Shown here: one piece after another, positions 1 to 64,000 of the stretch
How the letters are laid out: each line of letters opens with the position of its first letter
Numbering within the stretch: the first letter of the stretch is position 1
Origin: Ereboglobus sp. PH5-10
GTDB lineage: Bacteria; Verrucomicrobiota; Verrucomicrobiia; Opitutales; Opitutaceae
Direction of reading: 5' to 3'
Length of the DNA: 64,000 nt
NCBI RefSeq assembly: GCF_029504735.1
Contig: NZ_JAQFIP010000007.1
Span: 1 to 64,000, forward strand
Notes under the pieces: model-generated
Told to the model about the DNA's origin: nothing
The model's database searches: none
The model's input: the letters and a program-made list of their open reading frames with translations, nothing else
Program-made: the position numbers and the translations under genes

Positions 1-444
1 TTCGTGACCAATCGCAACGATGCGCCCGAGGCGTTGTGGCGCGATTACAACCAGCGCGCGCGAATCGAGCAGCGCATATGCGAACTCAAGGACGACTTGG
101 CGGCGGACAGTTTTTGCCGGCGGGAGTTTTTTGCGACGGAGGCGGCGTTTCGCTCGGTGCTGATGCTCTTCAACCTGCTCAGTGTGTGGCAGGGGGCGGC
201 GTTGGGCGAAAAGCGCGAATACAAGCGTCCGGTGACGCTGCGCATGGAGGTGTTCCTGTGCGGAGCGGTGGGCGGACGAAGCGGGCACAAGCATGTGCTG
301 CACATGAGCAGCAGCTGGGGCGGGTTGGAAAAACGCAAGCCGATGATCGAGCAAACATTGCGATGGTGCCGTTCAATCGCGCCGCGATTGGAACCGCCCG
401 GTGAAAAACCAAGGGACATCCCCCCGGGCCTGCTGCAAAATTAA
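1..444 (+). mobile_element. IS1380-family transposase, C-terminal part (cut by window edge)
   Basis: The reading frame is open from base 1, so the gene begins upstream of the window. The visible 147 or so residues contain the C-terminal signature of IS1380-type DDE transposases: an N-Q-R-A-x-I-E-x-R-I-x-E-L-K-x-D block, then D-S-F and F-F-A-T-E-A-A-F before a hydrophobic helix (LMLFNLL). The conserved Glu of the catalytic triad lies in the R-I-E-x-R-I block of this family. The end is a normal stop at 442-444. I cannot see the upstream half, so I cannot say whether the element is intact. No terminal inverted repeat was recognised after the stop. Confidence 0.8.
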
Positions 445-535
445 TCTCCAATCGCGGTTTTCAGGTTTAAAACAGGAGGGCCGCGCGGGGTCTTTCATCA
501 TTGCCTCGGGCATCGGACTCCGGAAACTTTGGCGC

Positions 536-742
536 ATGAATGAACGGCTGAAGAGAGAGCGAATTTTCGATGAGGCCCGCAAGGCGGGAGTCGATCTGGA
601 TTTACTCGACACCAATCTTCGCCTGAGCGTTTCCGAACGCGTGCGCCGGCATAACGAGGCTTTGCGCTTGGCGGCGAAACTGGAACGCGCCATGAAGGCA
701 CGTCATGGAAGACCTAAGCATCCTCTTGAAGCGTCTCAATGA
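536..742 (+). CDS. small basic helical protein, putative partner of the nucleotidyltransferase
   Basis: Sixty-eight residues from ATG at 536, rich in Arg, Lys, Glu and Leu and predicted to be almost entirely helical (R-L-K-R-E-R-I-F-D-E-A-R and A-K-L-E-R-A-M-K-A-R). Its last 38 bases overlap the next gene (start 705), so the two are probably translated together. An upstream in-frame start at 401 exists, but the sequence between 401 and 535 overlaps the transposase end and does not look coding. The role is unknown. Pairing with a MNT-like nucleotidyltransferase suggests a two-component toxin-antitoxin-like or resistance module, which is inference from context only. Confidence 0.55.
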   Translation: MNERLKRERIFDEARKAGVDLDLLDTNLRLSVSERVRRHNEALRLAAKLERAMKARHGRPKHPLEASQ

Positions 743-1184
743 TGAGGGCGTCGACTTTGTCATCATAGGCGGGTTTGCCGCCGTGGCTTACGGGGCTTCA
801 ACGCTTACGCGAGATGTTGATCTTTGTGCCGCGCTTACACGGGAAAACGTGGAAAGAATTCGCGCAGCCCTGTCCGGATGGAATCCAAGGCACCGCATGA
901 CGCCGGCCCGGCTTTCGTTTCTCACGCATCCAAGTGCCGGCGAGGATGTGAAAAACCTTTATTTGGAAACTGACAAAGGCGTGGTGGATATTCTTTCGTC
1001 GGTGATAGGCGTGGGTGATTTTGAGCGACTCAGGCGGGCGGCGGAGGTGGTGGAAATTGACGGCTGCGAATACCGCATCATGGGACTTGCCGATTTGATT
1101 GCCTCAAAAGAGGCGCTCGGGCGCGACAAAGACTTGCTCGCCGCCAGGGAGTTGCGGGTCATTGAGGAAAAACGAAAGTCTTGA
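705..1184 (+). CDS. MNT/AbiEii-like nucleotidyltransferase
   Basis: A 159-residue protein with the nucleotidyltransferase fold signature near the N-terminus: I-I-G-G-F-A-A-V-A-Y-G at about residues 20-30, followed by T-R-D-V-D-L (about 35-40), which supplies the D-x-D metal-binding pair. A third acidic position is likely in G-V-V-D-I-L (about 90). Proteins of this size with G-G-x-A and R-x-T-x-D-x-D motifs include MNT-type antitoxins and AbiEii-like proteins. The stop overlaps a possible TTG start of the next ORF. Together with the small upstream gene it forms a two-gene cassette next to an IS end, consistent with an accessory module. Confidence 0.7.
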   Translation: MEDLSILLKRLNDEGVDFVIIGGFAAVAYGASTLTRDVDLCAALTRENVERIRAALSGWNPRHRMTPARLSFLTHPSAGEDVKNLYLETDKGVVDILSSVIGVGDFERLRRAAEVVEIDGCEYRIMGLADLIASKEALGRDKDLLAARELRVIEEKRKS

Positions 1185-1261
1185 GCAAAAACTTTCGTCC
1201 CGGCGTCCTTTCTCAAGCGGCGTGTTGCTTTTGCGGCGGGGTTTTCCAGTCTGCTCGCAAC

Positions 1262-2551
1262 GTGCTGGTTTTAAGGACAACGGACTGGTTGAAAACACGC
1301 GCTGCGAAAGGCCGGTGCGCGTGGCTGTTTCTTGCGGTGGCATTCGCGCTGCTGTTTTCCGGCTGCGCGAGCACGCCGGACCGCGCGTGGTTTATGCCGC
1401 GCGTCACTCCGCGCGCCTCGGATAAAACACCGCGCGCCGATTACAACCGCATCGTTTTCGACCATGCGTGCAAATTGACGGGGATTTATTTTTACGACGA
1501 AACTTTCGGCGGGCGCGACTGGCCCGCGCTTCAGGCGAAACACCGGGCAAAAGCCGGCGCCGCCAAAAACAACGAGGAGCTTTATAACGCGCTCAACGAA
1601 ATGCTCAAGGAGCTCGGCTCCAGCCATGCGACCGCCATCGCGCCTGAAATCGTGCGCGCGCAAAAGAAAATGCGCGCCGACGCGGTTTCGCTCCTCGGAT
1701 ATATTTCGGTGCGGCTGCCCGGCCTCGACACACCCGTCGTGTATGAAGTCACGCCCGACAGTCCGGCGTCCGAGGCCGGCGTGAAACGCGGCTGGCTGCA
1801 GGTCGGCGTGCTGCTGCGCGACAACACCGACGTGCCGGCGCATGAGGGCGAGGTGGCGCGCCAGCAATTTCTCGACGAGAACAACACGCTGCGCACGGTG
1901 ACTTTCACGCTGCGCGCGGTGCGCGGACTGGGCTCGCGCAATTTTGCCGAGATGCGACCCGACGGCGTGCTCTATTTGCGCTTCGACCGTTTCAGCGGGG
2001 ACTCCGCCGCCTGGGTGCGCGAGCAATTAAAAACGCATGCGGGTTCCGCGCGCGGCGTGGTGCTCGACCTGCGGCTAAACGGCGGCGGCGAGGTGGGCGC
2101 GTGCCGCCGTGTGTTGGGGGAGTTTTTCACGAAGCCGGTCAAGGCGGGCGTGTTTCTGGACAGGCGCGGCAGAGCTTCCGCCGTCGAGGCCAGTGTCAGC
2201 CGCCGGGGCGCGCACTACACGGGACCGCTTGCGGTGCTCGTGGCGCGGATGAGCGGAAGCGGCGCGGAGGTGTTTTCGGCGGCGATTCAGGACAACAAGC
2301 GCGGCGTGATTGTCGGCAGCACATCGACGGGGCGCACGGCGGGCGCGGTTTTGATGAGCGTCGATTTTTCCCTGCCCGGCGGCGGCAAGCTGCAACTGCC
2401 CTTGAGCAATTACAAAACCGCCGCGGGCGCGTTGCTTGAGGGGCGCGGAGTGCCCGCCGACATCAACGCGCCGCTGCCAACCGTGGAGAGCCTGCGCGCC
2501 GGCGAGGACCCGGCGCTGGAATGCGCGGCGCGGACGGTTTTGGGAAAATAG
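1262..2551 (+). CDS. S41 family peptidase lipoprotein
   Basis: The protein has a lipoprotein signal (hydrophobic run then L-F-S-G-C, Cys at residue 35 from the GTG at 1262), a helical region, a PDZ-like segment (Y-E-V-T-P-D-S-P-A-S-E-A-G-V), and a C-terminal peptidase S41 core. The core shows V-V-L-D-L-R-L-N-G-G-G and the nucleophile motif M-S-G-S-G-A-E-V. The usual Lys of CtpA enzymes falls in a T-S-T-G-R-T-A-G segment where Arg is present, so the protease may use a Lys-independent mechanism or be impaired. The open frame extends to TTG 1181, but that would give an over-long 61-residue signal region; TTG 1289 is another possible start. It probably acts at the cell envelope. Confidence 0.75.
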   Translation: MLVLRTTDWLKTRAAKGRCAWLFLAVAFALLFSGCASTPDRAWFMPRVTPRASDKTPRADYNRIVFDHACKLTGIYFYDETFGGRDWPALQAKHRAKAGAAKNNEELYNALNEMLKELGSSHATAIAPEIVRAQKKMRADAVSLLGYISVRLPGLDTPVVYEVTPDSPASEAGVKRGWLQVGVLLRDNTDVPAHEGEVARQQFLDENNTLRTVTFTLRAVRGLGSRNFAEMRPDGVLYLRFDRFSGDSAAWVREQLKTHAGSARGVVLDLRLNGGGEVGACRRVLGEFFTKPVKAGVFLDRRGRASAVEASVSRRGAHYTGPLAVLVARMSGSGAEVFSAAIQDNKRGVIVGSTSTGRTAGAVLMSVDFSLPGGGKLQLPLSNYKTAAGALLEGRGVPADINAPLPTVESLRAGEDPALECAARTVLGK

Positions 2552-2632
2552 AGAAAATTTTCACGAACCTTTCAGATAAAACGCGCCGCTTTTGTTTTCC
2601 TTTTTTCGCGCCGGTGGTTTTCCATTCACGCC

Positions 2633-3247
2633 ATGCCGCACCTCATCAAACATCCCCTGGCGTTGCATGTGATTGCGCGTCTTCGCGAAAAGACCACCAA
2701 GCCGGCTGAGTTTCGCTCGCTCTGCCATCATCTGTCGATGTTGCTCGCGCTCGAGGCGACGCGCGACCTTGCCATGCGCGAGGTGGCCGTCAACACGCCG
2801 CTTGAGGCGTGCATCGGGCACGAGCTGGCGCGGCCGCTCGTGGTCGTGCCAATCTTGCGCGCGGGGCTTGGCATGGTGGAGCCAATCGTGGCGATGTTTC
2901 CCGATGTGAGCGTCGGCTACATCGGGCTGGAGCGCGATCACGAGACGGCCATGGCGCGAAACTACTACTGCAAGATGCCGCCGCTGGCGGGCACGCGCGT
3001 GATGGTTGTTGACCCGATGCTGGCGACGGGCGGCTCGGCCGTGCAGGCAATCGACGTGGTGAAACAAAAAGGCGGTGGGGAAATATGCATGCTCAACGTG
3101 GTCGCCGCGCCCGAGGGCGTGAAGGCCGTCAAGGACGCGCATCCAGACGTGCCGATTTACACCTGCGCGCTTGATCGCGCGCTCAATGACAGAAAATACA
3201 TCCTGCCGGGGCTGGGGGATTTTGGCGACCGGCTTTACGGGACGTAA
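2633..3247 (+). CDS. upp: uracil phosphoribosyltransferase
   Basis: Converts uracil plus PRPP to UMP in pyrimidine salvage; cytoplasmic. The 204-residue length is normal for the family. Visible motifs are the N-terminal H-P-L segment (L-I-K-H-P-L), V-V-P-I-L-R-A-G-L-G-M around residues 70-80, the PRPP-binding loop D-P-M-L-A-T-G-G-S-A around 127-136, and the C-terminal uracil-binding stretch G-L-G-D-F-G-D-R-L-Y-G. ATG at 2633 gives the expected family N-terminus. It stands alone and is followed by a strong hairpin shared with the convergent gene. Confidence 0.95.
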   Translation: MPHLIKHPLALHVIARLREKTTKPAEFRSLCHHLSMLLALEATRDLAMREVAVNTPLEACIGHELARPLVVVPILRAGLGMVEPIVAMFPDVSVGYIGLERDHETAMARNYYCKMPPLAGTRVMVVDPMLATGGSAVQAIDVVKQKGGGEICMLNVVAAPEGVKAVKDAHPDVPIYTCALDRALNDRKYILPGLGDFGDRLYGT

Positions 3248-3270
3248 GCGGCGGAAAGCGGAAACCCTTC

Positions 3271-3303
3271 GGGAACGCCGGGCCGGGGCGCGGCGTTCCC
3301 CGG
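3271..3303. terminator. hairpin between convergent genes
   Basis: The arms GGGAACGCCG (3271-3280) and CGGCGTTCCC (3291-3300) form a perfect 10-bp stem with a GC-rich loop in the 62 bp between upp and the convergent DUF481 gene. A T-rich stretch (atttattattt) follows on the + strand. It probably terminates upp and may work in both directions. Confidence 0.6.
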
Positions 3304-3308
3304 ATTTA

Positions 3309-4370
3309 TTATTTCCACGTCAGGAGCAGACGCGCGAAATACGTGGTGTCGAGGCGTTCGACCCCGGGGTTCGGATGGCTGTTGTAATCGTTGGAAATAC
3401 CGACGCGGAATTTCCAGCGCGGGCTGGCCATGGGGAGCTCGATGAATGACTCGTGGTAAATGCGATACACGCCGAAATCATCAAAGGTGGGAGTGCAGGA
3501 AACGCGGTTTGTCATCGACCAGGTTTTCATCGTGAGCTGGTTGATCAGGCCGAGGTCGAGGCCGAGTTCGCTCAGGTTCGGAATTGCCGTCAGGCCGGGG
3601 CCCGGGTCGTCGTATTTCTCGTAGCGGTGCGAAAGACCGGCGCGGAACGTGAGCGTGTCGACTTTGTTTTTGATGATGTCGTAGCCCAAGCCGGCCGCGG
3701 CGGTGTTGTAGAGTTTGATTTCCTTCACGCGGTCAAACCCGGCCTCGTCGCGCGCATACCAGGAGAAGCGCCCCGAAAAGTTGTTCTGGTAATCGGCGCC
3801 GGCGCGGAAGAGGTCGGCTGATTTTTCGTGATCGCTGACCTGGCGGTCGTAGCCGGTGTAGAGTTGGAGAATGTCGAAACTCGACTTGAGCGTGGCGCGG
3901 AAGGAAAAGCTCGTGCCGATTTGCTCCTTCGTGCCGGTTTTGCCCGTCACGTCCATGCCGGCCTCGAACCTCCAATGGCGTTCGTTTCTGGCGACTTCGG
4001 GGTCCTTGGCGTCGATGGCCCAGGATTCCTTGACTTGGGCGAGGTTTGCCGTGACCGGACTGCCCGCGCTGGTGCGCACGACGGCGCCCGCGGGCGAGCC
4101 GCTGATGGAGCCGGTGATCACCCTGCCGTCGGCGAGGCGCACATTGATCGGCGCGTCGGTGGTGACCGAGGTGATCTCGCTTTGCTTGACCTTGATATCG
4201 CCGGCGAAGTCGGTGTTGATGACCACGGTGGACGAGTCGACTTTCGTGACCCTGCCCGTGAGCCGGGATCCGTTTTTGGTTTCGATAACATCTGCGAACA
4301 ACGAGCCCGTTGCCAGCAGCGCCGCGGAGAGAATGGCGGCCGCTTTCTTGATGGTTTGAATGTGTGTCAT
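3309..4370 (-). CDS. DUF481-type salt-inducible outer membrane protein
   Basis: A 353-residue exported protein. ATG at 4370 starts a clear signal peptide (K-K-A-A-A-I-L-S-A-A-L-L-A-T-G-S-L-F-A). About 120 residues follow that look like an adaptor region (G-S-R-L-T-G-R-V-T-K-V, D-G-R-V-I-T-G-S-I). The C-terminal 220 residues have alternating polar/aromatic strands (W-R-F-E-A-G-M-D-V-T-G, Y-R-I-Y-H-E-S-F-I-E-L) and end in a hydrophobic L-L-L-T-W-K, the pattern of DUF481 beta-barrel proteins. Function in this family is poorly known. The frame extends upstream to 4505, but those residues lack signal features and overlap the divergent gene. Confidence 0.75.
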   Translation of the reverse strand: MTHIQTIKKAAAILSAALLATGSLFADVIETKNGSRLTGRVTKVDSSTVVINTDFAGDIKVKQSEITSVTTDAPINVRLADGRVITGSISGSPAGAVVRTSAGSPVTANLAQVKESWAIDAKDPEVARNERHWRFEAGMDVTGKTGTKEQIGTSFSFRATLKSSFDILQLYTGYDRQVSDHEKSADLFRAGADYQNNFSGRFSWYARDEAGFDRVKEIKLYNTAAAGLGYDIIKNKVDTLTFRAGLSHRYEKYDDPGPGLTAIPNLSELGLDLGLINQLTMKTWSMTNRVSCTPTFDDFGVYRIYHESFIELPMASPRWKFRVGISNDYNSHPNPGVERLDTTYFARLLLTWK

Positions 4371-4491
4371 GGATGGATGCAAAAAGCTCACGAAATGCCC
4401 GGCGGGGATTTTGGCAAACGCATTTGTGCAAAAACACCGTCTAGCACTCGACATCGCCGGCTGATCGCGTTTCGCTCGCGGCATTATTCCA

Positions 4492-5427
4492 ATGTCCGCG
4501 TCCAAACAGCAAAATCCCGCCGCGCCTCAATCCGCGCGCTCCGCGCTCGTCGTCGCCGACGGCTGGCGCGACTACCAGTTGCTCGATTGCGGCGCGGGCA
4601 TGAAGCAGGAGCGCTGGGGCGAATACACGCTTGTGCGCCCCGACCCGCAGATCATCTGGCCGCGGCGCGACGGCGGCGGGGCCGGCCCCGCGGACTGGAA
4701 AAACTGGGACGGTTATTATCACCGCCACGCCACGGGCGGCGGGCGCTGGGAGTTTCGCAAGCCGCTTCCCGAGTATTGGAAAATTGGATACGGGCAGCTC
4801 GTCTTCAAAATACGGCCGACCTCGTTCAAGCACACGGGGCTGTTTCCCGAGCAGGCGGTGAATTGGGACTGGTTTTCAAAAAAAATCCGCGACGCAAAAG
4901 CCGCCGGGCGCGAAGTGTCCGTGCTGAATCTCTTTGGTTACACGGGCGCGGCCACCTGCGCGGCGGCGGCGGCGGGCGCGAGTGTCTGCCATGTTGACGC
5001 CGCCGAGGGCATGGTGAAGTGGTGCCGCGAAAACGCCGCGCTCTCCGGCCTCGAAAACGCGCCCATCCGCTACATCACCGACGACTGCATGAAATTCGTG
5101 CGTCGCGAGATCAAGCGCGGACGCCGTTACGACGCGATCATCATGGACCCGCCCACCTACGGGCGCGGCAGCGGCGGCGAGATGTGGAAGCTTGAGGATC
5201 ACTTGTGGGAGTTGCTCAGGGAATGCCGCGAAGTGCTGAGCGATCAGCCGCTGTTTTTCCTGATCAACGCCTACACCGCGCGCCTTTCGCCAACCGTGGT
5301 CGTCAACTTGCTTGGCGAATTGATGCACGCCGCCCGCGGCACGATCACCGGCGGCGAAGTCGGCCTGCCCATCCAGCGCGATGGCAAGGTGCTGCCGTGC
5401 GGAATCTACGGACGGTGGGAAGCGTGA
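4492..5427 (+). CDS. RlmI-like class I SAM-dependent methyltransferase
   Basis: 311 residues. The N-terminal third has a conserved W-x-R-P-D-P-Q-I-I-W block found in bacterial RlmI/RlmK-like methyltransferases. The Rossmann core follows: V-L-N-L-F-G-Y-T-G (motif I, about residue 142), V-D-A-A-E-G-M (end of strand 2), D-D-C-M-K-F and the D-P-P-T-Y-G-R-G catalytic motif at about residue 219. D-P-P-x-Y is typical of enzymes that methylate rRNA bases. The likely role is rRNA methylation, but the target cannot be read from sequence. ATG at 4492 is divergent from the DUF481 gene, with about 120 bp between the two starts. Confidence 0.8.
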   Translation: MSASKQQNPAAPQSARSALVVADGWRDYQLLDCGAGMKQERWGEYTLVRPDPQIIWPRRDGGGAGPADWKNWDGYYHRHATGGGRWEFRKPLPEYWKIGYGQLVFKIRPTSFKHTGLFPEQAVNWDWFSKKIRDAKAAGREVSVLNLFGYTGAATCAAAAAGASVCHVDAAEGMVKWCRENAALSGLENAPIRYITDDCMKFVRREIKRGRRYDAIIMDPPTYGRGSGGEMWKLEDHLWELLRECREVLSDQPLFFLINAYTARLSPTVVVNLLGELMHAARGTITGGEVGLPIQRDGKVLPCGIYGRWEA

Positions 5428-5647
5428 GGATCAAGAGGGCGGCCCGCGCGTCATCACAAATGGCCCCGGGGCGGCAACCGGCGCCGTCAATGAAACGATC
5501 TCCTTTTTACAGTGCTCTTGATCCATTGGGCGCCGTTTTTGCGGCTCCCAACATTCACATTTTTGGAAGCCTCCCAAACCAGATGCACTCGCGCACCGAG
5601 GGGAAGCCCGGCGCGGCGCCTTTCCCGCCTTTTTATGGTGCGAACAC

Positions 5648-7195
5648 TTGCACGTTGTGCGCGAGGTGTTCAGCATCCGGCACTTCGTGAAACTATCCGG
5701 CAAAGACTTGGTTATCGTGCTCATCGCGCTTGTCGTGGCGGTGTGGGCGGGGCTGCGCATCGCGAGCGAAACGATGACACTGCCGATCATGGTCGGGGGG
5801 ATTCTCCTTTGCGTGATTGTCGCGCATGTGTCGCCGGTTCGGTTTAATCCGCTTGTGCTCGGCTTGCTCATGGCGGGATACATGCTGGGCAATCGCGGGT
5901 TTGCGCAACTTTCGATTTCCGGGAGCCTGCCGTTGTTTCCGGCGGAGCTGGGGATTGCGGCAACATTGACGGTGCTGCTCTGGCGTTGCGCGCGGGAAAA
6001 AAAGCTGCCGTGGCGGAATGATTTTCTAAATTGGGCGCTGATTTTCTGGATCGCGGTGAGCACGGTGCGGCTGCCGCTGGATGCGCGCACATACGGGGCG
6101 ATGGCGTTGCGCGATTATGCGATGGTGTATTACGCGCTGTTTTTCTTTGTGGCGCAGGAGGCGTTTGCCTCGGACGCGGGCAGGCGCTGGGCGAGGCGCT
6201 GCTTGCTGGCGGGCACGGCGATGCTGCCGTTGCTTTACGGGGCGTTTTCATTGTGGCCGGATTTTTTCCTGGGCACGCTGACGGTGCGCGGCCTGCCGTT
6301 AATTTATTTCAAGGGCGACCTGGCGGGCACGTTCATGAGCGTCGGCGCGCTGGTGTGGTTTATTGTGTTCGAGCGGGGCAAGTCGCCCTGGCGCTGGCTG
6401 GCCGTGGCGATTTCGCTGGGACTGGTCGCGGCGATGCTGGCGACCGAAAACCGCGCGGCGATGCTGGCGCTCACCGCGGGCGTTGCGGTGATGTTGATCG
6501 GCGGCCGGTGGCGGTTTGCGGCGGCGCTTGTCTCGGCGGGCGCGGTGGCGGTGGTCGCGATTTTGTTCTGGGCGCAAACCACGGGGCGGCCGTGGGAGAA
6601 GACGCCGCTGCACGGCATTTCGCAACGAGTGGTGTCGATTGTGGATTTTCAGGGCGCTCGGGATTATTCGACGGCGGAGGGCGCGGAATCGAAGGGCGAC
6701 AACAACCGGTTTCGCGCGATCTGGTGGGAGACGGTTGTTGACGAAACGGTGGCGGCCAATCCGTGGACGGGGCTGGGTTACGGTCACGATTTGGCGGAGG
6801 GTTTCCTGCGGGCGTATTACGCGGATTCGAGCGACCAGTTCACGACGCGCAGTCCGCACAACCTGTTGCTGAGTATTTTTGCGCGGACCGGTGTGGCGGG
6901 GCTGGGGGCGTTTATGATTCTGTGCACGGCGATGCTTTTTCGCACGTGGAAAGTGTCGCGCGAGGATTCGCGCCGGAGCCGGGAGCGGCTGATCGACACG
7001 GGCGAATGGACGGGGCCGCAGTGGAAATCCGGCGCGTGGTGCTGCGTGTGGGCGATTTTCACGAGCGCGTGCTTCGGCGTTGTGCTCGAGGGCCCGATGG
7101 GCGCTGTGGTCTTCTGGATCTTGCTCGGCGCGGCGGCGGCGAGCAGCAACGGCGCGGCGCCGAAGCAGGATGAGGCGAAAGAAAGCGCAAAATAG
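5648..7195 (+). CDS. O-antigen ligase/polymerase-like membrane protein
   Basis: A 515-residue polytopic protein with about ten to twelve hydrophobic segments. It starts at TTG 5648; no ATG precedes the first membrane segment. The large loop between residues about 310 and 400 carries R-F-R-A-I-W-W-E-T and S-P-H-N-L-L-L-S-I-F-A-R-T-G, which match the Wzy_C/O-antigen ligase pattern (the P-H-N motif and the following Gly). Enzymes with this domain ligate or polymerise surface polysaccharide on the periplasmic side. No glycosyltransferase genes are adjacent, so the substrate is unknown. The C-terminal tail is Ala/Lys/Glu-rich. Confidence 0.7.
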   Translation: MHVVREVFSIRHFVKLSGKDLVIVLIALVVAVWAGLRIASETMTLPIMVGGILLCVIVAHVSPVRFNPLVLGLLMAGYMLGNRGFAQLSISGSLPLFPAELGIAATLTVLLWRCAREKKLPWRNDFLNWALIFWIAVSTVRLPLDARTYGAMALRDYAMVYYALFFFVAQEAFASDAGRRWARRCLLAGTAMLPLLYGAFSLWPDFFLGTLTVRGLPLIYFKGDLAGTFMSVGALVWFIVFERGKSPWRWLAVAISLGLVAAMLATENRAAMLALTAGVAVMLIGGRWRFAAALVSAGAVAVVAILFWAQTTGRPWEKTPLHGISQRVVSIVDFQGARDYSTAEGAESKGDNNRFRAIWWETVVDETVAANPWTGLGYGHDLAEGFLRAYYADSSDQFTTRSPHNLLLSIFARTGVAGLGAFMILCTAMLFRTWKVSREDSRRSRERLIDTGEWTGPQWKSGAWCCVWAIFTSACFGVVLEGPMGAVVFWILLGAAAASSNGAAPKQDEAKESAK

Positions 7196-7254
7196 GAATT
7201 ATATTTCACGCAAAACAGAAACCCCGACGAACGTGAGTGATCAATATCCCCCTT

Positions 7255-7405
7255 CGCCGTCAAACCCCCGCCCGCTGCACGTGCCGCGCAAAACCACGAC
7301 GCACGGAAGGCTTGTTGTTTTCCGGAAGGGCAAAGAAAATCCTCAAAATGGCATGCGGGAAGAATGGATAAAATGACAAAACACAACCTGGCGCTTTCAA
7401 TGACC
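7255..7405 (+). repeat. 150-bp leader duplication, copy A
   Basis: About 150 bp closely matching 10427-10578, with small indels. Shared blocks include cgcccgctgc, gcatgcgggaagaatggat and atgacaaaacacaacctg. The copy ends in the first codons of the same small ORF that precedes the sulfatase (M-T-K-H-N-L), but here the frame runs into a stop after 33 codons (7374-7472). It therefore looks like a truncated or donor copy of the sulfatase leader. The two copies bracket the AT-rich genes and the aldolase gene. Confidence 0.8.
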
Positions 7406-7463
7406 TGTATGAATGATTATAGGCGGCCAAAGCTCACGAATGATAAGTCGAAAGCTGATTACA

Positions 7464-7952
7464 ATGAGTAGCATACAGCAATATATCAATTATCGTAAAA
7501 GCCTTGCCAAATATCTAGAGGAATTACGTGAGTTAATTAATGTGCCTGTGACTGAGGTCACACTTGTGCCTTTGGATGAAGTCGCTAGGATACGAAAAAA
7601 ACTTGTCGAGAAGATAACAATATGTCCTCAAAAAAAATTTCGGATCCCATTTCCGGAAAAAACGGGTCAACGTTTTCGCACTTTCATTGAACAGCTGGAG
7701 CAGCTTAATTCATCACCAATTTATATTTGGACTGAAGCTGCAAATGGATGTGGTCTTTTTCAGGCGTCTTCTTTGATCAAAATAAATCTAGATTTCTCAT
7801 ATGATGTGAATTCCCAAGGCATCATTGTTATTTTAACAAAAGATCTTCGTGATCGAATGATATGGGATTTTTTTGAGGAAAACTCCGAAAAGATTATTGA
7901 AGTCGAGTTAATGGGGGAAACGTGGCCTCAATCAAGATGTTACGAAATCTGA
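7464..7952 (+). CDS. hypothetical protein, AT-rich
   Basis: 162 residues from ATG 7464 (M-S-S-I-Q-Q-Y-I-N-Y-R-K); an upstream ATG at 7413 is possible but adds residues derived from the repeat boundary. No family is recognised. The protein is mixed alpha/beta with a charged N-terminal helix and no membrane segment or signal. Its base composition is much lower in GC than the neighbouring genes, with many A/T-ending codons, and it lies directly after a duplicated leader repeat. Both facts suggest horizontal acquisition. It could be an immunity- or defence-type orphan, but nothing in the sequence proves this. Confidence 0.55.
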   Translation: MSSIQQYINYRKSLAKYLEELRELINVPVTEVTLVPLDEVARIRKKLVEKITICPQKKFRIPFPEKTGQRFRTFIEQLEQLNSSPIYIWTEAANGCGLFQASSLIKINLDFSYDVNSQGIIVILTKDLRDRMIWDFFEENSEKIIEVELMGETWPQSRCYEI

Positions 7953-7980
7953 GATGCAAACCTATTATGATTCAAAAAGT

Positions 7981-8083
7981 CGAAAAGCGTCAGGTCGTGT
8001 TTTGTAACTTTTATGATTGCTTGAGAAAGGCGTTTGGGGGCGTTGCCGAACGCCGCGCACATTGAGAATCCAGCATGCCGGAG
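7981..8083 (+). repeat. 100-bp dispersed repeat, copy A (7953-8372 otherwise empty)
   Basis: Matches 17150-17254: both contain gaaaa(n)gtcaggt, tttttg, a shared cttgaga block, gccgaa and the near-identical cacattgagaatcc(a/g)gcatgc. Shorter matches to the leading gaaaaagggtcag block occur at 10337 and 13661. Such blocks plausibly belong to ends of REP-associated/IS200-like elements. The rest of the 420-bp gap 7953-8372 contains no convincing gene; its last 100 bp are AT-rich and presumably hold the aldolase promoter. Confidence 0.6.
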
Positions 8084-8372
8084 CATTGGGCTAGGTGAGC
8101 CGACAGGGTAATTATCGTAACGCCCTATTTGAGGGAGCGCTGTGCGGCGTGGGTGTTAGCAGACGCCCTGCTCGCGGCGGCTTCATGGCATGGATGGAAT
8201 TTACGTGCCTATAATTTAACATTTTTGATCAAAAATTGGTAAATCCCGGATTGATGCCTTCCGAATTCCCCAAAGGTGAGACAATACCGTCTCCGGCCGC
8301 TTGAAACATTTCGTATCATGATTATACTTTGAAGTGAAATAGTTTTATCAACCACCATCAAAGGCACTGAAT

Positions 8373-9260
8373 ATGAACAACGAACAACTTCTGCGAATGC
8401 AAAATGGCAAGGGCTTCATCGCGGCCCTGGACCAAAGCGGCGGCAGCACTCCCAAGGCACTGCTCCAATATGGCGTTCCCGAAAGCGCCTATTCCAATGA
8501 CGAGGAGATGTTCACCCTCGTCCACGAAATGCGCACGCGCATCATGACCAGCCCCGCCTTTACCGGCGGGCGCATCCTCGCCGTGATCCTCTTTGAGCAA
8601 ACCATGGACCGCCTGGTCGAGGGCATGCCGACCGCGGATTACCTGTGGGAGAAAAAACGAATCGTTCCCTTTCTCAAGATCGACAAGGGCCTGGCCGGGC
8701 TAAACAACGGCGTGCAGCTCATGAAACCCATGCCGGAGCTCGACAAGTTGCTTAAGCGCGCCGTTGAGAAACGCATCTTCGGCACCAAGATGCGCTCCGT
8801 CATCAAGGAGGCAAATCCGGCTGGCATCGCCGGGTTGGTCGCCCAGCAATTTGAAGTCGCCGGGCAAATCGCCGCGCATGGACTCGTCCCCATCATCGAA
8901 CCCGAGGTGGATATCCACAGCCCCGACAAGCCCGCTTGTGAAAGGCTCCTCAAGGAAAACGTCGTCAAGCAGCTCAACGCGCTTCCCGCCGGCACCAAGG
9001 TCATGTTTAAGTTTACCATTCCCAGTGAGGACAACTTCTTCGCCGACCTGATGCAGGACCCGCATGTCGTCCGCATTGTCGCCCTCTCCGGTGGTTACAG
9101 CCAAAAGGAGGCAAACGAAAAGCTGCGACTCAACAAGGGGCTTATCGCCAGCTTCTCCCGCGCCCTTGCGGAGGGACTCGGCGCCCGGCAAAGCGACGAG
9201 GAATTCAACAAGACTCTCGCCGCCTCGGTCGAATCCATCTACGAAGCTTCGATCACCTGA
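8373..9260 (+). CDS. fda: class I fructose-bisphosphate aldolase (bacterial short form)
   Basis: 295 residues. The N-terminus [16 protein letters not shown] is the hallmark of class I, Schiff-base-forming aldolases. Further conserved pieces are I-P-I/I-I-E-P-E-V-D near residue 170 and K-V-M-F-K-F-T-I-P near 210, which holds the probable Schiff-base lysine. It reversibly cleaves fructose-1,6-bisphosphate to DHAP and glyceraldehyde-3-phosphate in the cytoplasm. It is transcribed alone with an AT-rich upstream region and ends at a hairpin. GC content is like the core genome, unlike the flanking orphan genes, so the foreign material seems to sit around it. Confidence 0.9.
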
Positions 9261-9286
9261 GCGTGGGTAAAAGTTTCTTTTTTCAA

Positions 9287-9322
9287 GCTCCGCCTTTTCC
9301 CCCGAAGAGGCGGAGTCTTTGT
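9287..9322 (+). terminator. rho-independent terminator of fda
   Basis: Arms CTCCGCCT (9288-9295) and AGGCGGAG (9308-9315) form an 8-bp GC-rich stem, followed by tctttgttt. It lies 27 bp after the aldolase stop and just before the convergent gene's stop at 9343. Confidence 0.75.
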
Positions 9323-9342
9323 TTGTCCTGATCGGGCTATCG

Positions 9343-10020
9343 CTATCGCTGCATGATTCTTTCAAGGGCAATCGCCACGCCCAGCAAAAGCAGCCGGAAG
9401 GTGCTGCCAGGCTCCAGGGTGTCGACAAACTCGATCAATTTTCCGGGGACTTTTTCGCGGTCGTTGCAAACCTTCAAAACACATGGTTTGTATGATGCGA
9501 ATTTTGCCCCATTAACAATGAGATCATAAGAAAGGCTGGCTGTTGACAGCACCAAGAAACCTTTTCGTTTTATCCTCAACTCGGCGATGGGCGATCTGTT
9601 TTCATCCGTGAACCGCCATTTGTCACCGCTCACAATGGTAAAACATTGTTCAAGCCTGAGAATACGGTTTTCCGCCAAAAGATGAAAGAGACAGGTTCCC
9701 TTTATTCCGGGCTCACGGGAGATTTTCAAAATAGGGCGGTGAATCAATGAGTCATTTATGATGTATTGAAATCCAGCCATTTTCCCGAATTTTGATGTCA
9801 ATGTCAGAGGTATTGCACCTGCATGACGCAAGGCATTGCTTGCCGGGGTTAATTCTGGCTCTCCTGTGTGTAAAAGTAATTCTTTATTATCCGCATTAAG
9901 GACATAAAATCTGTCGCCATCCGCGCGATGTATTCCCGTGAGAAACAGACTGTTTGTTTCATGCCAACTTGGCGAGGGCTCGTGCTGGTTTTTTGAAGTG
10001 GATTGAGATTGATTGGGCAT
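9343..10020 (-). CDS. hypothetical protein with possible tubby/scramblase-like fold
   Basis: 225 residues from ATG 10020. There is no signal peptide. The body is rich in predicted beta strands in a repeated pattern: D-R-F-Y-V-L-N-A-D-N-K-E-L-L-L, R-P-I-L-K-I-S-R-E-P, K-W-R-F-T-D-E-N-R-S-P-I-A-E-L. The C-terminus ends in a short hydrophobic segment (R-L-L-L-L-G-V-A-I-A-L) that could be a tail anchor. This resembles LURP-one/scramblase (tubby-like) domains, but the match is only by pattern. GC content is moderately low. It is convergent with fda and stands between the two leader copies. Confidence 0.5.
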   Translation of the reverse strand: MPNQSQSTSKNQHEPSPSWHETNSLFLTGIHRADGDRFYVLNADNKELLLHTGEPELTPASNALRHAGAIPLTLTSKFGKMAGFQYIINDSLIHRPILKISREPGIKGTCLFHLLAENRILRLEQCFTIVSGDKWRFTDENRSPIAELRIKRKGFLVLSTASLSYDLIVNGAKFASYKPCVLKVCNDREKVPGKLIEFVDTLEPGSTFRLLLLGVAIALERIMQR

Positions 10021-10426
10021 TGAAAATAACAACTAAAGGTCTGGATATTTTTTGGATTTTTATAATATGGCCTCACAGGGTTCAACTTGGTTTCGATCAA
10101 TCCTTTTTCCCAACCGTTTTTTTCTAATTATGCTTGCATATTGCATGGGGCTGAGACGGAGCCGCTCCTCACTTTTTGATGTTTGCGGGAGGGCTTTGCT
10201 TTGAATTGCGATGGTTGGCAGGTGGGCGCATTTTGCATGTGATACGGACTTCGCATAGCATGAGCAATCGCATTCCTGCCGTAGTTTCGACGAGTTTGTC
10301 GCGGTTGGGGGAGGCCGTTGGAACAGTGATCGAGAGCCGAAAAAGAGTCGGATTATGTTTTGCCACTCCCGAGGTTGCACTTGTCAATGACTGCGGACGG
10401 GGCAATCTCTCAGTGCATGGCCCCTG
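10021..10426. other. intergenic region with a possible broken ORF
   Basis: No intact gene. A frame open from 10176 includes residues such as I-P-A-V-V-S-T-S-L-S-R-L-G-E-A-V starting near 10260, which loosely resemble the N-terminus of short HTH antitoxins, but it fuses into unrelated repeat sequence, so it may be a decayed fragment. A gaaaaagagtcgg block at 10337 resembles the dispersed repeat seen at 7981 and 17150. Confidence 0.3.
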
Positions 10427-10578
10427 CCGCCGTCAAAACCCCGCCCGCTGCGCGCCGCGCAAAACCGCGACGTGTGGAAAGTTTGTTGTTTTCCGAAGGG
10501 AAGGGCAAAAAATCCTCAAAGTTGCATGCGGGAAGAATGGATATAATGACAAAACACAACCTGCCCCCTTCAATGACC
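10427..10578 (+). repeat. 150-bp leader duplication, copy B (upstream of sulfatase)
   Basis: Second copy of the repeat at 7255-7405, differing by scattered substitutions and a few indels. It runs into the first ten codons of the 60-residue ORF that overlaps the sulfatase start, so it carries that ORF's translation start and probably its promoter. Confidence 0.8.
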
Positions 10579-10728
10579 CTTGCCGGCAAGCACTCCAGAA
10601 AACCACGCGACGTTCATTATACGGCGGAGGGCGGCAAGGAAATCGCGAGGGTGGTCGCCGCCGCAATAGCCGAGGCGCTGCGAGATCTGCCATCGAAAAC
10701 ACGCAAGCAAACTCCAAACGAACCATGA
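10546..10728 (+). CDS. small ORF translationally coupled to sulfatase
   Basis: Sixty residues from ATG 10546 (M-T-K-H-N-L-P-P-S). The stop TGA overlaps the sulfatase ATG in an ATGA junction, which suggests coupled translation. The C-terminal half is an Ala-rich amphipathic helix (K-E-I-A-R-V-V-A-A-A-I-A-E-A-L) followed by a basic tail. No family is recognised. Its start region is duplicated at 7374, where the frame is broken, which argues that this leader peptide travels with its repeat. It could be a real small protein or a leader ORF. Confidence 0.45.
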   Translation: MTKHNLPPSMTLAGKHSRKPRDVHYTAEGGKEIARVVAAAIAEALRDLPSKTRKQTPNEP

Positions 10729-12377
10729 AAACACACGGGCAAAACATGCATGCGAACGTAAAATTGAAAAAATCCGCCCTTTGGGCCTCGGCGGCGTTCT
10801 TGACTACCCTGCCCACGCCGGGCATCGCGAGCACGCCCCGGCAACAGCCCAACATACTTTGCATTGTATGCGAGGACATAGGCCCGTATCTGGGTTGCTA
10901 TGGGGACACGGTTGCAGTCACGCCAAATCTCGACAGATTCGCAACGCAAGCACGGCGTTATACGCGCATGTTTTCCTCGGTTGGGGTGAGCGCCCCTTCA
11001 AGGGCGTCGCTGATAACCGGACTTTATCCCACCTCATTCGGCGCAAACAATATGAGGACTTCGTCGGCCAGCCCGGATAACGACGCTCGCGTGAAACCTT
11101 ACGAAGCCGTCCCGGTCGCCGGGGTTAAATGTTACACGGAGTTTCTCCGCGCCGCCGGATATTATTGCACAAATAACAGCAAAACCGATTACCAGTTCAA
11201 CGCCCCCATAACTGCCTGGGACCAAAGCAGCGGCAAAGCCCACTGGAAAAACCGTCCCGAAGGAATGCCGTTTTTTGCAATATTCAACATCGCAGTCACC
11301 CATGAGTCGCAGATATGGAAGCGGGCAAAGGAGCCGCTTGTGGTCAATCCGGACGACATCACCCCGCCACCCTATCACCCCAACAATAAAATCTCTCGCC
11401 GCGACTGGGCCGTTGTTTACGGCAATATCGCCGCGATGGACCGCATGGTCCAAAAATATATAGACGAAGTCCGGGAAGCGGGTCTTCTCGATAACACTAT
11501 TATCATCTGGTATTCCGATCACGGCGGGCCGATGCCGCGTCAAAAGCGCGCGTTGCGCGACAGCGGCACGCTGGCCCCGTTCATGATAAGGTTCCCCGAC
11601 GGGCGTTTTGCCGGGACTGTTGACAATGATCTTCGCGCATTCGTGGACATTCCGGCCACCATCCTGTCGCTCGCCGGCATCAAGCCGCCCGAGTATATGC
11701 ACGGGAAGGCCTTTTTGGGCAAATACAAGGAGGCGGCGCGCGATTATATTTACGGAGCCCGGGACCGTTTTGATGCGAAAACGGACTGCCAGACCGCCGT
11801 TCGAGACCGCCGCTTCAGACTGCTGCATAATTATATGCCGGAACAGTCCGAATTTCTCGACATCAGTTATCATCGCAATATTCCCACCCTGCGAAACATG
11901 ATGGAATTATACAACGAAGGAAAATTGGAAAAACTCCCTTCGCTGTGGTTCACGAAGCCGCGCCCAACAGAGGAATTCTACGACATTGAGCAGGATCCGC
12001 ACGAGATGAACAATGTCATAGACGATCCGCGGTATGCGAAAGACGTCGCTCGGCTGCGTAAAAAACTGGCGGAAATGGATGCCGCGTATAATCCTTTCGC
12101 GGGCAAGCCGGAATCAGCACTCCGTGAACACCTCTGGCCCGGCGGCGAGCAACCCAGGGTTGCCGACCCGGTTTTTACCCGCGCGAAACGCAAGCTCACC
12201 ATAGAGTGCCCCACGCCGGGGGCATCCATCGCCTACCAAATAAATGGCGAGGGGCTGGCGAGGGGGCATTGGAAACTTTACACTGGACCCCTGACGATAA
12301 AAAACGGTGACAAAGTGACGGCAGTATGCACCCGCATAGGGTATAAACCCACGGGGGAGATTGCGTATAACTATTAA
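10725..12377 (+). CDS. Ser-type sulfatase with C-terminal beta-sandwich domain
   Basis: 550 residues. A signal peptide-like N-terminus ends near A-S-T (residue 37). The sulfatase signature S-A-P-S-R at residues 89-93 has Ser rather than Cys at the formylglycine position, so activation needs an anaerobic radical-SAM maturase (anSME). Metal-binding acidic residues are in V-C-E-D-I-G (49-53) and W-Y-S-D-H-G-G (about 265). The C-terminus (I-A-Y-Q-I-N-G-E to the end) resembles the chitobiase/beta-hexosaminidase C-terminal domain found on exported sulfatases. Likely substrates are sulfated glycans in the periplasm. No maturase gene is in the window, and the gene follows a duplicated leader in an accessory region. 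Confidence 0.88.
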   Translation: MKTHGQNMHANVKLKKSALWASAAFLTTLPTPGIASTPRQQPNILCIVCEDIGPYLGCYGDTVAVTPNLDRFATQARRYTRMFSSVGVSAPSRASLITGLYPTSFGANNMRTSSASPDNDARVKPYEAVPVAGVKCYTEFLRAAGYYCTNNSKTDYQFNAPITAWDQSSGKAHWKNRPEGMPFFAIFNIAVTHESQIWKRAKEPLVVNPDDITPPPYHPNNKISRRDWAVVYGNIAAMDRMVQKYIDEVREAGLLDNTIIIWYSDHGGPMPRQKRALRDSGTLAPFMIRFPDGRFAGTVDNDLRAFVDIPATILSLAGIKPPEYMHGKAFLGKYKEAARDYIYGARDRFDAKTDCQTAVRDRRFRLLHNYMPEQSEFLDISYHRNIPTLRNMMELYNEGKLEKLPSLWFTKPRPTEEFYDIEQDPHEMNNVIDDPRYAKDVARLRKKLAEMDAAYNPFAGKPESALREHLWPGGEQPRVADPVFTRAKRKLTIECPTPGASIAYQINGEGLARGHWKLYTGPLTIKNGDKVTAVCTRIGYKPTGEIAYNY

Positions 12378-12425
12378 CACGAGTTCATCAGTTGGGCCAT
12401 GCCGTGAATAAATTGCCCTCAATCG

Positions 12426-13205
12426 GTGGGACTGTCTCGGCGATTACCAATGTTTGAGCGACTTCATTCAAGCAGAGCGGAAATCGATACTGATATCTGG
12501 CAAAAATTTTTATTTCCACCTACATCAACCCTCCGGACTCAAAACGGCCATGTGTTTCAGGGCCGTTACAAGGCGATATTGCTGGAGAATGCGACGGCAT
12601 TGAGCCGCGTGGTTGATTTCATACACTTGAACCCAGTGCGCGCGGGTGCGGTGCCGCCCGGACTGGTGGAGCAATACCAGCGAAGCAGTTTGCCGGAGTT
12701 CATTAAAAAGAAAAAGGCCCGCGGGATTGACCGCCGCCGACTGGCTTGAGGCGAGGGGCGGATGGTCCGACGACGCCAAGGGCATGAAAAATACCTGCAA
12801 TATCTGAAGGATATAGGAAACGATGAGCAGGCGCAGAAGCAAATGGGGTTGGTGAAACTTTCACGGGGCTGGGCATTGGGCACGCATGGTTGGAAACAAG
12901 CGCTGGCCCGCGAATATGCGCATAAAACCTATGCGGAAGGCATGAACAAAGAAGAGGCGGGGGAAATACAGGAATTGCATTGGGAGGGGCAATTGGAAGC
13001 GGCACTGAAAGCGGCGGGACGGAAGCCCGGCGACCTGAAAACCACACCGAGGCTGCGGGGGTGAAAAATGAAGATCGCGGCGCAACTGAGAAAAGAGGGC
13101 GGGGCGCCGGTTGGATGGATCGCTGAAGAATTGCACCTTGGCACAGCGGGCACAGTGCGCAACTATCTTGCCAAGCACAGAGTCTCCAAAAAAACACGCG
13201 CATGA
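12426..13205 (+). pseudogene. decayed REP-associated tyrosine transposase (Y1_Tnp/RAYT)
   Basis: The conserved core G-H-V-F-Q-G-R-Y-K-A-I-L and F-I-H-L-N-P-V-R-A-G is present at 12540-12655. The N-terminal HuH half is missing. Downstream homology jumps frames: a G-G-W-S-D-D-A-K-G-M block lies in the +1 frame around 12755, then the original frame resumes (Y-L-Q-Y-L-K-D-I-G) to a stop at 13062-13064. The usual C-terminal helix-turn-helix (W-I-A-E-E-L-H-L-G-T) continues in the same frame to 13205. At least one frameshift pair and one in-frame stop show that it is dead. The end overlaps the next gene's ATG by 4 bp. Confidence 0.8.
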
Positions 13206-13576
13206 CAATTAACAACACGGCAACCATTTCGCTGCGAGCGATTGCAGTTTTATTGTGCATTGCGATATCGTTTGTCTCTGGATGCGGAGGAAGCCCGGAC
13301 GAGGAACAGCGAGCCGGGGCGGCGGCTTCACAGGCGACATTGAGGAACCTGAAAAGAGAGCTCCAGAAGACCAGGGACATGCTGAATGCCTACGACCAGG
13401 GTTTGAAAAAACTCAGGGCAAACGCACCTTACTGCGGAGGCCGGCAAATGACGGCGGAGTATGCGCCGGAAACGCTCGAAAAAATCGAATCGCTAAAGTC
13501 GAAGGCAAAAGACTTGGAGCTTCAAATACAGGCCATCGAGACATCGCCACTCGAACAGGATCAGGGGCAACTGTAG
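13202..13576 (+). CDS. small coiled-coil lipoprotein
   Basis: 124 residues with a lipoprotein signal: hydrophobic core then S-F-V-S-G-C with Cys at residue 28. The mature part is a predicted coiled coil (L-R-N-L-K-R-E-L-Q-K-T-R-D-M-L and L-K-S-K-A-K-D-L-E-L-Q-I-Q), broken by a short segment containing one Cys. No family is recognised. It is probably a membrane-anchored periplasmic protein. It begins inside the last codons of the dead transposase, so it may have been fused to a foreign upstream region. Confidence 0.6.
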   Translation: MTINNTATISLRAIAVLLCIAISFVSGCGGSPDEEQRAGAAASQATLRNLKRELQKTRDMLNAYDQGLKKLRANAPYCGGRQMTAEYAPETLEKIESLKSKAKDLELQIQAIETSPLEQDQGQL

Positions 13577-13763
13577 GATGATTATAAGGCAAACTGGGAT
13601 GGATTTTTCCAAGCCGGAGTTTTTGATTTATTCCGTCGCTTTTTGAGGCCGAAAAGGGCCGAAAAAGGGTCAGATGCACGCAAAAAATCCGAGGCGTGTG
13701 TTATTGATTCTCTCATGTCTTTTTTGAATTCCGTGAGAAATGACTAAAAATATATGTCTTGCT

Positions 13764-13783
13764 ATTTCGCAAAACGGCGAAAT
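13764..13783. promoter_or_regulatory. candidate ArsR operator
   Basis: A perfect 7-bp inverted repeat, ATTTCGC-N6-GCGAAAT, ending 9 bp before ATG 13793. Position and symmetry fit autoregulation by the ArsR protein encoded immediately downstream. This position argues against the upstream ATG at 13754 as the real start. Confidence 0.5.
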
Positions 13784-13792
13784 GGTCGCGAC

Positions 13793-14167
13793 ATGCTTTT
13801 AACCAAATCAGCGCGTTCCAAAAGGGCCCGTTCACCCTCTTTCGAGCATGAGGCGGCGGTTTTTAAGGCGCTCGGACATCCCGCGCGCCTACAAATTGTC
13901 GCCAGGCTTGCCGGGGGCGAGCAGTGCGTTTGCGACCTCGTTGATCTCACCGGACTCGGCTGGTCAACCGTCTCGCGCCACCTCTCCGTGCTTCGGGACA
14001 CCGGGGTCATCGAGGCCGAAAAACGCGGCATGCAGGTATTCTACCGCCTCCGGCTTCCGTGCGTCGCACGCTTCATCTCGTGCCTGCAATCGGCATCCGA
14101 CGGGCAGGATGTGCGCTTCACTGTCAAAGCCGGGGCCGGCGCTAAAACAGCCTGCTGCGCAAACTGA
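13793..14167 (+). CDS. arsR: ArsR/SmtB-family metalloregulator
   Basis: 124 residues from ATG 13793. It has the winged helix of the ArsR family: F-K-A-L-G-H-P-A-R-L-Q-I-V, then the metal-sensing C-V-C-D-L motif in the alpha-3 helix, then the recognition helix S-T-V-S-R-H-L-S-V-L. A C-terminal C-C-A-N adds further thiols. Family members release their operator on binding As(III) or related thiophilic ions. It heads a co-directional operon with a permease, two thioredoxin-like proteins and CcdA. An upstream in-frame ATG (13754) would place the candidate operator inside the coding region. Confidence 0.85.
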   Translation: MLLTKSARSKRARSPSFEHEAAVFKALGHPARLQIVARLAGGEQCVCDLVDLTGLGWSTVSRHLSVLRDTGVIEAEKRGMQVFYRLRLPCVARFISCLQSASDGQDVRFTVKAGAGAKTACCAN

Positions 14168-14270
14168 TTTTTCCCGCCTAATAACAACGCGCAAAACCGT
14201 CGCCGACTATTTCGCAATTTCACGAACTACCCGCCGTCCTTCATTTGCCCCCGCCATCCGCATTCGCACA

Positions 14271-15575
14271 ATGAACAAACTCAAGGAAACAAAAACATTT
14301 CTCCTGATGGCGGGCGTTTTTGCCGCGTTCTATTTCCTGCCGTCCGGCTGGCCGCGTTTTGACTTGGCGATTCGAGAGGCGCTCGAACTCGCCAAATGGT
14401 ATGCGCGCGAGCACGTCATCCTGTGCCTGCTGCCGGCGTTCTGGATTGCGGGCGCGATCGGCGCGTTTGTCTCGCAGCAGTCAGTCATGCGTTACCTCGG
14501 CCCGAAGGCCCCGAAGGCGCTCAGTTATGGCGTGGCGTCCGTTTCCGGCACCATTCTCGCGGTGTGCTCGTGCACGGTGCTGCCGCTGTTTTCCGGCATC
14601 TACCGCATGGGCGCGGGACTCGGGCCGGCGTCGGCGTTTCTCTACTCGGGCCCCGCGATCAACGCCCTCGCGATTATCATGACCGCAAAGGTGCTCGGCT
14701 TTCAAATCGGCGTCGCGCGCGCAGTGGGCGCGGTCGTGTTTTCCATCGTCATCGGCATTTTAATGCACCTGCTTTTTCGAAAAGAGGAGCAGGCCAAGGC
14801 CGCCAAAATCGCCGCGCTACCCGAGGCGCCGGCGACGCGTCCGCTTTGGAAAACCGCCGCGTTTTTCGCAACGATGGTCGGCATTCTTGTGTTCGCCAAC
14901 TGGTCGCGCCCGCCCGGAGGCGAAAGCGGTTTTTTTGCCGTCGTCTTTTCCATAAAATGGCCGCTCACCGCGCTGCTCGCCGCCGTGCTCGGCGTGATGC
15001 TCTGGCGCTGGTTCAAGCTCTCCGGGGCCAAGCTCGCCGTTACTGGAATCGTCACCGCGGCGTCGGCGCTGCTGCTGCCCGCGCATCCCGAGGCGTGCGT
15101 GCTCGCCGCCATCGCCGGACTCGTCTGGGCGACCGCGGGGCGCGACGGCGAGGCGGGCGAGTGGTTCGACCAGTCGTGGACGTTTGCGAAGCAGATTTTT
15201 CCGCTCCTCATCGGCGGCGTGCTCGTCGCCGGATTGCTCCTCGGACGGCCCGGGCACGAGGGGCTGATTCCCTCGGAATGGATCATGCAATCGGTCGGGG
15301 GAAATTCGTTTTTCGCCAACGCGTTTGCCGGCATCGCGGGCGCGTTCATGTATTTCGCCACGCTCACGGAGGTGCCGATTTTGCAGGGTCTCATCGGCAA
15401 CGGCATGGGCGAAGGCCCCGCGCTCACGCTGCTGCTCGCCGGCCCCGCGTTGAGCCTGCCAAGCATGATCGTCATCAACTCCGTGCTCGGTCTGAAAAAA
15501 ACCGCCGCCTACATCGGCCTCGTCATCGTGCTCTCGACACTCGCCGGCTGGGGCTACGGCGCGATTTTCGGCTGA
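14271..15575 (+). CDS. ArsP/YraQ-type permease
   Basis: 434 residues from ATG 14271 with about ten hydrophobic segments in two halves. The first half contains the diagnostic C-S-C-T-V-L-P-L-F-S-G-I-Y motif followed by S-G-P-A-I-N. The second half has a matching L-A-G-P-A-L-S-L-P-S-M. This is the DUF318/YraQ family, some members of which (ArsP) export trivalent organoarsenicals, with the Cys pair implicated in substrate binding. Position after arsR supports an arsenical or metalloid substrate. The frame extends upstream across arsR, but only the part from 14271 has membrane character. Confidence 0.8.
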   Translation: MNKLKETKTFLLMAGVFAAFYFLPSGWPRFDLAIREALELAKWYAREHVILCLLPAFWIAGAIGAFVSQQSVMRYLGPKAPKALSYGVASVSGTILAVCSCTVLPLFSGIYRMGAGLGPASAFLYSGPAINALAIIMTAKVLGFQIGVARAVGAVVFSIVIGILMHLLFRKEEQAKAAKIAALPEAPATRPLWKTAAFFATMVGILVFANWSRPPGGESGFFAVVFSIKWPLTALLAAVLGVMLWRWFKLSGAKLAVTGIVTAASALLLPAHPEACVLAAIAGLVWATAGRDGEAGEWFDQSWTFAKQIFPLLIGGVLVAGLLLGRPGHEGLIPSEWIMQSVGGNSFFANAFAGIAGAFMYFATLTEVPILQGLIGNGMGEGPALTLLLAGPALSLPSMIVINSVLGLKKTAAYIGLVIVLSTLAGWGYGAIFG

Positions 15576-15625
15576 TGAATTTATTTTCCACCACCACCAC
15601 CACACAACCAACCAACACACACATC

Positions 15626-15859
15626 ATGAAAAAAATCCAAATCCTCGGCATGGGATGCGCCAAGTGCAACAAGCTCGCGGAGGTTGCCGAAACCGCCGCC
15701 AAAAACCTCGGCCTCCAATACGAAATGACAAAAGTCAAGGACCTGAACGAAATCGCCGCGCTCGGCGTCATGTTCACGCCCGCGCTCGTCGTGGACGGCG
15801 TCGTGAAAGTGTCCGGCAAAGTCCCCTCAGACGAGGAGATGAAACAACTGCTCGCCTGA
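15626..15859 (+). CDS. small thioredoxin-like protein (CxxC)
   Basis: 77 residues of the mini-thioredoxin/glutaredoxin type. The N-terminal strand leads into G-M-G-C-A-K-C-N-K-L with a C-x-x-C at residues 10-13, then the cis-Pro loop V-M-F-T-P-A-L-V-V and the C-terminal G-K-V-P-S-D-E-E. There is no signal peptide, so it acts in the cytoplasm. Homologues often sit beside YraQ/ArsP permeases and are thought to be redox partners. The 5' leader is almost pure C/A (repeats of cac and caa) with no Shine-Dalgarno sequence. Confidence 0.85.
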   Translation: MKKIQILGMGCAKCNKLAEVAETAAKNLGLQYEMTKVKDLNEIAALGVMFTPALVVDGVVKVSGKVPSDEEMKQLLA

Positions 15860-15872
15860 TTTTTCGCGCATT

Positions 15873-16295
15873 ATGAAAAACCGCCTTCTCATCACGCTCT
15901 GCGCCGCCGCGCTCGCGTTTGTTTTCACTCCGGCGTCGCGCGCCGACGACGCCAAGCCCGGCGCGGCCAAACCCGCCTTGCCCAAGCTCGTCGATCTCGG
16001 CGCGGACAAATGCATTCCCTGCAAACAAATGAAGCCCATCCTCGATGAGTTCATGCGCGACTACGCCGACCAGTTTGAGACGGTGTTCATAGACGTTTGG
16101 AAAAAACCGGACGAGGGCCGGGCTCACAAAATCCGCCTGATTCCGACGCAGATTTTCTACGACGCCAGCGGCAAGGAACTCGCGCGCCATGAGGGATTCA
16201 TTTCCAAAAAAGACATTTTGGCCAAATGGGCGGAACTGGGAATCACGGTGAGGGAACCGGCACCGAAGCCGGTGCCCGCGCCCGCGAGGGAATGA
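15873..16295 (+). CDS. exported thioredoxin-fold protein
   Basis: 140 residues. A signal peptide (M-K-N-R-L-L-I-T-L-C-A-A-A-L-A) ends near S-R-A-D. The mature domain has C-I-P-C-K-Q-M-K-P at about residues 48-56 and the cis-Pro loop L-I-P-T-Q-I-F, both thioredoxin features. The C-terminus is Pro/Ala/Glu-rich. It probably accepts electrons from the CcdA protein encoded 19 bp downstream and reduces periplasmic substrates. It lies 13 bp after the cytoplasmic thioredoxin-like gene, consistent with one transcript. Confidence 0.85.
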   Translation: MKNRLLITLCAAALAFVFTPASRADDAKPGAAKPALPKLVDLGADKCIPCKQMKPILDEFMRDYADQFETVFIDVWKKPDEGRAHKIRLIPTQIFYDASGKELARHEGFISKKDILAKWAELGITVREPAPKPVPAPARE

Positions 16296-16314
16296 TCCCG
16301 AATCGTCCGCGACA

Positions 16315-17013
16315 ATGGACACCCTCTTCGAAACCCTGACCTCCGCGATGGGCGGCGCTCCGCTCGTCGCGCTCGCTGCCGCGTTTGCGTGGGGCGTGTT
16401 GAGCATCATCCTCAGCCCGTGCCACCTCGCGAGCATCCCGCTCATCGTCGGCTTCCTTCAGGGAGGCAAACGTGTTTCGGCCGCGCGCGCCGCCGGGCTG
16501 TCCACGCTGTTTGCGTTTGGCATACTCTGCTCCATCGCGCTTATCGGAATCCTGACGGCCGCGGCCGGTCGCATGCTCGGCGATCTCGGCGCGTGGGGAA
16601 ACTACATCGTCGCGGCCGTGTTTTTCATATTCGGACTGCACCTGCTCGGAGTCATCCCGCTGCCGGCCGCGTTGCAAGCCGCGCCCAACAATCCGCGACG
16701 CGGCCCGCTCGGCGCGTTTTTGTTCGGCTTCATATTCGGCGTCGCGCTCGGCCCGTGCACGTTTGGTTTTATGGCTCCGGTGCTCGGCGTCACGTTTGGC
16801 ATGGCGGCGACGGCCCCGGTTTTTGCCTACGGCATGCTGCTGCTTTTCGGGCTTGGCCACTGCGCCGTCATCGCGCTGGCGGGCACGTCGAGTGCGTGGG
16901 TGCAAAAACTCCTCTCGTGGCAAAACGACGCTCCCGGCGGACGCTGGCTGCGCCGCGCCTGCGGCGTCCTCGTGATTCTCGGCGGCGTCTATCTCATTCT
17001 GACGGCGCGATAA
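16315..17013 (+). CDS. ccdA: CcdA/DsbD-type transmembrane thiol transporter
   Basis: 232 residues with six hydrophobic helices. Helix 1 carries S-P-C-H-L-A-S-I-P and helix 4 carries [10 protein letters not shown], the paired single cysteines that move reducing equivalents across the membrane in CcdA/DsbD. It should be reduced by a cytoplasmic thioredoxin (candidate: the 77-residue protein) and reduce the exported thioredoxin-fold protein. The arrangement arsR, permease, two thioredoxins and ccdA resembles arsenic operons of gut anaerobes. Its 3' end overlaps an antisense arsC remnant. Confidence 0.85.
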
Positions 17014-17149
17014 ACCGCCCCTCCCTCAACCCCGCCGCATACGCGGTGAAGACGATCTTGATCTCACCGCGCACGCGCCGGAACTCGGTGAGGATTTCAT
17101 CCTCTGTGCCGACCGCGTGCGCCGGGTCGTTGAAGCCCCAATGATGATT
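16994..17149 (-). pseudogene. truncated arsenate reductase (LMW-phosphatase type) C-terminus
   Basis: Reading the minus strand from about 17147 gives [13 protein letters not shown], then [13 protein letters not shown] and a stop at 16996-16994. This is the C-terminal signature of thioredoxin-coupled ArsC/low-molecular-weight phosphatases. The N-terminal part with the C-x5-R catalytic loop is absent; the homology ends where the dispersed repeat at 17150 begins, as if the repeat had cut the gene. The stop lies inside the ccdA 3' end on the other strand. Confidence 0.7.
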
Positions 17150-17254
17150 GAAAAAAGGGTCAGGTTATATTTTGCCATTTTTGGTGGCTTGAGAATGCCA
17201 ATCTGATGGTGATGCCGAATGTCACGCACATTGAGAATCCGGCATGCTTCCGGC
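17150..17254 (+). repeat. 100-bp dispersed repeat, copy B
   Basis: Homologous over its length to 7981-8083 (shared gtcaggt, cttgaga, gccgaa and cacattgagaatcc blocks). It starts exactly where the arsC remnant loses homology. The remaining 17255-17402 holds no gene; 17358-17392 is an imperfect word repeat (ttccgca/ctccgca/ttccgag units) just before the rodA start. Confidence 0.6.
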
Positions 17255-17402
17255 GTCCGAATCCGAAAAAAATAACCGCCGCGGTTCGCTTTTTGCTCTT
17301 TCGCGCATTGGTGCGATGTGGTTTTTTGCATCCTTTCATTCCTTATCTCACGTTTTTCATTCCGCACTCCGCATTCCGAGTTCCGCATTCCATCCCGTCC
17401 GC

Positions 17403-18653
17403 ATGGTAGCCAAGACACGCATTTCGTTGCTCGACTGGTTCAGCGCCTTCAAGATCAAGACGCAGGAGCGGTTCGACGTGTTCACGCCCGCGGCGTTGCT
17501 TGTGCTCGGCGTGACGGGGGTGATGTTTATTTACAGCGCGCAGCTCGAGCGGCACGGCACGGCGTGGAAGGCGCAGTGCATTTTTTGGGTTTTGGGCATC
17601 GCCGTCTATGTGGTGGTGTCGCTCATCGATTACCGAATCTGGCTCAGTTATGTGCACTGGATTTACATCGCCGCGCTTGTGCCGTTGGTGCTGGTGCTTG
17701 TGCCCGGTATCGGCGATTCGCAGTTTGGGGCGCAGCGCTGGATTAATTTTGGTTTCTTTAAATTCCAGCCGTCCGAGACGGCGAAAATCGCCGTTCTCCT
17801 TATGTCGGCGGGCATTCTCGCGCGCTCGAAAATAGGCAATGTGCTCGATTCGCTCGGAGTGCTTGGCAAATTGGCACTTGCGGCGGGCGTTCCCATCTTC
17901 TTGATCTTTCTGCAGCCTGATATCAAATCGGCCATTGTCCTTCCTCCCGTGATTTTCGCCATGCTTTACGTCTCACGCCTTTCGCTCCGCTTTTTCGCGG
18001 TGGTGCTGGGCGCGTTTGTGCTTCTTGTGGGCGTGGTCGCATGGGACACCGCGTGTTATGTGAATTTCATGCAGGAAAACGGCTACTCGTATCAAAACAG
18101 CGAACAGCGCGATCTTTACAACAAGCGCTCTCCGCTGCCTTTCCGCGGGTATCAGCGCAACCGCATCCTTGCCTTCGCCGCGCCCAACATCATCGACCAG
18201 GCGGGCACCGGCGATTCTTACAACCTCAACCAATCTCTCATCTCAATCGGCACGGGCGGGCTTACCGGCAAGGGCTGGCGCCAAGGCACGCAGGCCAAGC
18301 TCGGTTACCTGCCCACCGCCGTTTCGCATAACGATTTTATTGTCTCGGTCATCGCCGAGGAAACAGGATTTTTGGGAAGTCTTACGGTTATTAGTCTGTT
18401 CGGATTGATCCTGTTCAACAGCATACGCATCGCGGGTCTCGCAAGGGACCGCTTTGGAACCCTGATCGCCATCGGCGTGACGATGTTCTTCACGGTGCAT
18501 GTGTTTGTGAACATTGCCATGTCCATCGGACTGGTGCCCATCACGGGCATACCGCTTCCCTTCATTAGCTACGGAGGCTCCTTTTTGCTTTGTTGCTGCT
18601 TGCTGCAAGGACTGGTCCAGAGCGTCTATCGTTTTAGGAGGGATTTTTCATGA
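17403..18653 (+). CDS. rodA: rod shape-determining SEDS glycosyltransferase RodA
   Basis: 416 residues, about ten membrane helices, SEDS family (RodA/FtsW). Conserved pieces are F-Q-P-S-E-T-A-K (about residue 120), Q-P-D-I-K-S-A, the extracellular loop with the catalytic-type Asp region, G-K-G-W-R-Q-G-T-Q, H-N-D-F-I-V-S-V-I-A-E-E-T-G-F-L-G and the C-terminal G-I-P-L-P-F-I-S-Y-G-G-S. It polymerises lipid II glycan strands for elongation. RodA rather than FtsW is chosen from the G-x-x-x-G-T-Q and HNDFI context. ATG 17403 matches the family N-terminus; the longer frame to 17244 crosses the word repeat. Confidence 0.88.
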   Translation: MVAKTRISLLDWFSAFKIKTQERFDVFTPAALLVLGVTGVMFIYSAQLERHGTAWKAQCIFWVLGIAVYVVVSLIDYRIWLSYVHWIYIAALVPLVLVLVPGIGDSQFGAQRWINFGFFKFQPSETAKIAVLLMSAGILARSKIGNVLDSLGVLGKLALAAGVPIFLIFLQPDIKSAIVLPPVIFAMLYVSRLSLRFFAVVLGAFVLLVGVVAWDTACYVNFMQENGYSYQNSEQRDLYNKRSPLPFRGYQRNRILAFAAPNIIDQAGTGDSYNLNQSLISIGTGGLTGKGWRQGTQAKLGYLPTAVSHNDFIVSVIAEETGFLGSLTVISLFGLILFNSIRIAGLARDRFGTLIAIGVTMFFTVHVFVNIAMSIGLVPITGIPLPFISYGGSFLLCCCLLQGLVQSVYRFRRDFS

Positions 18654-18881
18654 CATCTGAAAAATCCAGCCTCGCGATACTGACCGCCCTGCCGGGATTT
18701 CCTGCGCCGCAACCACCGCGTATTGGGGCCGCCGACACCACCACCACACACAACAAAAGAAAAAGCCTGAACGCCCGAAAAGCTGAAAGCCTGAAACAAG
18801 CAGGCGCGCGCTCCCAACGCCGCCCGATTTTTTCAGCCTTCAGCCTTCGGAACTTCAGTCCTTTTCGCCCATACATACGCC

Positions 18882-20666
<1,785 letters not shown>

Positions 20667-20712
20667 AGTGGAGGCGGCATCCCGCCGCTCGTGAAAAACT
20701 CACCGCAAAAAA

Positions 20713-20744
20713 ACGCGAACCGCATCAACCGGTTCGCGTTTTTT
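20713..20744 (+). terminator. rho-independent terminator after rng
   Basis: Perfect 10-bp stem ACGCGAACCG (20713-20722) / CGGTTCGCGT (20730-20739), 7-nt loop, followed by a run of six T. Confidence 0.9.
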
Positions 20745-20819
20745 GTTGGGTCGCGATGTGTGTTTGCCGCGCCGATCACCAGCGGGTGCGGTGTGGAATA
20801 AGCGAATGGCGCGCCGCGA

Positions 20820-21614
20820 TCATGGTTTTGTCCTGAATTGCGCCACCGCGTCGAGATAGGCTTTCACCTTGTTGGGATAGTCTGACGAAACGTAGGTGAC
20901 GCCGTGGCGGATCGCCCAGTCCACCACTTCATGGTCATTGGCCTGCCAGATGGTGGTCTCGATGCCGAGCTTGTTGGCTTCGCTGATCAATTCCGGGCGG
21001 TTCATCATCACGTTCAGGGGATAGGAAATGCCTTTGTAGCCCAACTGCTTCGCTTCCGCGGGGCCCATCGCCTTCAGGCTGCTGCTCAAGTAGATCACCG
21101 TCATGCCGGGTTGGAGCCGGACCACCTCGTTGCACATGTGTTTGCTGAATGAGGTGATTTCCATCAGCGGGATGACGTCCATTTCGCGGGCGAGCGCCAG
21201 CACCGCCTCCACGACTTGCGTTTCGCGCTTTGGCGTCGGATGGGTTTTGATCTCGATTATCATTTTTGTCGCGGGGCCTTTTTTGCCCTGCTCGAAGATT
21301 TCGCGCAGCGTCGGCACCTGGCTTCCGTTGGGCAGCCTGGCGGCGCGGATTTCCGCGAACTTGTTTTTTTGCGCGTGCAGATCGGTGCCGTTGATCTTGG
21401 GGCCGTGGACGACGATGAGCTGGCCGTCCGCAGTCATGTTGACGTCGAGTTCGGCCGCGTGGGTTCCCAGTTTTTGGGCGTTGGCGAGGCTTGAGACGGT
21501 GTTTTCCCACGAGCCCTCGGTGTTATAAAATCCACGATGGGCGATGATCTTGGGTTGCGCCGCGAGGTTCAGCATGCCGGCGGTAAGCGCGCACAATAAA
21601 AGCAGTTTTTTCAT
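20820..21614 (-). CDS. exported glycerophosphodiester phosphodiesterase, paralog 1
   Basis: 264 residues with a signal peptide (M-K-K-L-L-L-L-C-A-L-T-A-G). The GDPD core is clear: I-A-H-R-G-F at about residue 25, W-E-N-T-V near 37, A-E-L-D-V-N near 54 and V-V-H-G near 69, where many family members have H-D. Later come E-I-K-T-H and the C-terminal W-A-I-R-H-G-V-T-Y-V-S-S-D. It should hydrolyse glycerophosphodiesters to glycerol phosphate plus alcohol outside the cytoplasm. It is the downstream member of a tandem pair with the next gene, sharing most of its sequence, so the pair arose by duplication. Confidence 0.88.
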   Translation of the reverse strand: MKKLLLLCALTAGMLNLAAQPKIIAHRGFYNTEGSWENTVSSLANAQKLGTHAAELDVNMTADGQLIVVHGPKINGTDLHAQKNKFAEIRAARLPNGSQVPTLREIFEQGKKGPATKMIIEIKTHPTPKRETQVVEAVLALAREMDVIPLMEITSFSKHMCNEVVRLQPGMTVIYLSSSLKAMGPAEAKQLGYKGISYPLNVMMNRPELISEANKLGIETTIWQANDHEVVDWAIRHGVTYVSSDYPNKVKAYLDAVAQFRTKP

Positions 21615-21799
21615 ATCGGTCGGAGGTTGGGTTTTGGGTGAAGTTGCGGGGGCGACGGTATTCTGGTTTATTCGGCGAACGCGAGGCGAAATTGGCGGGG
21701 CGATCGTGGCGGCGGCGCGGCATGTGCCGACGCGAGTCGACGTGTGGCGACATGTATCGGAACGATGCCAAACCGGGCGTCGCGAGCGAGGGGGATTTT

Positions 21800-22600
21800 T
21801 TACTTTTTGAACTGCGCGATCGCGTCGAGGTAGGCTTTGGCTTTGTCGGGGCTGTCCGTCGAAACGTAGGTGACGCCGTGGCGGATGGCCCAGTCGATCA
21901 GTTCGCGGTCGTTGACCATCCAGAGCGTGGTTTCGATGCCGAGTGCGTTGGCCTCGCGAACGATTTCGGGGCGGTTCATCATCACGTTGAGTTGATAGGA
22001 GAGGCCTTTGTAGCCCAGCGCCTTTGCCTCCGCGGGGCTCATGGCTTTCATGTTGCTGCTGACATAGACAACAGTCGCGCCGGGTTGGCGCCGCACCACT
22101 TCGTCGCAGACGTGTTTGCTGAACGAGATGAACTCAATTTGCGGCACGAGCTCCATTTCGCGGGCGAGCGCCAGGATTGCCTCCACGACTTGCGTTTCGC
22201 GCTTCGGTGTCGGGTGGATTTTTATTTCGAGGATCAGTTTGGTGGCGGCGCACTTTTTCCCCTGCTCGAAGAATTCGCGCAGCGTCGGTATTTGGAGTCC
22301 GTTGGGAAGTTTGGCGGCGCGGATGTCCGCGAATTTGCTTTTTTGCGCGTGGAGTTTGGTGCCGTGGATTTTTGGGCCGTGGACGACGATGAGCTGGTCG
22401 TCCGCCGTCAGGTTGACGTCGAACTCGACTCCGTAGACTCCCAGCTTTTGGGCGTTGGCGAGGCTCGAGACGGTGTTTTCCCACGAGCCTTCGGTGGCGT
22501 AAAAGCCGCGATGCGCCACGATCTTGGGTTGCGCCGCGAGGTTCGCCGCGCCCGCGGCGGTCAGCATGCATAGTGATAAGAGTGAAAGCAGTTTTTTCAT
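21800..22600 (-). CDS. exported glycerophosphodiester phosphodiesterase, paralog 2
   Basis: 266 residues from ATG 22600, with signal peptide and the same motif set as the neighbouring paralog (I-V-A-H-R-G-F, W-E-N-T-V, V-E-F-D-V-N, V-V-H-G-P-K). Blocks such as N-T-V-S-S-L-A-N-A-Q-K-L-G are identical in both, while others have drifted, so the duplication is not very recent. The frame continues upstream to 22876, but that part is antisense to araD. Together with the OPA-type transporter and the G1P-dehydrogenase-like AraM nearby, it suggests use of phospholipid-derived glycerophosphodiesters. Confidence 0.88.
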   Translation of the reverse strand: MKKLLSLLSLCMLTAAGAANLAAQPKIVAHRGFYATEGSWENTVSSLANAQKLGVYGVEFDVNLTADDQLIVVHGPKIHGTKLHAQKSKFADIRAAKLPNGLQIPTLREFFEQGKKCAATKLILEIKIHPTPKRETQVVEAILALAREMELVPQIEFISFSKHVCDEVVRRQPGATVVYVSSNMKAMSPAEAKALGYKGLSYQLNVMMNRPEIVREANALGIETTLWMVNDRELIDWAIRHGVTYVSTDSPDKAKAYLDAIAQFKK

Positions 22601-22695
22601 GTTGGGTTGGTGGGTTGGATGCGTTGGAAGGACAAAGCGGGGTGGGGCGGGGGAGTGCGGTGTGTGCGAGGATTGCGGTCGTGTTGGCGGGGAAA

Positions 22696-23391
22696 TCACG
22701 GTTTCTTTTTCTGGCCGTAATAGGCGCCGGCTCCGTGTTTGCGGCTGTAGTGTTTTTTGATGAGCAGGTTGTTCATCGGCATTTCCGCGTTGAGCTGGCG
22801 GGTGATGAGTCCCATGCGGGCGATTTCCTCCAGCACGACGCTGTTGTGAACGGCTTCCGCCGCCGTCCGTCCCCAAGTGAAGGGGCCGTGATTGGAGACG
22901 AGCACGCCCGGTGTGTGCAGGGGGTTGCGTTTTTCAAAGCATTCGAGGATCACGGCGCCGGTGTTTTTTTCGTAATCGGTTTCGACTTCGGGGGCGAGCA
23001 TCGGGCGCGTGCAGGGCACCGGGCCGTGGAAATAATCGGCGTGCGTCGTGCCCATGACCGGGAGCGCCATGTTGGCCTGCGCCCAAGCGGTGGCGTGGCG
23101 GGAGTGCGTGTGGACGATTCCGCCGATGCCGGGGAACGCCTTGTATAACTCGATGTGCGTGGGTGTGTCCGAGGAGGGGTTGAGCGCGCCTTCCACGGTT
23201 TTGCCCTCAAGGTCCACGACCACCATGTCGCCGACGGTAAGCGCGTCGTATTCCACGCCGCTGGGTTTTATCACAACTAACCCGCGCTCGCGGTCTATCG
23301 CACTGGCGTTTCCCCAAGTGAAAATGACCAGCCCGTGTTTCACGAGGTCGAGATTTGCCTTAAGCACTTCTTCTTTGAGGTGTTCCAACAT
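22696..23391 (-). CDS. araD: L-ribulose-5-phosphate 4-epimerase
   Basis: 231 residues, the normal length for AraD. The class II aldolase/epimerase fold is shown by W-G-N-A-S-A (about 26-31), K-P-S-G-V-E-Y, the zinc ligands in H-T-H-S-R-H (93-98) and the third His in S-N-H-G-P-F (about 167). T-T-H-A-D-Y-F matches the AraD-specific catalytic region rather than fuculose aldolase. It converts L-ribulose-5-phosphate to D-xylulose-5-phosphate. It diverges from araM, with 224 bp of AT-rich intergenic DNA that probably holds both promoters. Confidence 0.92.
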
Positions 23392-23615
23392 TTTTTGAAT
23401 AAACTAGGAATGAGTTGAGGTGAGAATCGAGGGGAAGCGGAATCGCTAAAACGCAAAAATAGAAAACTAAAAATAAAGAAAAGGAAAGAATAATTCTTAT
23501 TTTTCTTGTTTTTTGCGAATGTTTCTTTCATTTGTCTGCTAAATAGCATGGAAAAGGAAAATTGATCGCGAGGAGACGCTCTTTCGTGTTCTGCCTCAAA
23601 CAGAATATATTACCC

Positions 23616-24956
23616 ATGAATAAAATACAAAACGCATTATCTCGCACGACGGACACCAAGGCGCTCATTATTGCCCGCGACGCGCTTCCCCAAACGGCGG
23701 AGATGTTCGCAGAGCTGTTTCCCAGCAGGCGCGCGCTTGTCATGGCGGACACAAACACTTATCCGATTGCCGGTCAGGCGGTTGCGGAGTCGTTTCGGCG
23801 GGCCGGGATTGGACAGGATGAACCCGTTGTCTTTCAAGCGCCGGAGCCACATGCGGAATGGGCTTATGTTGAGAAACTTATGGGTATTCTCAATGCCACC
23901 GACGCGGTGCCCGTTGCCGTGGGTTCGGGTGTGATCAACGACCTCGTCAAGGTCGCCTCGCATCGTTGCGGACGGCGCTACTTGTGCGTTGGCACGGCGG
24001 CTTCGATGGACGGCTACACGGCTTACGGGTCGTCGATCACCTACAAGGGCTCGAAGCAGGCTTTCGATTGTCCGGCGCCGCTTGGAATGCTTATCGACAC
24101 CCGCGTGGTGGCCGCCGCGCCGAGCGACATGTCCGCTTCGGGATACGCCGATTTGCTGGCCAAGGTGCCCGCCGGCGCCGACTGGATTCTCGCCGACGCC
24201 ATCGGAGCCGAGCCCATGAATAAGCCCGCTTTCGACATGGTGCAGGACGGGTTGCTGAATGCGTTGGGCGATCCGAAAGGTGTGAACGACGGACGGGAGG
24301 ATCGCGTGGCGCCGCTCGTCGAGGGATTGTTGCTCGCCGGTTTTGCCATGCAGGCGCACCACTCCAGCCGTCCCGCGTCTGGCGCCGAGCACCAGTTCAG
24401 CCACCTGTGGGACATGGAGCACCACACTTTTAACGGGCAGGGCGTTTCGCACGGATTCAAGGTGGGCATCGGCACGCTCGCCTCGACCGCGTTTCACGAA
24501 TTTTTGATCGCCGCGCCCGTCGGCGCGCTCGACATCGACGCGTGCGTCGCCGCCTGGCCGTCGTGGGACGCGACCGAAAAGGAAATACGGCGCGTCTTCA
24601 ACAACGACGAAAGTTTTCTCGGACGCTGCATCGGCGAAACAAAAGCCAAATACGCGACCCCCGTGGAATTGCGCGCGCAGTTGTCGGCGTTGCGGGAAAA
24701 ATGGCCGGAACTGAAACCCGCGCTCGAAAAACAAATACTGCCCTTCGCGGAGATAAAACGCCGACTGCGCGAAGTGGGCGCGGCGCATGAGCCGGAGCAG
24801 ATCGGCATTTCGCGCGCCAAGCTGCGCGAGACGTTCACCAAGGTGCCCTACATGCGGAGCCGCGTGAACGTGATCGACGTCGCCGTCAGGTGCCGGTTTT
24901 TCGACGCCTGGCTCGACAAGCTCTTCGGCCCCGGCGGCGTGTGGGAGATCAAATGA
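23616..24956 (+). CDS. araM: sn-glycerol-1-phosphate dehydrogenase family protein (AraM-like)
   Basis: 446 residues from ATG 23616. It belongs to the iron-type alcohol dehydrogenase/DHQ-like superfamily: V-A-V-G-S-G-V-I-N-D-L (NAD-binding, about residue 105), P-T-A-A-S-M-D-G-Y-T-type segment (here G-T-A-A-S-M-D-G), and metal ligands in the E-H-Q-F-S-H (about 265) and V-S-H-G-F-K (about 285) motifs. Family members reduce DHAP to sn-glycerol-1-phosphate. B. subtilis AraM sits in the arabinose operon, and araD is divergent here, so the same association is preserved. How G1P would be used in this bacterium is open. Confidence 0.85.
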   Translation: MNKIQNALSRTTDTKALIIARDALPQTAEMFAELFPSRRALVMADTNTYPIAGQAVAESFRRAGIGQDEPVVFQAPEPHAEWAYVEKLMGILNATDAVPVAVGSGVINDLVKVASHRCGRRYLCVGTAASMDGYTAYGSSITYKGSKQAFDCPAPLGMLIDTRVVAAAPSDMSASGYADLLAKVPAGADWILADAIGAEPMNKPAFDMVQDGLLNALGDPKGVNDGREDRVAPLVEGLLLAGFAMQAHHSSRPASGAEHQFSHLWDMEHHTFNGQGVSHGFKVGIGTLASTAFHEFLIAAPVGALDIDACVAAWPSWDATEKEIRRVFNNDESFLGRCIGETKAKYATPVELRAQLSALREKWPELKPALEKQILPFAEIKRRLREVGAAHEPEQIGISRAKLRETFTKVPYMRSRVNVIDVAVRCRFFDAWLDKLFGPGGVWEIK

Positions 24957-25007
24957 CCGCCGCATGAAAAATCGAGCCGAGCGGCCGACCATCCCCAACG
25001 GGGATGT

Positions 25008-25203
25008 GTCTCATAGCCCAAGGTTGGCGCGAGTTGCGAGCGCCTACCTTGGGTTTGATGAAAAAGAAAACACAACCCCGAGGGGGTTGTGTCTGCTGAA
25101 AATCCACGCCGGACACACCACAGGCCGCAACCCCGTTGGGGTTGGTTGTCTTTTCATTATTCCCGGGGTAGCTCGCCACGCTCGCAACCCCGGGCTATGA
25201 GAC
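25008..25203. repeat. multi-hairpin palindromic cassette between araM and transporter
   Basis: A 196-nt unit enclosed by perfect outer arms GTCTCATAGCCC (25008-25019) and GGGCTATGAGAC (25192-25203). Inside are separate hairpins: 25015-25054 (AAGGT/ACCTT), 25071-25091 (CACAACCCCG/GGGGTTGTG), 25128-25144 (CAACCCC/GGGGTTG) and 25162-25193 (CCCGGGGT/ACCCCGGG type). Flanking small hairpins are at 24991-25005 and 25207-25219. It fills most of the 335-bp gap, and no gene is present. Similar CAACCCC-n-GGGGTTG hairpins are, to my knowledge, dispersed in planctomycete and verrucomicrobial genomes. Confidence 0.75.
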
Positions 25204-25291
25204 GGAAGCCCGTTGGGCTTCATGCAACGTCCCCTTTGTTTCGAAATTAATAATAACAGTCCGCCAACCCAAATAAGCCGAACAACCCAAA

Positions 25292-26674
25292 ATGACCCCC
25301 GAGCAAAAACAGAGATTCAAATACTGGCAGACACGCACGCTGATAGGGACGATGTTTGGCTACGCGCTGTTCTATTTTGTGCGCAAAAACTTTTCGCTCG
25401 CCATGCCCGGCATCGAGGCCGACCTCGGCGTCACCAAAACCCAGCTCGGCATTTTCCTCACGCTCAACGGGCTGATCTACGGCGTCTCGCAACTCGTCAA
25501 CGGGATGTTCGCGGACCGCAAAAACGCGCGCTGGTATATGTCGATCGGACTCCTCCTGTGCGCATCGGTGAACATATTTTTCGGCTTCGGGGCGGATGTC
25601 GCGGCGTTCCTCACGGGCGAGCACGACGGGGCGCGGTTCACCAGCACCATCGTGCTCTTTCTGGGCCTCATGTGGGTGCTCAACGGCATCTTGCAGGGCG
25701 CGGGATTTCCGCCCTGCGCGCGATTGCTGACCCATTGGATTCCGCCAAGGGAGCTCGCCACAAAAATGTCGATTTGGAACACCTCGCACTCGGTGGGCGC
25801 GGGCCTGGTGGTCATCATGTGCGGCTACATCATGACCAACATGGGCGAGGGGCCGAATCACGTCGGGGCGTGGAGATGGTGCTTTTGGATTCCCGGGCTG
25901 ATCGCGCTGGCGGGCTCGGCGGCGCTCTTCATGACGCTGCGCGACACGCCCGCGTCCGTCGGCCTGCCCGAACTGGAGGGCACCGAGGTCAGGAAAAACG
26001 CCACCAAAAAAGAACAGTCCGCCGAAACCAAGCTGCTGATTCGCAAAAAAGTGTTCGGCAATCCGATCATGTGGATTCTCGCGTTCGCCAATTTTTTTGT
26101 CTACATCGTGCGCTTCGCGGTGCTCGACTGGGGGCCGTTTCTCCTGAGCGATTCCAAGGGCGTGAGCCTCGCGCACGCGGGCTGGCTTGTCGCCATGTTC
26201 GAAATCGCGGGCATCGCGGGAATGCTTTTCGCGGGATACGCCACCGACCGGTGGCTCGGCGGCAGGGCACACCGCACCTGCGTGTTCTGCATGCTGGGCA
26301 CGGCCATTTTCATGGCGATATTCTGGCGGCTCGAGCCGGGGATTCCCGTGTGGATTTATTACGCGACACTCTGCGCCGCCGGATTCTGCATCTACGGACC
26401 GCAGGCGCTCATCGGCATCGCGGCCGCGAACCAGGCGACCAAAAAAGCCGCGGCCACGGCCAACGGATTTAAGAGCATGTTTGGCTACGCGAGCACGATG
26501 ATTTCGGGCGTGGGTTTCGGTTACGTGGCCCAGCACTACGGATGGAATTACACCTACCTGGCACTGATCATCGTCTCGTTCATAGGCATGGGCATCCTCA
26601 TGCTGATGTGGAACACCAAGGCCGACGGCTACGGCGATCTGGAACGCATTGAAACCGCCGGCGAAAAAAGATAG
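25292..26674 (+). CDS. MFS organophosphate:phosphate antiporter (OPA family)
   Basis: 460 residues with twelve predicted membrane helices. The N-terminus F-G-Y-A-L-F-Y-F-V-R-K-N-F-S matches GlpT/UhpT-type transporters (the Y-x2-R-K-N/Y motif), and W-N-T-S-H-S-V-G-A-G in helix 5 is another OPA mark. It exchanges phosphate for an organophosphate; glycerol-3-phosphate would fit the upstream GDPD genes, but hexose or pentose phosphates cannot be excluded. It is separated from araM by the hairpin cassette, and a DeoR-type regulator follows 174 bp downstream. Confidence 0.88.
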   Translation: MTPEQKQRFKYWQTRTLIGTMFGYALFYFVRKNFSLAMPGIEADLGVTKTQLGIFLTLNGLIYGVSQLVNGMFADRKNARWYMSIGLLLCASVNIFFGFGADVAAFLTGEHDGARFTSTIVLFLGLMWVLNGILQGAGFPPCARLLTHWIPPRELATKMSIWNTSHSVGAGLVVIMCGYIMTNMGEGPNHVGAWRWCFWIPGLIALAGSAALFMTLRDTPASVGLPELEGTEVRKNATKKEQSAETKLLIRKKVFGNPIMWILAFANFFVYIVRFAVLDWGPFLLSDSKGVSLAHAGWLVAMFEIAGIAGMLFAGYATDRWLGGRAHRTCVFCMLGTAIFMAIFWRLEPGIPVWIYYATLCAAGFCIYGPQALIGIAAANQATKKAAATANGFKSMFGYASTMISGVGFGYVAQHYGWNYTYLALIIVSFIGMGILMLMWNTKADGYGDLERIETAGEKR

Positions 26675-26696
26675 GGAATTATCACTGAATAATGAA

Positions 26697-26778
26697 TGAC
26701 CACGGATTACACGGATTTACACGGATAAATACAAAATAGCTGGTTTGTATCCGTGCAAATCCGTGTAATCTGTGGTCA
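26697..26778. repeat. 82-bp inverted word repeat
   Basis: The arms tgaccacggattacacggat (from 26697) and atccgtgtaatctgtggtca (to 26778) are near-perfect inverted copies. Each arm is itself built of short repeated words (acggatt/acacgga). It follows the transporter stop by 23 bp and could fold into a long hairpin acting as terminator or mRNA stabiliser. Confidence 0.8.
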
Positions 26779-26847
26779 ATAAAATCAGAAAACCTTAATT
26801 CAGGATAACGCCCAAGACCATAGCTCATACCAAAACACACCCGCTCC

Positions 26848-27633
26848 ATGTTAAGCATCGCCGAAAGACATAAGTATATTCTCGACCTCCTCAACACGCA
26901 CGGATTCGTGCGCGTCACGGACCTCGCGGAGCGTCTCGGCATGACAAAAGTCACCATCCGCAACGACCTCAAGATGCTCGAGGGAAAAGGCATGCTCTAC
27001 CGCATGCACGGCAGCGCCAGCAAAGCCAACCCGCACGTGAGCGACGTGAACGTGAAAGTGAAGGGACAGTTGAACAGCGAAAAAAAGCGCCTGATCGGAC
27101 TGGAGGCGGCGCGGCACATTTTGGAGGACGACTCGGTGATCATCGGCTCCGGCTCGACCGTCGAGGCCTTTGCCGCGGTGCTCAAGCCGGTGCGCCACCT
27201 GAACGTCGTCACGCTGTCGTTGCGCGTGTCCATGCTGCTCTGCGAGCAGGAAAACATCGACGTGCTGCAACTCGGCGGCAACGTGAACCACAACTCGCTT
27301 TCCGTGCGCGGGGATTATTCCGCCTCCGGGCTCGCCAACCTCGTCTGCTCGAAATTGTTCATCGGCGTCGACGGACTGGACCTCGAATACGGCGTCACCG
27401 CCTCCACGGTGGAGGAGGCCACGCTCACGCAAAAGATGATGCAAGTGGCGTCCCAAGTGGTGGTGCTGGCGGACTCGTCGAAGTTCGGCAAACGCGGCTT
27501 TGGCCGCATCGGATCGCTCGAGGACATCGACATGCTCGTGACCGACGCCGGGATCCCGGAGCATTTCAAAACCGCCCTGGAAGACGCCGGCGTGGACGTG
27601 CGCGTGGTGGCGGGCGAAAGGCCATTCGCCTAA
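26848..27633 (+). CDS. DeoR/GlpR-family transcriptional regulator
   Basis: 261 residues. N-terminal helix-turn-helix: R-H-K-Y-I-L-D-L-L, V-T-D-L-A-E-R-L-G-M-T-K-V-T-I-R-N-D-L-K-M-L-E, the DeoR signature. The C-terminal DeoRC sugar-phosphate sensor has I-G-S-G-S-T-V-E (phosphate-binding loop), L-G-G-N-V-N and F-I-G-V-D-G-L, followed by V-V-L-A-D-S-S-K-F-G-K. These regulators are usually repressors released by a phosphorylated sugar or glycerol. Its place after the OPA transporter suggests it controls the GDPD/araD/araM/transporter group. Confidence 0.88.
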   Translation: MLSIAERHKYILDLLNTHGFVRVTDLAERLGMTKVTIRNDLKMLEGKGMLYRMHGSASKANPHVSDVNVKVKGQLNSEKKRLIGLEAARHILEDDSVIIGSGSTVEAFAAVLKPVRHLNVVTLSLRVSMLLCEQENIDVLQLGGNVNHNSLSVRGDYSASGLANLVCSKLFIGVDGLDLEYGVTASTVEEATLTQKMMQVASQVVVLADSSKFGKRGFGRIGSLEDIDMLVTDAGIPEHFKTALEDAGVDVRVVAGERPFA

Positions 27634-27634
27634 A

Positions 27635-27698
27635 GGACCATTTTGCCGACTGTGGCAAATTAGTCTGGACTATTTTGCCACGTCCGGCAAAACAGTCT
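27635..27698. promoter_or_regulatory. two abutting 32-bp direct repeats, each a palindrome, touching the start codon
   Basis: Unit 1 (27635-27666) and unit 2 (27667-27698) both read GGAC(c/t)ATTTTGCC-N6-GGCAAA then tagtct or acagtct. Each contains a TTGCC-N6-GGCAA inverted repeat. The second unit ends one base before ATG 27700, so there is no room for a normal Shine-Dalgarno. This looks like a tandem operator controlling the ATPase gene. Confidence 0.7.
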
Positions 27699-27699
27699 C

Positions 27700-28899
27700 A
27701 TGTCACAGCGCCTCCGTTTTTACGATTCCCTGCTTGCATGGCATCTCAAAGAATACCGCCAGATGGCATTTGTCAGCGGTCCGAGGCAGGTTGGAAAAAC
27801 GACCGTGTGCGAAGGCACCGCCGATGTTTGCTGGAATTGGGACAACACTGACGATCGACGCCTAATGTTGTCGGGGCCGTCCGTCATGGCGGATAAAATG
27901 GGCATTGGTCAGTTGCGCGAGAAACCGCCGGTTGTGGCCTTTGACGAACTACACAAGTATTCGAAATGGAAAACACTGCTGAAGGGATTTTTTGACACAT
28001 ACGGGAAAAAAATAAAAGTGGTTGTTACGGGGAGCTCGCGTCTGGATGTTTTTCGACGGGGCGGCGACAGCCTCATGGGCAGATATTTGCTTTATCGAAT
28101 GCATCCGTGGTCGGTCGCGGAATGCCTGCACACGGACATGCCGGCCAATCCTGTTCGTTTGCCAAAAAACGTAACCGATGCCGATTGGGATGCGCTGTGG
28201 GCGCATGGTGGATTTCCGGAGCCATTTCTTAAAAGAGACGCCCGTTTCACCAGACGGTGGAACACACTGCGGCAGGAGCAGCTTTCCAGGGAGGATCTGC
28301 GCGAGGTGAGCCAGTTGCAGGATTTGGGCACTGTCGAGGTGCTTGTCCAATTGCTGGCGGAACGTTCGTCGCAGCAACTCGTGTATGCCAACCTTGCCTC
28401 CGAGATCGGCGTTTCGGTGAACACAATAAAGCGTTGGGTCGATCTGCTCGGACGGTTGCACTATGGATTTTTGGTGCGCCCTTGGTTCAAGAATATCAAC
28501 AAGGCGTTGCGCAAGGAACCCAAGTGGTTTTTGCGCGATTGGTCCGGCATTGAGGACGTTGGTGCGCGTGCGGAAACATTTGCCGCCTGTCACTTGCTTA
28601 AGGCGGTGGAGGGGTGGACCGACATGGGCTTGGGTCGCTTTGAATTATACTACTTGCGCGACAAAATGAAGCGGGAGGTCGACTTCCTCGTGACGCGCGA
28701 TCGCAAGCCTTGGTTTTTGGCCGAGGTCAAACATTCGGAGACGACGATTTCTCCCGCACTTGGTTATTTTCAAAGGGAAACCAAGGCGGCGCACGCATTT
28801 CAGGTTGTCTTGGACATGCCGTATGTGAATGCGGATTGCTTCAAGGAATCCGCCCCCGTGGTTGTTCCGGCGCGCACATTGTTCAGCCAGCTTTTATAA
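27700..28899 (+). CDS. AAA-family ATPase with DUF4143 domain
   Basis: 399 residues. Walker A G-P-R-Q-V-G-K-T-T at about residues 27-35, Walker B-type V-V-A-F-D-E-L-H near 80, sensor V-V-T-G-S-S-R-L near 110. After about residue 190 comes the DUF4143 region (R-E-D-L-R-E-V, I-G-V-S-V-N-T-I-K-R-W winged-helix-like), ending in a restriction-like nuclease core (E-V-D-F-L-V, L-A-E-V-K). This two-domain family is very common in anaerobes, and its biological role is not settled. It is probably autoregulated through the tandem palindromes directly before the start. Confidence 0.85.
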   Translation: MSQRLRFYDSLLAWHLKEYRQMAFVSGPRQVGKTTVCEGTADVCWNWDNTDDRRLMLSGPSVMADKMGIGQLREKPPVVAFDELHKYSKWKTLLKGFFDTYGKKIKVVVTGSSRLDVFRRGGDSLMGRYLLYRMHPWSVAECLHTDMPANPVRLPKNVTDADWDALWAHGGFPEPFLKRDARFTRRWNTLRQEQLSREDLREVSQLQDLGTVEVLVQLLAERSSQQLVYANLASEIGVSVNTIKRWVDLLGRLHYGFLVRPWFKNINKALRKEPKWFLRDWSGIEDVGARAETFAACHLLKAVEGWTDMGLGRFELYYLRDKMKREVDFLVTRDRKPWFLAEVKHSETTISPALGYFQRETKAAHAFQVVLDMPYVNADCFKESAPVVVPARTLFSQLL

Positions 28900-28956
28900 T
28901 AAAGGAAGAGTGAGTGTTGATAAAAACAGCTTCGTTTTTTGAATTTCTTGCTGCGT

Positions 28957-28984
28957 AGCGCCACTGGGCGCTGTTTTATTTTTA
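28957..28984 (+). terminator. hairpin plus T-rich tract directly before the M32 gene
   Basis: Arms AGCGCC (28957-28962) and GGCGCT (28967-28972) with tetraloop, then ttttatttttt. It would end transcription from the ATPase gene, yet it lies only 3 bases before ATG 28987, so it could also act as an attenuator or block the start. Confidence 0.6.
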
Positions 28985-28986
28985 AC

Positions 28987-30507
28987 ATGTCAAAACTCAT
29001 TGATGGTTCCGTTGCCAAACTTTCCTCGCTTCTCAAGCGCCCGCATTTGTTTCTCACGATTACCGAGCTCCTCGGCTGGGACGAGCAGGTCTATCTTCCC
29101 CCCGGCGGGGCGGAGCATCGCGCGGAGCAGCTTTCCGCGCTGGCCGAGGCGGCGCATGCGGCGGTGAGCGATCCGCGCATCGGTGAACAACTCGCCGCGC
29201 TCGAAAGTCCGGAGGCGTTCGAAAAACTGACCGCGCCCGAGCGCGCAATCATCCGTTGTGCGCGCCGCGATTATGACCGCGCGACAAAACTTCCCGCCGA
29301 ATTTGTCCGCGAGAAAGCCGCGCAAACCAGTCGCGCTTATCATGCGTGGGCCGCCGCGCGCGAGAAATCGGACTTTGCCTCCTATGCGCCAATGCTGGAA
29401 AAAAACATCGAGCTCGTGCGGCGCGAAGCCGCGCATCTCGGGCATGGCGGCACAGGCGCCGAGGCTTACGATTACATGATCGACCAGCACGATCCCGGCA
29501 TGAACGCGGCGGTGACCGAAAAGCTCTTCGATGAACTGAAAGCCGGCTTGGCGCCGCTCGTGCGCCGCATCACCGAGTCGCCGGTGAAGGCGCGGCCCGA
29601 TCTTTTGCGCGGATTTCCCGTGGAGAAACAGCACGCGTTTCTCCGCGAGGTCACGGAGCGCATCGGGTTCGACTACAATCACGGCCGCATCGACATTTCG
29701 ATCCATCCGTTTTGCTCGGGCACGGGCGACGACATCCGCATGACGACGCGCTACGACGAAAACAACCCGCTCGATTCGCTTTTCAGCGCGATCCACGAGG
29801 CAGGGCACGGCATTTATGAGCAGGGGTTGACCGCCGGCGTGCGCCACACCGCGCTCGGGCAGGCCGCGGGCATGGGCGTGCATGAATCGCAAAGCCGCCT
29901 GTGGGAAAATCAAGTCGCCCGCAGCCGCGGTTTCTGGCGTTGGTTCGAGCCCAAGTTCCGCGCGGCGTTCCCCGGGCAGATGCGCGCGATTTCGCCGGAC
30001 GAATTTTACCTCGCGGTCAACGCCGTGCAGCCAACGCTCATCCGCGTCGATGCCGACGAGGTCACATACAACCTGCACATCATTCTGCGCTTCGCGCTGG
30101 AGAAAAAACTGTTCTCCGGCGAGCTCGCCATCGCCGACCTGCCGCGCGCGTGGAACGCCGCGTCGCGGGAGCTCCTCGGGCTCGAGCCGCAAAACGACCG
30201 CGAGGGCGTTTTGCAGGACGTGCATTGGAGCGCCGCGTCGTTTGGATATTTTCCGAGCTACTGCATTGGCAACATGGTGGCCGCGCAGCTTTGGTATTCC
30301 GCGCTGGCCGAGCGTCCCGCGCTCGAGGATGACTTTGCGCGCGGGGATTTTTCGTGGCTGCTGAAATGGCTGCGCGAAAAAATCCACTCGCAAGGCAAGC
30401 AACACGACACGCTCGAACTCGTGCGCCACTCAACCGGCGGCGAGCTTTCGCCGAAATGGCTGCTGCGTTATTTGGAGGAGCGTTACGCGCCGCTGTATCT
30501 AAAGTGA
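28987..30507 (+). CDS. M32 family metallocarboxypeptidase
   Basis: 506 residues, the normal length for the thermostable carboxypeptidase 1 (M32) family. Zinc site H-E-A-G-H at about residue 270 with the downstream Glu in H-E-S-Q-S-R-L. Other family blocks: H-P-F-C-S-G-T-G-D-D-I-R-M-T-T-R-Y, V-D-A-D-E-V-T-Y-N-L-H-I and G-Y-F-P-S-Y. It is cytoplasmic and removes C-terminal residues from peptides. The frame extends back to 28939, but ATG 28987 (M-S-K-L) gives the family N-terminus. tatD follows 38 bp later, suggesting a shared transcript. Confidence 0.93.
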   Translation: MSKLIDGSVAKLSSLLKRPHLFLTITELLGWDEQVYLPPGGAEHRAEQLSALAEAAHAAVSDPRIGEQLAALESPEAFEKLTAPERAIIRCARRDYDRATKLPAEFVREKAAQTSRAYHAWAAAREKSDFASYAPMLEKNIELVRREAAHLGHGGTGAEAYDYMIDQHDPGMNAAVTEKLFDELKAGLAPLVRRITESPVKARPDLLRGFPVEKQHAFLREVTERIGFDYNHGRIDISIHPFCSGTGDDIRMTTRYDENNPLDSLFSAIHEAGHGIYEQGLTAGVRHTALGQAAGMGVHESQSRLWENQVARSRGFWRWFEPKFRAAFPGQMRAISPDEFYLAVNAVQPTLIRVDADEVTYNLHIILRFALEKKLFSGELAIADLPRAWNAASRELLGLEPQNDREGVLQDVHWSAASFGYFPSYCIGNMVAAQLWYSALAERPALEDDFARGDFSWLLKWLREKIHSQGKQHDTLELVRHSTGGELSPKWLLRYLEERYAPLYLK

Positions 30508-30545
30508 CACCGGCGTTTCCATCGGGTCGCCTGTTTTAAAAATCC

Positions 30546-31352
30546 ATGCTCATCGACACGCACACACATCTCGAATCCTTCCACCGCAAGGGAACGCTTG
30601 ACGCCGCGCTGGCGAACGCGCGCGAGGCCGGGCTTTCCGCCATGATCACCATCGGCACCTCGACCGACGACTGGGCGCTCTACCGTTCGCTCGCCGCCGC
30701 GCATCGCGGGTTTGTGCATTATTCGGCCGGGCTGCATCCGTGCTCGGTCGATGAGAACTGGGAGCGGGAGGTTTCGCAGATCGGGCAATTCTGGACGCGC
30801 CATGAAAACGATCCGCTTCCCGTCGCGCTCGGCGAGTGCGGGCTCGACCGCTTTCATCTTCCGAAAAACGACGAGGCGCTCGCCAACCGGATTTTCGCGT
30901 GGCAGCGCGCCGCGTTTGCCGCGCAGCTCGAAATCGCCCGCAGTCTTGCGTGCCCGGTCGTGATTCATTCGCGCGGCGCGTTTGACGAATGCGTGCGGAT
31001 GATCGACGAAAGCGGCGTTGATTGGGCTCGCGTGGTGTTTCACTGCTTTGTCGAGGGCGCGCCGCAAATGCGCGAGCTCATGCAACGCGGCGGGCGGGGC
31101 TCGTTCACCGGCGTGCTCACCTACAAGAACGCGGAGCTTGTGCGCGAGGCCGCGCGCGAGCAGGGGCTTTCGCGCTTCATGGTCGAGACGGACGCGCCCT
31201 ATCTCACGCCCGAGCCGCACCGTGGAAAACCCAACGAGCCCGCCTTCGCGCGGCACACGGCGGAATACGCGGCGGGAAAAGTCTTCAATGTTTCCGCGGA
31301 GGAACTGGCCGGCGTGAGCACGCAAAACGCCCGCTCGTTTTTTGGCATTTGA
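30546..31352 (+). CDS. TatD family metal-dependent hydrolase
   Basis: 268 residues, a TIM-barrel nuclease/hydrolase. Metal ligands: L-I-D-T-H-T-H at residues 2-8, the G-E-C-G-L-D segment near 95, P-V-V-I-H-S-R near 140, F-H-C-F near 165 and E-T-D-A-P-Y near 217, all in normal family order. Members have 3'-5' exonuclease or deoxyribonuclease activity. It is cytoplasmic and co-directional with the carboxypeptidase gene and the small zincin gene 22 bp downstream. Confidence 0.92.
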   Translation: MLIDTHTHLESFHRKGTLDAALANAREAGLSAMITIGTSTDDWALYRSLAAAHRGFVHYSAGLHPCSVDENWEREVSQIGQFWTRHENDPLPVALGECGLDRFHLPKNDEALANRIFAWQRAAFAAQLEIARSLACPVVIHSRGAFDECVRMIDESGVDWARVVFHCFVEGAPQMRELMQRGGRGSFTGVLTYKNAELVREAAREQGLSRFMVETDAPYLTPEPHRGKPNEPAFARHTAEYAAGKVFNVSAEELAGVSTQNARSFFGI

Positions 31353-31374
31353 CGCTTTTTGATAAGATTGCCGC

Positions 31375-31749
31375 ATGTCCCTATTCTCCAAACTCGTGGC
31401 CGAGGCCGAAAAAACCGTTGCGAAGGCGCAACGCAAGCTGCCGCCCGATGTCGCGAAGTATGCCGCCGATTTGCCGGTCGTGTATCACGACTGGCCTGGC
31501 GAGGAGATTTTGGACGACGAGTTTGAGCCGGACATCCTCGGCCTGTTCGTGGGCGATCCGCTCGGTGTCGAACCGGGGCTGGGCAATGTCGCGCCCGCCC
31601 AGGTGCTTTTGTTTTTGGAGAGCATCTATGATTACGCGGAGGGCGACATGGCGATTTTTCGCGACGAGGTGCGTCTCACCTATTTGCACGAACTCGGGCA
31701 CTACCTCGGTTGGGACGAGGACGACCTCGAGGCGCGCGGACTGGAATGA
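31375..31749 (+). CDS. small zincin-like metallopeptidase family protein
   Basis: 124 residues of the MMP_TTHA0227-like (Zincin_1) family. A C-terminal H-E-L-G-H-Y-L-G-W-D-E zinc motif (about 105-115) gives the H-E-x-x-H plus third acidic ligand pattern; upstream G-L-F-V-G-D-P is also conserved. Proteins of this size are predicted minimal proteases, but activity is rarely shown. It lies directly after tatD and probably in the same transcript. Confidence 0.85.
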   Translation: MSLFSKLVAEAEKTVAKAQRKLPPDVAKYAADLPVVYHDWPGEEILDDEFEPDILGLFVGDPLGVEPGLGNVAPAQVLLFLESIYDYAEGDMAIFRDEVRLTYLHELGHYLGWDEDDLEARGLE

Positions 31750-31816
31750 CCGCCCCGAAACCATTCCCACAAAAACACTGGAATCGCGCGCGCGCGCCCC
31801 GCATAGTGCGGTCACG

Positions 31817-32206
31817 ATGAGCCATCATCCATCAACACAAGATTCGCCGCCGTCCGCGCCGCACGCCATTGAGGGCGTTTGGGTTGCCGTGCGCCTCGAA
31901 TACGCCGGCGAGGCCGCGCCCGACATGGTGCTTGAAAAAACGGAAGTCATTTTTCGCAACGGCAACTACACCGTGCGCTTTGGCGGCGAGACGTCATTCG
32001 ACGGCACATACTCGCTCACGGAAACACACATTCTCATTGAGGGCCGCCGCGCGTCCGACAAAAATTCGATGACCCTCCGCGGCATCTACCAGCTCGTCGG
32101 CAACCGCCTCCGCACCTGCCTCGGCATGGACGGCGTCGCCCCGGAAACCTTCGCGACCAAACCCGGCTCGCAACACTACCTCGGCACCTACCGCCGCATC
32201 TCATGA
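31817..32206 (+). CDS. lipocalin-like beta-barrel protein (TIGR03067-type)
   Basis: 129 residues from ATG 31817, no signal peptide. Pattern of the planctomycete/verrucomicrobial TIGR03067 domain: I-E-G-V-W near residue 19, V-I-F-R-N-G-N-Y-T-V, G-T-Y-S-L-T-E-T-H-I, G-I-Y-Q-L-V-G-N-R-L and R-T-C-L-G near the end. A small-ligand-binding or structural role is guessed. The stop overlaps nadC (ATGA), indicating translational coupling, although the functions look unrelated. Confidence 0.7.
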   Translation: MSHHPSTQDSPPSAPHAIEGVWVAVRLEYAGEAAPDMVLEKTEVIFRNGNYTVRFGGETSFDGTYSLTETHILIEGRRASDKNSMTLRGIYQLVGNRLRTCLGMDGVAPETFATKPGSQHYLGTYRRIS

Positions 32207-33126
32207 AACGCAACCGCACCGCCATCGCCCGCTCGCTCATCAAACGGCTCGCTTGGGACGAGCTCGACCCCGCGTATCTGCGCCGCCTGGTCGAAATCGC
32301 CCGCGACGAAGATCTCGCCGGACTCGGCCTGCGCGCCCGTCCGCGCAAAACCGGTGATCGTTCCACGGGCAGCATCGCCGCCGCGCCGCGCGCCGCCGCC
32401 GCAAATCTCGTCGCCCGCCAGGAGCTCGTCGCATGCGGACTTCCGCTCCTGCCCGTCATACTCGCCGCCTATGGCTCCGGCGTTTCCGTCCAGCTTCGCG
32501 CCAGGGACGGTAGCCGCATCCGCCCCGGCGGCACGCTCGCCACGCTCTCCGGCGATCCGCGCACGCTCCTCGCCGCCGAACGCATCATCCTCAATTTTCT
32601 CCAGCGACTCTCCGGCGTCGCCACGCAAACCCGGCTCTATGCGGACGCCCTCGGCAAGTCGCGCACCCGGCTTTTGGACACGCGCAAAACCACGCCCGGC
32701 TACCGCATGCTCGAAAAATACGCAGTCGCTTGCGGGGGCGGCTGGAACCACCGGCTCGGCCTCTTCGACCGCGTCATGCTGAAGGACAACCACCTCGCGC
32801 TCCTCGGCTCCAACGACGGGCTCGCCGCCGCCGTCGCCCGCGCAAAGAAAACCGGCCTTCCCGTCGAAGTGGAAGTTGACCGTCTCGACCAAATCCCGCC
32901 CGTGCTCGACGCCGGCGCCGACGTCATCCTCCTCGACAACTTCACCCCCGCCATGCTCAAGCGTGCGGTCGCCCTTGTCGGCAGGCGCGCATTCACCGAG
33001 GCCAGTGGCGGCATCACCTTGAAAACACTTCCCAAACTCGCCGCGCTCGGACTCGACTTCGTATCCACCGGCGCGCTCGTCCACCAAAGCATCTGGGTCG
33101 ATATCGGCCTCGATTGGAAAAGCTGA
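32203..33126 (+). CDS. nadC: nicotinate-nucleotide pyrophosphorylase (carboxylating)
   Basis: 307 residues. Quinolinate phosphoribosyltransferase: L-N-F-L-Q-R-L-S-G-V-A-T near 130, D-T-R-K-T-T-P-G-Y-R near 155, G-G-G-W-N-H-R-L-G-L (normally G-G-G-x-N-H-R), K-D-N-H near 192, E-V-E-V-D near 225 and L-L-D-N-F-T near 246. It makes nicotinate mononucleotide from quinolinate and PRPP in NAD synthesis. It starts inside the preceding gene's stop and is followed by birA after 16 bp. Confidence 0.95.
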   Translation: MKRNRTAIARSLIKRLAWDELDPAYLRRLVEIARDEDLAGLGLRARPRKTGDRSTGSIAAAPRAAAANLVARQELVACGLPLLPVILAAYGSGVSVQLRARDGSRIRPGGTLATLSGDPRTLLAAERIILNFLQRLSGVATQTRLYADALGKSRTRLLDTRKTTPGYRMLEKYAVACGGGWNHRLGLFDRVMLKDNHLALLGSNDGLAAAVARAKKTGLPVEVEVDRLDQIPPVLDAGADVILLDNFTPAMLKRAVALVGRRAFTEASGGITLKTLPKLAALGLDFVSTGALVHQSIWVDIGLDWKS

Positions 33127-33142
33127 AAAAGCAATTCTCGCA

Positions 33143-34195
33143 ATGCCCGGTCACAACCTTGAAACCAGCATCCTCCGCGCGCTTCTCGAAGACCGCGCGC
33201 GCTTCATTTCGGGCGAGCAGCTTGCCGAGAATCTCGGCATCACGCGCGTCGCGGTTTGGCAGCATCTGCAAAAACTCCGCGCCGAGGGATTCGATTTCGA
33301 GGCGATTCGCAACGTCGGCTACCGCATCGCGAGCCTTCCCGAGTCGCCCCATGCCGCGCTTCTGCGCATCCTCGTCGGTCCGCGCAAACACACGCCGGCC
33401 ATCATCGTTCACGAAACGCTCGACAGCACCAACGACGAGGCCACGCGCCAGCTCGCCGCAAATTGCCCCGCGCCATTCATCGTGATTTCCCGCGCCCAAA
33501 CCAAGGGACGCGGACGTTTCGGACGCCCCTGGCACAGCAGGGAAAACGGCAATCTTTACATCACCTTCGCCTTTCGTCCGCGCGCCACTCCTTCGCACAT
33601 GCAAACCTTCACGCTCTGGATGGGCGTCAACATTTGCGATCTCGTCACGGCGCATGTGAAAAATACTCCCGGCATCAAATGGCCCAACGACCTTCTTTTC
33701 GGCACTCGCAAGGCCGGCGGCATGCTCACGGAGGCCCGCATCGATGCCGACCAGATACGCGACCTCATCTTCGGCCTCGGCCTTAACATCAACAGCGCGC
33801 CCGCCGGCTGGCCCGCCGAGCTTCGGCCCGTTGCGACTTCGCTCATTGAGCAAAACGACGGCGCCCCGCTCGACATGAACATCTTCACCGCCGCGCTCAT
33901 CACGCGCATTCTCGACGCCTACGAGCAATTCATCGACGAACCCGAGGCCACGGCGGCGACCCTCGCCGCGCTTTGGAAAAAACACGATCTCCTGCGCGGC
34001 AAACCCATCACCATTCTCTCCGGCAACGAACGCCTCACCGGTATCGCCGGCGGCATCGACCCCGAAGGCTCGCTCATCCTGAAACCCGAATCCGGCCGCC
34101 CCCAAAAAGTCCGCGCCGGGGAAGTCACAATTGAGAAAAATTCCAAATCCCAATATCCAAATTCCAAAGAAATCCCAAAAAACAAAACCCCATGA
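33143..34195 (+). CDS. birA: biotin operon repressor/biotin--protein ligase, C-terminus altered by a repeat
   Basis: 350 residues. N-terminal winged helix (I-S-G-E-Q-L-A-E-N-L-G-I-T-R-V-A-V-W-Q-H), then the ligase core with R-A-Q-T-K-G-R-G-R-F-G-R (biotin/AMP loop), W-P-N-D-L and G-G-M-L-T-E. The last domain ends with R-A-G-E-V-T-I-E-K. The final 18 or so codons (N-S-K-S-Q-Y-P-N-S-K to the stop) are translated from the left inverted repeat of the four-helix-bundle cassette, which also supplies the stop. The stop overlaps the next gene's ATG. The core enzyme should be unaffected. Confidence 0.93.
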   Translation: MPGHNLETSILRALLEDRARFISGEQLAENLGITRVAVWQHLQKLRAEGFDFEAIRNVGYRIASLPESPHAALLRILVGPRKHTPAIIVHETLDSTNDEATRQLAANCPAPFIVISRAQTKGRGRFGRPWHSRENGNLYITFAFRPRATPSHMQTFTLWMGVNICDLVTAHVKNTPGIKWPNDLLFGTRKAGGMLTEARIDADQIRDLIFGLGLNINSAPAGWPAELRPVATSLIEQNDGAPLDMNIFTAALITRILDAYEQFIDEPEATAATLAALWKKHDLLRGKPITILSGNERLTGIAGGIDPEGSLILKPESGRPQKVRAGEVTIEKNSKSQYPNSKEIPKNKTP

Positions 34196-34617
34196 AACCC
34201 CCGCCGGAAAATTTGGAAGCACGCACTGCCGAGTTTGCCGCAAACATCAGGTCGTTTGCGAGAAAACTTCCGCGAACCATTTCAAACATGGAGGACGTGA
34301 AACAGCTCGTCAGGGCGTCCGGCTCCGTTGCCGCCAATTGCATTGAAGCCAACGAATCCCTTGGTGAAAAAGACAAGCTGCTTCACTTTCAAATCAGCCG
34401 AAAAGAAGCCAAGGAATGCGGACTTTGGCTGCGACTTGTTCATATCGGTGAAGCCGCGGCGCTGGATAAGCAAAGAAATATTCTCGCGCAAGAATCTCAT
34501 GAGCTGCGTTTCATTTTGTCCGCTATCATTAAAAAACTGGAATAGTCATTTTTGAGGTTTTGAATTTCGTGATTTGAGATTTTTTTGAAATTTGGGCGTT
34601 GGGATTTGGAATTTTTC
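34135..34617 (+). mobile_element. four-helix-bundle cassette bounded by inverted repeats
   Basis: Left arm 34135-34190 begins GAAAAATTCCAAATCCCAA. The right arm, read on the minus strand from 34617, begins with the same 19 bases and stays alignable for about 55 bases. The arms are themselves made of a repeated word (attccaaa/atcccaaa). Only one gene (34192-34545) lies between them. The left arm replaces the end of birA and the right arm lies just before coaX. I see no clear target-site duplication, though TTGA stands beside the left arm and an inverted TTGAT beside the right. Confidence 0.6.
34192..34545 (+). CDS. four-helix-bundle protein (23S rRNA intervening-sequence protein family)
   Basis: 117 residues, all alpha. 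Landmarks of the family: R-T-A-E-F-A-A-N-I-R (helix 1), Q-L-V-R-A-S-G-S-V-A-A-N-C-I-E-A-N (helix 2, very conserved), K-L-L-H-F-Q-I-S-R-K-E-A-K-E-C (helix 3) and a last helix ending K-K-L-E. Relatives occur inside 23S rRNA intervening sequences and as the Avd accessory of diversity-generating retroelements; neither context is present here. The ATG overlaps the birA stop and the gene is enclosed in inverted repeats, suggesting it moves as a unit. Confidence 0.9.
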   Translation: MKPPPENLEARTAEFAANIRSFARKLPRTISNMEDVKQLVRASGSVAANCIEANESLGEKDKLLHFQISRKEAKECGLWLRLVHIGEAAALDKQRNILAQESHELRFILSAIIKKLE

Positions 34618-34641
34618 ATCAAGCTTACACACACACTGCAG

Positions 34642-35421
34642 ATGTTATTTTGCATAGACATTGGCAACACCCACACGCACTACGGCGTCGTAGCCGAAGG
34701 CGACGGCGCGCGCGCGCAATACGACACGCCCACGCGCACCCTTGAGGACCCCGCCAGCGGCATCGGTCCGAAAATCGCCGATCTCCTCGCGCGCCAGCCC
34801 GGAATCATCGGGCTCGCTTACTGCTCCGTCGTTCCCGCCGCCACCGAGGCGCTCCGCCGCGTCCTCGCGCGCGACAAGTTTTCGCTTCCCGCGCTCCACC
34901 TCACGCACGACAAAAAACTCGGCGTCCCCATCACTTACCCGCGCCCGGGGGAAATCGGGCAGGATCGCCTCGCCAATGCCGCCGCCGCGCGCCTTCTCGG
35001 CGAGCTCCCCGCCGTCGTTATCGACATGGGCACGGCGGTCACATTCGACATCATCACCCGCGCGCACGGATACGAGGGCGGCATCATCGCCCCCGGCGTC
35101 GAGCTCATGCGCCGTTATCTCCACGAGCAAACCGCGCAACTCCCCCTCCTCGACGAATCAATCGACGTCACCCGCGCCGTCGGCCAGTCCACAATCGAGG
35201 CCATGCGCATCGGCACCGTGGTTGGTTTTGGCGGGATGATCCAGGCGCTTCTCGATACCGTGATCGCCGACCTTGCCAGGCGCGGCGAAACAACCCCGCG
35301 CATTTACAGCACCGGCGGTTCCGCCGCCCTCTTGCGCGACCGGCTCAAAACTCCCTTCGAGGTTGTCCCCGATCTCACGCTCCGCGGCCTCGCGGCCGCG
35401 TGGAAACTCAACCATGAATAA
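34642..35421 (+). CDS. coaX: type III pantothenate kinase
   Basis: 259 residues from ATG 34642. ASKHA fold: C-I-D-I-G-N-T-H-T-H (residues 4-13, phosphate 1), P-G-E-I-G-Q-D-R-L-A-N (about 105-115), V-I-D-M-G-T-A-V-T-F-D (about 128) and G-G-I-I-A-P-G (about 150), all typical of CoaX. First step of CoA synthesis, cytoplasmic. It starts 25 bp after the right arm of the four-helix cassette; the longer frame from 34585 translates that repeat. The end overlaps the PocR-AraC gene by 8 bp. Confidence 0.95.
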   Translation: MLFCIDIGNTHTHYGVVAEGDGARAQYDTPTRTLEDPASGIGPKIADLLARQPGIIGLAYCSVVPAATEALRRVLARDKFSLPALHLTHDKKLGVPITYPRPGEIGQDRLANAAAARLLGELPAVVIDMGTAVTFDIITRAHGYEGGIIAPGVELMRRYLHEQTAQLPLLDESIDVTRAVGQSTIEAMRIGTVVGFGGMIQALLDTVIADLARRGETTPRIYSTGGSAALLRDRLKTPFEVVPDLTLRGLAAAWKLNHE

Positions 35422-36664
35422 GACAAGAGGCCAGAGTGCCGGAGACCAGAAAACCAGGGGCCAAACCTCCGGCCTCCCTCCTCTTTTCCCCGGCATCCTC
35501 ACCCAGGTGGCGTTTGAAAAACTTGCAGCCCGCTACAAGCGCGCGCACGGTCTCGATCTCGCCGCCATCGACTCCGCCGGCAAGGTTCTCGCCGGTCGTA
35601 TCCATTGCGCGGATACAAAAACCGCCCGCGCCGCCGGTCCCTCAGCTTTCAGTCATTCAGCCTTTTTCAACCAGGCGCTCGAGGAAACTCTCCGCTGGGG
35701 CGAGCCCTGCATCATGTGCTGCCCTTGTGGAAACGCGCTCTGGGCCGTGCCCGTGATGCGCAACCAGCAAACGCTCGGCGGGCTTCTCGTTGCCGGCGTC
35801 CCCCTTGAGCCCGACGGCCCCGCCGGCGAGCTTGACCGCAGCCTGCTCTCGGCCAGTCACGGCCTCCTCAATCTTGCCGCGCGGGAAAACCTCACCAACA
35901 CCGCGCTCCTTGAGCAAAACCGCCTTGCGGCGCGCCGCGAGTCGGGTCGCGCCGAGGCCCTGCACGATCTCAAGGAACGCCTCTACGACGAAATCCGCAG
36001 CGCCTATCTTCACGAGGAACCCGCGCTCCTCGCCGCCATCCAGCGCGGCGAGCGCGCCGAGGCGCGCGGCATCATCAACCGCATACTCACGGCCATCTAC
36101 GCGCGCGGCGCCGGACGTCGCAGCCTGCTCAAAACCCTCTCGCTCGAACTCGTCGTCATGATGGCCCGCGCCGCGGTGCAAGCCGGCGCCGAACCCGAAA
36201 AAGTCCTCGGCCTCAACTACCGTTCGCTCACCGAGCTCGCCGACGTGCATTCACAGGAGGACCTTTCGCGCTGGCTCTGCGACATGCTCGAGCAGCTCAT
36301 CGACGCGATGGGCGCGCCCGCCGCGCACCCCAACGCCGTGCAACTCGCCCGCGCCGTCGCCCACATCGAGCAACACTACGCCAACGACCTCACACGCGAC
36401 GAAGTTGCCCGCGCCGCCGGTCTTTCCCCCGGGCATTTTTCGCACCTCATGCGCGAGCACGCCGGCGCCACCTTTACCGGGCTGCTCCTCCGCATCCGCC
36501 TCGACAACGCCCGCCGCCGCCTCGCCCGTGAAAACGCCCCTGTCGCCGAAATCGCCCAATCCTGCGGTTTCAGCGACCAAAGTTATTTCACCCGCGTCTT
36601 CAAAAAAGCCTTCAGTGAAACTCCCGCCGCCTACCGCCAGCGCACCCGTGGCGCGGTTTTGTAG
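35414..36664 (+). CDS. AraC-family regulator with PocR sensory domain
   Basis: 416 residues. The first 20 residues (M-N-K-T-R-G-Q-S-A-G and on) are encoded by a ccagag-type word repeat. Then a PocR domain (about 25-180) with H-C-A-D and the cysteine cluster E-P-C-I-M-C-C-P-C-G, then a helical linker, and a C-terminal AraC double helix-turn-helix (H-Y-A-N-D-L-T-R-D-E-V-A and S-C-G-F-S-D-Q-S-Y-F-T-R-V-F-K-K). PocR controls the pdu/cob microcompartment genes of Salmonella, so this is a candidate activator of the BMC locus 11 kb away; that link is inference. Confidence 0.85.
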   Translation: MNKTRGQSAGDQKTRGQTSGLPPLFPGILTQVAFEKLAARYKRAHGLDLAAIDSAGKVLAGRIHCADTKTARAAGPSAFSHSAFFNQALEETLRWGEPCIMCCPCGNALWAVPVMRNQQTLGGLLVAGVPLEPDGPAGELDRSLLSASHGLLNLAARENLTNTALLEQNRLAARRESGRAEALHDLKERLYDEIRSAYLHEEPALLAAIQRGERAEARGIINRILTAIYARGAGRRSLLKTLSLELVVMMARAAVQAGAEPEKVLGLNYRSLTELADVHSQEDLSRWLCDMLEQLIDAMGAPAAHPNAVQLARAVAHIEQHYANDLTRDEVARAAGLSPGHFSHLMREHAGATFTGLLLRIRLDNARRRLARENAPVAEIAQSCGFSDQSYFTRVFKKAFSETPAAYRQRTRGAVL

Positions 36665-36736
36665 CACAGTTGCCAGCCCTCGGGGCTGGGGATGATTGAC
36701 GCGACCAGAGGCTTCGTCCTACAAAAACCTTAAAAT

Positions 36737-37858
36737 CTAGCGAACGGTTATCCCGGCTTGGATTTGTTTGGCGTTTTGCCGAGCTTGCTTGATCGATTTT
36801 TTAGGAAGGTCTTTCTCAAGCCTTTTGATAAGGGCATTAGCCTTGGCTTCAAGTGAGTCAGTGAGTTCTTTTTGGTTCGCTTTGACTGTATAAAGCCAGG
36901 CGAGCGCTTCGACCTCATCCTTGTCGATGCCTTCGCCATCATAGTATGCAACGGCAAGCTGAAACTGCGCTTCTCCATGACCTTGTGCGGCAGCCTTTTG
37001 ATACAATTTGAACGCTGCGGGCAGATCCTTGGGTGTGCCCGCACCATGGTAATGCATGGTGGCAAGGTTGTATTGTCCCTTGGAGTCGCCTTGTTCAGCC
37101 GCCTTTTGAAACCACTTGACTGCAGCAGGGAGGTTTTGGGGTGTTCCTTCGCCAGCGCGATACATAAGCGCGAGGCTGTGTTGCGCCCACGCATTTCCTT
37201 GTTCAGCTGCCTTTTGATACCATTTGAACGCGGACAGGAGATCTTTTGATGTGCCTTGCCCCATTTTATACATGTAGGCGAGGTTGTATTGAGCGTTTAC
37301 ATGCCCCTGTTCAGCCGCAGTTTGGAAGTATTTGAATGCGGTGGATATGTCCTTGGGCGTGCCTCGCATTAAATGCGCAAGGCCAAGATTGTATTGCTCT
37401 TTTGCGTCCGGCTTTTTTTCTGGTTCATCCAGCGCCTTTTCAACCGCCTCGGAAAGCGCATTCCATTTGGTTTTTAGCTCTTCGGAGTCTTGAAAAAGCG
37501 CCCTATATGCCGTCAAAAGCTCCTTCGTTTTTTTGTAATCTTTTTTGAAGTAATAATTTTCCACTATCAGCATGTATATCTGTGGATTGAGTTTTTCTTT
37601 TTTAATATATATATTTTCTGCAATTTTTAAGGTCTCAATTGAATCATCAAATTTTGCCTGTCCTCTTTGGACAATGGCGAGCAACACAAGCGCCTGCTCA
37701 TTCTCGGGGTTATCCTTAAGCTCAAGTTCAAGCTCGGAGATGACTTGGTTTGCCGCAGACGGCCCTTTTGCATAAAGCTCGAGAGCCTTGTCGAAATGTC
37801 GTCCTGCAAACGCAAGCGGGCTGAGAAATGTGAATAATATCAATATATATTTTTTCAT
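36737..37858 (-). CDS. exported SEL1/TPR repeat protein
   Basis: 373 residues with a signal peptide (M-K-K-Y-I-L-I-L-F-T-F-L-S-P-L-A-F-A). TPR-like helices occupy about 30-150. From about 155 there are four or five SEL1 repeats of about 36 residues, recognisable by A-x-x-G-x-x-x-A-Q-Y-N-L-A-x-M-Y and G-T-P-K-D-L. Such proteins are scaffolds for protein-protein contact in the periplasm. GC content is lower than in neighbours, suggesting acquisition or different selection. The repeats are nearly identical at the protein level in places, and copy number may vary by recombination. Confidence 0.85.
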   Translation of the reverse strand: MKKYILILFTFLSPLAFAGRHFDKALELYAKGPSAANQVISELELELKDNPENEQALVLLAIVQRGQAKFDDSIETLKIAENIYIKKEKLNPQIYMLIVENYYFKKDYKKTKELLTAYRALFQDSEELKTKWNALSEAVEKALDEPEKKPDAKEQYNLGLAHLMRGTPKDISTAFKYFQTAAEQGHVNAQYNLAYMYKMGQGTSKDLLSAFKWYQKAAEQGNAWAQHSLALMYRAGEGTPQNLPAAVKWFQKAAEQGDSKGQYNLATMHYHGAGTPKDLPAAFKLYQKAAAQGHGEAQFQLAVAYYDGEGIDKDEVEALAWLYTVKANQKELTDSLEAKANALIKRLEKDLPKKSIKQARQNAKQIQAGITVR

Positions 37859-38143
37859 CTTTTGAAATGGGTATAAAAAAGCGAAAGGACGTTCGCGTCG
37901 CTGTTTCTAATTTTTAGAAACGCTTAGTGATGCTGTAAAAAACAGTTGAACGGTCAATCGAGATTCATCGTTTGCCAAAACGGATAGTGCAATCTGCGCA
38001 ATGGGCGCGACATTGAGTGGAAGACTGGCGGAAGCCCCGCGCTGTCGAAAACCTCGCAACACGGCGTGCCGATGATGTTTTGCCCCGCCCTATGGCGTTA
38101 TGAAACGCCGCCCGCCACTCCGGTTTCGCTCATCTTGCAATTG

Positions 38144-39115
38144 TCACTTCACCTTCGCCAATTGCCTTTTCACCCATTCCGCTTCGTCGGTCATGTTGTG
38201 CTTGCGATAAAAGGCCTCCAGTTCGCGGTAGCGTTTCACGGGGTCAAAGCGGATCGCCTCGCGCAGTTTTCGGAGGCAGATTATGCACGCATGCTGGGGC
38301 TGCCGGTCCGCCTCGGCCAACGTGTTCGAGCCGTTTATCAGGCATTGATAATAAACACAGTGCCACAATCCAAACATGTGGGCGACCTCATGCGCGAGTG
38401 TGTGACAGCTTCGCCACAACATCCGCTTTTCGAAGTCCGCCGGGCGTCCCGTCATTCCGATGCCGAGGAACGCGGGATCATGCCTCGCGAAACTGAACAC
38501 GCCCACGCGTTCCCTCAGTGACGCCTGCCCGAACACAAAATTCCACGACGCCTGCGGATACAAATCAGTCATTGTCACCCCGATCATGCAGTAGGCGTCC
38601 TTTGGCAGCAATTCGCGCAAAAACGCCATGATGCTTCCCGTGAGAATCTGCCGTTTCCCGCTGTATTTGTTGATGCGCGGCGAGAACAACTCCTCCGCAG
38701 GCTCGAAAACCGGAAGCACTCGCACCTCCATTTGAAAAAACACCGCCGCATATTCGCGCAACGCCTCCAGCGACGGGCTCGCTTCCTCCTCGAATTTTCC
38801 GATCGGAAAAAGATAAATCACGCGGCGCGCGTTGTCGGGCCGGTTGGCGTTGCTCCGCTTGTAATCCGGAAAAGTTTGCCCGCGTTCCTTGTGGCGCGAC
38901 AGCCAGTCACTCGGCCCCGGCTTTGCAATAACCTCAAAGTCCGCATCCGCCGCGAGCAGTTTTCGAAACGGTTCGGACTCGTCCGAAACATCACCCAGCG
39001 CTCGTGCGCGCGCCTCCTCCGACGGCGCGACAAATTCCGCGCCGCATGTTTTTACTGGCAAAACTATCAGGGCCAAAACAACGCACAGGCGCAGGGGTAT
39101 GTTCATGTTTCGCAT
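38144..39115 (-). CDS. archaemetzincin family protease, exported
   Basis: 323 residues from ATG 39115, with a signal-like N-terminus (L-C-V-V-L-A-L-I-V-L-P-V-K-T-C-G-A). The metzincin motif is complete: H-E-V-A-H-M-F-G-L-W-H-C, then C four residues later (V-Y-Y-Q-C), then C-I-I-C about 20 residues on, matching H-E-x-x-H-x-x-G-x-x-H-C-x4-C-x-M-x17-C-x-x-C, except that Leu replaces the usual Met after the second Cys (Q-C-L-I-N-G). Archaemetzincins usually lack a signal peptide, so export is unusual. The possible lipobox Cys (V-K-T-C) suggests membrane anchoring. Confidence 0.82.
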   Translation of the reverse strand: MRNMNIPLRLCVVLALIVLPVKTCGAEFVAPSEEARARALGDVSDESEPFRKLLAADADFEVIAKPGPSDWLSRHKERGQTFPDYKRSNANRPDNARRVIYLFPIGKFEEEASPSLEALREYAAVFFQMEVRVLPVFEPAEELFSPRINKYSGKRQILTGSIMAFLRELLPKDAYCMIGVTMTDLYPQASWNFVFGQASLRERVGVFSFARHDPAFLGIGMTGRPADFEKRMLWRSCHTLAHEVAHMFGLWHCVYYQCLINGSNTLAEADRQPQHACIICLRKLREAIRFDPVKRYRELEAFYRKHNMTDEAEWVKRQLAKVK

Positions 39116-39307
39116 GAAACTGTTTTTTTCCGGGAAATAAAGCGCAATGGACTTCCTGAAAAAACATCGCCGCATCCATGTTGTTGATTGCTCCTCTTTG
39201 GGATCCGATATTGCGGGTATGTGGTGAAGCGCACTTGACGCTATCAGCTTGTGGAGAGCATAAATCCATGCGCGATCGAAACTCCAACAAATCCCAACCC
39301 CCATATT

Positions 39308-39952
39308 ATGAAAAAGTGCCTCATTGTCTTGTTACTCACCAGCGTAGCCCTGCTCAGCGGCTGTGTTACCGGTCGGCGTTCGGTTTCCCTTGGCGTTCCT
39401 CAGGTCACTCCGGGGGCCGTTGACAGGGGTGCCATCCAGATCACTTCGGTTGCGGACAATCGCGAATTTCAAAACAACCCGCTTGATGCGTCAGTGCCCT
39501 CAATCAACGGCGATGTCTCGACCATGACGCCCGAACAAAAATCAAAAATGATCGGACGCCAGCGCAACGGTTTTGGAAAAGCGATGGGCGACATCGCCCT
39601 GGCCAACAACGAATCCGTCCCACAGCGCGCCCAGGCCCTTGTCGAGGCCGCGCTCAAAAAACGCGGTTATAAAATCGCAACCGATGGCTCCGCGCCCGTG
39701 ACCGCGTCGGTTTCGGTCGATGAATTTTGGGCGTGGTTCACGCCGGGAATGTGGACGATTTCCTTCGAGGCCAAAGTCGTCTGCACGATTACGCTCACAA
39801 GGGCGGGCTCGCCCGCAAGCGTCACCATACGCGGCCATGGTATGAACAAGGGCCAGGTTGCAAGTGATGAAAACTGGCAGCGCGCCTATGATCGCGCCTT
39901 TGCGGATTTCCTCGAGAAGTTCGACAAGGAACTCGACACCACGCCATTCTGA
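39308..39952 (+). CDS. lipoprotein, YajG-like
   Basis: 214 residues from ATG 39308. Lipoprotein signal: M-K-K-C-L-I-V-L-L-L-T-S-V-A-L-L-S-G-C with Cys at residue 19. The mature part has alternating beta and alpha segments: I-Q-I-T-S-V-A-D-N-R-E-F, then V-E-A-A-L-K-K-R-G-Y-K-I, then V-S-V-D-E-F-W-A-W-F-T-P-G-M-W and F-E-A-K-V-V-C-T-I. This pattern recalls YajG/flagellar assembly-type lipoproteins that bind the outer membrane. Function is not known. Confidence 0.7.
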   Translation: MKKCLIVLLLTSVALLSGCVTGRRSVSLGVPQVTPGAVDRGAIQITSVADNREFQNNPLDASVPSINGDVSTMTPEQKSKMIGRQRNGFGKAMGDIALANNESVPQRAQALVEAALKKRGYKIATDGSAPVTASVSVDEFWAWFTPGMWTISFEAKVVCTITLTRAGSPASVTIRGHGMNKGQVASDENWQRAYDRAFADFLEKFDKELDTTPF

Positions 39953-39976
39953 CGCGCGATCAGATCGCCCGTGTTT

Positions 39977-40396
39977 TTATCTTAGCAGCGTGATCTCGCG
40001 TCGCGCGGCGGCGATCCGCTCGTCGATTCCCGCGCCGGGAAATTTTTCCGCCGTCAACTCCAGCAACTGCCGCGCATACTGCCACGCGCCGCGCGCCAGC
40101 GCCTGTTGCTCCTTGTAAACATACACCCGCGCCATTTCCGACAGCAGGTCGGCTTGCAGCAGGCATTTTGCGCGCGCCTCGTCCGCCGCCTCGCCTAATG
40201 TCAGCGCGCGAAACTGCTCCTCCGGCGCGAGTCCCATGAACAACGCCGCCTTGCGCCCGAACAAGCGTTCCTGCGCCTGCAGGATCGCCATCATCGCGTC
40301 ATCAGGCCGCTCCGCCTCGCGCAGCCGCACAACTTGCGAAAGAAATTCCCGCAGTTGGTCGAGAAGCCGCAAAATATAATCGCGCTGGAGGCTCAT
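39977..40396 (-). CDS. DUF6483-like helical protein
   Basis: 139 residues from ATG 40396. The N-terminus M-S-L-Q-R-D-Y-I-L-R-L-L-D-Q-L-R-E-F-L resembles the DUF6483 family (y-I-l-r-m-I-e-q-l). The whole protein is predicted helical, with TPR-like pairs (A-R-A-K-C-L-L-Q-A-D-L-L and A-R-G-A-W-Q-Y-A-R-Q-L-L-E-L). The frame stays open upstream as far as 41236, but that part is antisense to the ABC ATPase and is rejected. No function is known. Confidence 0.65.
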   Translation of the reverse strand: MSLQRDYILRLLDQLREFLSQVVRLREAERPDDAMMAILQAQERLFGRKAALFMGLAPEEQFRALTLGEAADEARAKCLLQADLLSEMARVYVYKEQQALARGAWQYARQLLELTAEKFPGAGIDERIAAARREITLLR

Positions 40397-40531
40397 GCAA
40401 AAAACGTATCCCAAATGAAACGCCCGCTGCCAAGCCGCATTGTGCGCGGCCGCAATCCCCCGCCATGCGCCCTCCCTGTTCGCTCCGCGCTTGGCACGCC
40501 GCGCCGCCCTGTGTTTCATGTTTTGTTTCAC

Positions 40532-41365
40532 ATGAAAAAGCCCGCCGCCACGCCCGCGAAAAACGCGCCCATCCTCGACGTCTCCGGCCTGCGCCTTGAG
40601 CGCGGGCAAACCGTCATTCTCGCCGACATCGCGTGGCGCGTCGCGCGCGGACAGCACTGGGTTATCCTCGGCCCCAACGGTTGCGGCAAAACTTCGCTGC
40701 TGCGCGCGCTCACCGGATACATCTCGCCCACCGCGGGCGACGTTTCCGTGCTCGGCCACACCTACGGCGAGTGCGACTGGCGCGACCTGCGCCTGCAAAT
40801 CGGCATTGTCACCACCTCGCTCCAAGCCTCGATTCCGCCCGCCGAGCCCGCCATCGAAACCGTGATCAGCGGCAAATACGCGCAGCTTGACCTTTGGATA
40901 AAAAACACCCGCGCCGACGAGACCGCCGCGCTCAAGCTTCTCCGCTTCGCCGGCATCGGGCACCTTGCGCGCCGCGAATGGCTCCACCTTTCGCAGGGCG
41001 AGCGCCAGCGCATCCTCATCGCGCGCGCGCTCATGGCCAACCCGCGCCTGCTCATCCTCGACGAGCCCTGCTCCGGGCTCGACCCCGTGGCGCGCGAACA
41101 CTTTCTCGCTTTCATCGAAAAGCTCGCCCGCCGGCGCGCCTGCCCGGCGCTCGTCCTTGTCACGCATCACGTCGAGGAAATCACGCCCGCCATCACGCAC
41201 GCGCTCGTGCTTCGCGCCGGAAAAATCGTCGCGCAAGGCCCGCTCGCCACGGCGCTCACCGGCAAAACGCTTTCCGCCTCATTCGACTCGCCCATCCGCC
41301 TCACCCGGCGCGCAAACCGCCTCGGGTTGCAATTCGCCGGACGCGGAAAGAACAGCGTGTTTTAA
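40532..41365 (+). CDS. ABC transporter ATP-binding protein
   Basis: 277 residues from ATG 40532. Walker A G-P-N-G-C-G-K-T-S at about 48-56, Q-loop region around L-Q-I-G-I-V, signature L-S-Q-G-E-R-Q-R (LSQGE rather than LSGGQ) near 155, Walker B L-L-I-L-D-E-P-C near 175, H-switch V-T-H-H near 212. The H-H-V-E-E-I pattern is typical of the ModF/YlmA-like single ATPases. No permease gene is adjacent, so the partner is unknown or the protein acts alone. The leader contains tttcacATGA with little SD. Confidence 0.85.
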   Translation: MKKPAATPAKNAPILDVSGLRLERGQTVILADIAWRVARGQHWVILGPNGCGKTSLLRALTGYISPTAGDVSVLGHTYGECDWRDLRLQIGIVTTSLQASIPPAEPAIETVISGKYAQLDLWIKNTRADETAALKLLRFAGIGHLARREWLHLSQGERQRILIARALMANPRLLILDEPCSGLDPVAREHFLAFIEKLARRRACPALVLVTHHVEEITPAITHALVLRAGKIVAQGPLATALTGKTLSASFDSPIRLTRRANRLGLQFAGRGKNSVF

Positions 41366-41443
41366 AACCGCCGTGCCGGCGGCCGGCATGAATCGGCCCG
41401 GAACGGCTTGTGTTAAAATTTGTGGCGCGGCGTTTTTTGCCGC

Positions 41444-42124
41444 TCACAACAGGTCGCGGTCGATTTTGTTTTCGAGGATGCGGCTTATGTGTTTGCGCAG
41501 CACCTTTTCCTTGCCCTTGAAACCGGGCATGAGCGCGAGCCAGCTGTAAACTTCCTCGCACAAATGTTTCGGCATGCGCGGTTTTGTTTTGATCGCGCGG
41601 TCGAGCGCGCGCACGCACGCCTGCGCGATCTGCTCGCACATCAACTGCGCGTAAACCGAGCTGTGCTGCCCCGCGAGCCGCACGATCTCGTCGATCGCCG
41701 CGATGCGCCGGCGTTTCATCGACGTTTTGTAAAGGCCGGGGCTGTCGACAACCACCTTCACGGTGCGCGGGAAAAACCCGGCCATCGCCGTCCATGCGTC
41801 GCCGCGCGTGTCACTGCGCAAAACGACGGCGGGAATGTCCGCAAACTTCGCGATCATGAACGCGGCGAGCGTGTCCGAATCGACCGCGGTTCCCTCGAAA
41901 TTAAAAAGCGCGAGGTCGCACTCGAGCAGCTCCTTGATGTCGCGGTCGCGGGCCGCGCGGCTCGATGATTTTCCGTGCTCGATGTTTTGCGGGAGCACGC
42001 ACAAAAACCGCCCGTGCGACTTTTCATAAATCGCCTCCGCAAGATACGCGTTTCCAATGAGGTGTTTCTGGGAAAAGAGCTCGCCGGAAAAATAAACCGT
42101 GTGGTGCTTCTGCTTGTGTTTCAT
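41444..42124 (-). CDS. nucleoside 2-deoxyribosyltransferase-like protein
   Basis: 226 residues from ATG 42124. The fold of nucleoside 2-deoxyribosyltransferases is suggested by the N-terminal V-Y-F-S-G-E-L-F, D-R-D-I-K-E-L-L-E-C-D-L-A-L-F-N-F-E-G, D-S-D-T-L-A-A-F-M-I-A-K and I-P-A-V-V-L-R-S-D. The D-x-x-x-L-x-x-C-D-x-x-x-x-N motif is the family mark. It probably exchanges or hydrolyses the glycosidic bond of (deoxy)nucleosides. The C-terminal half is more basic than usual. The frame reaches 42244, but the extra residues are not conserved in style. Confidence 0.72.
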   Translation of the reverse strand: MKHKQKHHTVYFSGELFSQKHLIGNAYLAEAIYEKSHGRFLCVLPQNIEHGKSSSRAARDRDIKELLECDLALFNFEGTAVDSDTLAAFMIAKFADIPAVVLRSDTRGDAWTAMAGFFPRTVKVVVDSPGLYKTSMKRRRIAAIDEIVRLAGQHSSVYAQLMCEQIAQACVRALDRAIKTKPRMPKHLCEEVYSWLALMPGFKGKEKVLRKHISRILENKIDRDLL

Positions 42125-42273
42125 TCCGTGGTGTAATGCGAAACACGTAGCGAAATCGCGGCGAAATCCAATGGAAAATGCAGGGGCGGGATTAGGGGCG
42201 CCGCGCCGCGGGCGAAAACCCGCCGGCATCATTTCGCTCGTCACGTTTCCGTTTTCGACTTCTGTTTTGTCCC

Positions 42274-43320
42274 ATGGCTTCCGCTCCCGAACCCAACAAA
42301 GGCCTCGGCTACATCAGCAACGCGCTCACTTCCCCGGTGACGGCGGCGGAGTCGGCGTTGCGCCCGTTGTCGTTCGATGATTTTGCGGGCCAGCCGAAAA
42401 CCGTCGAGCGGTTGAAGGTGATGACGGACGCCGCTCGCCGGCGGGGCGATCCGCTCAACCATATTTTGATCAGCGGACCCCCGGGCCTGGGCAAGACGAC
42501 GCTGTGTTTCATCCTCGGGCACGAGATGGGGAAAAATGTGCGCGTGACCTCCGGCCCCGTTGTCGAGAAGGCGGGCGACCTGGCGGGGCTGCTCACTAAT
42601 TTGGAGGAGGGTGACATTTTGTTCATCGACGAAATCCACCGCATCCCGAAGGCGGTCGAGGAGTATTTGTATTCGGCGATGGAGGACTTCCGTCTCGACA
42701 TCATGATCGACCAGGGGCCGAACGCGCGCAGCGTGCGCCTGTCGATTCCGAAGTTCACGCTTGTGGGCGCGACGACGCGCGCAGGCCTGCTCACCGCGCC
42801 GCTGCGCTCGCGTTTCACGCTGCAAACGCGGCTTGATTATTACGGCGTGCCCACGCTCACCGGAATCATCAAGCGCAGTTGCGGCCTGTTGGGCGTGCGC
42901 ATTGAGGAAACCGGCGCGAGGGAAATCGCGATGCGCTGCCGCGGCACGCCGCGCGTGGCGAACAACCTGATCAACTTCGTGCGCGACTATGCGCAGGAGC
43001 GAACCAAGACCGGCGTGATCACGCGCGAGGTCGCGGCGGCGGCGCTGGAACTGCTCGAAATCGACGCGACCGGCCTCGACGAAATGGACAAGCGCATGTT
43101 GCGCATCATCGCGGAGAACTATCGCGGCGGCCCGGTCGGCATGAGCACGATAGCGGTCGCCGTGGGCGAGGAATCCGAAACGCTCGAGGAAGTGCACGAG
43201 CCGTTCCTAATCCAGGAAGGCTACCTGCAGCGCACGCCGCAGGGCCGCATGATCACGCCGAAAGGTTATCACGCGATCGGTTTGAAGGCGGCGGTTGGCG
43301 CGCAGGACGAGTTGTTGTAG
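42274..43320 (+). CDS. ruvB: Holliday junction branch migration helicase RuvB
   Basis: 348 residues. Typical RuvB: L-R-P-L-S-F-D-D-F-A-G-Q near 32, Walker A G-P-P-G-L-G-K-T-T near 70, Walker B I-L-F-I-D-E-I-H near 115, sensor 1 G-A-T-T-R-A-G-L near 168, and the C-terminal winged helix (Q-E-G-Y-L-Q-R-T-P-Q-G-R). It forms the hexameric motor of the RuvABC complex in recombination. ruvA and ruvC are not in the window. It is convergent with holB, whose stop lies 30 bp away. Confidence 0.97.
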   Translation: MASAPEPNKGLGYISNALTSPVTAAESALRPLSFDDFAGQPKTVERLKVMTDAARRRGDPLNHILISGPPGLGKTTLCFILGHEMGKNVRVTSGPVVEKAGDLAGLLTNLEEGDILFIDEIHRIPKAVEEYLYSAMEDFRLDIMIDQGPNARSVRLSIPKFTLVGATTRAGLLTAPLRSRFTLQTRLDYYGVPTLTGIIKRSCGLLGVRIEETGAREIAMRCRGTPRVANNLINFVRDYAQERTKTGVITREVAAAALELLEIDATGLDEMDKRMLRIIAENYRGGPVGMSTIAVAVGEESETLEEVHEPFLIQEGYLQRTPQGRMITPKGYHAIGLKAAVGAQDELL

Positions 43321-43350
43321 AACAAGGCGCGCCGCCGGGTGCGCTCCCGC

Positions 43351-44322
43351 TTATCTCGCCGTCGTCCAGATGCGCAGGGATGAAAGCAGAAAACTTTCCA
43401 GCGCGGCGGATTCGTTCATGTTCACCCGCAGAAGGCCGGTGGCGTGCTCGAGCTTGGCAACGGCCTCGGTGAGCGCGCGGCTTGCCTTGGGGTTTTCGGC
43501 AACGATTGCCGGCACGGCAAAGTCGCGCGTGGCCTGTTCGATTTCGATGAAAAGACGCGTGCGCAGGTCGTTGGCGATGCCGGTTTCAATGGCGATTTGC
43601 TCGGCCTCGCCGATGTCCGCGGGGAGATTCTCCTTTTGTTTTTTCCAAATCTCGTCGGTTGCGAATTCGAGAATCACGCCGAAGCGCGAGACCAATCCAT
43701 AGACGGTGAAGATGCTGTCGGCGACATCGCGCCTTTCCATTTTGGGGCCGGCAAGACGCGCGAGCCACGCCTTGTAGTCGGCGAGCCACGCGCCCCAGCC
43801 GTCGGGCGAATAGGCGGCGGGGATGCTCGGGAAGCGGAAGTTGAGGCAGCGGCTGCGGATCGTGGGAAGCAGCGAATAGGGGCGCGTGGTGAGGAGAATG
43901 ATCGTGGTGTTGGCGGGCGGCTCCTCGAGCGTTTTCAGGAAGATGTTTGCCGAGGCGGGGTTCATGCGGTCGCACTCGTAAATGATGGCGGTTTTCTTGA
44001 CCGAAACATTTGGCGAAACCTGCACTTTTCCGATGAGCGCGCGCGTGGCGTCGGCGCCGATCTGGCGGACTTTTCCCGCGGGGCGCAGCGTGAAACAATC
44101 CGGATGGTTCGCGGGCGCAAAATAGGCGGAGGAGGCGTGTGTGTTGAGAATGCGGTCGGCGGTGCAATCGGCGATGCTGGCGAGGATTTCGATGTCGTCA
44201 CCGGAAAGGAGCAGGCTGTGCGAGAGGCGTCCGGTCTGGATGGCCTGCTCGATCACGGCGATCGACGGTGAGTCGGCGAGCGCGGCGGGCCATTGGGTTT
44301 TGGGTGCGATGACATCGGACAT
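43351..44322 (-). CDS. holB: DNA polymerase III delta-prime-like subunit
   Basis: 323 residues with the clamp-loader small-subunit pattern: R-L-S-H-S-L-L-L-S-G near 32 (degenerate Walker A), I-Y-E-C-D-R-M-N (about 114), then A-S-A-N-I-F-L-K-T-L-E-E-P-P and the sensor-like L-L-T-T-R-P-Y-S-L-L-P-T-I-R-S-R-C, which is diagnostic (S-R-C). No zinc-finger cysteines are visible, so ATPase function is lost, as is usual in delta prime. Upstream (44331-44358) is a run of attaagaatta words. It is co-directional with priA but separated by 61 bp. Confidence 0.85.
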   Translation of the reverse strand: MSDVIAPKTQWPAALADSPSIAVIEQAIQTGRLSHSLLLSGDDIEILASIADCTADRILNTHASSAYFAPANHPDCFTLRPAGKVRQIGADATRALIGKVQVSPNVSVKKTAIIYECDRMNPASANIFLKTLEEPPANTTIILLTTRPYSLLPTIRSRCLNFRFPSIPAAYSPDGWGAWLADYKAWLARLAGPKMERRDVADSIFTVYGLVSRFGVILEFATDEIWKKQKENLPADIGEAEQIAIETGIANDLRTRLFIEIEQATRDFAVPAIVAENPKASRALTEAVAKLEHATGLLRVNMNESAALESFLLSSLRIWTTAR

Positions 44323-44383
44323 GGGTGAAATTAAGAATTAAAAATTAAGAATTAAGAAAGCAGAAAGACTCGCGGCGGCCCGG

Positions 44384-46645
44384 CTACATCAGGCTCACCG
44401 GATCGACGTCGAGCACTTGGATCATGTCGTCGGGCCAGGCAAAATCCTGGCGCAATTTCGCGATCTCCGCCACGACTTTTGTCACTTGCGCCGTGAAATA
44501 CCAGAGTTGGTAGCGGTATTCGTCCTTTATCTTTTCAATTGGCGAGGGCGCGGGGCCGCGCAGCTCGACTTTGTCGCCGAGGGTCTGCTCGATTTTTCGC
44601 GCCCATTGCTCGGCGAAAAACTGCAGCTTTTCGGGATTCGGCCCGCGAAACACATGTTGAATCAGGTGCCGGTAGGGAGGGTAGAGGAATTGTTCGCGCA
44701 TCTTTAACTCGCCCGCCGCGAATCCGGCGAAGTCCGCGTGGCGCGAAAACTGGATCGCCTCGGACTGCGGTGTGAAGGTCTGCACAACCACCTCGCCCGC
44801 GCGGTCTCCGCGCCCGGCGCGCCCGGCCACCTGCACGAGAAGCTGGAATGTGCGCTCGTTCGCGCGGAAGTCCGGCACGTGCATCGAGATGTCCGCGTCG
44901 ACCAGGCCGACGAGCGTGACGTTCGGGAAATCGAGCCCCTTGCCGATCATCTGCGTGCCCACGAGCACGTCGATCTTGCCCGAGCGGAATTGAGCGAGCA
45001 CCTCGCGAAAACGGTTTTTGCGCGACATTGTGTCCGTATCCATTCTTTCAATACGAGCATGCGGAAGCACATGGCGCACGGCCTCCTCGACGCGCTGCGT
45101 GCCGAGGCCGCGCCAGCGGATTTTGAGCGAGCCGCATTTCGGACAGCGGAGGGGCGCGGGGCGTTCCGCGCCGCAAAGATGGCAGCGCAGTTGCTCGTCG
45201 TGGCGGTGATACGTCATCGCGATGCTGCAATGCTCGCACGCCTCGACGTGTCCGCACTCGGAGCAAAGCATGCTCGATGAATAGCCGCGGCGGTTGATGA
45301 AGAGGATCGTCTGCTCGCGCTTCTCGAATCGATCCCGCATCGCGCCCACGAGCTGGCGCGAGAGCGTGGTCATGCCGCGCGTGCGCATGATTTCGATGCG
45401 CATGTCGACGATGTCGATGTCGGGCAGCTTGCGCGAGTCGATGCGCCGCGGGAGTTGCAGCAGGCGGTAGCGCCCGTTTTGCGCGTTGAAAAATGACTCG
45501 AGCGACGGCGTGGCGGAGCCGAGCAGGCAGTGCGCGCCGGCGAGCTTGGCGCGCATCACCGCGACATCGCGTCCGTGGTAGCGTGGTGTTTCATCCTGCT
45601 TGTAGGCGGGCTCGTGCTCCTCGTCCACGACGATGAGCCGCAGGTTTTGCACGGGCGCAAAAATCGCCGAGCGCGCGCCGACCACGATGCGCTTTTCGCC
45701 CGTCGCCAGCGCGAGCCAGCCGTCGAGCCGCTCGCCGTCGGAGAGGTGGCTGTGCCAGACCACCGCGCCGTGGTGCGGAATGAGCGCGTTGAGCCGTCCG
45801 CGCAGGCGCGCCACGGTTTGCGGCGTGAGCGCGACCTCGGGCACGAGAAAAATCACGCCGCCGCCCGCCTCGAGCACGTCGTGGATCGCGTGCAGGTAAA
45901 TCTCCGTCTTGCCCGAGCCGGTGACGCCGTGCAGCAGCGACACGCCGAATTTCCCCTCTCGCAACGATGCCGCGAGCGCATCGGATGCCGCGCGCTGCTC
46001 GTCGTTGAGCGCGGGAGGATGCGCGGCGACGATTTCGCCGGCGGCCCAGTCGTCGTCGTAGGCGATGCGCTCGATGCGGCGCTCCTCCTCGCGAATAATG
46101 CCGCGTTTGACGAGTGCGTTGGAAACCGCGGCGGTGATGCCGAGGCGCGAAAGCACGAGCGACTTGCGCTGCGGCTTGAATTGCTGCGCGAGAAACGCGT
46201 AGAGCTTGGCCTGCTGCGGCGCGCGGCGGTTGAGTGTTTCGAGCTCCGGCACGTCGAGCCGGCGAACGAGCGCGAGTTGTTTTTCGGTTTTCAGGCCCGC
46301 GCCGTTGCGCACGGAGGCGGGCAGCATCGTTTCGATGATCGCGTCGAGGCCGCACGCGTAGTAGGCGGCCATCCAGCGCGCGAGCGAAAGCAGGTCGGGC
46401 GTCAGCGCGGGGAAGGGGTGCAGCAATTGCGTGACATTCTTGAGCTTGCTCACCGGGAAATTGTCGGGCGCGCCGATCATGCCGACGATGCCCAGGTGCA
46501 TGCGGTTGACAATCGGCACGCGCACCAGTGAGCCGACTTGCATGTGCGCGCGCAGCCCCTCCGGCACCTGGTAGTGGAGGAGCTTGTCGAAGCCTGCGAG
46601 CGGATGGACGCCAACGATCATTTTGCGCAATTGGTGAGCGCCCAT
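44384..46645 (-). CDS. priA: primosomal replication helicase PriA
   Basis: 753 residues from ATG 46645 (or 745 from ATG 46621). N-terminal 3'-DNA-binding domain (V-G-V-H-P-L-A-G-F-D-K-L-L-H-Y), helicase Walker A T-G-S-G-K-T-E, V-D-E-E-H-E motif II, the zinc-binding cysteines in C-S-E-C-G-H, C-E-H-C, C-H-L-C and C-P-K-C, then G-T-Q-M-I-G-K-G and Q-V-A-G-R-A-G-R. It restarts stalled forks by loading the replicative helicase. It is divergent from the Fur-type gene, with 95 bp between starts. Confidence 0.95.
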   Translation of the reverse strand: MGAHQLRKMIVGVHPLAGFDKLLHYQVPEGLRAHMQVGSLVRVPIVNRMHLGIVGMIGAPDNFPVSKLKNVTQLLHPFPALTPDLLSLARWMAAYYACGLDAIIETMLPASVRNGAGLKTEKQLALVRRLDVPELETLNRRAPQQAKLYAFLAQQFKPQRKSLVLSRLGITAAVSNALVKRGIIREEERRIERIAYDDDWAAGEIVAAHPPALNDEQRAASDALAASLREGKFGVSLLHGVTGSGKTEIYLHAIHDVLEAGGGVIFLVPEVALTPQTVARLRGRLNALIPHHGAVVWHSHLSDGERLDGWLALATGEKRIVVGARSAIFAPVQNLRLIVVDEEHEPAYKQDETPRYHGRDVAVMRAKLAGAHCLLGSATPSLESFFNAQNGRYRLLQLPRRIDSRKLPDIDIVDMRIEIMRTRGMTTLSRQLVGAMRDRFEKREQTILFINRRGYSSSMLCSECGHVEACEHCSIAMTYHRHDEQLRCHLCGAERPAPLRCPKCGSLKIRWRGLGTQRVEEAVRHVLPHARIERMDTDTMSRKNRFREVLAQFRSGKIDVLVGTQMIGKGLDFPNVTLVGLVDADISMHVPDFRANERTFQLLVQVAGRAGRGDRAGEVVVQTFTPQSEAIQFSRHADFAGFAAGELKMREQFLYPPYRHLIQHVFRGPNPEKLQFFAEQWARKIEQTLGDKVELRGPAPSPIEKIKDEYRYQLWYFTAQVTKVVAEIAKLRQDFAWPDDMIQVLDVDPVSLM

Positions 46646-46740
46646 GACGGCGGGTGCGCGGGCTCGGCGCAAACTTTTTGGCGCGGGCACGCAAGCGCGG
46701 TGGCTTGACACCTCACCGCCGCGCTTCGACATTACTCTTC

Positions 46741-47211
46741 GTGAGCACCGACGCCGCACGCGAAAAATTCAAAATCTACCTCTCGAAAAAGGGTCATCGA
46801 GTGACCAATCAGCGTCTCGCCATCTTCGAGGCCGCTTTTGCGCGCACGGAACACTTCACCGCCGAGGAACTGCTTGATTACGCGCGCGACATCGACGACT
46901 CCGTGTCACGCGCCACCGTTTACCGCACGCTTCCAATCATGATCGAAAGCGCGCTCGTGCGCGAAGTCGACATCGGCAAAAACTTGAAATACTACCTGCC
47001 CAACAGCGACGACAACACGCAAGTCGCGCAGGTGATCTGCGTTGATTGCGACCGCATTTTCGAGGTCAAGGCGCCCTTCATGGAATGGTATGGCAGCACC
47101 GTCTCGTCGAAGCTCGGCCTCACACCCTGCTCGCAACGCCTCCAAGTCAACGCGCAATGTGATTCATTCCGCAAGACAGGCGATTGCAAGAACCGCCCGC
47201 AGAAACGCTGA
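46741..47211 (+). CDS. Fur-family transcriptional regulator with atypical metal site
   Basis: 156 residues from GTG 46741. The winged helix is normal: [21 protein letters not shown] and S-R-A-T-V-Y-R-T-L. The structural zinc site has C-V-D-C and a later C...C pair. But the H-x-H segment just before the first C-x-x-C, which normally carries iron/regulatory ligands, reads T-Q-V-A-Q-V-I here. So metal sensing may be altered or lost. It is divergent from priA and 42 bp ahead of a TPR gene. Confidence 0.85.
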
Positions 47212-47253
47212 CCCGCGGACCATCCCGCGCTGGAATGGAGAGCCAGACCGCCC

Positions 47254-47640
47254 ATGTCACGCAAACCGGAAGACGACCTGCCCTTTGTGATCTCCTTCTA
47301 CGAGTCGATCCTGCGCCGCGACCCGCAATACGACTCGGTCATCGAAATCCTCGGCAGCCTTTACACAAAAACCGGGCGCATCGCCGACGGACTCAAAATG
47401 GATCGCAAACTCGTGCGCATCCGGCCCGACGACTCCACCGCGCGCTACAACCTCGCATGCAGTCTTGCGCTCTCGCACAAGTTTGAGGACGCCCTCCAAA
47501 CGCTTTCCGAGGCCATCTCGCTCGGTTACAGCGACGCCGACTGGATGGCCAAGGACGACGATTTGAAATGTTTCAACAACCACGCCGCATTCAAGGAGCT
47601 GATCAAGCTCGCGAGGAAAAACCAACAGCGCAATACGTGA
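47254..47640 (+). CDS. TPR-repeat protein
   Basis: 128 residues with three TPR-like helix pairs: F-Y-E-S-I-L-R-R-D-P-Q-Y-D, L-G-S-L-Y-T-K-T-G-R-I-A-D-G-L, and Y-N-L-A-C-S-L-A-L-S-H-K-F-E-D-A-L, then a short tail. No signal peptide. It is a probable protein-binding adaptor in the cytoplasm. It lies just downstream of the Fur-family gene and may be cotranscribed. The 277 bp to pduL (47641-47917) contains no gene; an AT-rich stretch at 47780-47825 is the likely BMC promoter area. Confidence 0.75.
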   Translation: MSRKPEDDLPFVISFYESILRRDPQYDSVIEILGSLYTKTGRIADGLKMDRKLVRIRPDDSTARYNLACSLALSHKFEDALQTLSEAISLGYSDADWMAKDDDLKCFNNHAAFKELIKLARKNQQRNT

Positions 47641-47917
47641 CGGGCGATTTTGGCGGGATGTAGTTTTTCAGCTGTAATTGAGCGCGGGGCGATGAGTTGT
47701 CCTTGGCACTCAATTCCACGGTTTGGCAGTCCGCGCCTCTCGAGCCGAACGCTGGGTTTGATTTTCGTTAAGGGAGGAGTGTTTGAAAATTATATGATTG
47801 ACTTGCGTCATAAATAAAAAAGTGTGAGCCTCTCTTTTCTCACAAAACAGCCCCAATTTTCACGGCATTCCACTTTTCCAATACTGTAATCCACGTCCGA
47901 CATCTCGCATTTCACCC

Positions 47918-48595
47918 ATGTCTCTCGCGCCTCCAGCTCCCCATCGCGCCACCATCGAACACCAGGTTCGCCGCGCGCTTTATGAGCGACTCGGACAACC
48001 GATGCCCAAGACCGTCCGCGCGCCCAATCCGCTTCTCGTAAACGTCTCCGCGCGCCATTGCCACCTCACCCCGCAGGCGGTCGAAATCCTTTTCGGCAAG
48101 GGCCACACGCTCACGCCGATGAAGTGGCTGTATCAAAAGGACCAATACGCCGCCAAGGAGGCCGTCACGCTCATCGGTCCGCGCTCGCGCGTCATCTCGA
48201 ATCTCCGCATCCTCGGCCCGTGCCGCGACCTCAACCAGGTCGAACTCGCATTCACCGACGCCATCTCGCTCGGCTTTGAAATTCCCGTCCGCAACTCCGG
48301 CAGCATCAAGGACACACCCGGCTGCATGTTGATGGGGCCCGCCGGATTTCTCGAATTGCCCGTCGGCGTGATTCGCGCCGCGCCGCACGTGCACATGCAC
48401 CCGGACGACGCCGCGTTTTACCGCGTCAAAAATGGCGATTATATGAAACTCCGCGTCGGCGGCGATTGCGGCGTCACCTTTGACCGCATGTTCGTGCGCG
48501 TCTCGCCCGATTTCAAACTCGAGGTCCACATCGACACCGACGAAGCCAACGGCTGCGGCCTCGGGCCGAACACGCCGTGCGAGTTACTGAAGTGA
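47918..48595 (+). CDS. pduL: phosphate propanoyltransferase PduL (BMC-type)
   Basis: 225 residues. The enzyme converts acyl-CoA plus phosphate to acyl-phosphate and CoA inside the BMC, recycling CoA for the aldehyde dehydrogenase. The PduL domain repeats are visible: V-S-A-R-H-C-H-L-T (zinc site, about 43-51), then A-A-P-H-V-H-M-H-P (about 155-163), both with zinc-binding histidines. The first 25 residues (T-I-E-H-Q-V-R-R-A-L-Y-E-R-L) form an amphipathic helix likely to be the encapsulation peptide. First gene of the locus. Confidence 0.95.
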   Translation: MSLAPPAPHRATIEHQVRRALYERLGQPMPKTVRAPNPLLVNVSARHCHLTPQAVEILFGKGHTLTPMKWLYQKDQYAAKEAVTLIGPRSRVISNLRILGPCRDLNQVELAFTDAISLGFEIPVRNSGSIKDTPGCMLMGPAGFLELPVGVIRAAPHVHMHPDDAAFYRVKNGDYMKLRVGGDCGVTFDRMFVRVSPDFKLEVHIDTDEANGCGLGPNTPCELLK

Positions 48596-48693
48596 TTTAA
48601 CGCCCGATACTACTCGCTACCCGCTACTCACTACCCGCCACTTTTCCCAAACCATCAACCACAACCCAAACCTAAAACAACACACACAATCCC

Positions 48694-48963
48694 ATGAGCG
48701 AATCTCTCGGAATGATTGAAACCAAAGGCTACGTCGGCGCGGTCCAGGCCAGCGACGCGATGGTCAAGGCGGCGGGCGTTACGCTCGTCAAGCAAGTGCA
48801 AATCGGCGGTGGCCTTGTCACCGTTCTCGTCAAGGGCGACGTCGGCAGCGTAAAAGCCGCCGTGGACGCCGGAGCCGACGCCGCGAAACAGGTCGGCGAG
48901 CTCGTCTGCGCCCACGTCATCGCCCGTCCCCACGCCGAACTCCTCAAGCAATTCGGCATCTGA
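48694..48963 (+). CDS. BMC-H shell protein 1
   Basis: 89 residues, a single Pf00936-type BMC domain that forms hexameric tiles. Marks: [35 protein letters not shown] and the C-terminal H-V-I-A-R-P-H. The pore loop after the second strand contains Q-I-G-G-G-L. It is close to the next gene's product and likely a paralog by tandem duplication. The leader contains tacccgctac words and C/A-rich sequence. Confidence 0.95.
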
Positions 48964-49031
48964 AGCGCGCGAACCACGACGCCAACAACAACAAACTCTA
49001 AACACCAAACCCTAAACTCATTTTTATCACC

Positions 49032-49310
49032 ATGGCTCAAGAAGCACTCGGCATGATTGAAACAAAGGGATTCTGCACGCTCGTCGAAGCTGCGGACGCC
49101 GCCCTCAAAGCCGCCAACGTCACCATGACCGGTTACGAGGCGATCGGCTCCGGCCACGTCGCGGCATTCTTCCGCGGCGACGTCGCGGCCCTCAAGGCCG
49201 CCATCGACGCCGGCGCTGAATCCGCCCGTCGCGTCGGCGACATCGTCGCCGTCCAGGTCATCCCGCGCCCCCACGAAGACATCGGCGCGCTCGGCAAGTG
49301 GATTGTGTGA
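49032..49310 (+). CDS. BMC-H shell protein 2
   Basis: 92 residues, one BMC domain: [23 protein letters not shown] (pore loop), [24 protein letters not shown]. The pore motif differs from shell protein 1, so hexamer permeability may differ. The gene ends 2 bases before an inverted word repeat that fills the space to ackA. Confidence 0.95.
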
Positions 49311-49312
49311 AG

Positions 49313-49425
49313 TAATTTTCGATTTTCGATTCTCGATTTTGGATTGCGCGCTCCCGCGCGTGATCGAAGTCGGGGTGGGAGCGGCAGCTCCCAATCGAAA
49401 ATCGAGAGTCCAAAATCGAAAATCC
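49313..49425. repeat. inverted word-repeat element upstream of ackA
   Basis: The left arm is made of attttcgattctcgatt words (49315-49346) and the right arm of the inverse caatcgaaaatcgagag words, ending at 49425, directly before ATG 49426. The centre has hairpins GCGCGCTCCCGCGCG-like and GGAGCGGCAGCTCC. A core of GCGGCAGC-type hairpin followed by CCCAATC and cgaaaatc words recurs at 55961 and 56302. It replaces any Shine-Dalgarno region of ackA. Confidence 0.75.
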
Positions 49426-50637
49426 ATGAACGTTCTCGTCGCCAACCTCGGATCGACCTCGTTTAAATACCGTCTCTACGCCATCGACGGCGCGGAAGCG
49501 CGCATGCTCGCGCGCGGCGGTTTTGAGCGCGTCACCGATCACGGCGCGGTCATTGACCAGGCGATGAATGAGCTCGCCGTGGCCGGTCACAAGACAATCG
49601 ACGCCGTCGGTTTCAAAACCGTGCTCGGCGGCGACATCACCGGTTGCCTCCTCGCCGATGAAAAGGTCGAGCAGGCGCTCCTCGCCACCGCCGACCTCGC
49701 GCCCGCGCACAATCCGCCCTACGCCGCGGGCATTCGCACATTTCGCGAACGCCTGCCCGCAGTGCCGCGTGTCGCGCTCTTCGAGACGGCGTTCTATCAA
49801 TGGGTGCCGCCCAGCGCGCACCGCTACGCCGTTCCCGAGGCGTGGTATCAAGCCGGCATTCGCCGTTACGGTTTCCACGGGGCGAGCCATAAGTTTGTCG
49901 CCGAACGCAGCGCCGAGCTTCTCGGCCGCGACGACATCGCCCAAAAAGTCCGTGACCTCTACATCGCCGGCCCGCAATCCTCTGGCACTCTGGCCTCTGG
50001 CCTTCTGGCTTCTGGTCTCCGCGTGATTTCGTGCCACTTGGGCGGCTCGAGTTCCGTGACCGGCATTCGCGACGGCGTTGCCATCGGCACCAGCATGGGG
50101 CTCAGCCCGCAGTCCGGCCTCCCGCAAAACAACCGCGTCGGCGACCTCGACTCCGGCGCGATTCCCTGCGCGATGCGCCGCCTCAAACTCTCGCTCGAGG
50201 ATGTCGAAAAACAACTCACCAAGGAATCCGGACTGCTCGGCATTTCCGGCGTGAGCAACGACGTGCGCGACATCAAGGCCGCCGCCGACAAAGGCGACGC
50301 CCGCGCCCAGCTCGCGCTCGATGTATTCATTTATTCAATACGCCACTGGGTGGGCGCCTTCTGGCTCGAAATGGGCGGTTGCGACGCGCTCGTTTTTACC
50401 GCCGGCATCGGCGAAAACAACTCCTGGCTCCGCGCCGCCGTGTGCGAAAACCTCGCCGGACTCGGCCTCGTGCTCGACCCCGCGAAAAACGCCGCCAACG
50501 CCACCGAGCAAAACCTCGCCGCCGCCGATTCGCGCACCCAAGTGCTCGTCATCCCCGCCAACGAGGAACTCGTCGTCGCCCGCGAAACTGCCCGGCTTTT
50601 GCAAGCAAAAGCCGGAAGAGTGAATGGTGAAGGGTGA
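49426..50637 (+). CDS. ackA: acetate kinase with repeat-derived insertion and tail
   Basis: 403 residues. Conserved ASKHA pieces: [11 protein letters not shown] (N-x-G-S-S-S-x-K equivalent), [25 protein letters not shown] and F-T-A-G-I-G-E-N. It makes ATP from acetyl- or propionyl-phosphate. Between C-terminal-domain segments V-R-D-L-Y-I and R-V-I-S-C-H-L-G about 16 residues ([12 protein letters not shown] and on) derive from a word repeat also found in the PocR regulator gene. The last residues (A-G-R-V-N-G-E-G) also come from a repeat of gtgaatg words. Confidence 0.93.
49975..50020 (+). repeat. in-frame word repeat inside ackA
   Basis: Contains ctctggc/actctggc/cttctggc words with about 8-nt period. 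On the opposite strand it matches 35425-35463 (shared 15-mer agaggccagagtgcc). The repeat keeps frame and adds about 16 residues to AckA. Confidence 0.7.
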
Positions 50638-50750
50638 ATGGTGAAAACAAACCTAAGACAACCCGCCACGGTTCTCCTGACTCCTGTATTCTGACTCCTG
50701 ACTCTTTTTTTTCTTCAACCACAACAATCAACCAACCAACAAAAAACATC

Positions 50751-51044
50751 ATGGCACAATCCGCCCTTGGACTCCTCGAAACCCGTGGCCTCACCGCGCT
50801 CGTCGCCGGTGTGGACGCGATGCTCAAATCCGCCAACGTCAAGCTCGCCGGCCCGATGAAACAGGTCGGCAACGCGCTCGTCACCGCCGTTGTCACCGGT
50901 GATGTCGCCGCCGTCAAAGCCGCCGTTGAAGCCGGCGCCGACGCCGCGCGCACCTACGGCGAAGTCGTCAGCGTGCAAGTCATTGCCCGCCCCCACGAAG
51001 ACGTCGCCACCGTGCTCCCGAAGGCAGCAACCGCGAAAAAGTGA
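50751..51044 (+). CDS. BMC-H shell protein 3
   Basis: 97 residues, one BMC domain: [51 protein letters not shown] short Ala/Lys-rich C-terminus follows. The pore region (P-M-K-Q-V-G-N) is unlike those of shell proteins 1 and 2. It is separated from ackA by 113 bp that includes gactcctg word repeats and an A/C-rich leader. Confidence 0.95.
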
Positions 51045-51054
51045 TTTTTCGCGG
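51031..51054 (+). promoter_or_regulatory. perfect hairpin across the BMC-H3 stop codon
   Basis: CCGCGAAAAA (51031-51040) and TTTTTCGCGG (51045-51054) form a 10-bp stem closed by GTGA, whose TGA is the stop codon. It could stabilise the shell-protein mRNA or weaken read-through to downstream genes. Confidence 0.6.
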
Positions 51055-51182
51055 TAAATTCCAATAGCCAATACTCAAATTCCAAAGGAACAGCCGCGCG
51101 CAAACCGCGCGCCACCTTCTTTGGAATTTGGAAATTGAAAATTGGAATTTTTTTGGAATTTGGCCGCTGGAATTTGGAATTT
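51055..51182. repeat. inverted word-repeat element before BMC-P1
   Basis: Left arm (51055-51088) of aaattccaat/caaattcc words, right arm (51115-51155) their inverse, with a GCGCGC-centred hairpin between. The words match those of the four-helix cassette arms at 34135 and 34617, but no gene is enclosed, so it looks like a non-autonomous relative. A further tail of ggaattt words runs to 51182. Confidence 0.7.
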
Positions 51183-51231
51183 TTCCACTGTCATTTTCAC
51201 GAACAACAGCAACCCAAACGCCCACCGCACC

Positions 51232-51531
51232 ATGTTTCTCGCACGCGTCATAGGCTCAGTGGTCTCGACCAAAAAGGACGACACCATGAAAGGCCGCAAA
51301 CTCCTCGTGCTTCGCCCGGTATTTCCCGACGAGGCAAACCCGACCAAACTCAAACCCGGCGGCAGCACAGTGGTGGCGGTTGACGCCCTCGGCGCGGGCG
51401 CGGGCGACCTCGTGCTCTTTTGCCAGGGCAGCTCCGCGCGCATGACCACCGGCATGAAAACGCTTCCCATCGACGCCGCCATCGTCGGCCTCGTCGACAC
51501 CGTCGAGGTGCTCGGTAAAAACGCAGCGTGA
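51232..51531 (+). CDS. BMC-P (EutN/CcmL) pentameric shell protein 1
   Basis: 99 residues. Start M-F-L-A-R-V-I-G-S-V-V-S-T-K-K, then L-L-V-L-R-P-V, V-A-V-D-A-L-G-A-G-A-G-D-L-V-L and G-L-V-D-T-V-E, all EutN/CcmL fold marks. Pentamers close the vertices of the shell. One of three BMC-P genes in the locus, as expected for the PVM type. Confidence 0.94.
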   Translation: MFLARVIGSVVSTKKDDTMKGRKLLVLRPVFPDEANPTKLKPGGSTVVAVDALGAGAGDLVLFCQGSSARMTTGMKTLPIDAAIVGLVDTVEVLGKNAA

Positions 51532-51600
51532 TATTCCGTCGATCGTCGAACGGCTCATTTTTTCCCTCCGCAACAAAATAGAAAACAGGCAAAACGCATT

Positions 51601-53100
51601 ATGAAAAAACGGCACATTACCCCGATCGTTGCATTCATCGTTGCCGCAATATGCCCCGCCGCCTCGCTTCTCGCGCAGGAGCAATCGGCGCGCTTTCTGC
51701 TTACCGCCGAGGCCGAAATCCTCGCGCAAATCCCGCCGCCGCCCGCGCCCGGTTCCCCCGCGGACATGGCCGATACGGAAACGCTTTACCAGGTCCAGAA
51801 AAGCCGCACGCCGGAGCTGCTCGCGCGCGCCGAGCGCGTCAGTTCGCAGGACATCATGTCGCCGGGAGCGCTCGTGTTTGGATGGGAATTCAACAGGCAA
51901 AACCTCCCCCGCACGGCGGAGATATTGGAGCAGGCATACGTTGAGCACCGCCCCGCCGTCCTTGCCTCGAAAAAACAATGGGGCCGCGTGCGCCCCTACA
52001 ATCGCGGCATCGGCATCACGCCCTGCGTGGAAATCGTGCCGAAGGACGAATCCTACCCAAGCGGGCACTCCGCCGAAAGCGGCCTCCTGGCGATTCTCTA
52101 CAGCGAGGCGATGCCCGAATACAAAAATCTTTTCATGGAGGATGTGCGCGAAACCACTTGGGGCCGCATCATCGCCGGCGTGCATTACCCGAGCGACACC
52201 CAGGCCGGATGCCTGCTCGGTTTCACCATCGCGAGGGAAATGCTGAAAAATCCGCACACCCAAAACGCGATCAAGGAAATGCGCGCCGAGATTCTTGCGT
52301 TTCTGGAAAAGCATCCCGAAGCCGTAATGATCTCCGGCGTTCGTGCCGCCGGCGCCACCGCCGCGGAAATCGCCGCGCGCCCGGCAACAAAGGCGATCCG
52401 GATGCACTCCCACAACGACTACAGGCAAAAGCGCCCCTTCTACCTGGCGTATTCCCAGCACGCGGATTCCATCGAGGCGGACATTTACTCCACGCCCGTT
52501 CCCGGCGAACTGCGCGTGGCCCATGACAAGGAGGAAGTGCCCTCCGCCCCCTCGCTTGATGAAACCTACATCCGCCCGCTCGTCGAGGTGTTTAGGCAAA
52601 ACGGCGGACGCCCCTGGAGCGGATCGGAAAAACAACTCACCCTGTTGATCGACCTGAAAACATCCGACACCAACACGCTGGACAGGCTGGTTGCCAAGTT
52701 GAGAATGCACCCCGATGTGTTCGACCCCGGCGTCAATCCGCGCGCCGTGCGCGTGGTGCTCACCAGCTCCGCCCCGCTCGCCGAGCGCTTCGGCAATTAT
52801 CCGGCGTTTATCTTTTTTGACGGCTCGCACGCAAACTACACCCCGGAGCAGTTGGCGCGCGTCTGCATGATCAGCTACAACTTCAAAAAACTGTCGCGCT
52901 GGAAGGGCAAGACGCCGCTGCCGGACGAAGACCGCCTGCGCCTGGGCGAGACGATCAAGAAAGTCCACGCGCTCGGAAAACCCGTCCGCTTCTGGGGCGC
53001 GCCCGACACCGAAACCGCGTGGAAAACGCTCCTCGAACTCGGCGCCGATTATGTGAACACCGACAAACCCGAAGCCTGCGCCGTCTGGCTCCGAAAATAA
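51601..53100 (+). CDS. exported fusion: PAP2 acid phosphatase plus PI-PLC/GDPD-like domain
   Basis: 499 residues with signal peptide (I-V-A-F-I-V-A-A-I-C-P-A-A-S-L-L-A). Residues about 30-240 are a class A/PAP2 phosphatase: K-K-Q-W-G-R-V-R-P-Y, Y-P-S-G-H-S-A-E and R-I-I-A-G-V-H-Y-P-S-D, the three catalytic motifs. From about 265 a phosphodiesterase-type TIM barrel: H-S-H-N-D-Y, D-S-I-E-A-D-I-Y, L-R-V-A-H-D-K-E, L-L-I-D-L-K and Y-V-N-T-D-K-P. The first domain removes phosphate, the second resembles PI-PLC/GDPD-type enzymes. Being exported, it cannot be BMC cargo, so its place inside the operon is odd. Confidence 0.85.
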   Translation: MKKRHITPIVAFIVAAICPAASLLAQEQSARFLLTAEAEILAQIPPPPAPGSPADMADTETLYQVQKSRTPELLARAERVSSQDIMSPGALVFGWEFNRQNLPRTAEILEQAYVEHRPAVLASKKQWGRVRPYNRGIGITPCVEIVPKDESYPSGHSAESGLLAILYSEAMPEYKNLFMEDVRETTWGRIIAGVHYPSDTQAGCLLGFTIAREMLKNPHTQNAIKEMRAEILAFLEKHPEAVMISGVRAAGATAAEIAARPATKAIRMHSHNDYRQKRPFYLAYSQHADSIEADIYSTPVPGELRVAHDKEEVPSAPSLDETYIRPLVEVFRQNGGRPWSGSEKQLTLLIDLKTSDTNTLDRLVAKLRMHPDVFDPGVNPRAVRVVLTSSAPLAERFGNYPAFIFFDGSHANYTPEQLARVCMISYNFKKLSRWKGKTPLPDEDRLRLGETIKKVHALGKPVRFWGAPDTETAWKTLLELGADYVNTDKPEACAVWLRK

Positions 53101-53136
53101 TCACCAACGAGAAAAACAACAAACGCACTTTTACCC

Positions 53137-54600
53137 ATGGCATTACAAATCGACGAAAATCTAGTCCGCTCAATCGTCAGCGAAGTCGTGCGCAACATCC
53201 GCTCCGGCTCCGCCTCAACCGCGCCCGCCGCCGCGCCTTCCGCGCCCGCAATCGTCAACTCCTCCGGCCCCGCATACGGTGTGTTTCAGGACGTGCCGAC
53301 CGCCGCCGCCGCCGCGCAAAAAGGCTACGAGCAACTCCGCGCAAAGGGCGTCGCCGCGCGCAAGCAAGTTGTCGACATCATCAAAAAACTCGCCATCGCC
53401 AACGCCGACGCCTGGGGCAAATTCGAGTTCGAGGAAACCAAGATCGGACGCCTCGAGCACAAGATCGGCAAACTCCACCTCGTCCCCCTCGTGCCCGGCG
53501 TCGAATGGCTGCGCCCCTACGCGCTCAGCGGCGACCACGGCCTCATGCACGAGGAATACACGCCCTTCGGCGTCGTCGCGGCCATCCTCCCCGTCACGCA
53601 CTCCGTCCCCACGCTTTCCGGCAACATCATCAACGCCGTCGCCGCCGGAAACTCCATCCTCTTCAACCCGCACCCCGGCGGCGCGCGCTCCGCGGCCCTC
53701 GCCATCCGCGCCTACAACCAGGCCGTGCAAGCCGCCACCGGCATCGAAAACCTCATCTGCACAATCGAGAAACCCACGCTCGAATCGTTCGACGCCATCT
53801 GCAAATCCCCGCTCGTCAACCTGCTCGTCGTCACCGGCGGCCCCGGCGTCGTCAACGCCGCCATGAAATCCGGCAAGCGCGCCATCTGCGCCGGCCCCGG
53901 CAACCCGCCCGTGCTTGTTGACGACACCGTCTGCCCCGACAAAGCCGCCAAGGACATCATCCACGGCTGCGGTTTCGACAACAACCTGCTCTGCATCGGC
54001 GAGAAACAAGTCTTCGTCCTCGACAAAGTCGCCAACGCGCTCATCCGCGGCCTCGAAAAAGCCGGCGCCGTTCGCCTCCTCCCCGCGCAAGTCGAAAAAC
54101 TCGCCAGGGAAGTTTTCACCATGAAACCCGACGCCGGCGGCTGCTCGCACCCCGTGCTCAACCGCGAACTCGTTGGCAAAAACGCAAACGTCCTCGCCGC
54201 GCGCGCCGGCCTCAACCTCCCCGAGGCCACGCCCATCCTCATCGGCGAAACCGACCCCGACCACCCCTTCGTGATGGAAGAGCAAATGATGCCCATGCTC
54301 CCCATCGTCCGAGTGAAATCATTCGAGGAAGGCGTCGCCCTCGCGAAAAAATCCGAGCACGGCTACAAGCACTCCTCGATCATCCACTCGCTCAACGTCG
54401 ATCGCATGACAGAAATGGGCCGCGCGATGGACACGACGCTTTTCGTGAAAAACGGTCCCAGCACGACCGGCCTCGGCCTCGACGGCGAAGGCTACCTCAG
54501 CTACTCGATTGCGACAACAACCGGCGAAGGCATCACCAACCCGCAAACCTTCACCAGAACCCGCCGCTGCGTCCTCGTCGACGCGCTGAAGATTTATTGA
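53137..54600 (+). CDS. pduP: CoA-acylating aldehyde dehydrogenase (PduP-like), BMC cargo
   Basis: 487 residues. The N-terminal 20 (L-V-R-S-I-V-S-E-V-V-R-N-I) form an amphipathic encapsulation helix, followed by an Ala/Pro-rich linker. The ALDH core has G-V-V-A-A-I-L-P-V-T-H-S, V-V-T-G-G-P-G-V-V, and the catalytic Cys286 in N-N-L-L-C-I-G-E-K (usual P-C-I replaced by L-C-I). It oxidises lactaldehyde/propionaldehyde-type substrates to acyl-CoA with NAD+ inside the shell. The gene symbol is by role; the PVM enzyme is a relative of PduP/EutE. Confidence 0.93.
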   Translation: MALQIDENLVRSIVSEVVRNIRSGSASTAPAAAPSAPAIVNSSGPAYGVFQDVPTAAAAAQKGYEQLRAKGVAARKQVVDIIKKLAIANADAWGKFEFEETKIGRLEHKIGKLHLVPLVPGVEWLRPYALSGDHGLMHEEYTPFGVVAAILPVTHSVPTLSGNIINAVAAGNSILFNPHPGGARSAALAIRAYNQAVQAATGIENLICTIEKPTLESFDAICKSPLVNLLVVTGGPGVVNAAMKSGKRAICAGPGNPPVLVDDTVCPDKAAKDIIHGCGFDNNLLCIGEKQVFVLDKVANALIRGLEKAGAVRLLPAQVEKLAREVFTMKPDAGGCSHPVLNRELVGKNANVLAARAGLNLPEATPILIGETDPDHPFVMEEQMMPMLPIVRVKSFEEGVALAKKSEHGYKHSSIIHSLNVDRMTEMGRAMDTTLFVKNGPSTTGLGLDGEGYLSYSIATTTGEGITNPQTFTRTRRCVLVDALKIY

Positions 54601-54605
54601 GAAAA

Positions 54606-54645
54606 ATCACCGCGTAGGGGCGTCGCTTGCGACGCCCTCCCGTGA
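54606..54645. repeat. hairpin repeat before the DUF1016 gene; same 24 bp in the aldolase gene
   Basis: The 24 bases from 54617 to 54640 (ggggcgtcgcttgcgacgcc plus ctcc) recur exactly at 56951-56974 inside the aldolase coding region. The core GGGCGTCGC/GCGACGCCC is a perfect stem. At this site an outer ATCAC/GTGAT pair (54606-54610 and 54641-54645) extends it. Confidence 0.8.
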
Positions 54646-54660
54646 TCTCGCCTCCAACCA

Positions 54661-55935
54661 ATGCCCAAACCAGCCAAAGCCAAAAAAGCTCGCGCCCGCG
54701 CGACCAAGAAAAAATTGGTCGCCCCGGCCGCGTCGGGCTATGGCAATTTGCTGGGCAGCATCGACACCCTACTCGCAACCGCCCGCCGCCACACCGCGCG
54801 CGCCGTCAACGCCTGCATGACCGCGACCTACTGGCACGTCGGCCGCCACATCGTCGAATATGAGCAAAAGGGAGCCAACCAAGCGGAATATGGTGATTAC
54901 CTCCTTGAAACACTCGCCAATGATTTAACTGCAAAACACGGACGCGGTTTTTCAAAGCGAAACCTCCACTACTGCTGCTTGTTTTATCAATGTTTTGATT
55001 CCGAATGGATTTACAAAACAACGACTTGTGCGATTTCGGGTCAAATTGTGCAGACACTGTCTGCACAATCTTCCGTTGATTCCCAACAACTTACAAACTC
55101 ACCTTCCGCCACAGATACGCAACTCGTTCCCCATCAACGAGACAATTTGTTCGGCACCCCGCTCTCCGCCTTCGACCTCCCCACACTCGCCAAAGCCTTC
55201 CCGCTGCCCTGGTCGCATTACGTGATGCTTATCAGCCGCAGCCGTTCGCCCGAGGCGCGCGAGTTTTATCACCGCGAAGCCCTGCGCGGCGGATGGTCGG
55301 TGCGCCAGCTCGACCGCCAGATCGGCACGCAATTCTACGAACGCGCCGCGCTTTCGAAAAACAAGGCGGCGATGCTCAAAAAAGGCGAAACCCCGCGCGC
55401 CGGCGAACTCCTCACGCCCGACGAGGAAATCCGCGACCCGCTCGTCCTCGAATTCCTCAACCTCCGCGACGAATACTCCGAAACCGAGCTTGAGGACGCG
55501 CTCATCCGCCACCTCGAAACCTTCCTGCTCGAACTCGGCAACGACTTCACCTTCGTCGGACGCCAGCGGCGCCTCCGTCTCGACAACAAATGGTATCGCA
55601 TTGACCTCCTCTTTTTCCAACGCCGCCTCCGCAGCCTCGTGGTGATCGACCTCAAAGTCGGCGAGTTCACGCATGCCGACGCCGGCCAGATGAACCTCTA
55701 CGTCAACTACGCCCGCGAGCACTGGACGCATCCCGGCGAAAACCCGCCCGTCGGCCTCATCCTCTGCGCCGAGAAAAACGAAACCATCGCCCGCTACGCG
55801 CTCGACGGCCTCGAAACCAAAATCCAAGCCCGCGAATACAAGCACACCCTCCCCTCCGAAAAACTCCTCGCCGCCGAACTCGCCAAAACCGCAAAGCTGC
55901 TCGCGCAGCGAAAGCCTAAAAACCTGAAGACCTGA
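54661..55935 (+). CDS. DUF1016/YhcG-type PDDEXK nuclease
   Basis: 424 residues. A Lys/Ala-rich basic N-terminus is followed by the DUF1016 N-terminal winged-helix region (Y-W-H-V-G-R-H-I-V-E-Y, L-L-E-T-L-A-N-D-L, G-R-G-F-S-K-R-N-L). A lower-GC linker (55000-55130) leads to the C-terminal part with S-H-Y-V-M-L-I, F-Y-H-R-E-A-L-R-G-G-W-S-V-R-Q-L and the nuclease core Y-R-I-D-L-L-F-F...V-V-I-D-L-K. This family often accompanies restriction-modification or mobile DNA. It interrupts the BMC operon, between the aldehyde dehydrogenase and BMC-P genes, and follows a hairpin repeat, suggesting insertion. Confidence 0.9.
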   Translation: MPKPAKAKKARARATKKKLVAPAASGYGNLLGSIDTLLATARRHTARAVNACMTATYWHVGRHIVEYEQKGANQAEYGDYLLETLANDLTAKHGRGFSKRNLHYCCLFYQCFDSEWIYKTTTCAISGQIVQTLSAQSSVDSQQLTNSPSATDTQLVPHQRDNLFGTPLSAFDLPTLAKAFPLPWSHYVMLISRSRSPEAREFYHREALRGGWSVRQLDRQIGTQFYERAALSKNKAAMLKKGETPRAGELLTPDEEIRDPLVLEFLNLRDEYSETELEDALIRHLETFLLELGNDFTFVGRQRRLRLDNKWYRIDLLFFQRRLRSLVVIDLKVGEFTHADAGQMNLYVNYAREHWTHPGENPPVGLILCAEKNETIARYALDGLETKIQAREYKHTLPSEKLLAAELAKTAKLLAQRKPKNLKT

Positions 55936-55960
55936 AGGCTGAAAAAACACCGGCGCGGCA

Positions 55961-56001
55961 GCGCCCAATCCAAAATCGAGAATCGAAAATCCAAAATTTG
56001 C
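55961..56001 (+). repeat. word-repeat element directly before BMC-P2
   Basis: GGCGCGGCAGCGCC hairpin, then CCAATC and cgagaatcgaaaatccaaaat words, ending 2 bases before ATG 56004. Same core as 49366-49425 and 56302-56382. Confidence 0.75.
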
Positions 56002-56003
56002 CC

Positions 56004-56285
56004 ATGAACCTTGCTCGCATAGACGGAACCATCATCGCCCCCGCATGCCATCCCAGCATGCGCGGCACGCGCACTGTCATATGCCAGCCGCTTGACGAAA
56101 ACGGCAACGACATCGGCAACCCCGTTCTCGCAATCGACACCCTTGGCGCGGGCCTTCACCAACGCGTCCTCATCAGCACCGACGGCTCGCGCACCCGCGA
56201 AATCGTCCGCGACAAACACAGCCCGCTCCGCAACCACATTCTTGGCGTCGTGGACGACGCCGGCGTAAATTCCAAATTCCAATAA
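56004..56285 (+). CDS. BMC-P (EutN/CcmL) shell protein 2
   Basis: 93 residues from ATG 56004: L-A-R-I-D-G-T-I-I-A, V-I-C-Q-P-L-D, A-I-D-T-L-G-A-G-L-H-Q-R-V-L-I, I-L-G-V-V-D-D-A-G. EutN fold. The last few residues (N-S-K-F-Q) and the stop are encoded by the attccaa word repeat that begins there, so the original C-terminus has been replaced. A TTG two codons upstream is possible but less likely. Confidence 0.93.
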   Translation: MNLARIDGTIIAPACHPSMRGTRTVICQPLDENGNDIGNPVLAIDTLGAGLHQRVLISTDGSRTREIVRDKHSPLRNHILGVVDDAGVNSKFQ

Positions 56286-56382
56286 CCAAATTCCAACCGA
56301 TCAGCGGCGCGGTAGCGCCCAATCGTTTCGAGGCCGCAGGCCGACAGTCTGCCAAATCGAGAATCGAAAATCCAAAATTCCA
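56266..56382. repeat. compound repeat element between BMC-P2 and BMC-P3
   Basis: Three pieces: attccaa/taaccaa words (56266-56300), a GGCGCGGTAGCGCC hairpin with CCAATC (56307-56325), and aaatcgagaatcgaaaatcc words (56354-56382), ending 2 bases before ATG 56385. It joins the word families of 34135 and 49313 in one element. Between lies a gaggccgcaggcc insertion. Confidence 0.75.
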
Positions 56383-56384
56383 CC

Positions 56385-56708
56385 ATGCGCCTCGGCACAG
56401 TCATCGGCCGCGTCACCATGACGCTTCAGGAACCCATCTACAAAGGCGGGCGCGTCCTCCTTGTGCAGCCGCTCGGGCGCGCCGATATCGCCGCGCTCTC
56501 CAACGCCAAACTCCAAACCCAAACGGCGCCAAAACTTGCCAACGTCTCCACGCTCGTCGCCTACGATCAACTCGGCGCGGACATCGGCCACATCGTCGGT
56601 TTTACCGAGGGTGCCGAAGCCACCGCGCCCTTCACCGCCGACGCCCCTGTTGACGCCTACATCGCCTGCATCGTCGACCAAATCGACTACAACCCACCCA
56701 AGAGCTAA
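56385..56708 (+). CDS. BMC-P (EutN/CcmL) shell protein 3
   Basis: 107 residues: M-R-L-G-T-V-I-G-R-V-T-M-T, G-G-R-V-L-L-V-Q-P-L-G, V-A-Y-D-Q-L-G-A-D-I-G-H-I-V and A-Y-I-A-C-I-V-D-Q-I. EutN/CcmL pentamer subunit. It diverges from the other two BMC-P proteins, suggesting mixed or specialised vertices. Followed by gactcctg words and a C/A-rich leader before the aldolase. Confidence 0.93.
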   Translation: MRLGTVIGRVTMTLQEPIYKGGRVLLVQPLGRADIAALSNAKLQTQTAPKLANVSTLVAYDQLGADIGHIVGFTEGAEATAPFTADAPVDAYIACIVDQIDYNPPKS

Positions 56709-56815
56709 TTCTAAAAACGCGATGGCATTTCCTCCTGACTCCTGACTCCCGCATTCTGACTCCTTTCCTTAATTTTTAACACTAAACCAAAAACTCTAAA
56801 CTAAACTCGCACACC

Positions 56816-57922
56816 ATGGCACAATTCCTCACAGCACGCGACGTCGAGAAACTCATTCGCAACGGCCAGCCCGTCCCGGCCGATGCCCGCCTCACACCCG
56901 GCGCGCACGATTATCTCCGCGACCACGGCCACTCCAAAATCGCCCCCGTGGGGGCGTCGCTTGCGACGCCCTCCGCCGCATCCGCGCCCGTCGCGGGCAT
57001 CCCCGGCAAAAAATACGACCCCGTTGTTCCCGACTACGAATACAAATGGACGCCCGGCGCCGACCCGAAAACACCCGCCGAAATCGCCGCGTTCTTCAAC
57101 TCGCCCGCCATCGTCGCCATCAAGCACCGCATGGTTGACATCGGCCAGCGCATGTGGGCTCGCAACTACACCGACGGCAACGGCGGCAACCTCACCGTGC
57201 GCGTCGGCGACAACCTCGTGCTCTGCACCCCCACGCTCATCTCGAAAGGCTTCATGAAGATGGAGGACATCTGCCTCGTTGACATGGACGCCAAGCAACT
57301 CGCCGGCGCGCGCAAACGCACCAGCGAATGCATGACGCACATCGCGATCATGAAGCGCCAGCCCCTCTGCAAATCCTGCTGCCACGCGCACCCCCCGCAC
57401 GCCACCGCGTTCGCCGTCGCCAAAGTGCAGCCCCCCACCTGCCTCATTCCCGAGGCCGACATCTTCCTCGGCAAAATCGCCATCGCCCGCTACGAAACCC
57501 CCGGCTCGCAACAAATGGCCGACACCGTCGGCGAAGTCGGCAAGGACAACCAGTGCGTCCTCCTCGCCAACCACGGCGTCATCACCTGGGGCAAGGACAT
57601 CGAGGACGCGTATTGGAAAATGGAAAACGCCGACGCCTACTGCCAGACCGTCTGGATCGCCTCGCAACTCGGCGGCGAGCTCGGCTCCGGCGTTGGCGGC
57701 GCGAACGCGCGCGAGTTCATCAAAATCCGCAAGGCCCTCGGCATGCCCGACAACCGCGAAGGCCTCAAGGAATGCGAACTGTGCGACAACAGCGAATTCC
57801 GCCCCGGCGTGATGTGCCAGGTTCCCGACGCCGCCCCCGCCGAGCCGGGCGCGAACCCCGAAGTCGAGGCCCTCGTGCAACGCCTCACCGGCGAAATCAT
57901 GAAACAACTCGGCGCGAAGTAA
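56816..57922 (+). CDS. BMC class II aldolase (deoxyhexulose-phosphate aldolase)
   Basis: 368 residues, about 150 longer than FucA. N-terminal extension F-L-T-A-R-D-V-E-K-L-I-R-N-G-Q and a linker, then the aldolase domain: G-N-G-G-N-L-T, K-G-F, H-A-H-P-P-H (zinc), L-L-A-N-H-G-V-I-T-W. The C-terminus V-E-A-L-V-Q-R-L-T-G-E-I-M-K-Q-L is an amphipathic helix fitting an encapsulation peptide. It should cleave fuculose- or rhamnulose-1-phosphate to DHAP and lactaldehyde. Residues about 46-53 in the linker are encoded by a 24-bp hairpin repeat also found before the DUF1016 gene. Confidence 0.92.
   Translation: MAQFLTARDVEKLIRNGQPVPADARLTPGAHDYLRDHGHSKIAPVGASLATPSAASAPVAGIPGKKYDPVVPDYEYKWTPGADPKTPAEIAAFFNSPAIVAIKHRMVDIGQRMWARNYTDGNGGNLTVRVGDNLVLCTPTLISKGFMKMEDICLVDMDAKQLAGARKRTSECMTHIAIMKRQPLCKSCCHAHPPHATAFAVAKVQPPTCLIPEADIFLGKIAIARYETPGSQQMADTVGEVGKDNQCVLLANHGVITWGKDIEDAYWKMENADAYCQTVWIASQLGGELGSGVGGANAREFIKIRKALGMPDNREGLKECELCDNSEFRPGVMCQVPDAAPAEPGANPEVEALVQRLTGEIMKQLGAK
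56951..56974 (+). repeat. hairpin repeat inside the aldolase gene
   Basis: Exact 24-bp copy of 54617-54640, in frame in the linker after the N-terminal extension, coding for G-A-S-L-A-T-P-S. Confidence 0.8.
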
Positions 57923-57930
57923 GCACGCAC

Positions 57931-58062
57931 GGAGCGGCGTTCTCCAGGACGCCGGACGAGGCGCAACGCGCCTCGCAAAAAACCGTTCGAAAAACAAGAA
58001 AGGCAGAAAGGGCACGACTACGTCGTGTTCGGCGATCTGGAGATCGCCGCTCCGTTCAAGCC
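57931..58062. repeat. REP/BIME-type hairpin array, copy 1
   Basis: Hairpins GGAGCGGCG..., CGAGGCGCaaCGCGCCTCG, CACGACtaCGTCGTG and GGCGATctggAGATCGCC in order. The same order recurs at 60403-60548, and a single unit at 58781. It lies between the aldolase stop and the end of the REP-associated transposase. Confidence 0.85.
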
Positions 58063-58071
58063 GCCGCTCCG

Positions 58072-58740
58072 TCAACACATGCGTGCTCGTTCACCCTCGA
58101 ACAACACGAACTCGCTTTCGTTCAGTTTCGCCTTCTCCGGGTTTTTTCGAATGTAACGCACACAGCGGCCAAAGTGCGTTTTGTCGCGCACCATGCGATC
58201 GTAGTAATCTTTTTGCCAGCCGGGCCATTTGTCAGCCAATGCCTCCCTCAATTTGCGCGAGGTAAAACTTTTCCACGATTGCAGCAAGTCAGGCACTTGC
58301 TCGCCGTTGAGCGTGGCAAAGACCGCATGCACATGATTGGGCATGACAACAAACGCGAGTTGATGACAGCGCACGCCCTCGAAGTGTCGCAACGCCCCGG
58401 CGAGAATCGCGCGCGCGTCGGAATTTCGCAACGCGCAGCCGCCCATGCCTGCGTCGAGCCACGCCTCCATTTGGTTGGAAAACAGTTGGTGATATTCCGC
58501 CTCCTGCTCGGTTGTGTGAGGCGGCGGATTGCGTTTCAACCATGCGTCGCGATCCCAAATCCATCGCTCGCGCAACTCGCGCGGAACCGAATCGGCGAGG
58601 CGAAAGGTGACGAAATATGTCGCGCCCATTTGCTCCCAATGAGGCAGGCGGTTGCGGAGCATTGTGGTGTCCGCATAGGGGCTGAAGAAACGGAGTTCTT
58701 CCATGAGCGCGAAGCGTGGACGCGCGACAACTTGGGGCAA
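58072..58740 (-). CDS. REP-associated tyrosine transposase (RAYT, Y1/HuH)
   Basis: 222 residues. The HuH metal site is V-M-P-N-H-V-H-A-V near residue 140. The nucleophile Tyr is expected in the Y-I-R-K-N-P-E-K-A region near the C-terminus (V-R-Y-I-R-K-N-P). Family landmarks: Y-F-V-T-F-R-L-A-D-S-V-P, E-L-R-E-R-W, S-W-K-S-F-T-S-R-K-L. It is intact, unlike the copy at 12.4-13.2 kb, and flanked by REP units, its presumed substrates. ATG 58740 is preferred to the longer frames. Confidence 0.9.
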   Translation of the reverse strand: MPQVVARPRFALMEELRFFSPYADTTMLRNRLPHWEQMGATYFVTFRLADSVPRELRERWIWDRDAWLKRNPPPHTTEQEAEYHQLFSNQMEAWLDAGMGGCALRNSDARAILAGALRHFEGVRCHQLAFVVMPNHVHAVFATLNGEQVPDLLQSWKSFTSRKLREALADKWPGWQKDYYDRMVRDKTHFGRCVRYIRKNPEKAKLNESEFVLFEGERARMC

Positions 58741-58780
58741 GCATGAAACGCTCGCGGCGAAGCCATTACGGAGTCATTAC

Positions 58781-58809
58781 GGAGCGGCGACCTGGAGATC
58801 GCCGCTCCG
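58781..58809. repeat. single REP unit after the RAYT start
   Basis: GGAGCGGCGA-cctggaga-TCGCCGCTCC: perfect 10-bp stem. Same unit as in the arrays at 57931 and 60403. Confidence 0.85.
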
Positions 58810-58886
58810 GTTTTTTGGGCCGAGAATCGCACGGGACGGGAAAATCGTGAAAGCAAAGATTATTACCATCCGTTGCGGCAGACGCC

Positions 58887-60305
58887 CTATTGTTTGCCTT
58901 GAGCCTTGAGTGCTTCCTCAATCATCGCCCTTTGGGATTTCGCGCGTTCTATTTCCTCGGAAGGCTCCTTAACGCCTCGAGCATAAAGCCATTCAGTAAA
59001 CTGCTTGATGCTTTCCTCGGTCAAAACTGCATCCGCTGGCCATCCACCCCATCGTAAGGCCCTGCCGTGTTGAATGCCCACCATGGCTATTAACTTACCG
59101 TTTTTATAGAATTCCATCGTTGGCGTGCCACAGCACATGCAGACACCATTACTCGTTTTTCCATCAATCGTAATTAGCGAAATCAATCCAGCGATCTCAT
59201 CCTGACTGACTGTTTCGAATATGATTTTCTCCTTGTCATAACGCCGATGACATGTGCCGCCTGTCCTGACAATGAATCTGTCGGCGCTGGAAATAACATT
59301 TCGCAGCTCGGCAGCCCAGTCATACTGCACCACGCAATCGGGATGTTGCTTGCGAAAAGATTCCACCGCATCGGCGGGAACCGCTGTGCCAAACAAAACA
59401 AGGTTTTTCAGCTTTGGAAATCCACCGTCCGGCAAACTGGCAAGCGGCGACATCTGCACATTTAAGGCACTCAATCGCGGCAACCCTGCAAGCGGAGTAA
59501 TATCTGTGATCGCATTTCCCGCGATATGAATTTCCTTCAAATCATTTAGGTTCGATAAAAAATCAACCGCCCTCAATCCGGCCCAAGGCCAAAATAAATA
59601 CCGTAGCTTGCGAAATTGGGCCGGTATGCCTGGATCATCCAATTCATCCGCCTCCAATCGCAACGAAAGCCATTTCATGTCCTTGCTGCGCAATAGAGAT
59701 TCGCATTTGAACTGCAATTCCCTGGCGGAGACGTCAAGCGAGACGAAGCGTGTTGATTCTGAAAATAGACTATAAAGCTGCGCATCAGGATCGGCATTCC
59801 AGTCAACCTTGACCGCCCGGAAAGGAAGCCCGGGCAAAACCAGCGGCACTTTTTTCCATGCTGTATATTTTATATCAACAAACGTGTCTTCTCCTTGTAT
59901 CAAGCCGGTCTTGCTTCCCGATTCCTCGCTTATGCTCACACCCCACAGCCCTTTGATTTCCCGTTTGCTCAATTTTTTTAAACGTGGACGCCTCCATTTG
60001 CCATCCCAGTAATCCGGATAAAACGCAACGAGCTCCTTGCGGCCCGACGGCAATACACGGTGGAGTTTGGCCTTTTTGGAAAGCTTGTTTATAAAATTGA
60101 GATTGTCCGTGTCGCGAACCAACACCGGAGCCCCGGCTACTATCAAGACATCACCAACAGCAAGCTCCTCGGGAGTTTCCGAGAGCGAAAACCACGGGAC
60201 ATTCACGGCCTTTCCATCCACCATGACAGGCCAAGTGGCGGCGAAACCATGCGCACATAGGAACACCGAAAGAGCCATGCCAAGGAAGAATCGCAACGGG
60301 GCCAT
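58887..60305 (-). CDS. exported leucine-rich-repeat protein
   Basis: 472 residues with a signal peptide (F-F-L-G-M-A-L-S-V-F-L-C-A-H-G-F-A). The first 180 residues have no recognised domain. Residues about 195-310 show leucine-rich repeats (L-N-D-L-K-E-I-H-I-A-G-N-A-I-T-D-I-T-P-L-A-G-L-P and F-P-K-L-K-N-L-V-L-F). The C-terminal part has a C-M-C-C cluster and charged helices. GC content is lower than average. It sits between REP arrays and may have been carried there. Function unknown. Confidence 0.7.
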   Translation of the reverse strand: MAPLRFFLGMALSVFLCAHGFAATWPVMVDGKAVNVPWFSLSETPEELAVGDVLIVAGAPVLVRDTDNLNFINKLSKKAKLHRVLPSGRKELVAFYPDYWDGKWRRPRLKKLSKREIKGLWGVSISEESGSKTGLIQGEDTFVDIKYTAWKKVPLVLPGLPFRAVKVDWNADPDAQLYSLFSESTRFVSLDVSARELQFKCESLLRSKDMKWLSLRLEADELDDPGIPAQFRKLRYLFWPWAGLRAVDFLSNLNDLKEIHIAGNAITDITPLAGLPRLSALNVQMSPLASLPDGGFPKLKNLVLFGTAVPADAVESFRKQHPDCVVQYDWAAELRNVISSADRFIVRTGGTCHRRYDKEKIIFETVSQDEIAGLISLITIDGKTSNGVCMCCGTPTMEFYKNGKLIAMVGIQHGRALRWGGWPADAVLTEESIKQFTEWLYARGVKEPSEEIERAKSQRAMIEEALKAQGKQ

Positions 60306-60402
60306 GCATGAAGTCTTTGCCCATGCTTTTAAGTTGCAAGGCGAATTGCGGCGCGTGAGGGGTGCGATTCAAAGTGATGTCACCAAAACTACGTGTGCGA
60401 TA

Positions 60403-60548
60403 CGGAGCGGCGATCTCTAGGTCGCCGGACGAGGCGCATCGCGCCTCGCAAAAAAACACTCACTCGAAAAACTGAAATGCAAAAAAGGACACGACTTCGT
60501 CGTGTCCGGCGACCTGGAGATCGCCGCTCCGTTCGAGCCGCCGCTCCG
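60403..60548. repeat. REP/BIME-type hairpin array, copy 2
   Basis: Same order of hairpins as 57931-58062 (GGAGCGGCG, CGAGGCGCatCGCGCCTCG, ACACGACttCGTCGTGT, GGCGACCTGGAGATCGCC) with small changes. Ends just before the purC 3' end. Confidence 0.85.
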
Positions 60549-60569
60549 CAAAGGCATGCGCGTCCGTTT

Positions 60570-61487
60570 TTACCCAACCAGGTTTTTCAACGCCGTCAGG
60601 TATTTGGCCTGGGTGTCGGCGATCACGTTTTCGGGCAGGCGGGGGGCGGGCGGTTTTTTGTCCCAGTTGATTGCGAGCAGGTGGTCGCGCACGAATTGTT
60701 TGTCGTAACTCGGGGGTGATTGGTCGGGCGCGTAGCTTTCGGCGGGCCAGTAGCGCGAGGAGTCGGGCGTGAGCAGCTCGTCGATCAGGATCAGGTTGCC
60801 CGCCTCGTCGGTGCCAAATTCAAATTTCGTGTCGGCGAGAATCATGCCCGCCTGCTTGGCGCGGTCGTGCCCGAGCGTGTAGAGCGCGATGCTGGCGGCT
60901 TTCACTTTTTGATAGAGCGCGGCGCCGACGGCGGCCTCGCCTTGCGCGTCGTTGATCGGCTCGTCGTGCTGGCCTTTGGGTGCCTTGGTTGTCGGGGTGA
61001 AAATCGGTTCGGGCAGTTTGTCGGCCTGGCGCAGTCCGGCGGGGAGTTTGATGCCGCAGACATCGCCGGTTTTTTGATAGGAGTCCCAACCGCTGCCCAC
61101 GAGATAGCCGCGCACCACGCACTCGATTGTGAGGGGCTTGAGTTTGCGCACGATCATCGAGCGCAGTTGCAGGTCGCGATCCTTGATGCCGCGGCGCGCG
61201 AACTCGCCCGGCTGGTCGGGCAGCAGGTGGTTGGGCACGATGTTTGCCTTTGCCGCCTGCGCGAACCACCAGTTGCTCATTTGCGTGAGAATGACGCCCT
61301 TGCCGGGAATCCCGTCGGGAAGAATCACGTCGAAGGCCGAAAGCCGGTCGCTGGCCGTGATCAACAGGGCGTCCCCGAGGTCAAAGATGTCGCGGACTTT
61401 TCCCGAGGCGATTTTTGGGAATGGCAGCCCGTCGATGGAAGTGACGGCCTTGGCGGGCAGGGATGCGGCGATTTCGTCGTAGGTCAT
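60570..61487 (-). CDS. purC: phosphoribosylaminoimidazole-succinocarboxamide synthase
   Basis: 305 residues, the longer type of SAICAR synthetase. I-A-S-G-K-V-R-D-I-F-D-L-G near residue 27 (ATP loop), A-S-D-R-L-S-A-F-D, E-C-V-V-R-G-Y-L-V-G-S-G-W near 117 and L-I-D-E-L-L-T-P-D-S-S-R-Y-W near 215. It joins aspartate to CAIR in purine synthesis. It is alone and divergent from the histidine kinase gene, with 194 bp between starts. Confidence 0.96.
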   Translation of the reverse strand: MTYDEIAASLPAKAVTSIDGLPFPKIASGKVRDIFDLGDALLITASDRLSAFDVILPDGIPGKGVILTQMSNWWFAQAAKANIVPNHLLPDQPGEFARRGIKDRDLQLRSMIVRKLKPLTIECVVRGYLVGSGWDSYQKTGDVCGIKLPAGLRQADKLPEPIFTPTTKAPKGQHDEPINDAQGEAAVGAALYQKVKAASIALYTLGHDRAKQAGMILADTKFEFGTDEAGNLILIDELLTPDSSRYWPAESYAPDQSPPSYDKQFVRDHLLAINWDKKPPAPRLPENVIADTQAKYLTALKNLVG

Positions 61488-61681
61488 GGCGTTGGAAAAA
61501 ACATACTAGTGAGTGCCGAAAAATGGAAAATAAAAGCCGGAAATTAAAAAACCGACGGTTTTTCACATTATCGTTGAGATTGCGGGCCCGACATTGCCAA
61601 TTCTTGCAAAAATAACCGCGTTGGCATATCGCATTGATAGTCCACCGCAATTCAACACACGCACGCACACGGCATTCGCTC

Positions 61682-63826
61682 ATGACCAAATCGCACACAC
61701 TCTTCAGGGACACGCTTAGTGAAGCTGAGAAAGAGTTTCGCCGCATGTGCGACAACTCGCCCATTTGCATCTGGATGTCCAACACCGCGGGCACCGGGTT
61801 TTTCTTCAACAAGGCATGGCGCTCCTACACCGGGGAGGATGTGGTCGAGCGTTTCGATGAGTGGTATGAAAACATCCACCCGGACGAGCGCAACATGGTC
61901 AGCGCGCGCCATAATAAACATTTTGCCGCGCGCGCCCCCTACCGCGTCGAGTATCGCCTGCGCAGGCACGATGGCGTTTACCGCTGGATCATCTCGCACG
62001 CGTCGCCCTACTACGATTCGAAAAACCATTTCGCCGGCTTCATAAGCGTGTGCATCGATTTTAACGACCAGCACGAGTTTGAAAACACGCTTGCGATGCG
62101 CGCGCTCAAGCAGACCGCGCTCGCCGCCTACGGACGCCTCGCGCTCGAAGTGCGCAAGTTCGGCGAGCTCACGCACAAGGCGGTCAACGTGATTCTTGAG
62201 ACGCTTCACGTCGATTGCGCCTACCTCGCCTCGCTCAACCACGACACGCACGAGCTCACCCTCGAGGCTTTCGCCTGCCGGCTCGGCCAGAACCCGCCGC
62301 CCGAGCTCGGCCATGTCAAACCCGCCGCGCTTTCAATCACGCGCGCGATGCAACTGGCCGACGACCGCGAAAATTTTCCGCTCGCGCAGCTCCTTGCCAG
62401 CAAGGGTATCCAGTCCTCGCTCATTTGCCCCGTCGGGTCGGGCGGGCAACTTTACGGCTACTTTTTTGCCAACACGCGCAGCGTCCGCACGTTTTCCTCG
62501 GACGCCGTTGATTTCATTCAGGGACTTTCCAACGTCCTTGCCGCCGTGCACCAGCGCGAGCACGCCGAGAAGGCGCTGGCCGAAAGCGAGCAGAAACTCC
62601 TGCAGGCGCAAAAAGTCGAGGCCGTCGGGCTCCTCGCGGGCGGCATCGCGCATGATTTCAACAACCTGCTCACTGCCATTTGCGGTTACACCGAGCTTCT
62701 TCAAAAAGACATCACCCAGCTTTCGCTCAACGAGGCCGCCACGCGAACGCTCCGCGCGCACACCGCCGGCATCGAAAACGCCGCGCTTCGCGCCTCCAAG
62801 CTCGTGCGCCAGCTCCTCACCTTCAGCCGCACCCAGTCAACGCAAATTGCCCGCATAGACATCAACGCCCTCATCCTCGATTTCAAGGACCTCATCACGG
62901 CCTTTCTTCGCAGCGGCATCCACCTCGAGCTCAAGCTCGGCCCCGAGCCGGTCTACGCCTATGTGGATCGCAACCAAATCGAACAGGTCATCCTCAACCT
63001 CGCCATCAACAGCCGCGACGCCATGCCCAAGGGCGGAAGCCTCACCATCAGTGTTGCCGGCGCGGATGTCGCGGCCTCGCCGGAAAACGGCGGGCTTGAG
63101 CCGGGCCGTTACGCGCAAGTCTCCATCACCGACACGGGCGCCGGCATGCCGCCCGAGGTTCGTGATAAAATCTTCACGCCCTTTTTCACCACAAAACCCA
63201 AGAGCCGCGGCACCGGTCTCGGCCTGGTCACTTGCGCCAACATCGTTAAGAACGCGCGCGGAAAAATCAGCTTTGAGACCGCGCAAGGCAAGGGGACGAC
63301 ATTCACGCTGCTCCTCCCCGACATTGCGCCGGCGCGGACAGTCGCGCCCGCCGACGCCTCGGTGTCGCCCTTCTTTCTCGAACGCGACAGCAACCCGCCG
63401 ATTCCCGCGCCGCGCGCCATGCCGGACGCGCCCTCGGACGAACCCGACCTGCCCACCGGCGCCGAGACGATCATTCTCGTCGAGGATGACGCAGCCATTC
63501 GCGAAGTCACCGCCGCCATCCTCGAGTCGCTCGGTTACACCGTGCGCGCCTACGGCACAGGCGAGGCGCTCCTCACGCAATACCGCGTCGATGTGAACAC
63601 CGTGCTCGCCGACGCCAGGCTCCTCATCACCGACATCAACATGCCCGGCATCAGCGGACGCCAGCTTGCGGACCGCATGCGCGCCATGCACTCCGGGGAG
63701 ATGCGCGTGCTCTTTATATCGGGCTTTGTCACCGCCTCCCTTCAAAAAAGCACCGCGCATTTCCTCGAAAAACCTTTCACTCGCGACATCCTTGCCAGAA
63801 AAGTGCGTGAAGTTTTGGATGAATAA
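61682..63826 (+). CDS. PAS-GAF hybrid histidine kinase with receiver domain
   Basis: 714 residues, no membrane segment. PAS about 15-125 (D-N-S-P-I-C-I-W, D-G-V-Y-R-W-I), GAF about 150-300, a coiled linker, then the kinase core: H-box G-G-I-A-H-D-F-N-N-L-L near 322, N-box D-R-N-Q-I-E-Q-V-I-L-N-L near 430, G-boxes D-T-G-A-G-M-P and G-T-G-L-G-L. The C-terminal receiver (from about 595) has V-E-D-D-A and the phospho-acceptor D-I-N-M-P-G, then F-L-E-K-P-F. It probably passes phosphate to a separate regulator. ATG 61682 chosen; longer frame from 61634 has no domain. Confidence 0.93.
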   Translation: MTKSHTLFRDTLSEAEKEFRRMCDNSPICIWMSNTAGTGFFFNKAWRSYTGEDVVERFDEWYENIHPDERNMVSARHNKHFAARAPYRVEYRLRRHDGVYRWIISHASPYYDSKNHFAGFISVCIDFNDQHEFENTLAMRALKQTALAAYGRLALEVRKFGELTHKAVNVILETLHVDCAYLASLNHDTHELTLEAFACRLGQNPPPELGHVKPAALSITRAMQLADDRENFPLAQLLASKGIQSSLICPVGSGGQLYGYFFANTRSVRTFSSDAVDFIQGLSNVLAAVHQREHAEKALAESEQKLLQAQKVEAVGLLAGGIAHDFNNLLTAICGYTELLQKDITQLSLNEAATRTLRAHTAGIENAALRASKLVRQLLTFSRTQSTQIARIDINALILDFKDLITAFLRSGIHLELKLGPEPVYAYVDRNQIEQVILNLAINSRDAMPKGGSLTISVAGADVAASPENGGLEPGRYAQVSITDTGAGMPPEVRDKIFTPFFTTKPKSRGTGLGLVTCANIVKNARGKISFETAQGKGTTFTLLLPDIAPARTVAPADASVSPFFLERDSNPPIPAPRAMPDAPSDEPDLPTGAETIILVEDDAAIREVTAAILESLGYTVRAYGTGEALLTQYRVDVNTVLADARLLITDINMPGISGRQLADRMRAMHSGEMRVLFISGFVTASLQKSTAHFLEKPFTRDILARKVREVLDE

Positions 63827-63843
63827 CCTTTCGCTCCATTTCA

Positions 63844-64000
63844 ATGGATCTCATCACAACGCCCGCATTCATATTCTGCCTGTGCACCGTCGTGTGCATT
63901 GTGCTCTGCCACGCCATCTGGCGCTGGCGGGAAAACCGCAACAACGAGCGCGTCACCCCCGGCTTCAAGCTCCTGCGCGGCCCCGGTGAATCGCTCCAAC
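63844..64000 (+). CDS. N-terminal end of a membrane-anchored protein (cut by window)
   Basis: Starts at ATG 63844, 17 bp after the kinase stop, and runs off the window. 52 residues visible: a hydrophobic segment (F-I-F-C-L-C-T-V-V-C-I-V-L-C) followed by R-W-R-E-N-R and P-G-F-K-L-L-R-G-P-G-E. A single-span membrane anchor is likely. The family cannot be named from this fragment. Confidence 0.6.
   Translation, partial: MDLITTPAFIFCLCTVVCIVLCHAIWRWRENRNNERVTPGFKLLRGPGESLQ

Follow-up and report, generated by a model that had tools for sequence, protein, structure and literature searches.

The window is a 64,000-nucleotide stretch of Ereboglobus sp. PH5-10 (contig NZ_JAQFIP010000007.1, positions 1 to 64,000). 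We label its genome G000 and that of a sister species G001; C denotes contigs and L denotes loci. Between the host genes birA and coaX the window carries a gene for a four-helix-bundle (4HB) protein of 117 aa set between two inverted arms, and several gene-less heptamer elements lie further downstream (Table 1). Profile searches assigned the 4HB protein to PF05635 (41.2 bits for a cut-off of 33.8) and to TIGR02436 (62.5 bits for a cut-off of 24).

Table 1 Features of the birA-coaX locus and gene-less heptamer elements, in window positions
Feature	Position	Strand	Remark
birA, host gene	33143..34195	+	codons from ~34139 onward derived from the element
Left heptamer arm, AAATTCC/AAATCCC units	34135..34187	+	most of the birA tail encoded within
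4HB gene, PF05635 / TIGR02436	34192..34545	+	ATGA shared between its start and the birA stop
Right heptamer arm, inverted copy of the left	34565..34617	-	outer stem with the left arm (RNA fold)
coaX (type III pantothenate kinase), host gene	34642..35421	+	begins downstream of the right arm
AGAGGCC-type repeat stretch after coaX	35424..35463	.	absent from G001; resembles the arms of 4HB copy L002 (by eye)
Arms-only TTTTCGA-family element, no gene	49315..49416	.	related element with another interior at the G001 site
Mosaic arms-only element, CTGAAGA-type left and TTTTCGA-type right arm	55920..55990	.	limits approximate, by eye
Mosaic arms-only element, AAATTCC left and TTTTCGA right arm	56280..56378	.	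absent from G001

An earlier, sequence-only reading of the window had placed the 4HB gene inside long inverted repeats, and this was borne out. The arms are 53 nt each and match at 44 of 53 positions, the first 19 being identical, and the 150-nt flanks of the gene reached an inverted SW score of 37. In 400 dinucleotide shuffles of these flanks the mean score was 11.2 (sd 1.8) and the maximum 17, and of 300 random 320-bp pseudo-genes placed on contig C1 as a further control, two scored 18 or more. The same reading had claimed that the left arm supplies the tail of birA and that coaX follows the right arm. Both claims agree with our comparison: birA continues into the left arm and terminates with AGEVTIEKN plus the 17 residues SKSQYPNSKEIPKNKTP, its TGA overlapping the ATG of the 4HB gene, and the right arm ends at 34617, ahead of the coaX start at 34642. 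In other genomes birA ends in AGEVTIEKK (G006), which is taken as the native end, or in AGEVTLEKKTEGLKD (G001).

The AlphaFold2 model of the window protein comprises four helices with a mean pLDDT of 92.6. Its nine best PDB matches were chains of 2rld and 2gsc (query TM 0.72-0.79), structures with five chains each; the 4HB protein of 2GSC is XCC0516, encoded by X. campestris and described as a homopentamer (PMC4990558). By analogy with these solved relatives the window protein is probably a homopentameric ring. Chains of Avd, the accessory protein of diversity-generating retroelements (DGRs), share a similar fold with the model (8UB7 and 4DWL, TM 0.61-0.68); these matches have weak E-values (at least 0.08) and appear from rank 13 onward, after 2RLD, 2GSC and some four-helix bundles of plant inhibitors. 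Homology between PF05635 and Avd has been suggested, and retrohoming is described as requiring Avd (PMC10053308). Because the predicted fold resembles 2RLD and 2GSC, with Avd at a weaker rank, and in view of the part ascribed to Avd in retrohoming, a role in nucleic-acid transactions is plausible for the 4HB protein. To our knowledge it contains no catalytic domain, and an enzyme from outside must therefore be assumed. The sequence-only reading had noted that neither of the known partners of such proteins is present, which held for the DGR reverse transcriptase: none was found in the window's genome, where the single RVT_1 match lies outside the window locus. This match was rejected as a DGR partner, as it sits in what reads as a type I restriction-modification locus, and a reverse-transcriptase route has little support. 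The match itself, at L060 (G000:C27:17658-18137), is probably a defence reverse transcriptase since, by our own reading, it adjoins type I restriction-modification-like genes.

We found nine PF05635 matches in G000, seven of them above cut-off, and 7, 9 and 6 matches in three genus mates; in a sample of the window's phylum the family was present in 77 of 115 genomes. Arms were systematically scored at 125 4HB loci including the window copy, namely 76 of 80 named loci, 28 of the 29 loci L061-L089 and 21 genus loci, a non-random sample in which the phylum and named loci are best-scoring matches, some sharing one genome. Left out were the truncated named loci L092, L105, L117 and L128 and the short L086. 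Among the genus rows we left out L007, L028, L029 and L030 (whose long proteins match the profile in part and whose arms score 9-12), the close orthologues L010, L012, L015 and L026, the short locus L017, and G000:C3:90454, which is without a locus. A score of 18 or more between inverted flanks was reached at 98 of the 125 loci (median 24). Compared in direct orientation, these flanks reached it at 22 of 125 loci; swapped left-right pairs did so in 55 of 625 cases and coaX flanks in 1 of 29. Inverted arms at other 4HB genes, which the sequence-only reading had led one to expect, are thus common. The 27 loci without matched arms at this cut-off count against the reading of the unit as a cassette; one 4HB locus, L020, scored 9 in this test and 20 with a 250-nt flank.

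Inverted flanks were also present at 18 of 20 further genome loci, picked from genomes with pattern hits (see below), and at plasmid loci hand-chosen from two sets of records: 9 of 12 loci (from 23 records) and 10 of 10 (from 27 records). The flanks of the second plasmid set extend 20-40 nt into the gene, so that its result is slightly favoured, and one of its members, L302, also scores 34 in direct orientation. The plasmid loci are mostly cyanobacterial, with some from Chloroflexota, Bacteroidota, Spirochaetota and Gemmatimonadota, and 2 of 50,697 phage records contained a relative. On cyanobacterial plasmids, 4HB genes lie between cas1 and cas2, cas10 and cmr3, and cas6 and cas4 (L218, L219, L297, L298); 4HB genes inside cas loci were noted earlier (PMC3936711). 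On a Nostoc plasmid the 4HB gene of L295, with GGGAGTA arms, lies between ribonucleotide reductase subunit genes and is antisense to both. We also recorded gene orientation relative to neighbours, which was 43 ++, 11 -- and 14 mixed at 68 named loci and 17 ++, 4 -- and 8 mixed at 29 coaX loci. Orientation was rejected as a discriminator after this comparison of 4HB and coaX loci, which relied on a crude ORF caller and in which the genus rows looked unreliable.

Arm sequence differs from copy to copy, and what recurs is a period of seven, the inversion and the match between the two arms of one copy. The best lag was 7 in 80 of the 87 arms compared (those scoring at least 20), and a strong period-7 stretch was present in 80 of 250 4HB flanks versus 0 of 58 control flanks. 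The window arms are themselves imperfect tandem 7-mers of the AAATTCC/AAATCCC type; given this and the variation between copies, a fixed AATTCCAAATCCCAA end motif was rejected. The proposal that gene and repeats form a self-contained unit stood in part: gene and arms act as one in the comparisons, but AATTCCAAATCCCAA arms occur only in close kin. The AAATTCC/AAATCCC words were found at the close relatives of the window copy, L008, L026 and L027, and in a window-like clade of three loci within a set of 96.

Across these 96 loci, protein identity correlated with arm similarity (Mantel r 0.536, a value that none of 2000 permutations reached), and with phylum labels assigned by hand the correlation was 0.514 for cross-phylum pairs alone; L101 and L153, which have stops in the translated stretch, were left out. 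One word, AGGAGTC, is common to L001, a copy in the window's genome, and L299, a copy on an Aulosira plasmid. Another word family, described by the pattern GANTKHS repeated 3.5 times, was present in 29 of the 115 phylum genomes. PF05635 was found in 28 of these 29 genomes versus 49 of the 86 without such arrays (Fisher p 2.3e-5, a generous value because the genomes are non-independent). The backward pattern, meant as a control, hit 17 of the 115 genomes; it probably describes period-7 arrays as well and is therefore not a clean control. The one array-bearing genome that lacks a PF05635 match at E 0.001 is G041, with 123 pattern hits; several of its contigs start in arrays, and a gap in the assembly may account for this. 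Of 11 other genomes examined, four have the GANTKHS word next to a 4HB copy: a pattern match showed it in G122 and G132, and inspection by eye, with the words in direct orientation, in G133 and G103. In the remaining seven (G138, G050, G100, G048, G005, G017 and G109) it was not beside the one to three 4HB copies examined, and each of these genomes has further 4HB copies or other words. In G133 (L253) and G103 (L252), CGTAAAT heptamers flank 4HB copies in direct, not inverted, orientation.

Arms also occur without the gene. In 644 kb of G000 we counted 39 arrays of period 7, whereas the periods 5, 6 and 8-11 each yielded 0 to 8. The seven arrays in this sequence that contain AGGAGTC or its complement all cluster about the 4HB copy with that word, at C1 23.6-31.7 kb, a region that we interpret as the nuo operon. 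Around this copy stand four arms-only hairpins of the AGGAGTC word that have the sub-terminal CGGAACTTCGG in common with it, three without change and one with a single change; over this sub-terminal stretch one hairpin agrees with the 4HB copy in 34 of 35 nt. The TTTTCGA word gave 74 genome hits with at most one mismatch, overlapping hits included, and 0 hits with the backward pattern; nine pairs of hits, by hand count, are exactly 76 bp apart. TTTTCGA pairs hold small GC hairpins inside their arms, and the 4HB copy L005 likewise has them just inside its arms. For the window copy itself, the gene-less relatives seen were the mosaic element at 56280-56378, whose G001 counterpart is a short spacer with a ribosome-binding-site-like AAGGAGG, and similar stretches.

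Arms-only units of this kind are laid out like the paired palindromic repeats of REPINs, which raises the alternative that a Y1 (RAYT-type) transposase acting in trans moves a DNA element whose ends are the arms, with the 4HB gene as cargo or accessory. Matches to PF01797 are indeed present in all four genus genomes (8, 6, 6 and 42). Around the five Y1 loci examined out of these 62 matches (L290-L293 and window 57641-60868) there is, however, no period-7 array, and the arm word follows the 4HB protein; we therefore regard this alternative as very unlikely. One of the Y1 genes, at L290 in G003, has inverted non-heptameric flanks (score 23) and is possibly a RAYT with its own repeats.

A second alternative starts from RNA. 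The whole window element is predicted to fold with its arms paired as the outermost stem (-161.8 kcal/mol, z -4.4; none of 100 shuffles folded as well), and there is a precedent in the intervening sequence (IVS) of Coxiella, a 428-nt element with an S23p ORF and a 28-bp terminal stem that is excised by RNase III (PMC4990558). The 4HB unit could accordingly be a non-dispersing element of RNA processing, in which RNase III cuts the arm stem and the 4HB protein acts on RNA while ordinary recombination varies the spacers. Taken alone, this leaves the arms-only population unexplained. It also sits poorly with the fact that, of 54 named loci flanked by two co-directional neighbours, 11 are antisense to them, although the stem forms in either strand. 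We consider it distinctly unlikely.

To see how such units differ between close relatives, orthologous spacers of G000 and G001 were compared. The coaX gene of G001 is 97% identical to that of the window, and the birA-coaX spacer of G001 contains no 4HB gene and holds an arms-only hairpin of CTGAAAG-type words that starts where the left arm of the window starts. The empty birA-coaX site and the target duplication envisaged by the sequence-only reading were thus not recovered. No element-free site with matching flanks was found in the comparison with the sister species, and no target-site duplication was seen by eye at the sites compared; where the species differ, the spacers appear replaced rather than interrupted, and for this reason no clean empty site is left. 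At an ABC-transporter spacer whose flanks are 96-98% identical, G000 and G001 have different 4HB units, with the words TTTTCGA and GAATGCG, respectively. About 1 kb away, a second spacer holds an arms-only hairpin, of TTTTCGA in G000 and of AATGCGG in G001. Each hairpin resembles the 4HB arm of its own genome (31 of 31 nt identical in G001, score 27 in G000), versus scores of 9 and 10 across species, and for each arm 1 of 300 random 150-nt windows scored 20 or more. In three other spacers within ~3.3 kb, heptamer-like elements, 4HB copies among them, also differ between species.

We compared 21 hand-chosen sites, 18 of which gave a syntenic pair. By our own reading, at 11 of the 18, including all the nuo-operon sites, the array of one species is the same as that of the other or closely related to it, and 7 differ. 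Three differences between G000 and G001 were noted besides. The TTTTCGA hairpin at G000:C1:21433-21563 has as its G001 counterpart a different inverted repeat of ACACGGAG-like words. At G000:C7:86937-86967 an AATCCGC heptamer array is 30 nt longer than in G001, apparently within a coding sequence and preserving the frame. Within the window, a 2.6-kb stretch at 57940-60568 is absent from G001; on its - strand, positions 58144-58371 match PF01797 (Y1 transposase).

These comparisons also bear on the possibility that nothing moves, the heptamer hairpins being born and homogenised in place through polymerase slippage and template switching between arms, with the 4HB gene an ordinary operon gene. 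At G001:C1 ~1586535-1586555 a newly-born-looking array of TAATTCC-type 7-mers lies between two copies of CTTACTTTC, of which G000 has one; with CTTACTTTC flanking the inserted 7-mers, it resembles a local duplication. For L002/L011 and L008/L027 the arms match clearly better within a copy (0.79-0.96) than between species (0.60-0.76), an excess that is clear in these 2 of 11 orthologous 4HB pairs and not clearly so in the other nine. Slippage has moreover been proposed for abundant heptamers (PMC4692102). Origin in place does not account readily for an arm word that tracks protein type across phyla, for dispersed and nearly identical arms-only copies with a fixed 76-bp spacing, for whole units that differ, gene included, at one orthologous spacer, or for a neighbouring hairpin that differs along with its local 4HB unit. 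On balance we find it unlikely, though not far-fetched.

We favour, with a probability of roughly 0.6, the view that the unit is a mobile cassette, kin to the IVS elements of 23S rRNA, that gives rise to gene-less derivatives and encodes a 4HB protein recognising the heptamer arms of its own copy. At the level of sequence, the comparisons document the unit architecture, the period of seven, the co-variation of protein and arms, the arms-only relatives and the whole-unit differences at orthologous spacers; that these species differences record movement is what we infer from them. Counting against this view are the loci whose arms do not match, the failure to find a target duplication, the GANTKHS word beside 4HB copies in 4 of the 11 genomes, the G041 exception, the Y1 matches in every genus genome and the arrays that both species share at 11 of 18 sites. 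In the mechanism that we propose, one 4HB gene between two inverted arrays of 7-nt words would constitute the small mobile cassette, and the 4HB protein, probably as a pentameric ring, would bind its own arms, recognising them as a folded hairpin of RNA or single-stranded DNA. The folded strand would be the moving form, and replication or recombination enzymes of the host would copy it into other operon spacers, at short range along an operon. An incoming hairpin would often replace the resident spacer, and arms-only derivatives would travel in trans and may settle near their parent.

More tentatively, and at somewhat less than even odds, these cassettes may form an undescribed class of mobile element whose sole gene encodes a 4HB protein reading a self-specific 7-nt arm code. 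With neither transposase nor reverse transcriptase of its own, such a class would spread along operons and be exchanged unit by unit, and a large part of the bacterial heptamer repeats that still lack an explanation could stem from it. Linking the 4HB gene to heptamer arms also connects two puzzles, the role of the widespread S23p/four-helix-bundle genes and the origin of intergenic heptamer repeats. If the cassette reading is right, mobile units reshape the spacers of operons and the ends of genes, and the correspondence between protein type and arm word allows binding to be tested directly.

Several known systems share parts of this organisation. REPIN/RAYT systems consist of an autonomous gene between palindromic ends together with many gene-less derivatives that have the same ends. 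The gene-less derivatives described here similarly share their ends with other 4HB copies of the window's genome; in contrast, the enclosed gene encodes a PF05635 four-helix bundle and not a Y1 transposase, and the ends are freely varying heptamer arrays. The 23S IVS elements of Leptospira and Coxiella come close in other respects, with one gene of the same family, inverted stem-forming ends and no recognised enzyme. Their length is comparable (428 nt in Coxiella, 483 bp for the window element), and the window arms are likewise predicted to pair as a single stem around the ORF. IVS elements have been described as selfish, and their ORF has been proposed to act in mobility (PMC4990558). The window element differs in sitting between birA and coaX and not in a 23S rRNA gene, and 4HB units more generally differ in occupying spacers of protein operons, in their copy-variable 7-nt tandem arms and in having arms-only derivatives.

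The heptameric repeats of Xanthomonas, Nostoc and Beggiatoaceae are, like the arms, intergenic arrays of 7-mers. In X. campestris, 186 patterns containing GGGAATC and 70 cases of two convergent sites have been counted, and the heptamers of Xanthomonas and Nostoc are described as generally not found with mobile elements (PMC4692102). In the passages of that paper that describe them, these heptamers are, in contrast to the arms, not tied to a 4HB gene; a lead towards such a link in X. campestris is XCC0516. A MITE with a 23-nt minisatellite (PMC4596501) has a different repeat unit. Among titles and abstract openings from one open-licence library we recognised no report that joins the 4HB family with heptamer arms. 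What was already known, then, is the 23S IVS, with the same protein between inverted ends, and the heptamer repeats; what appears new is the joining of the two.
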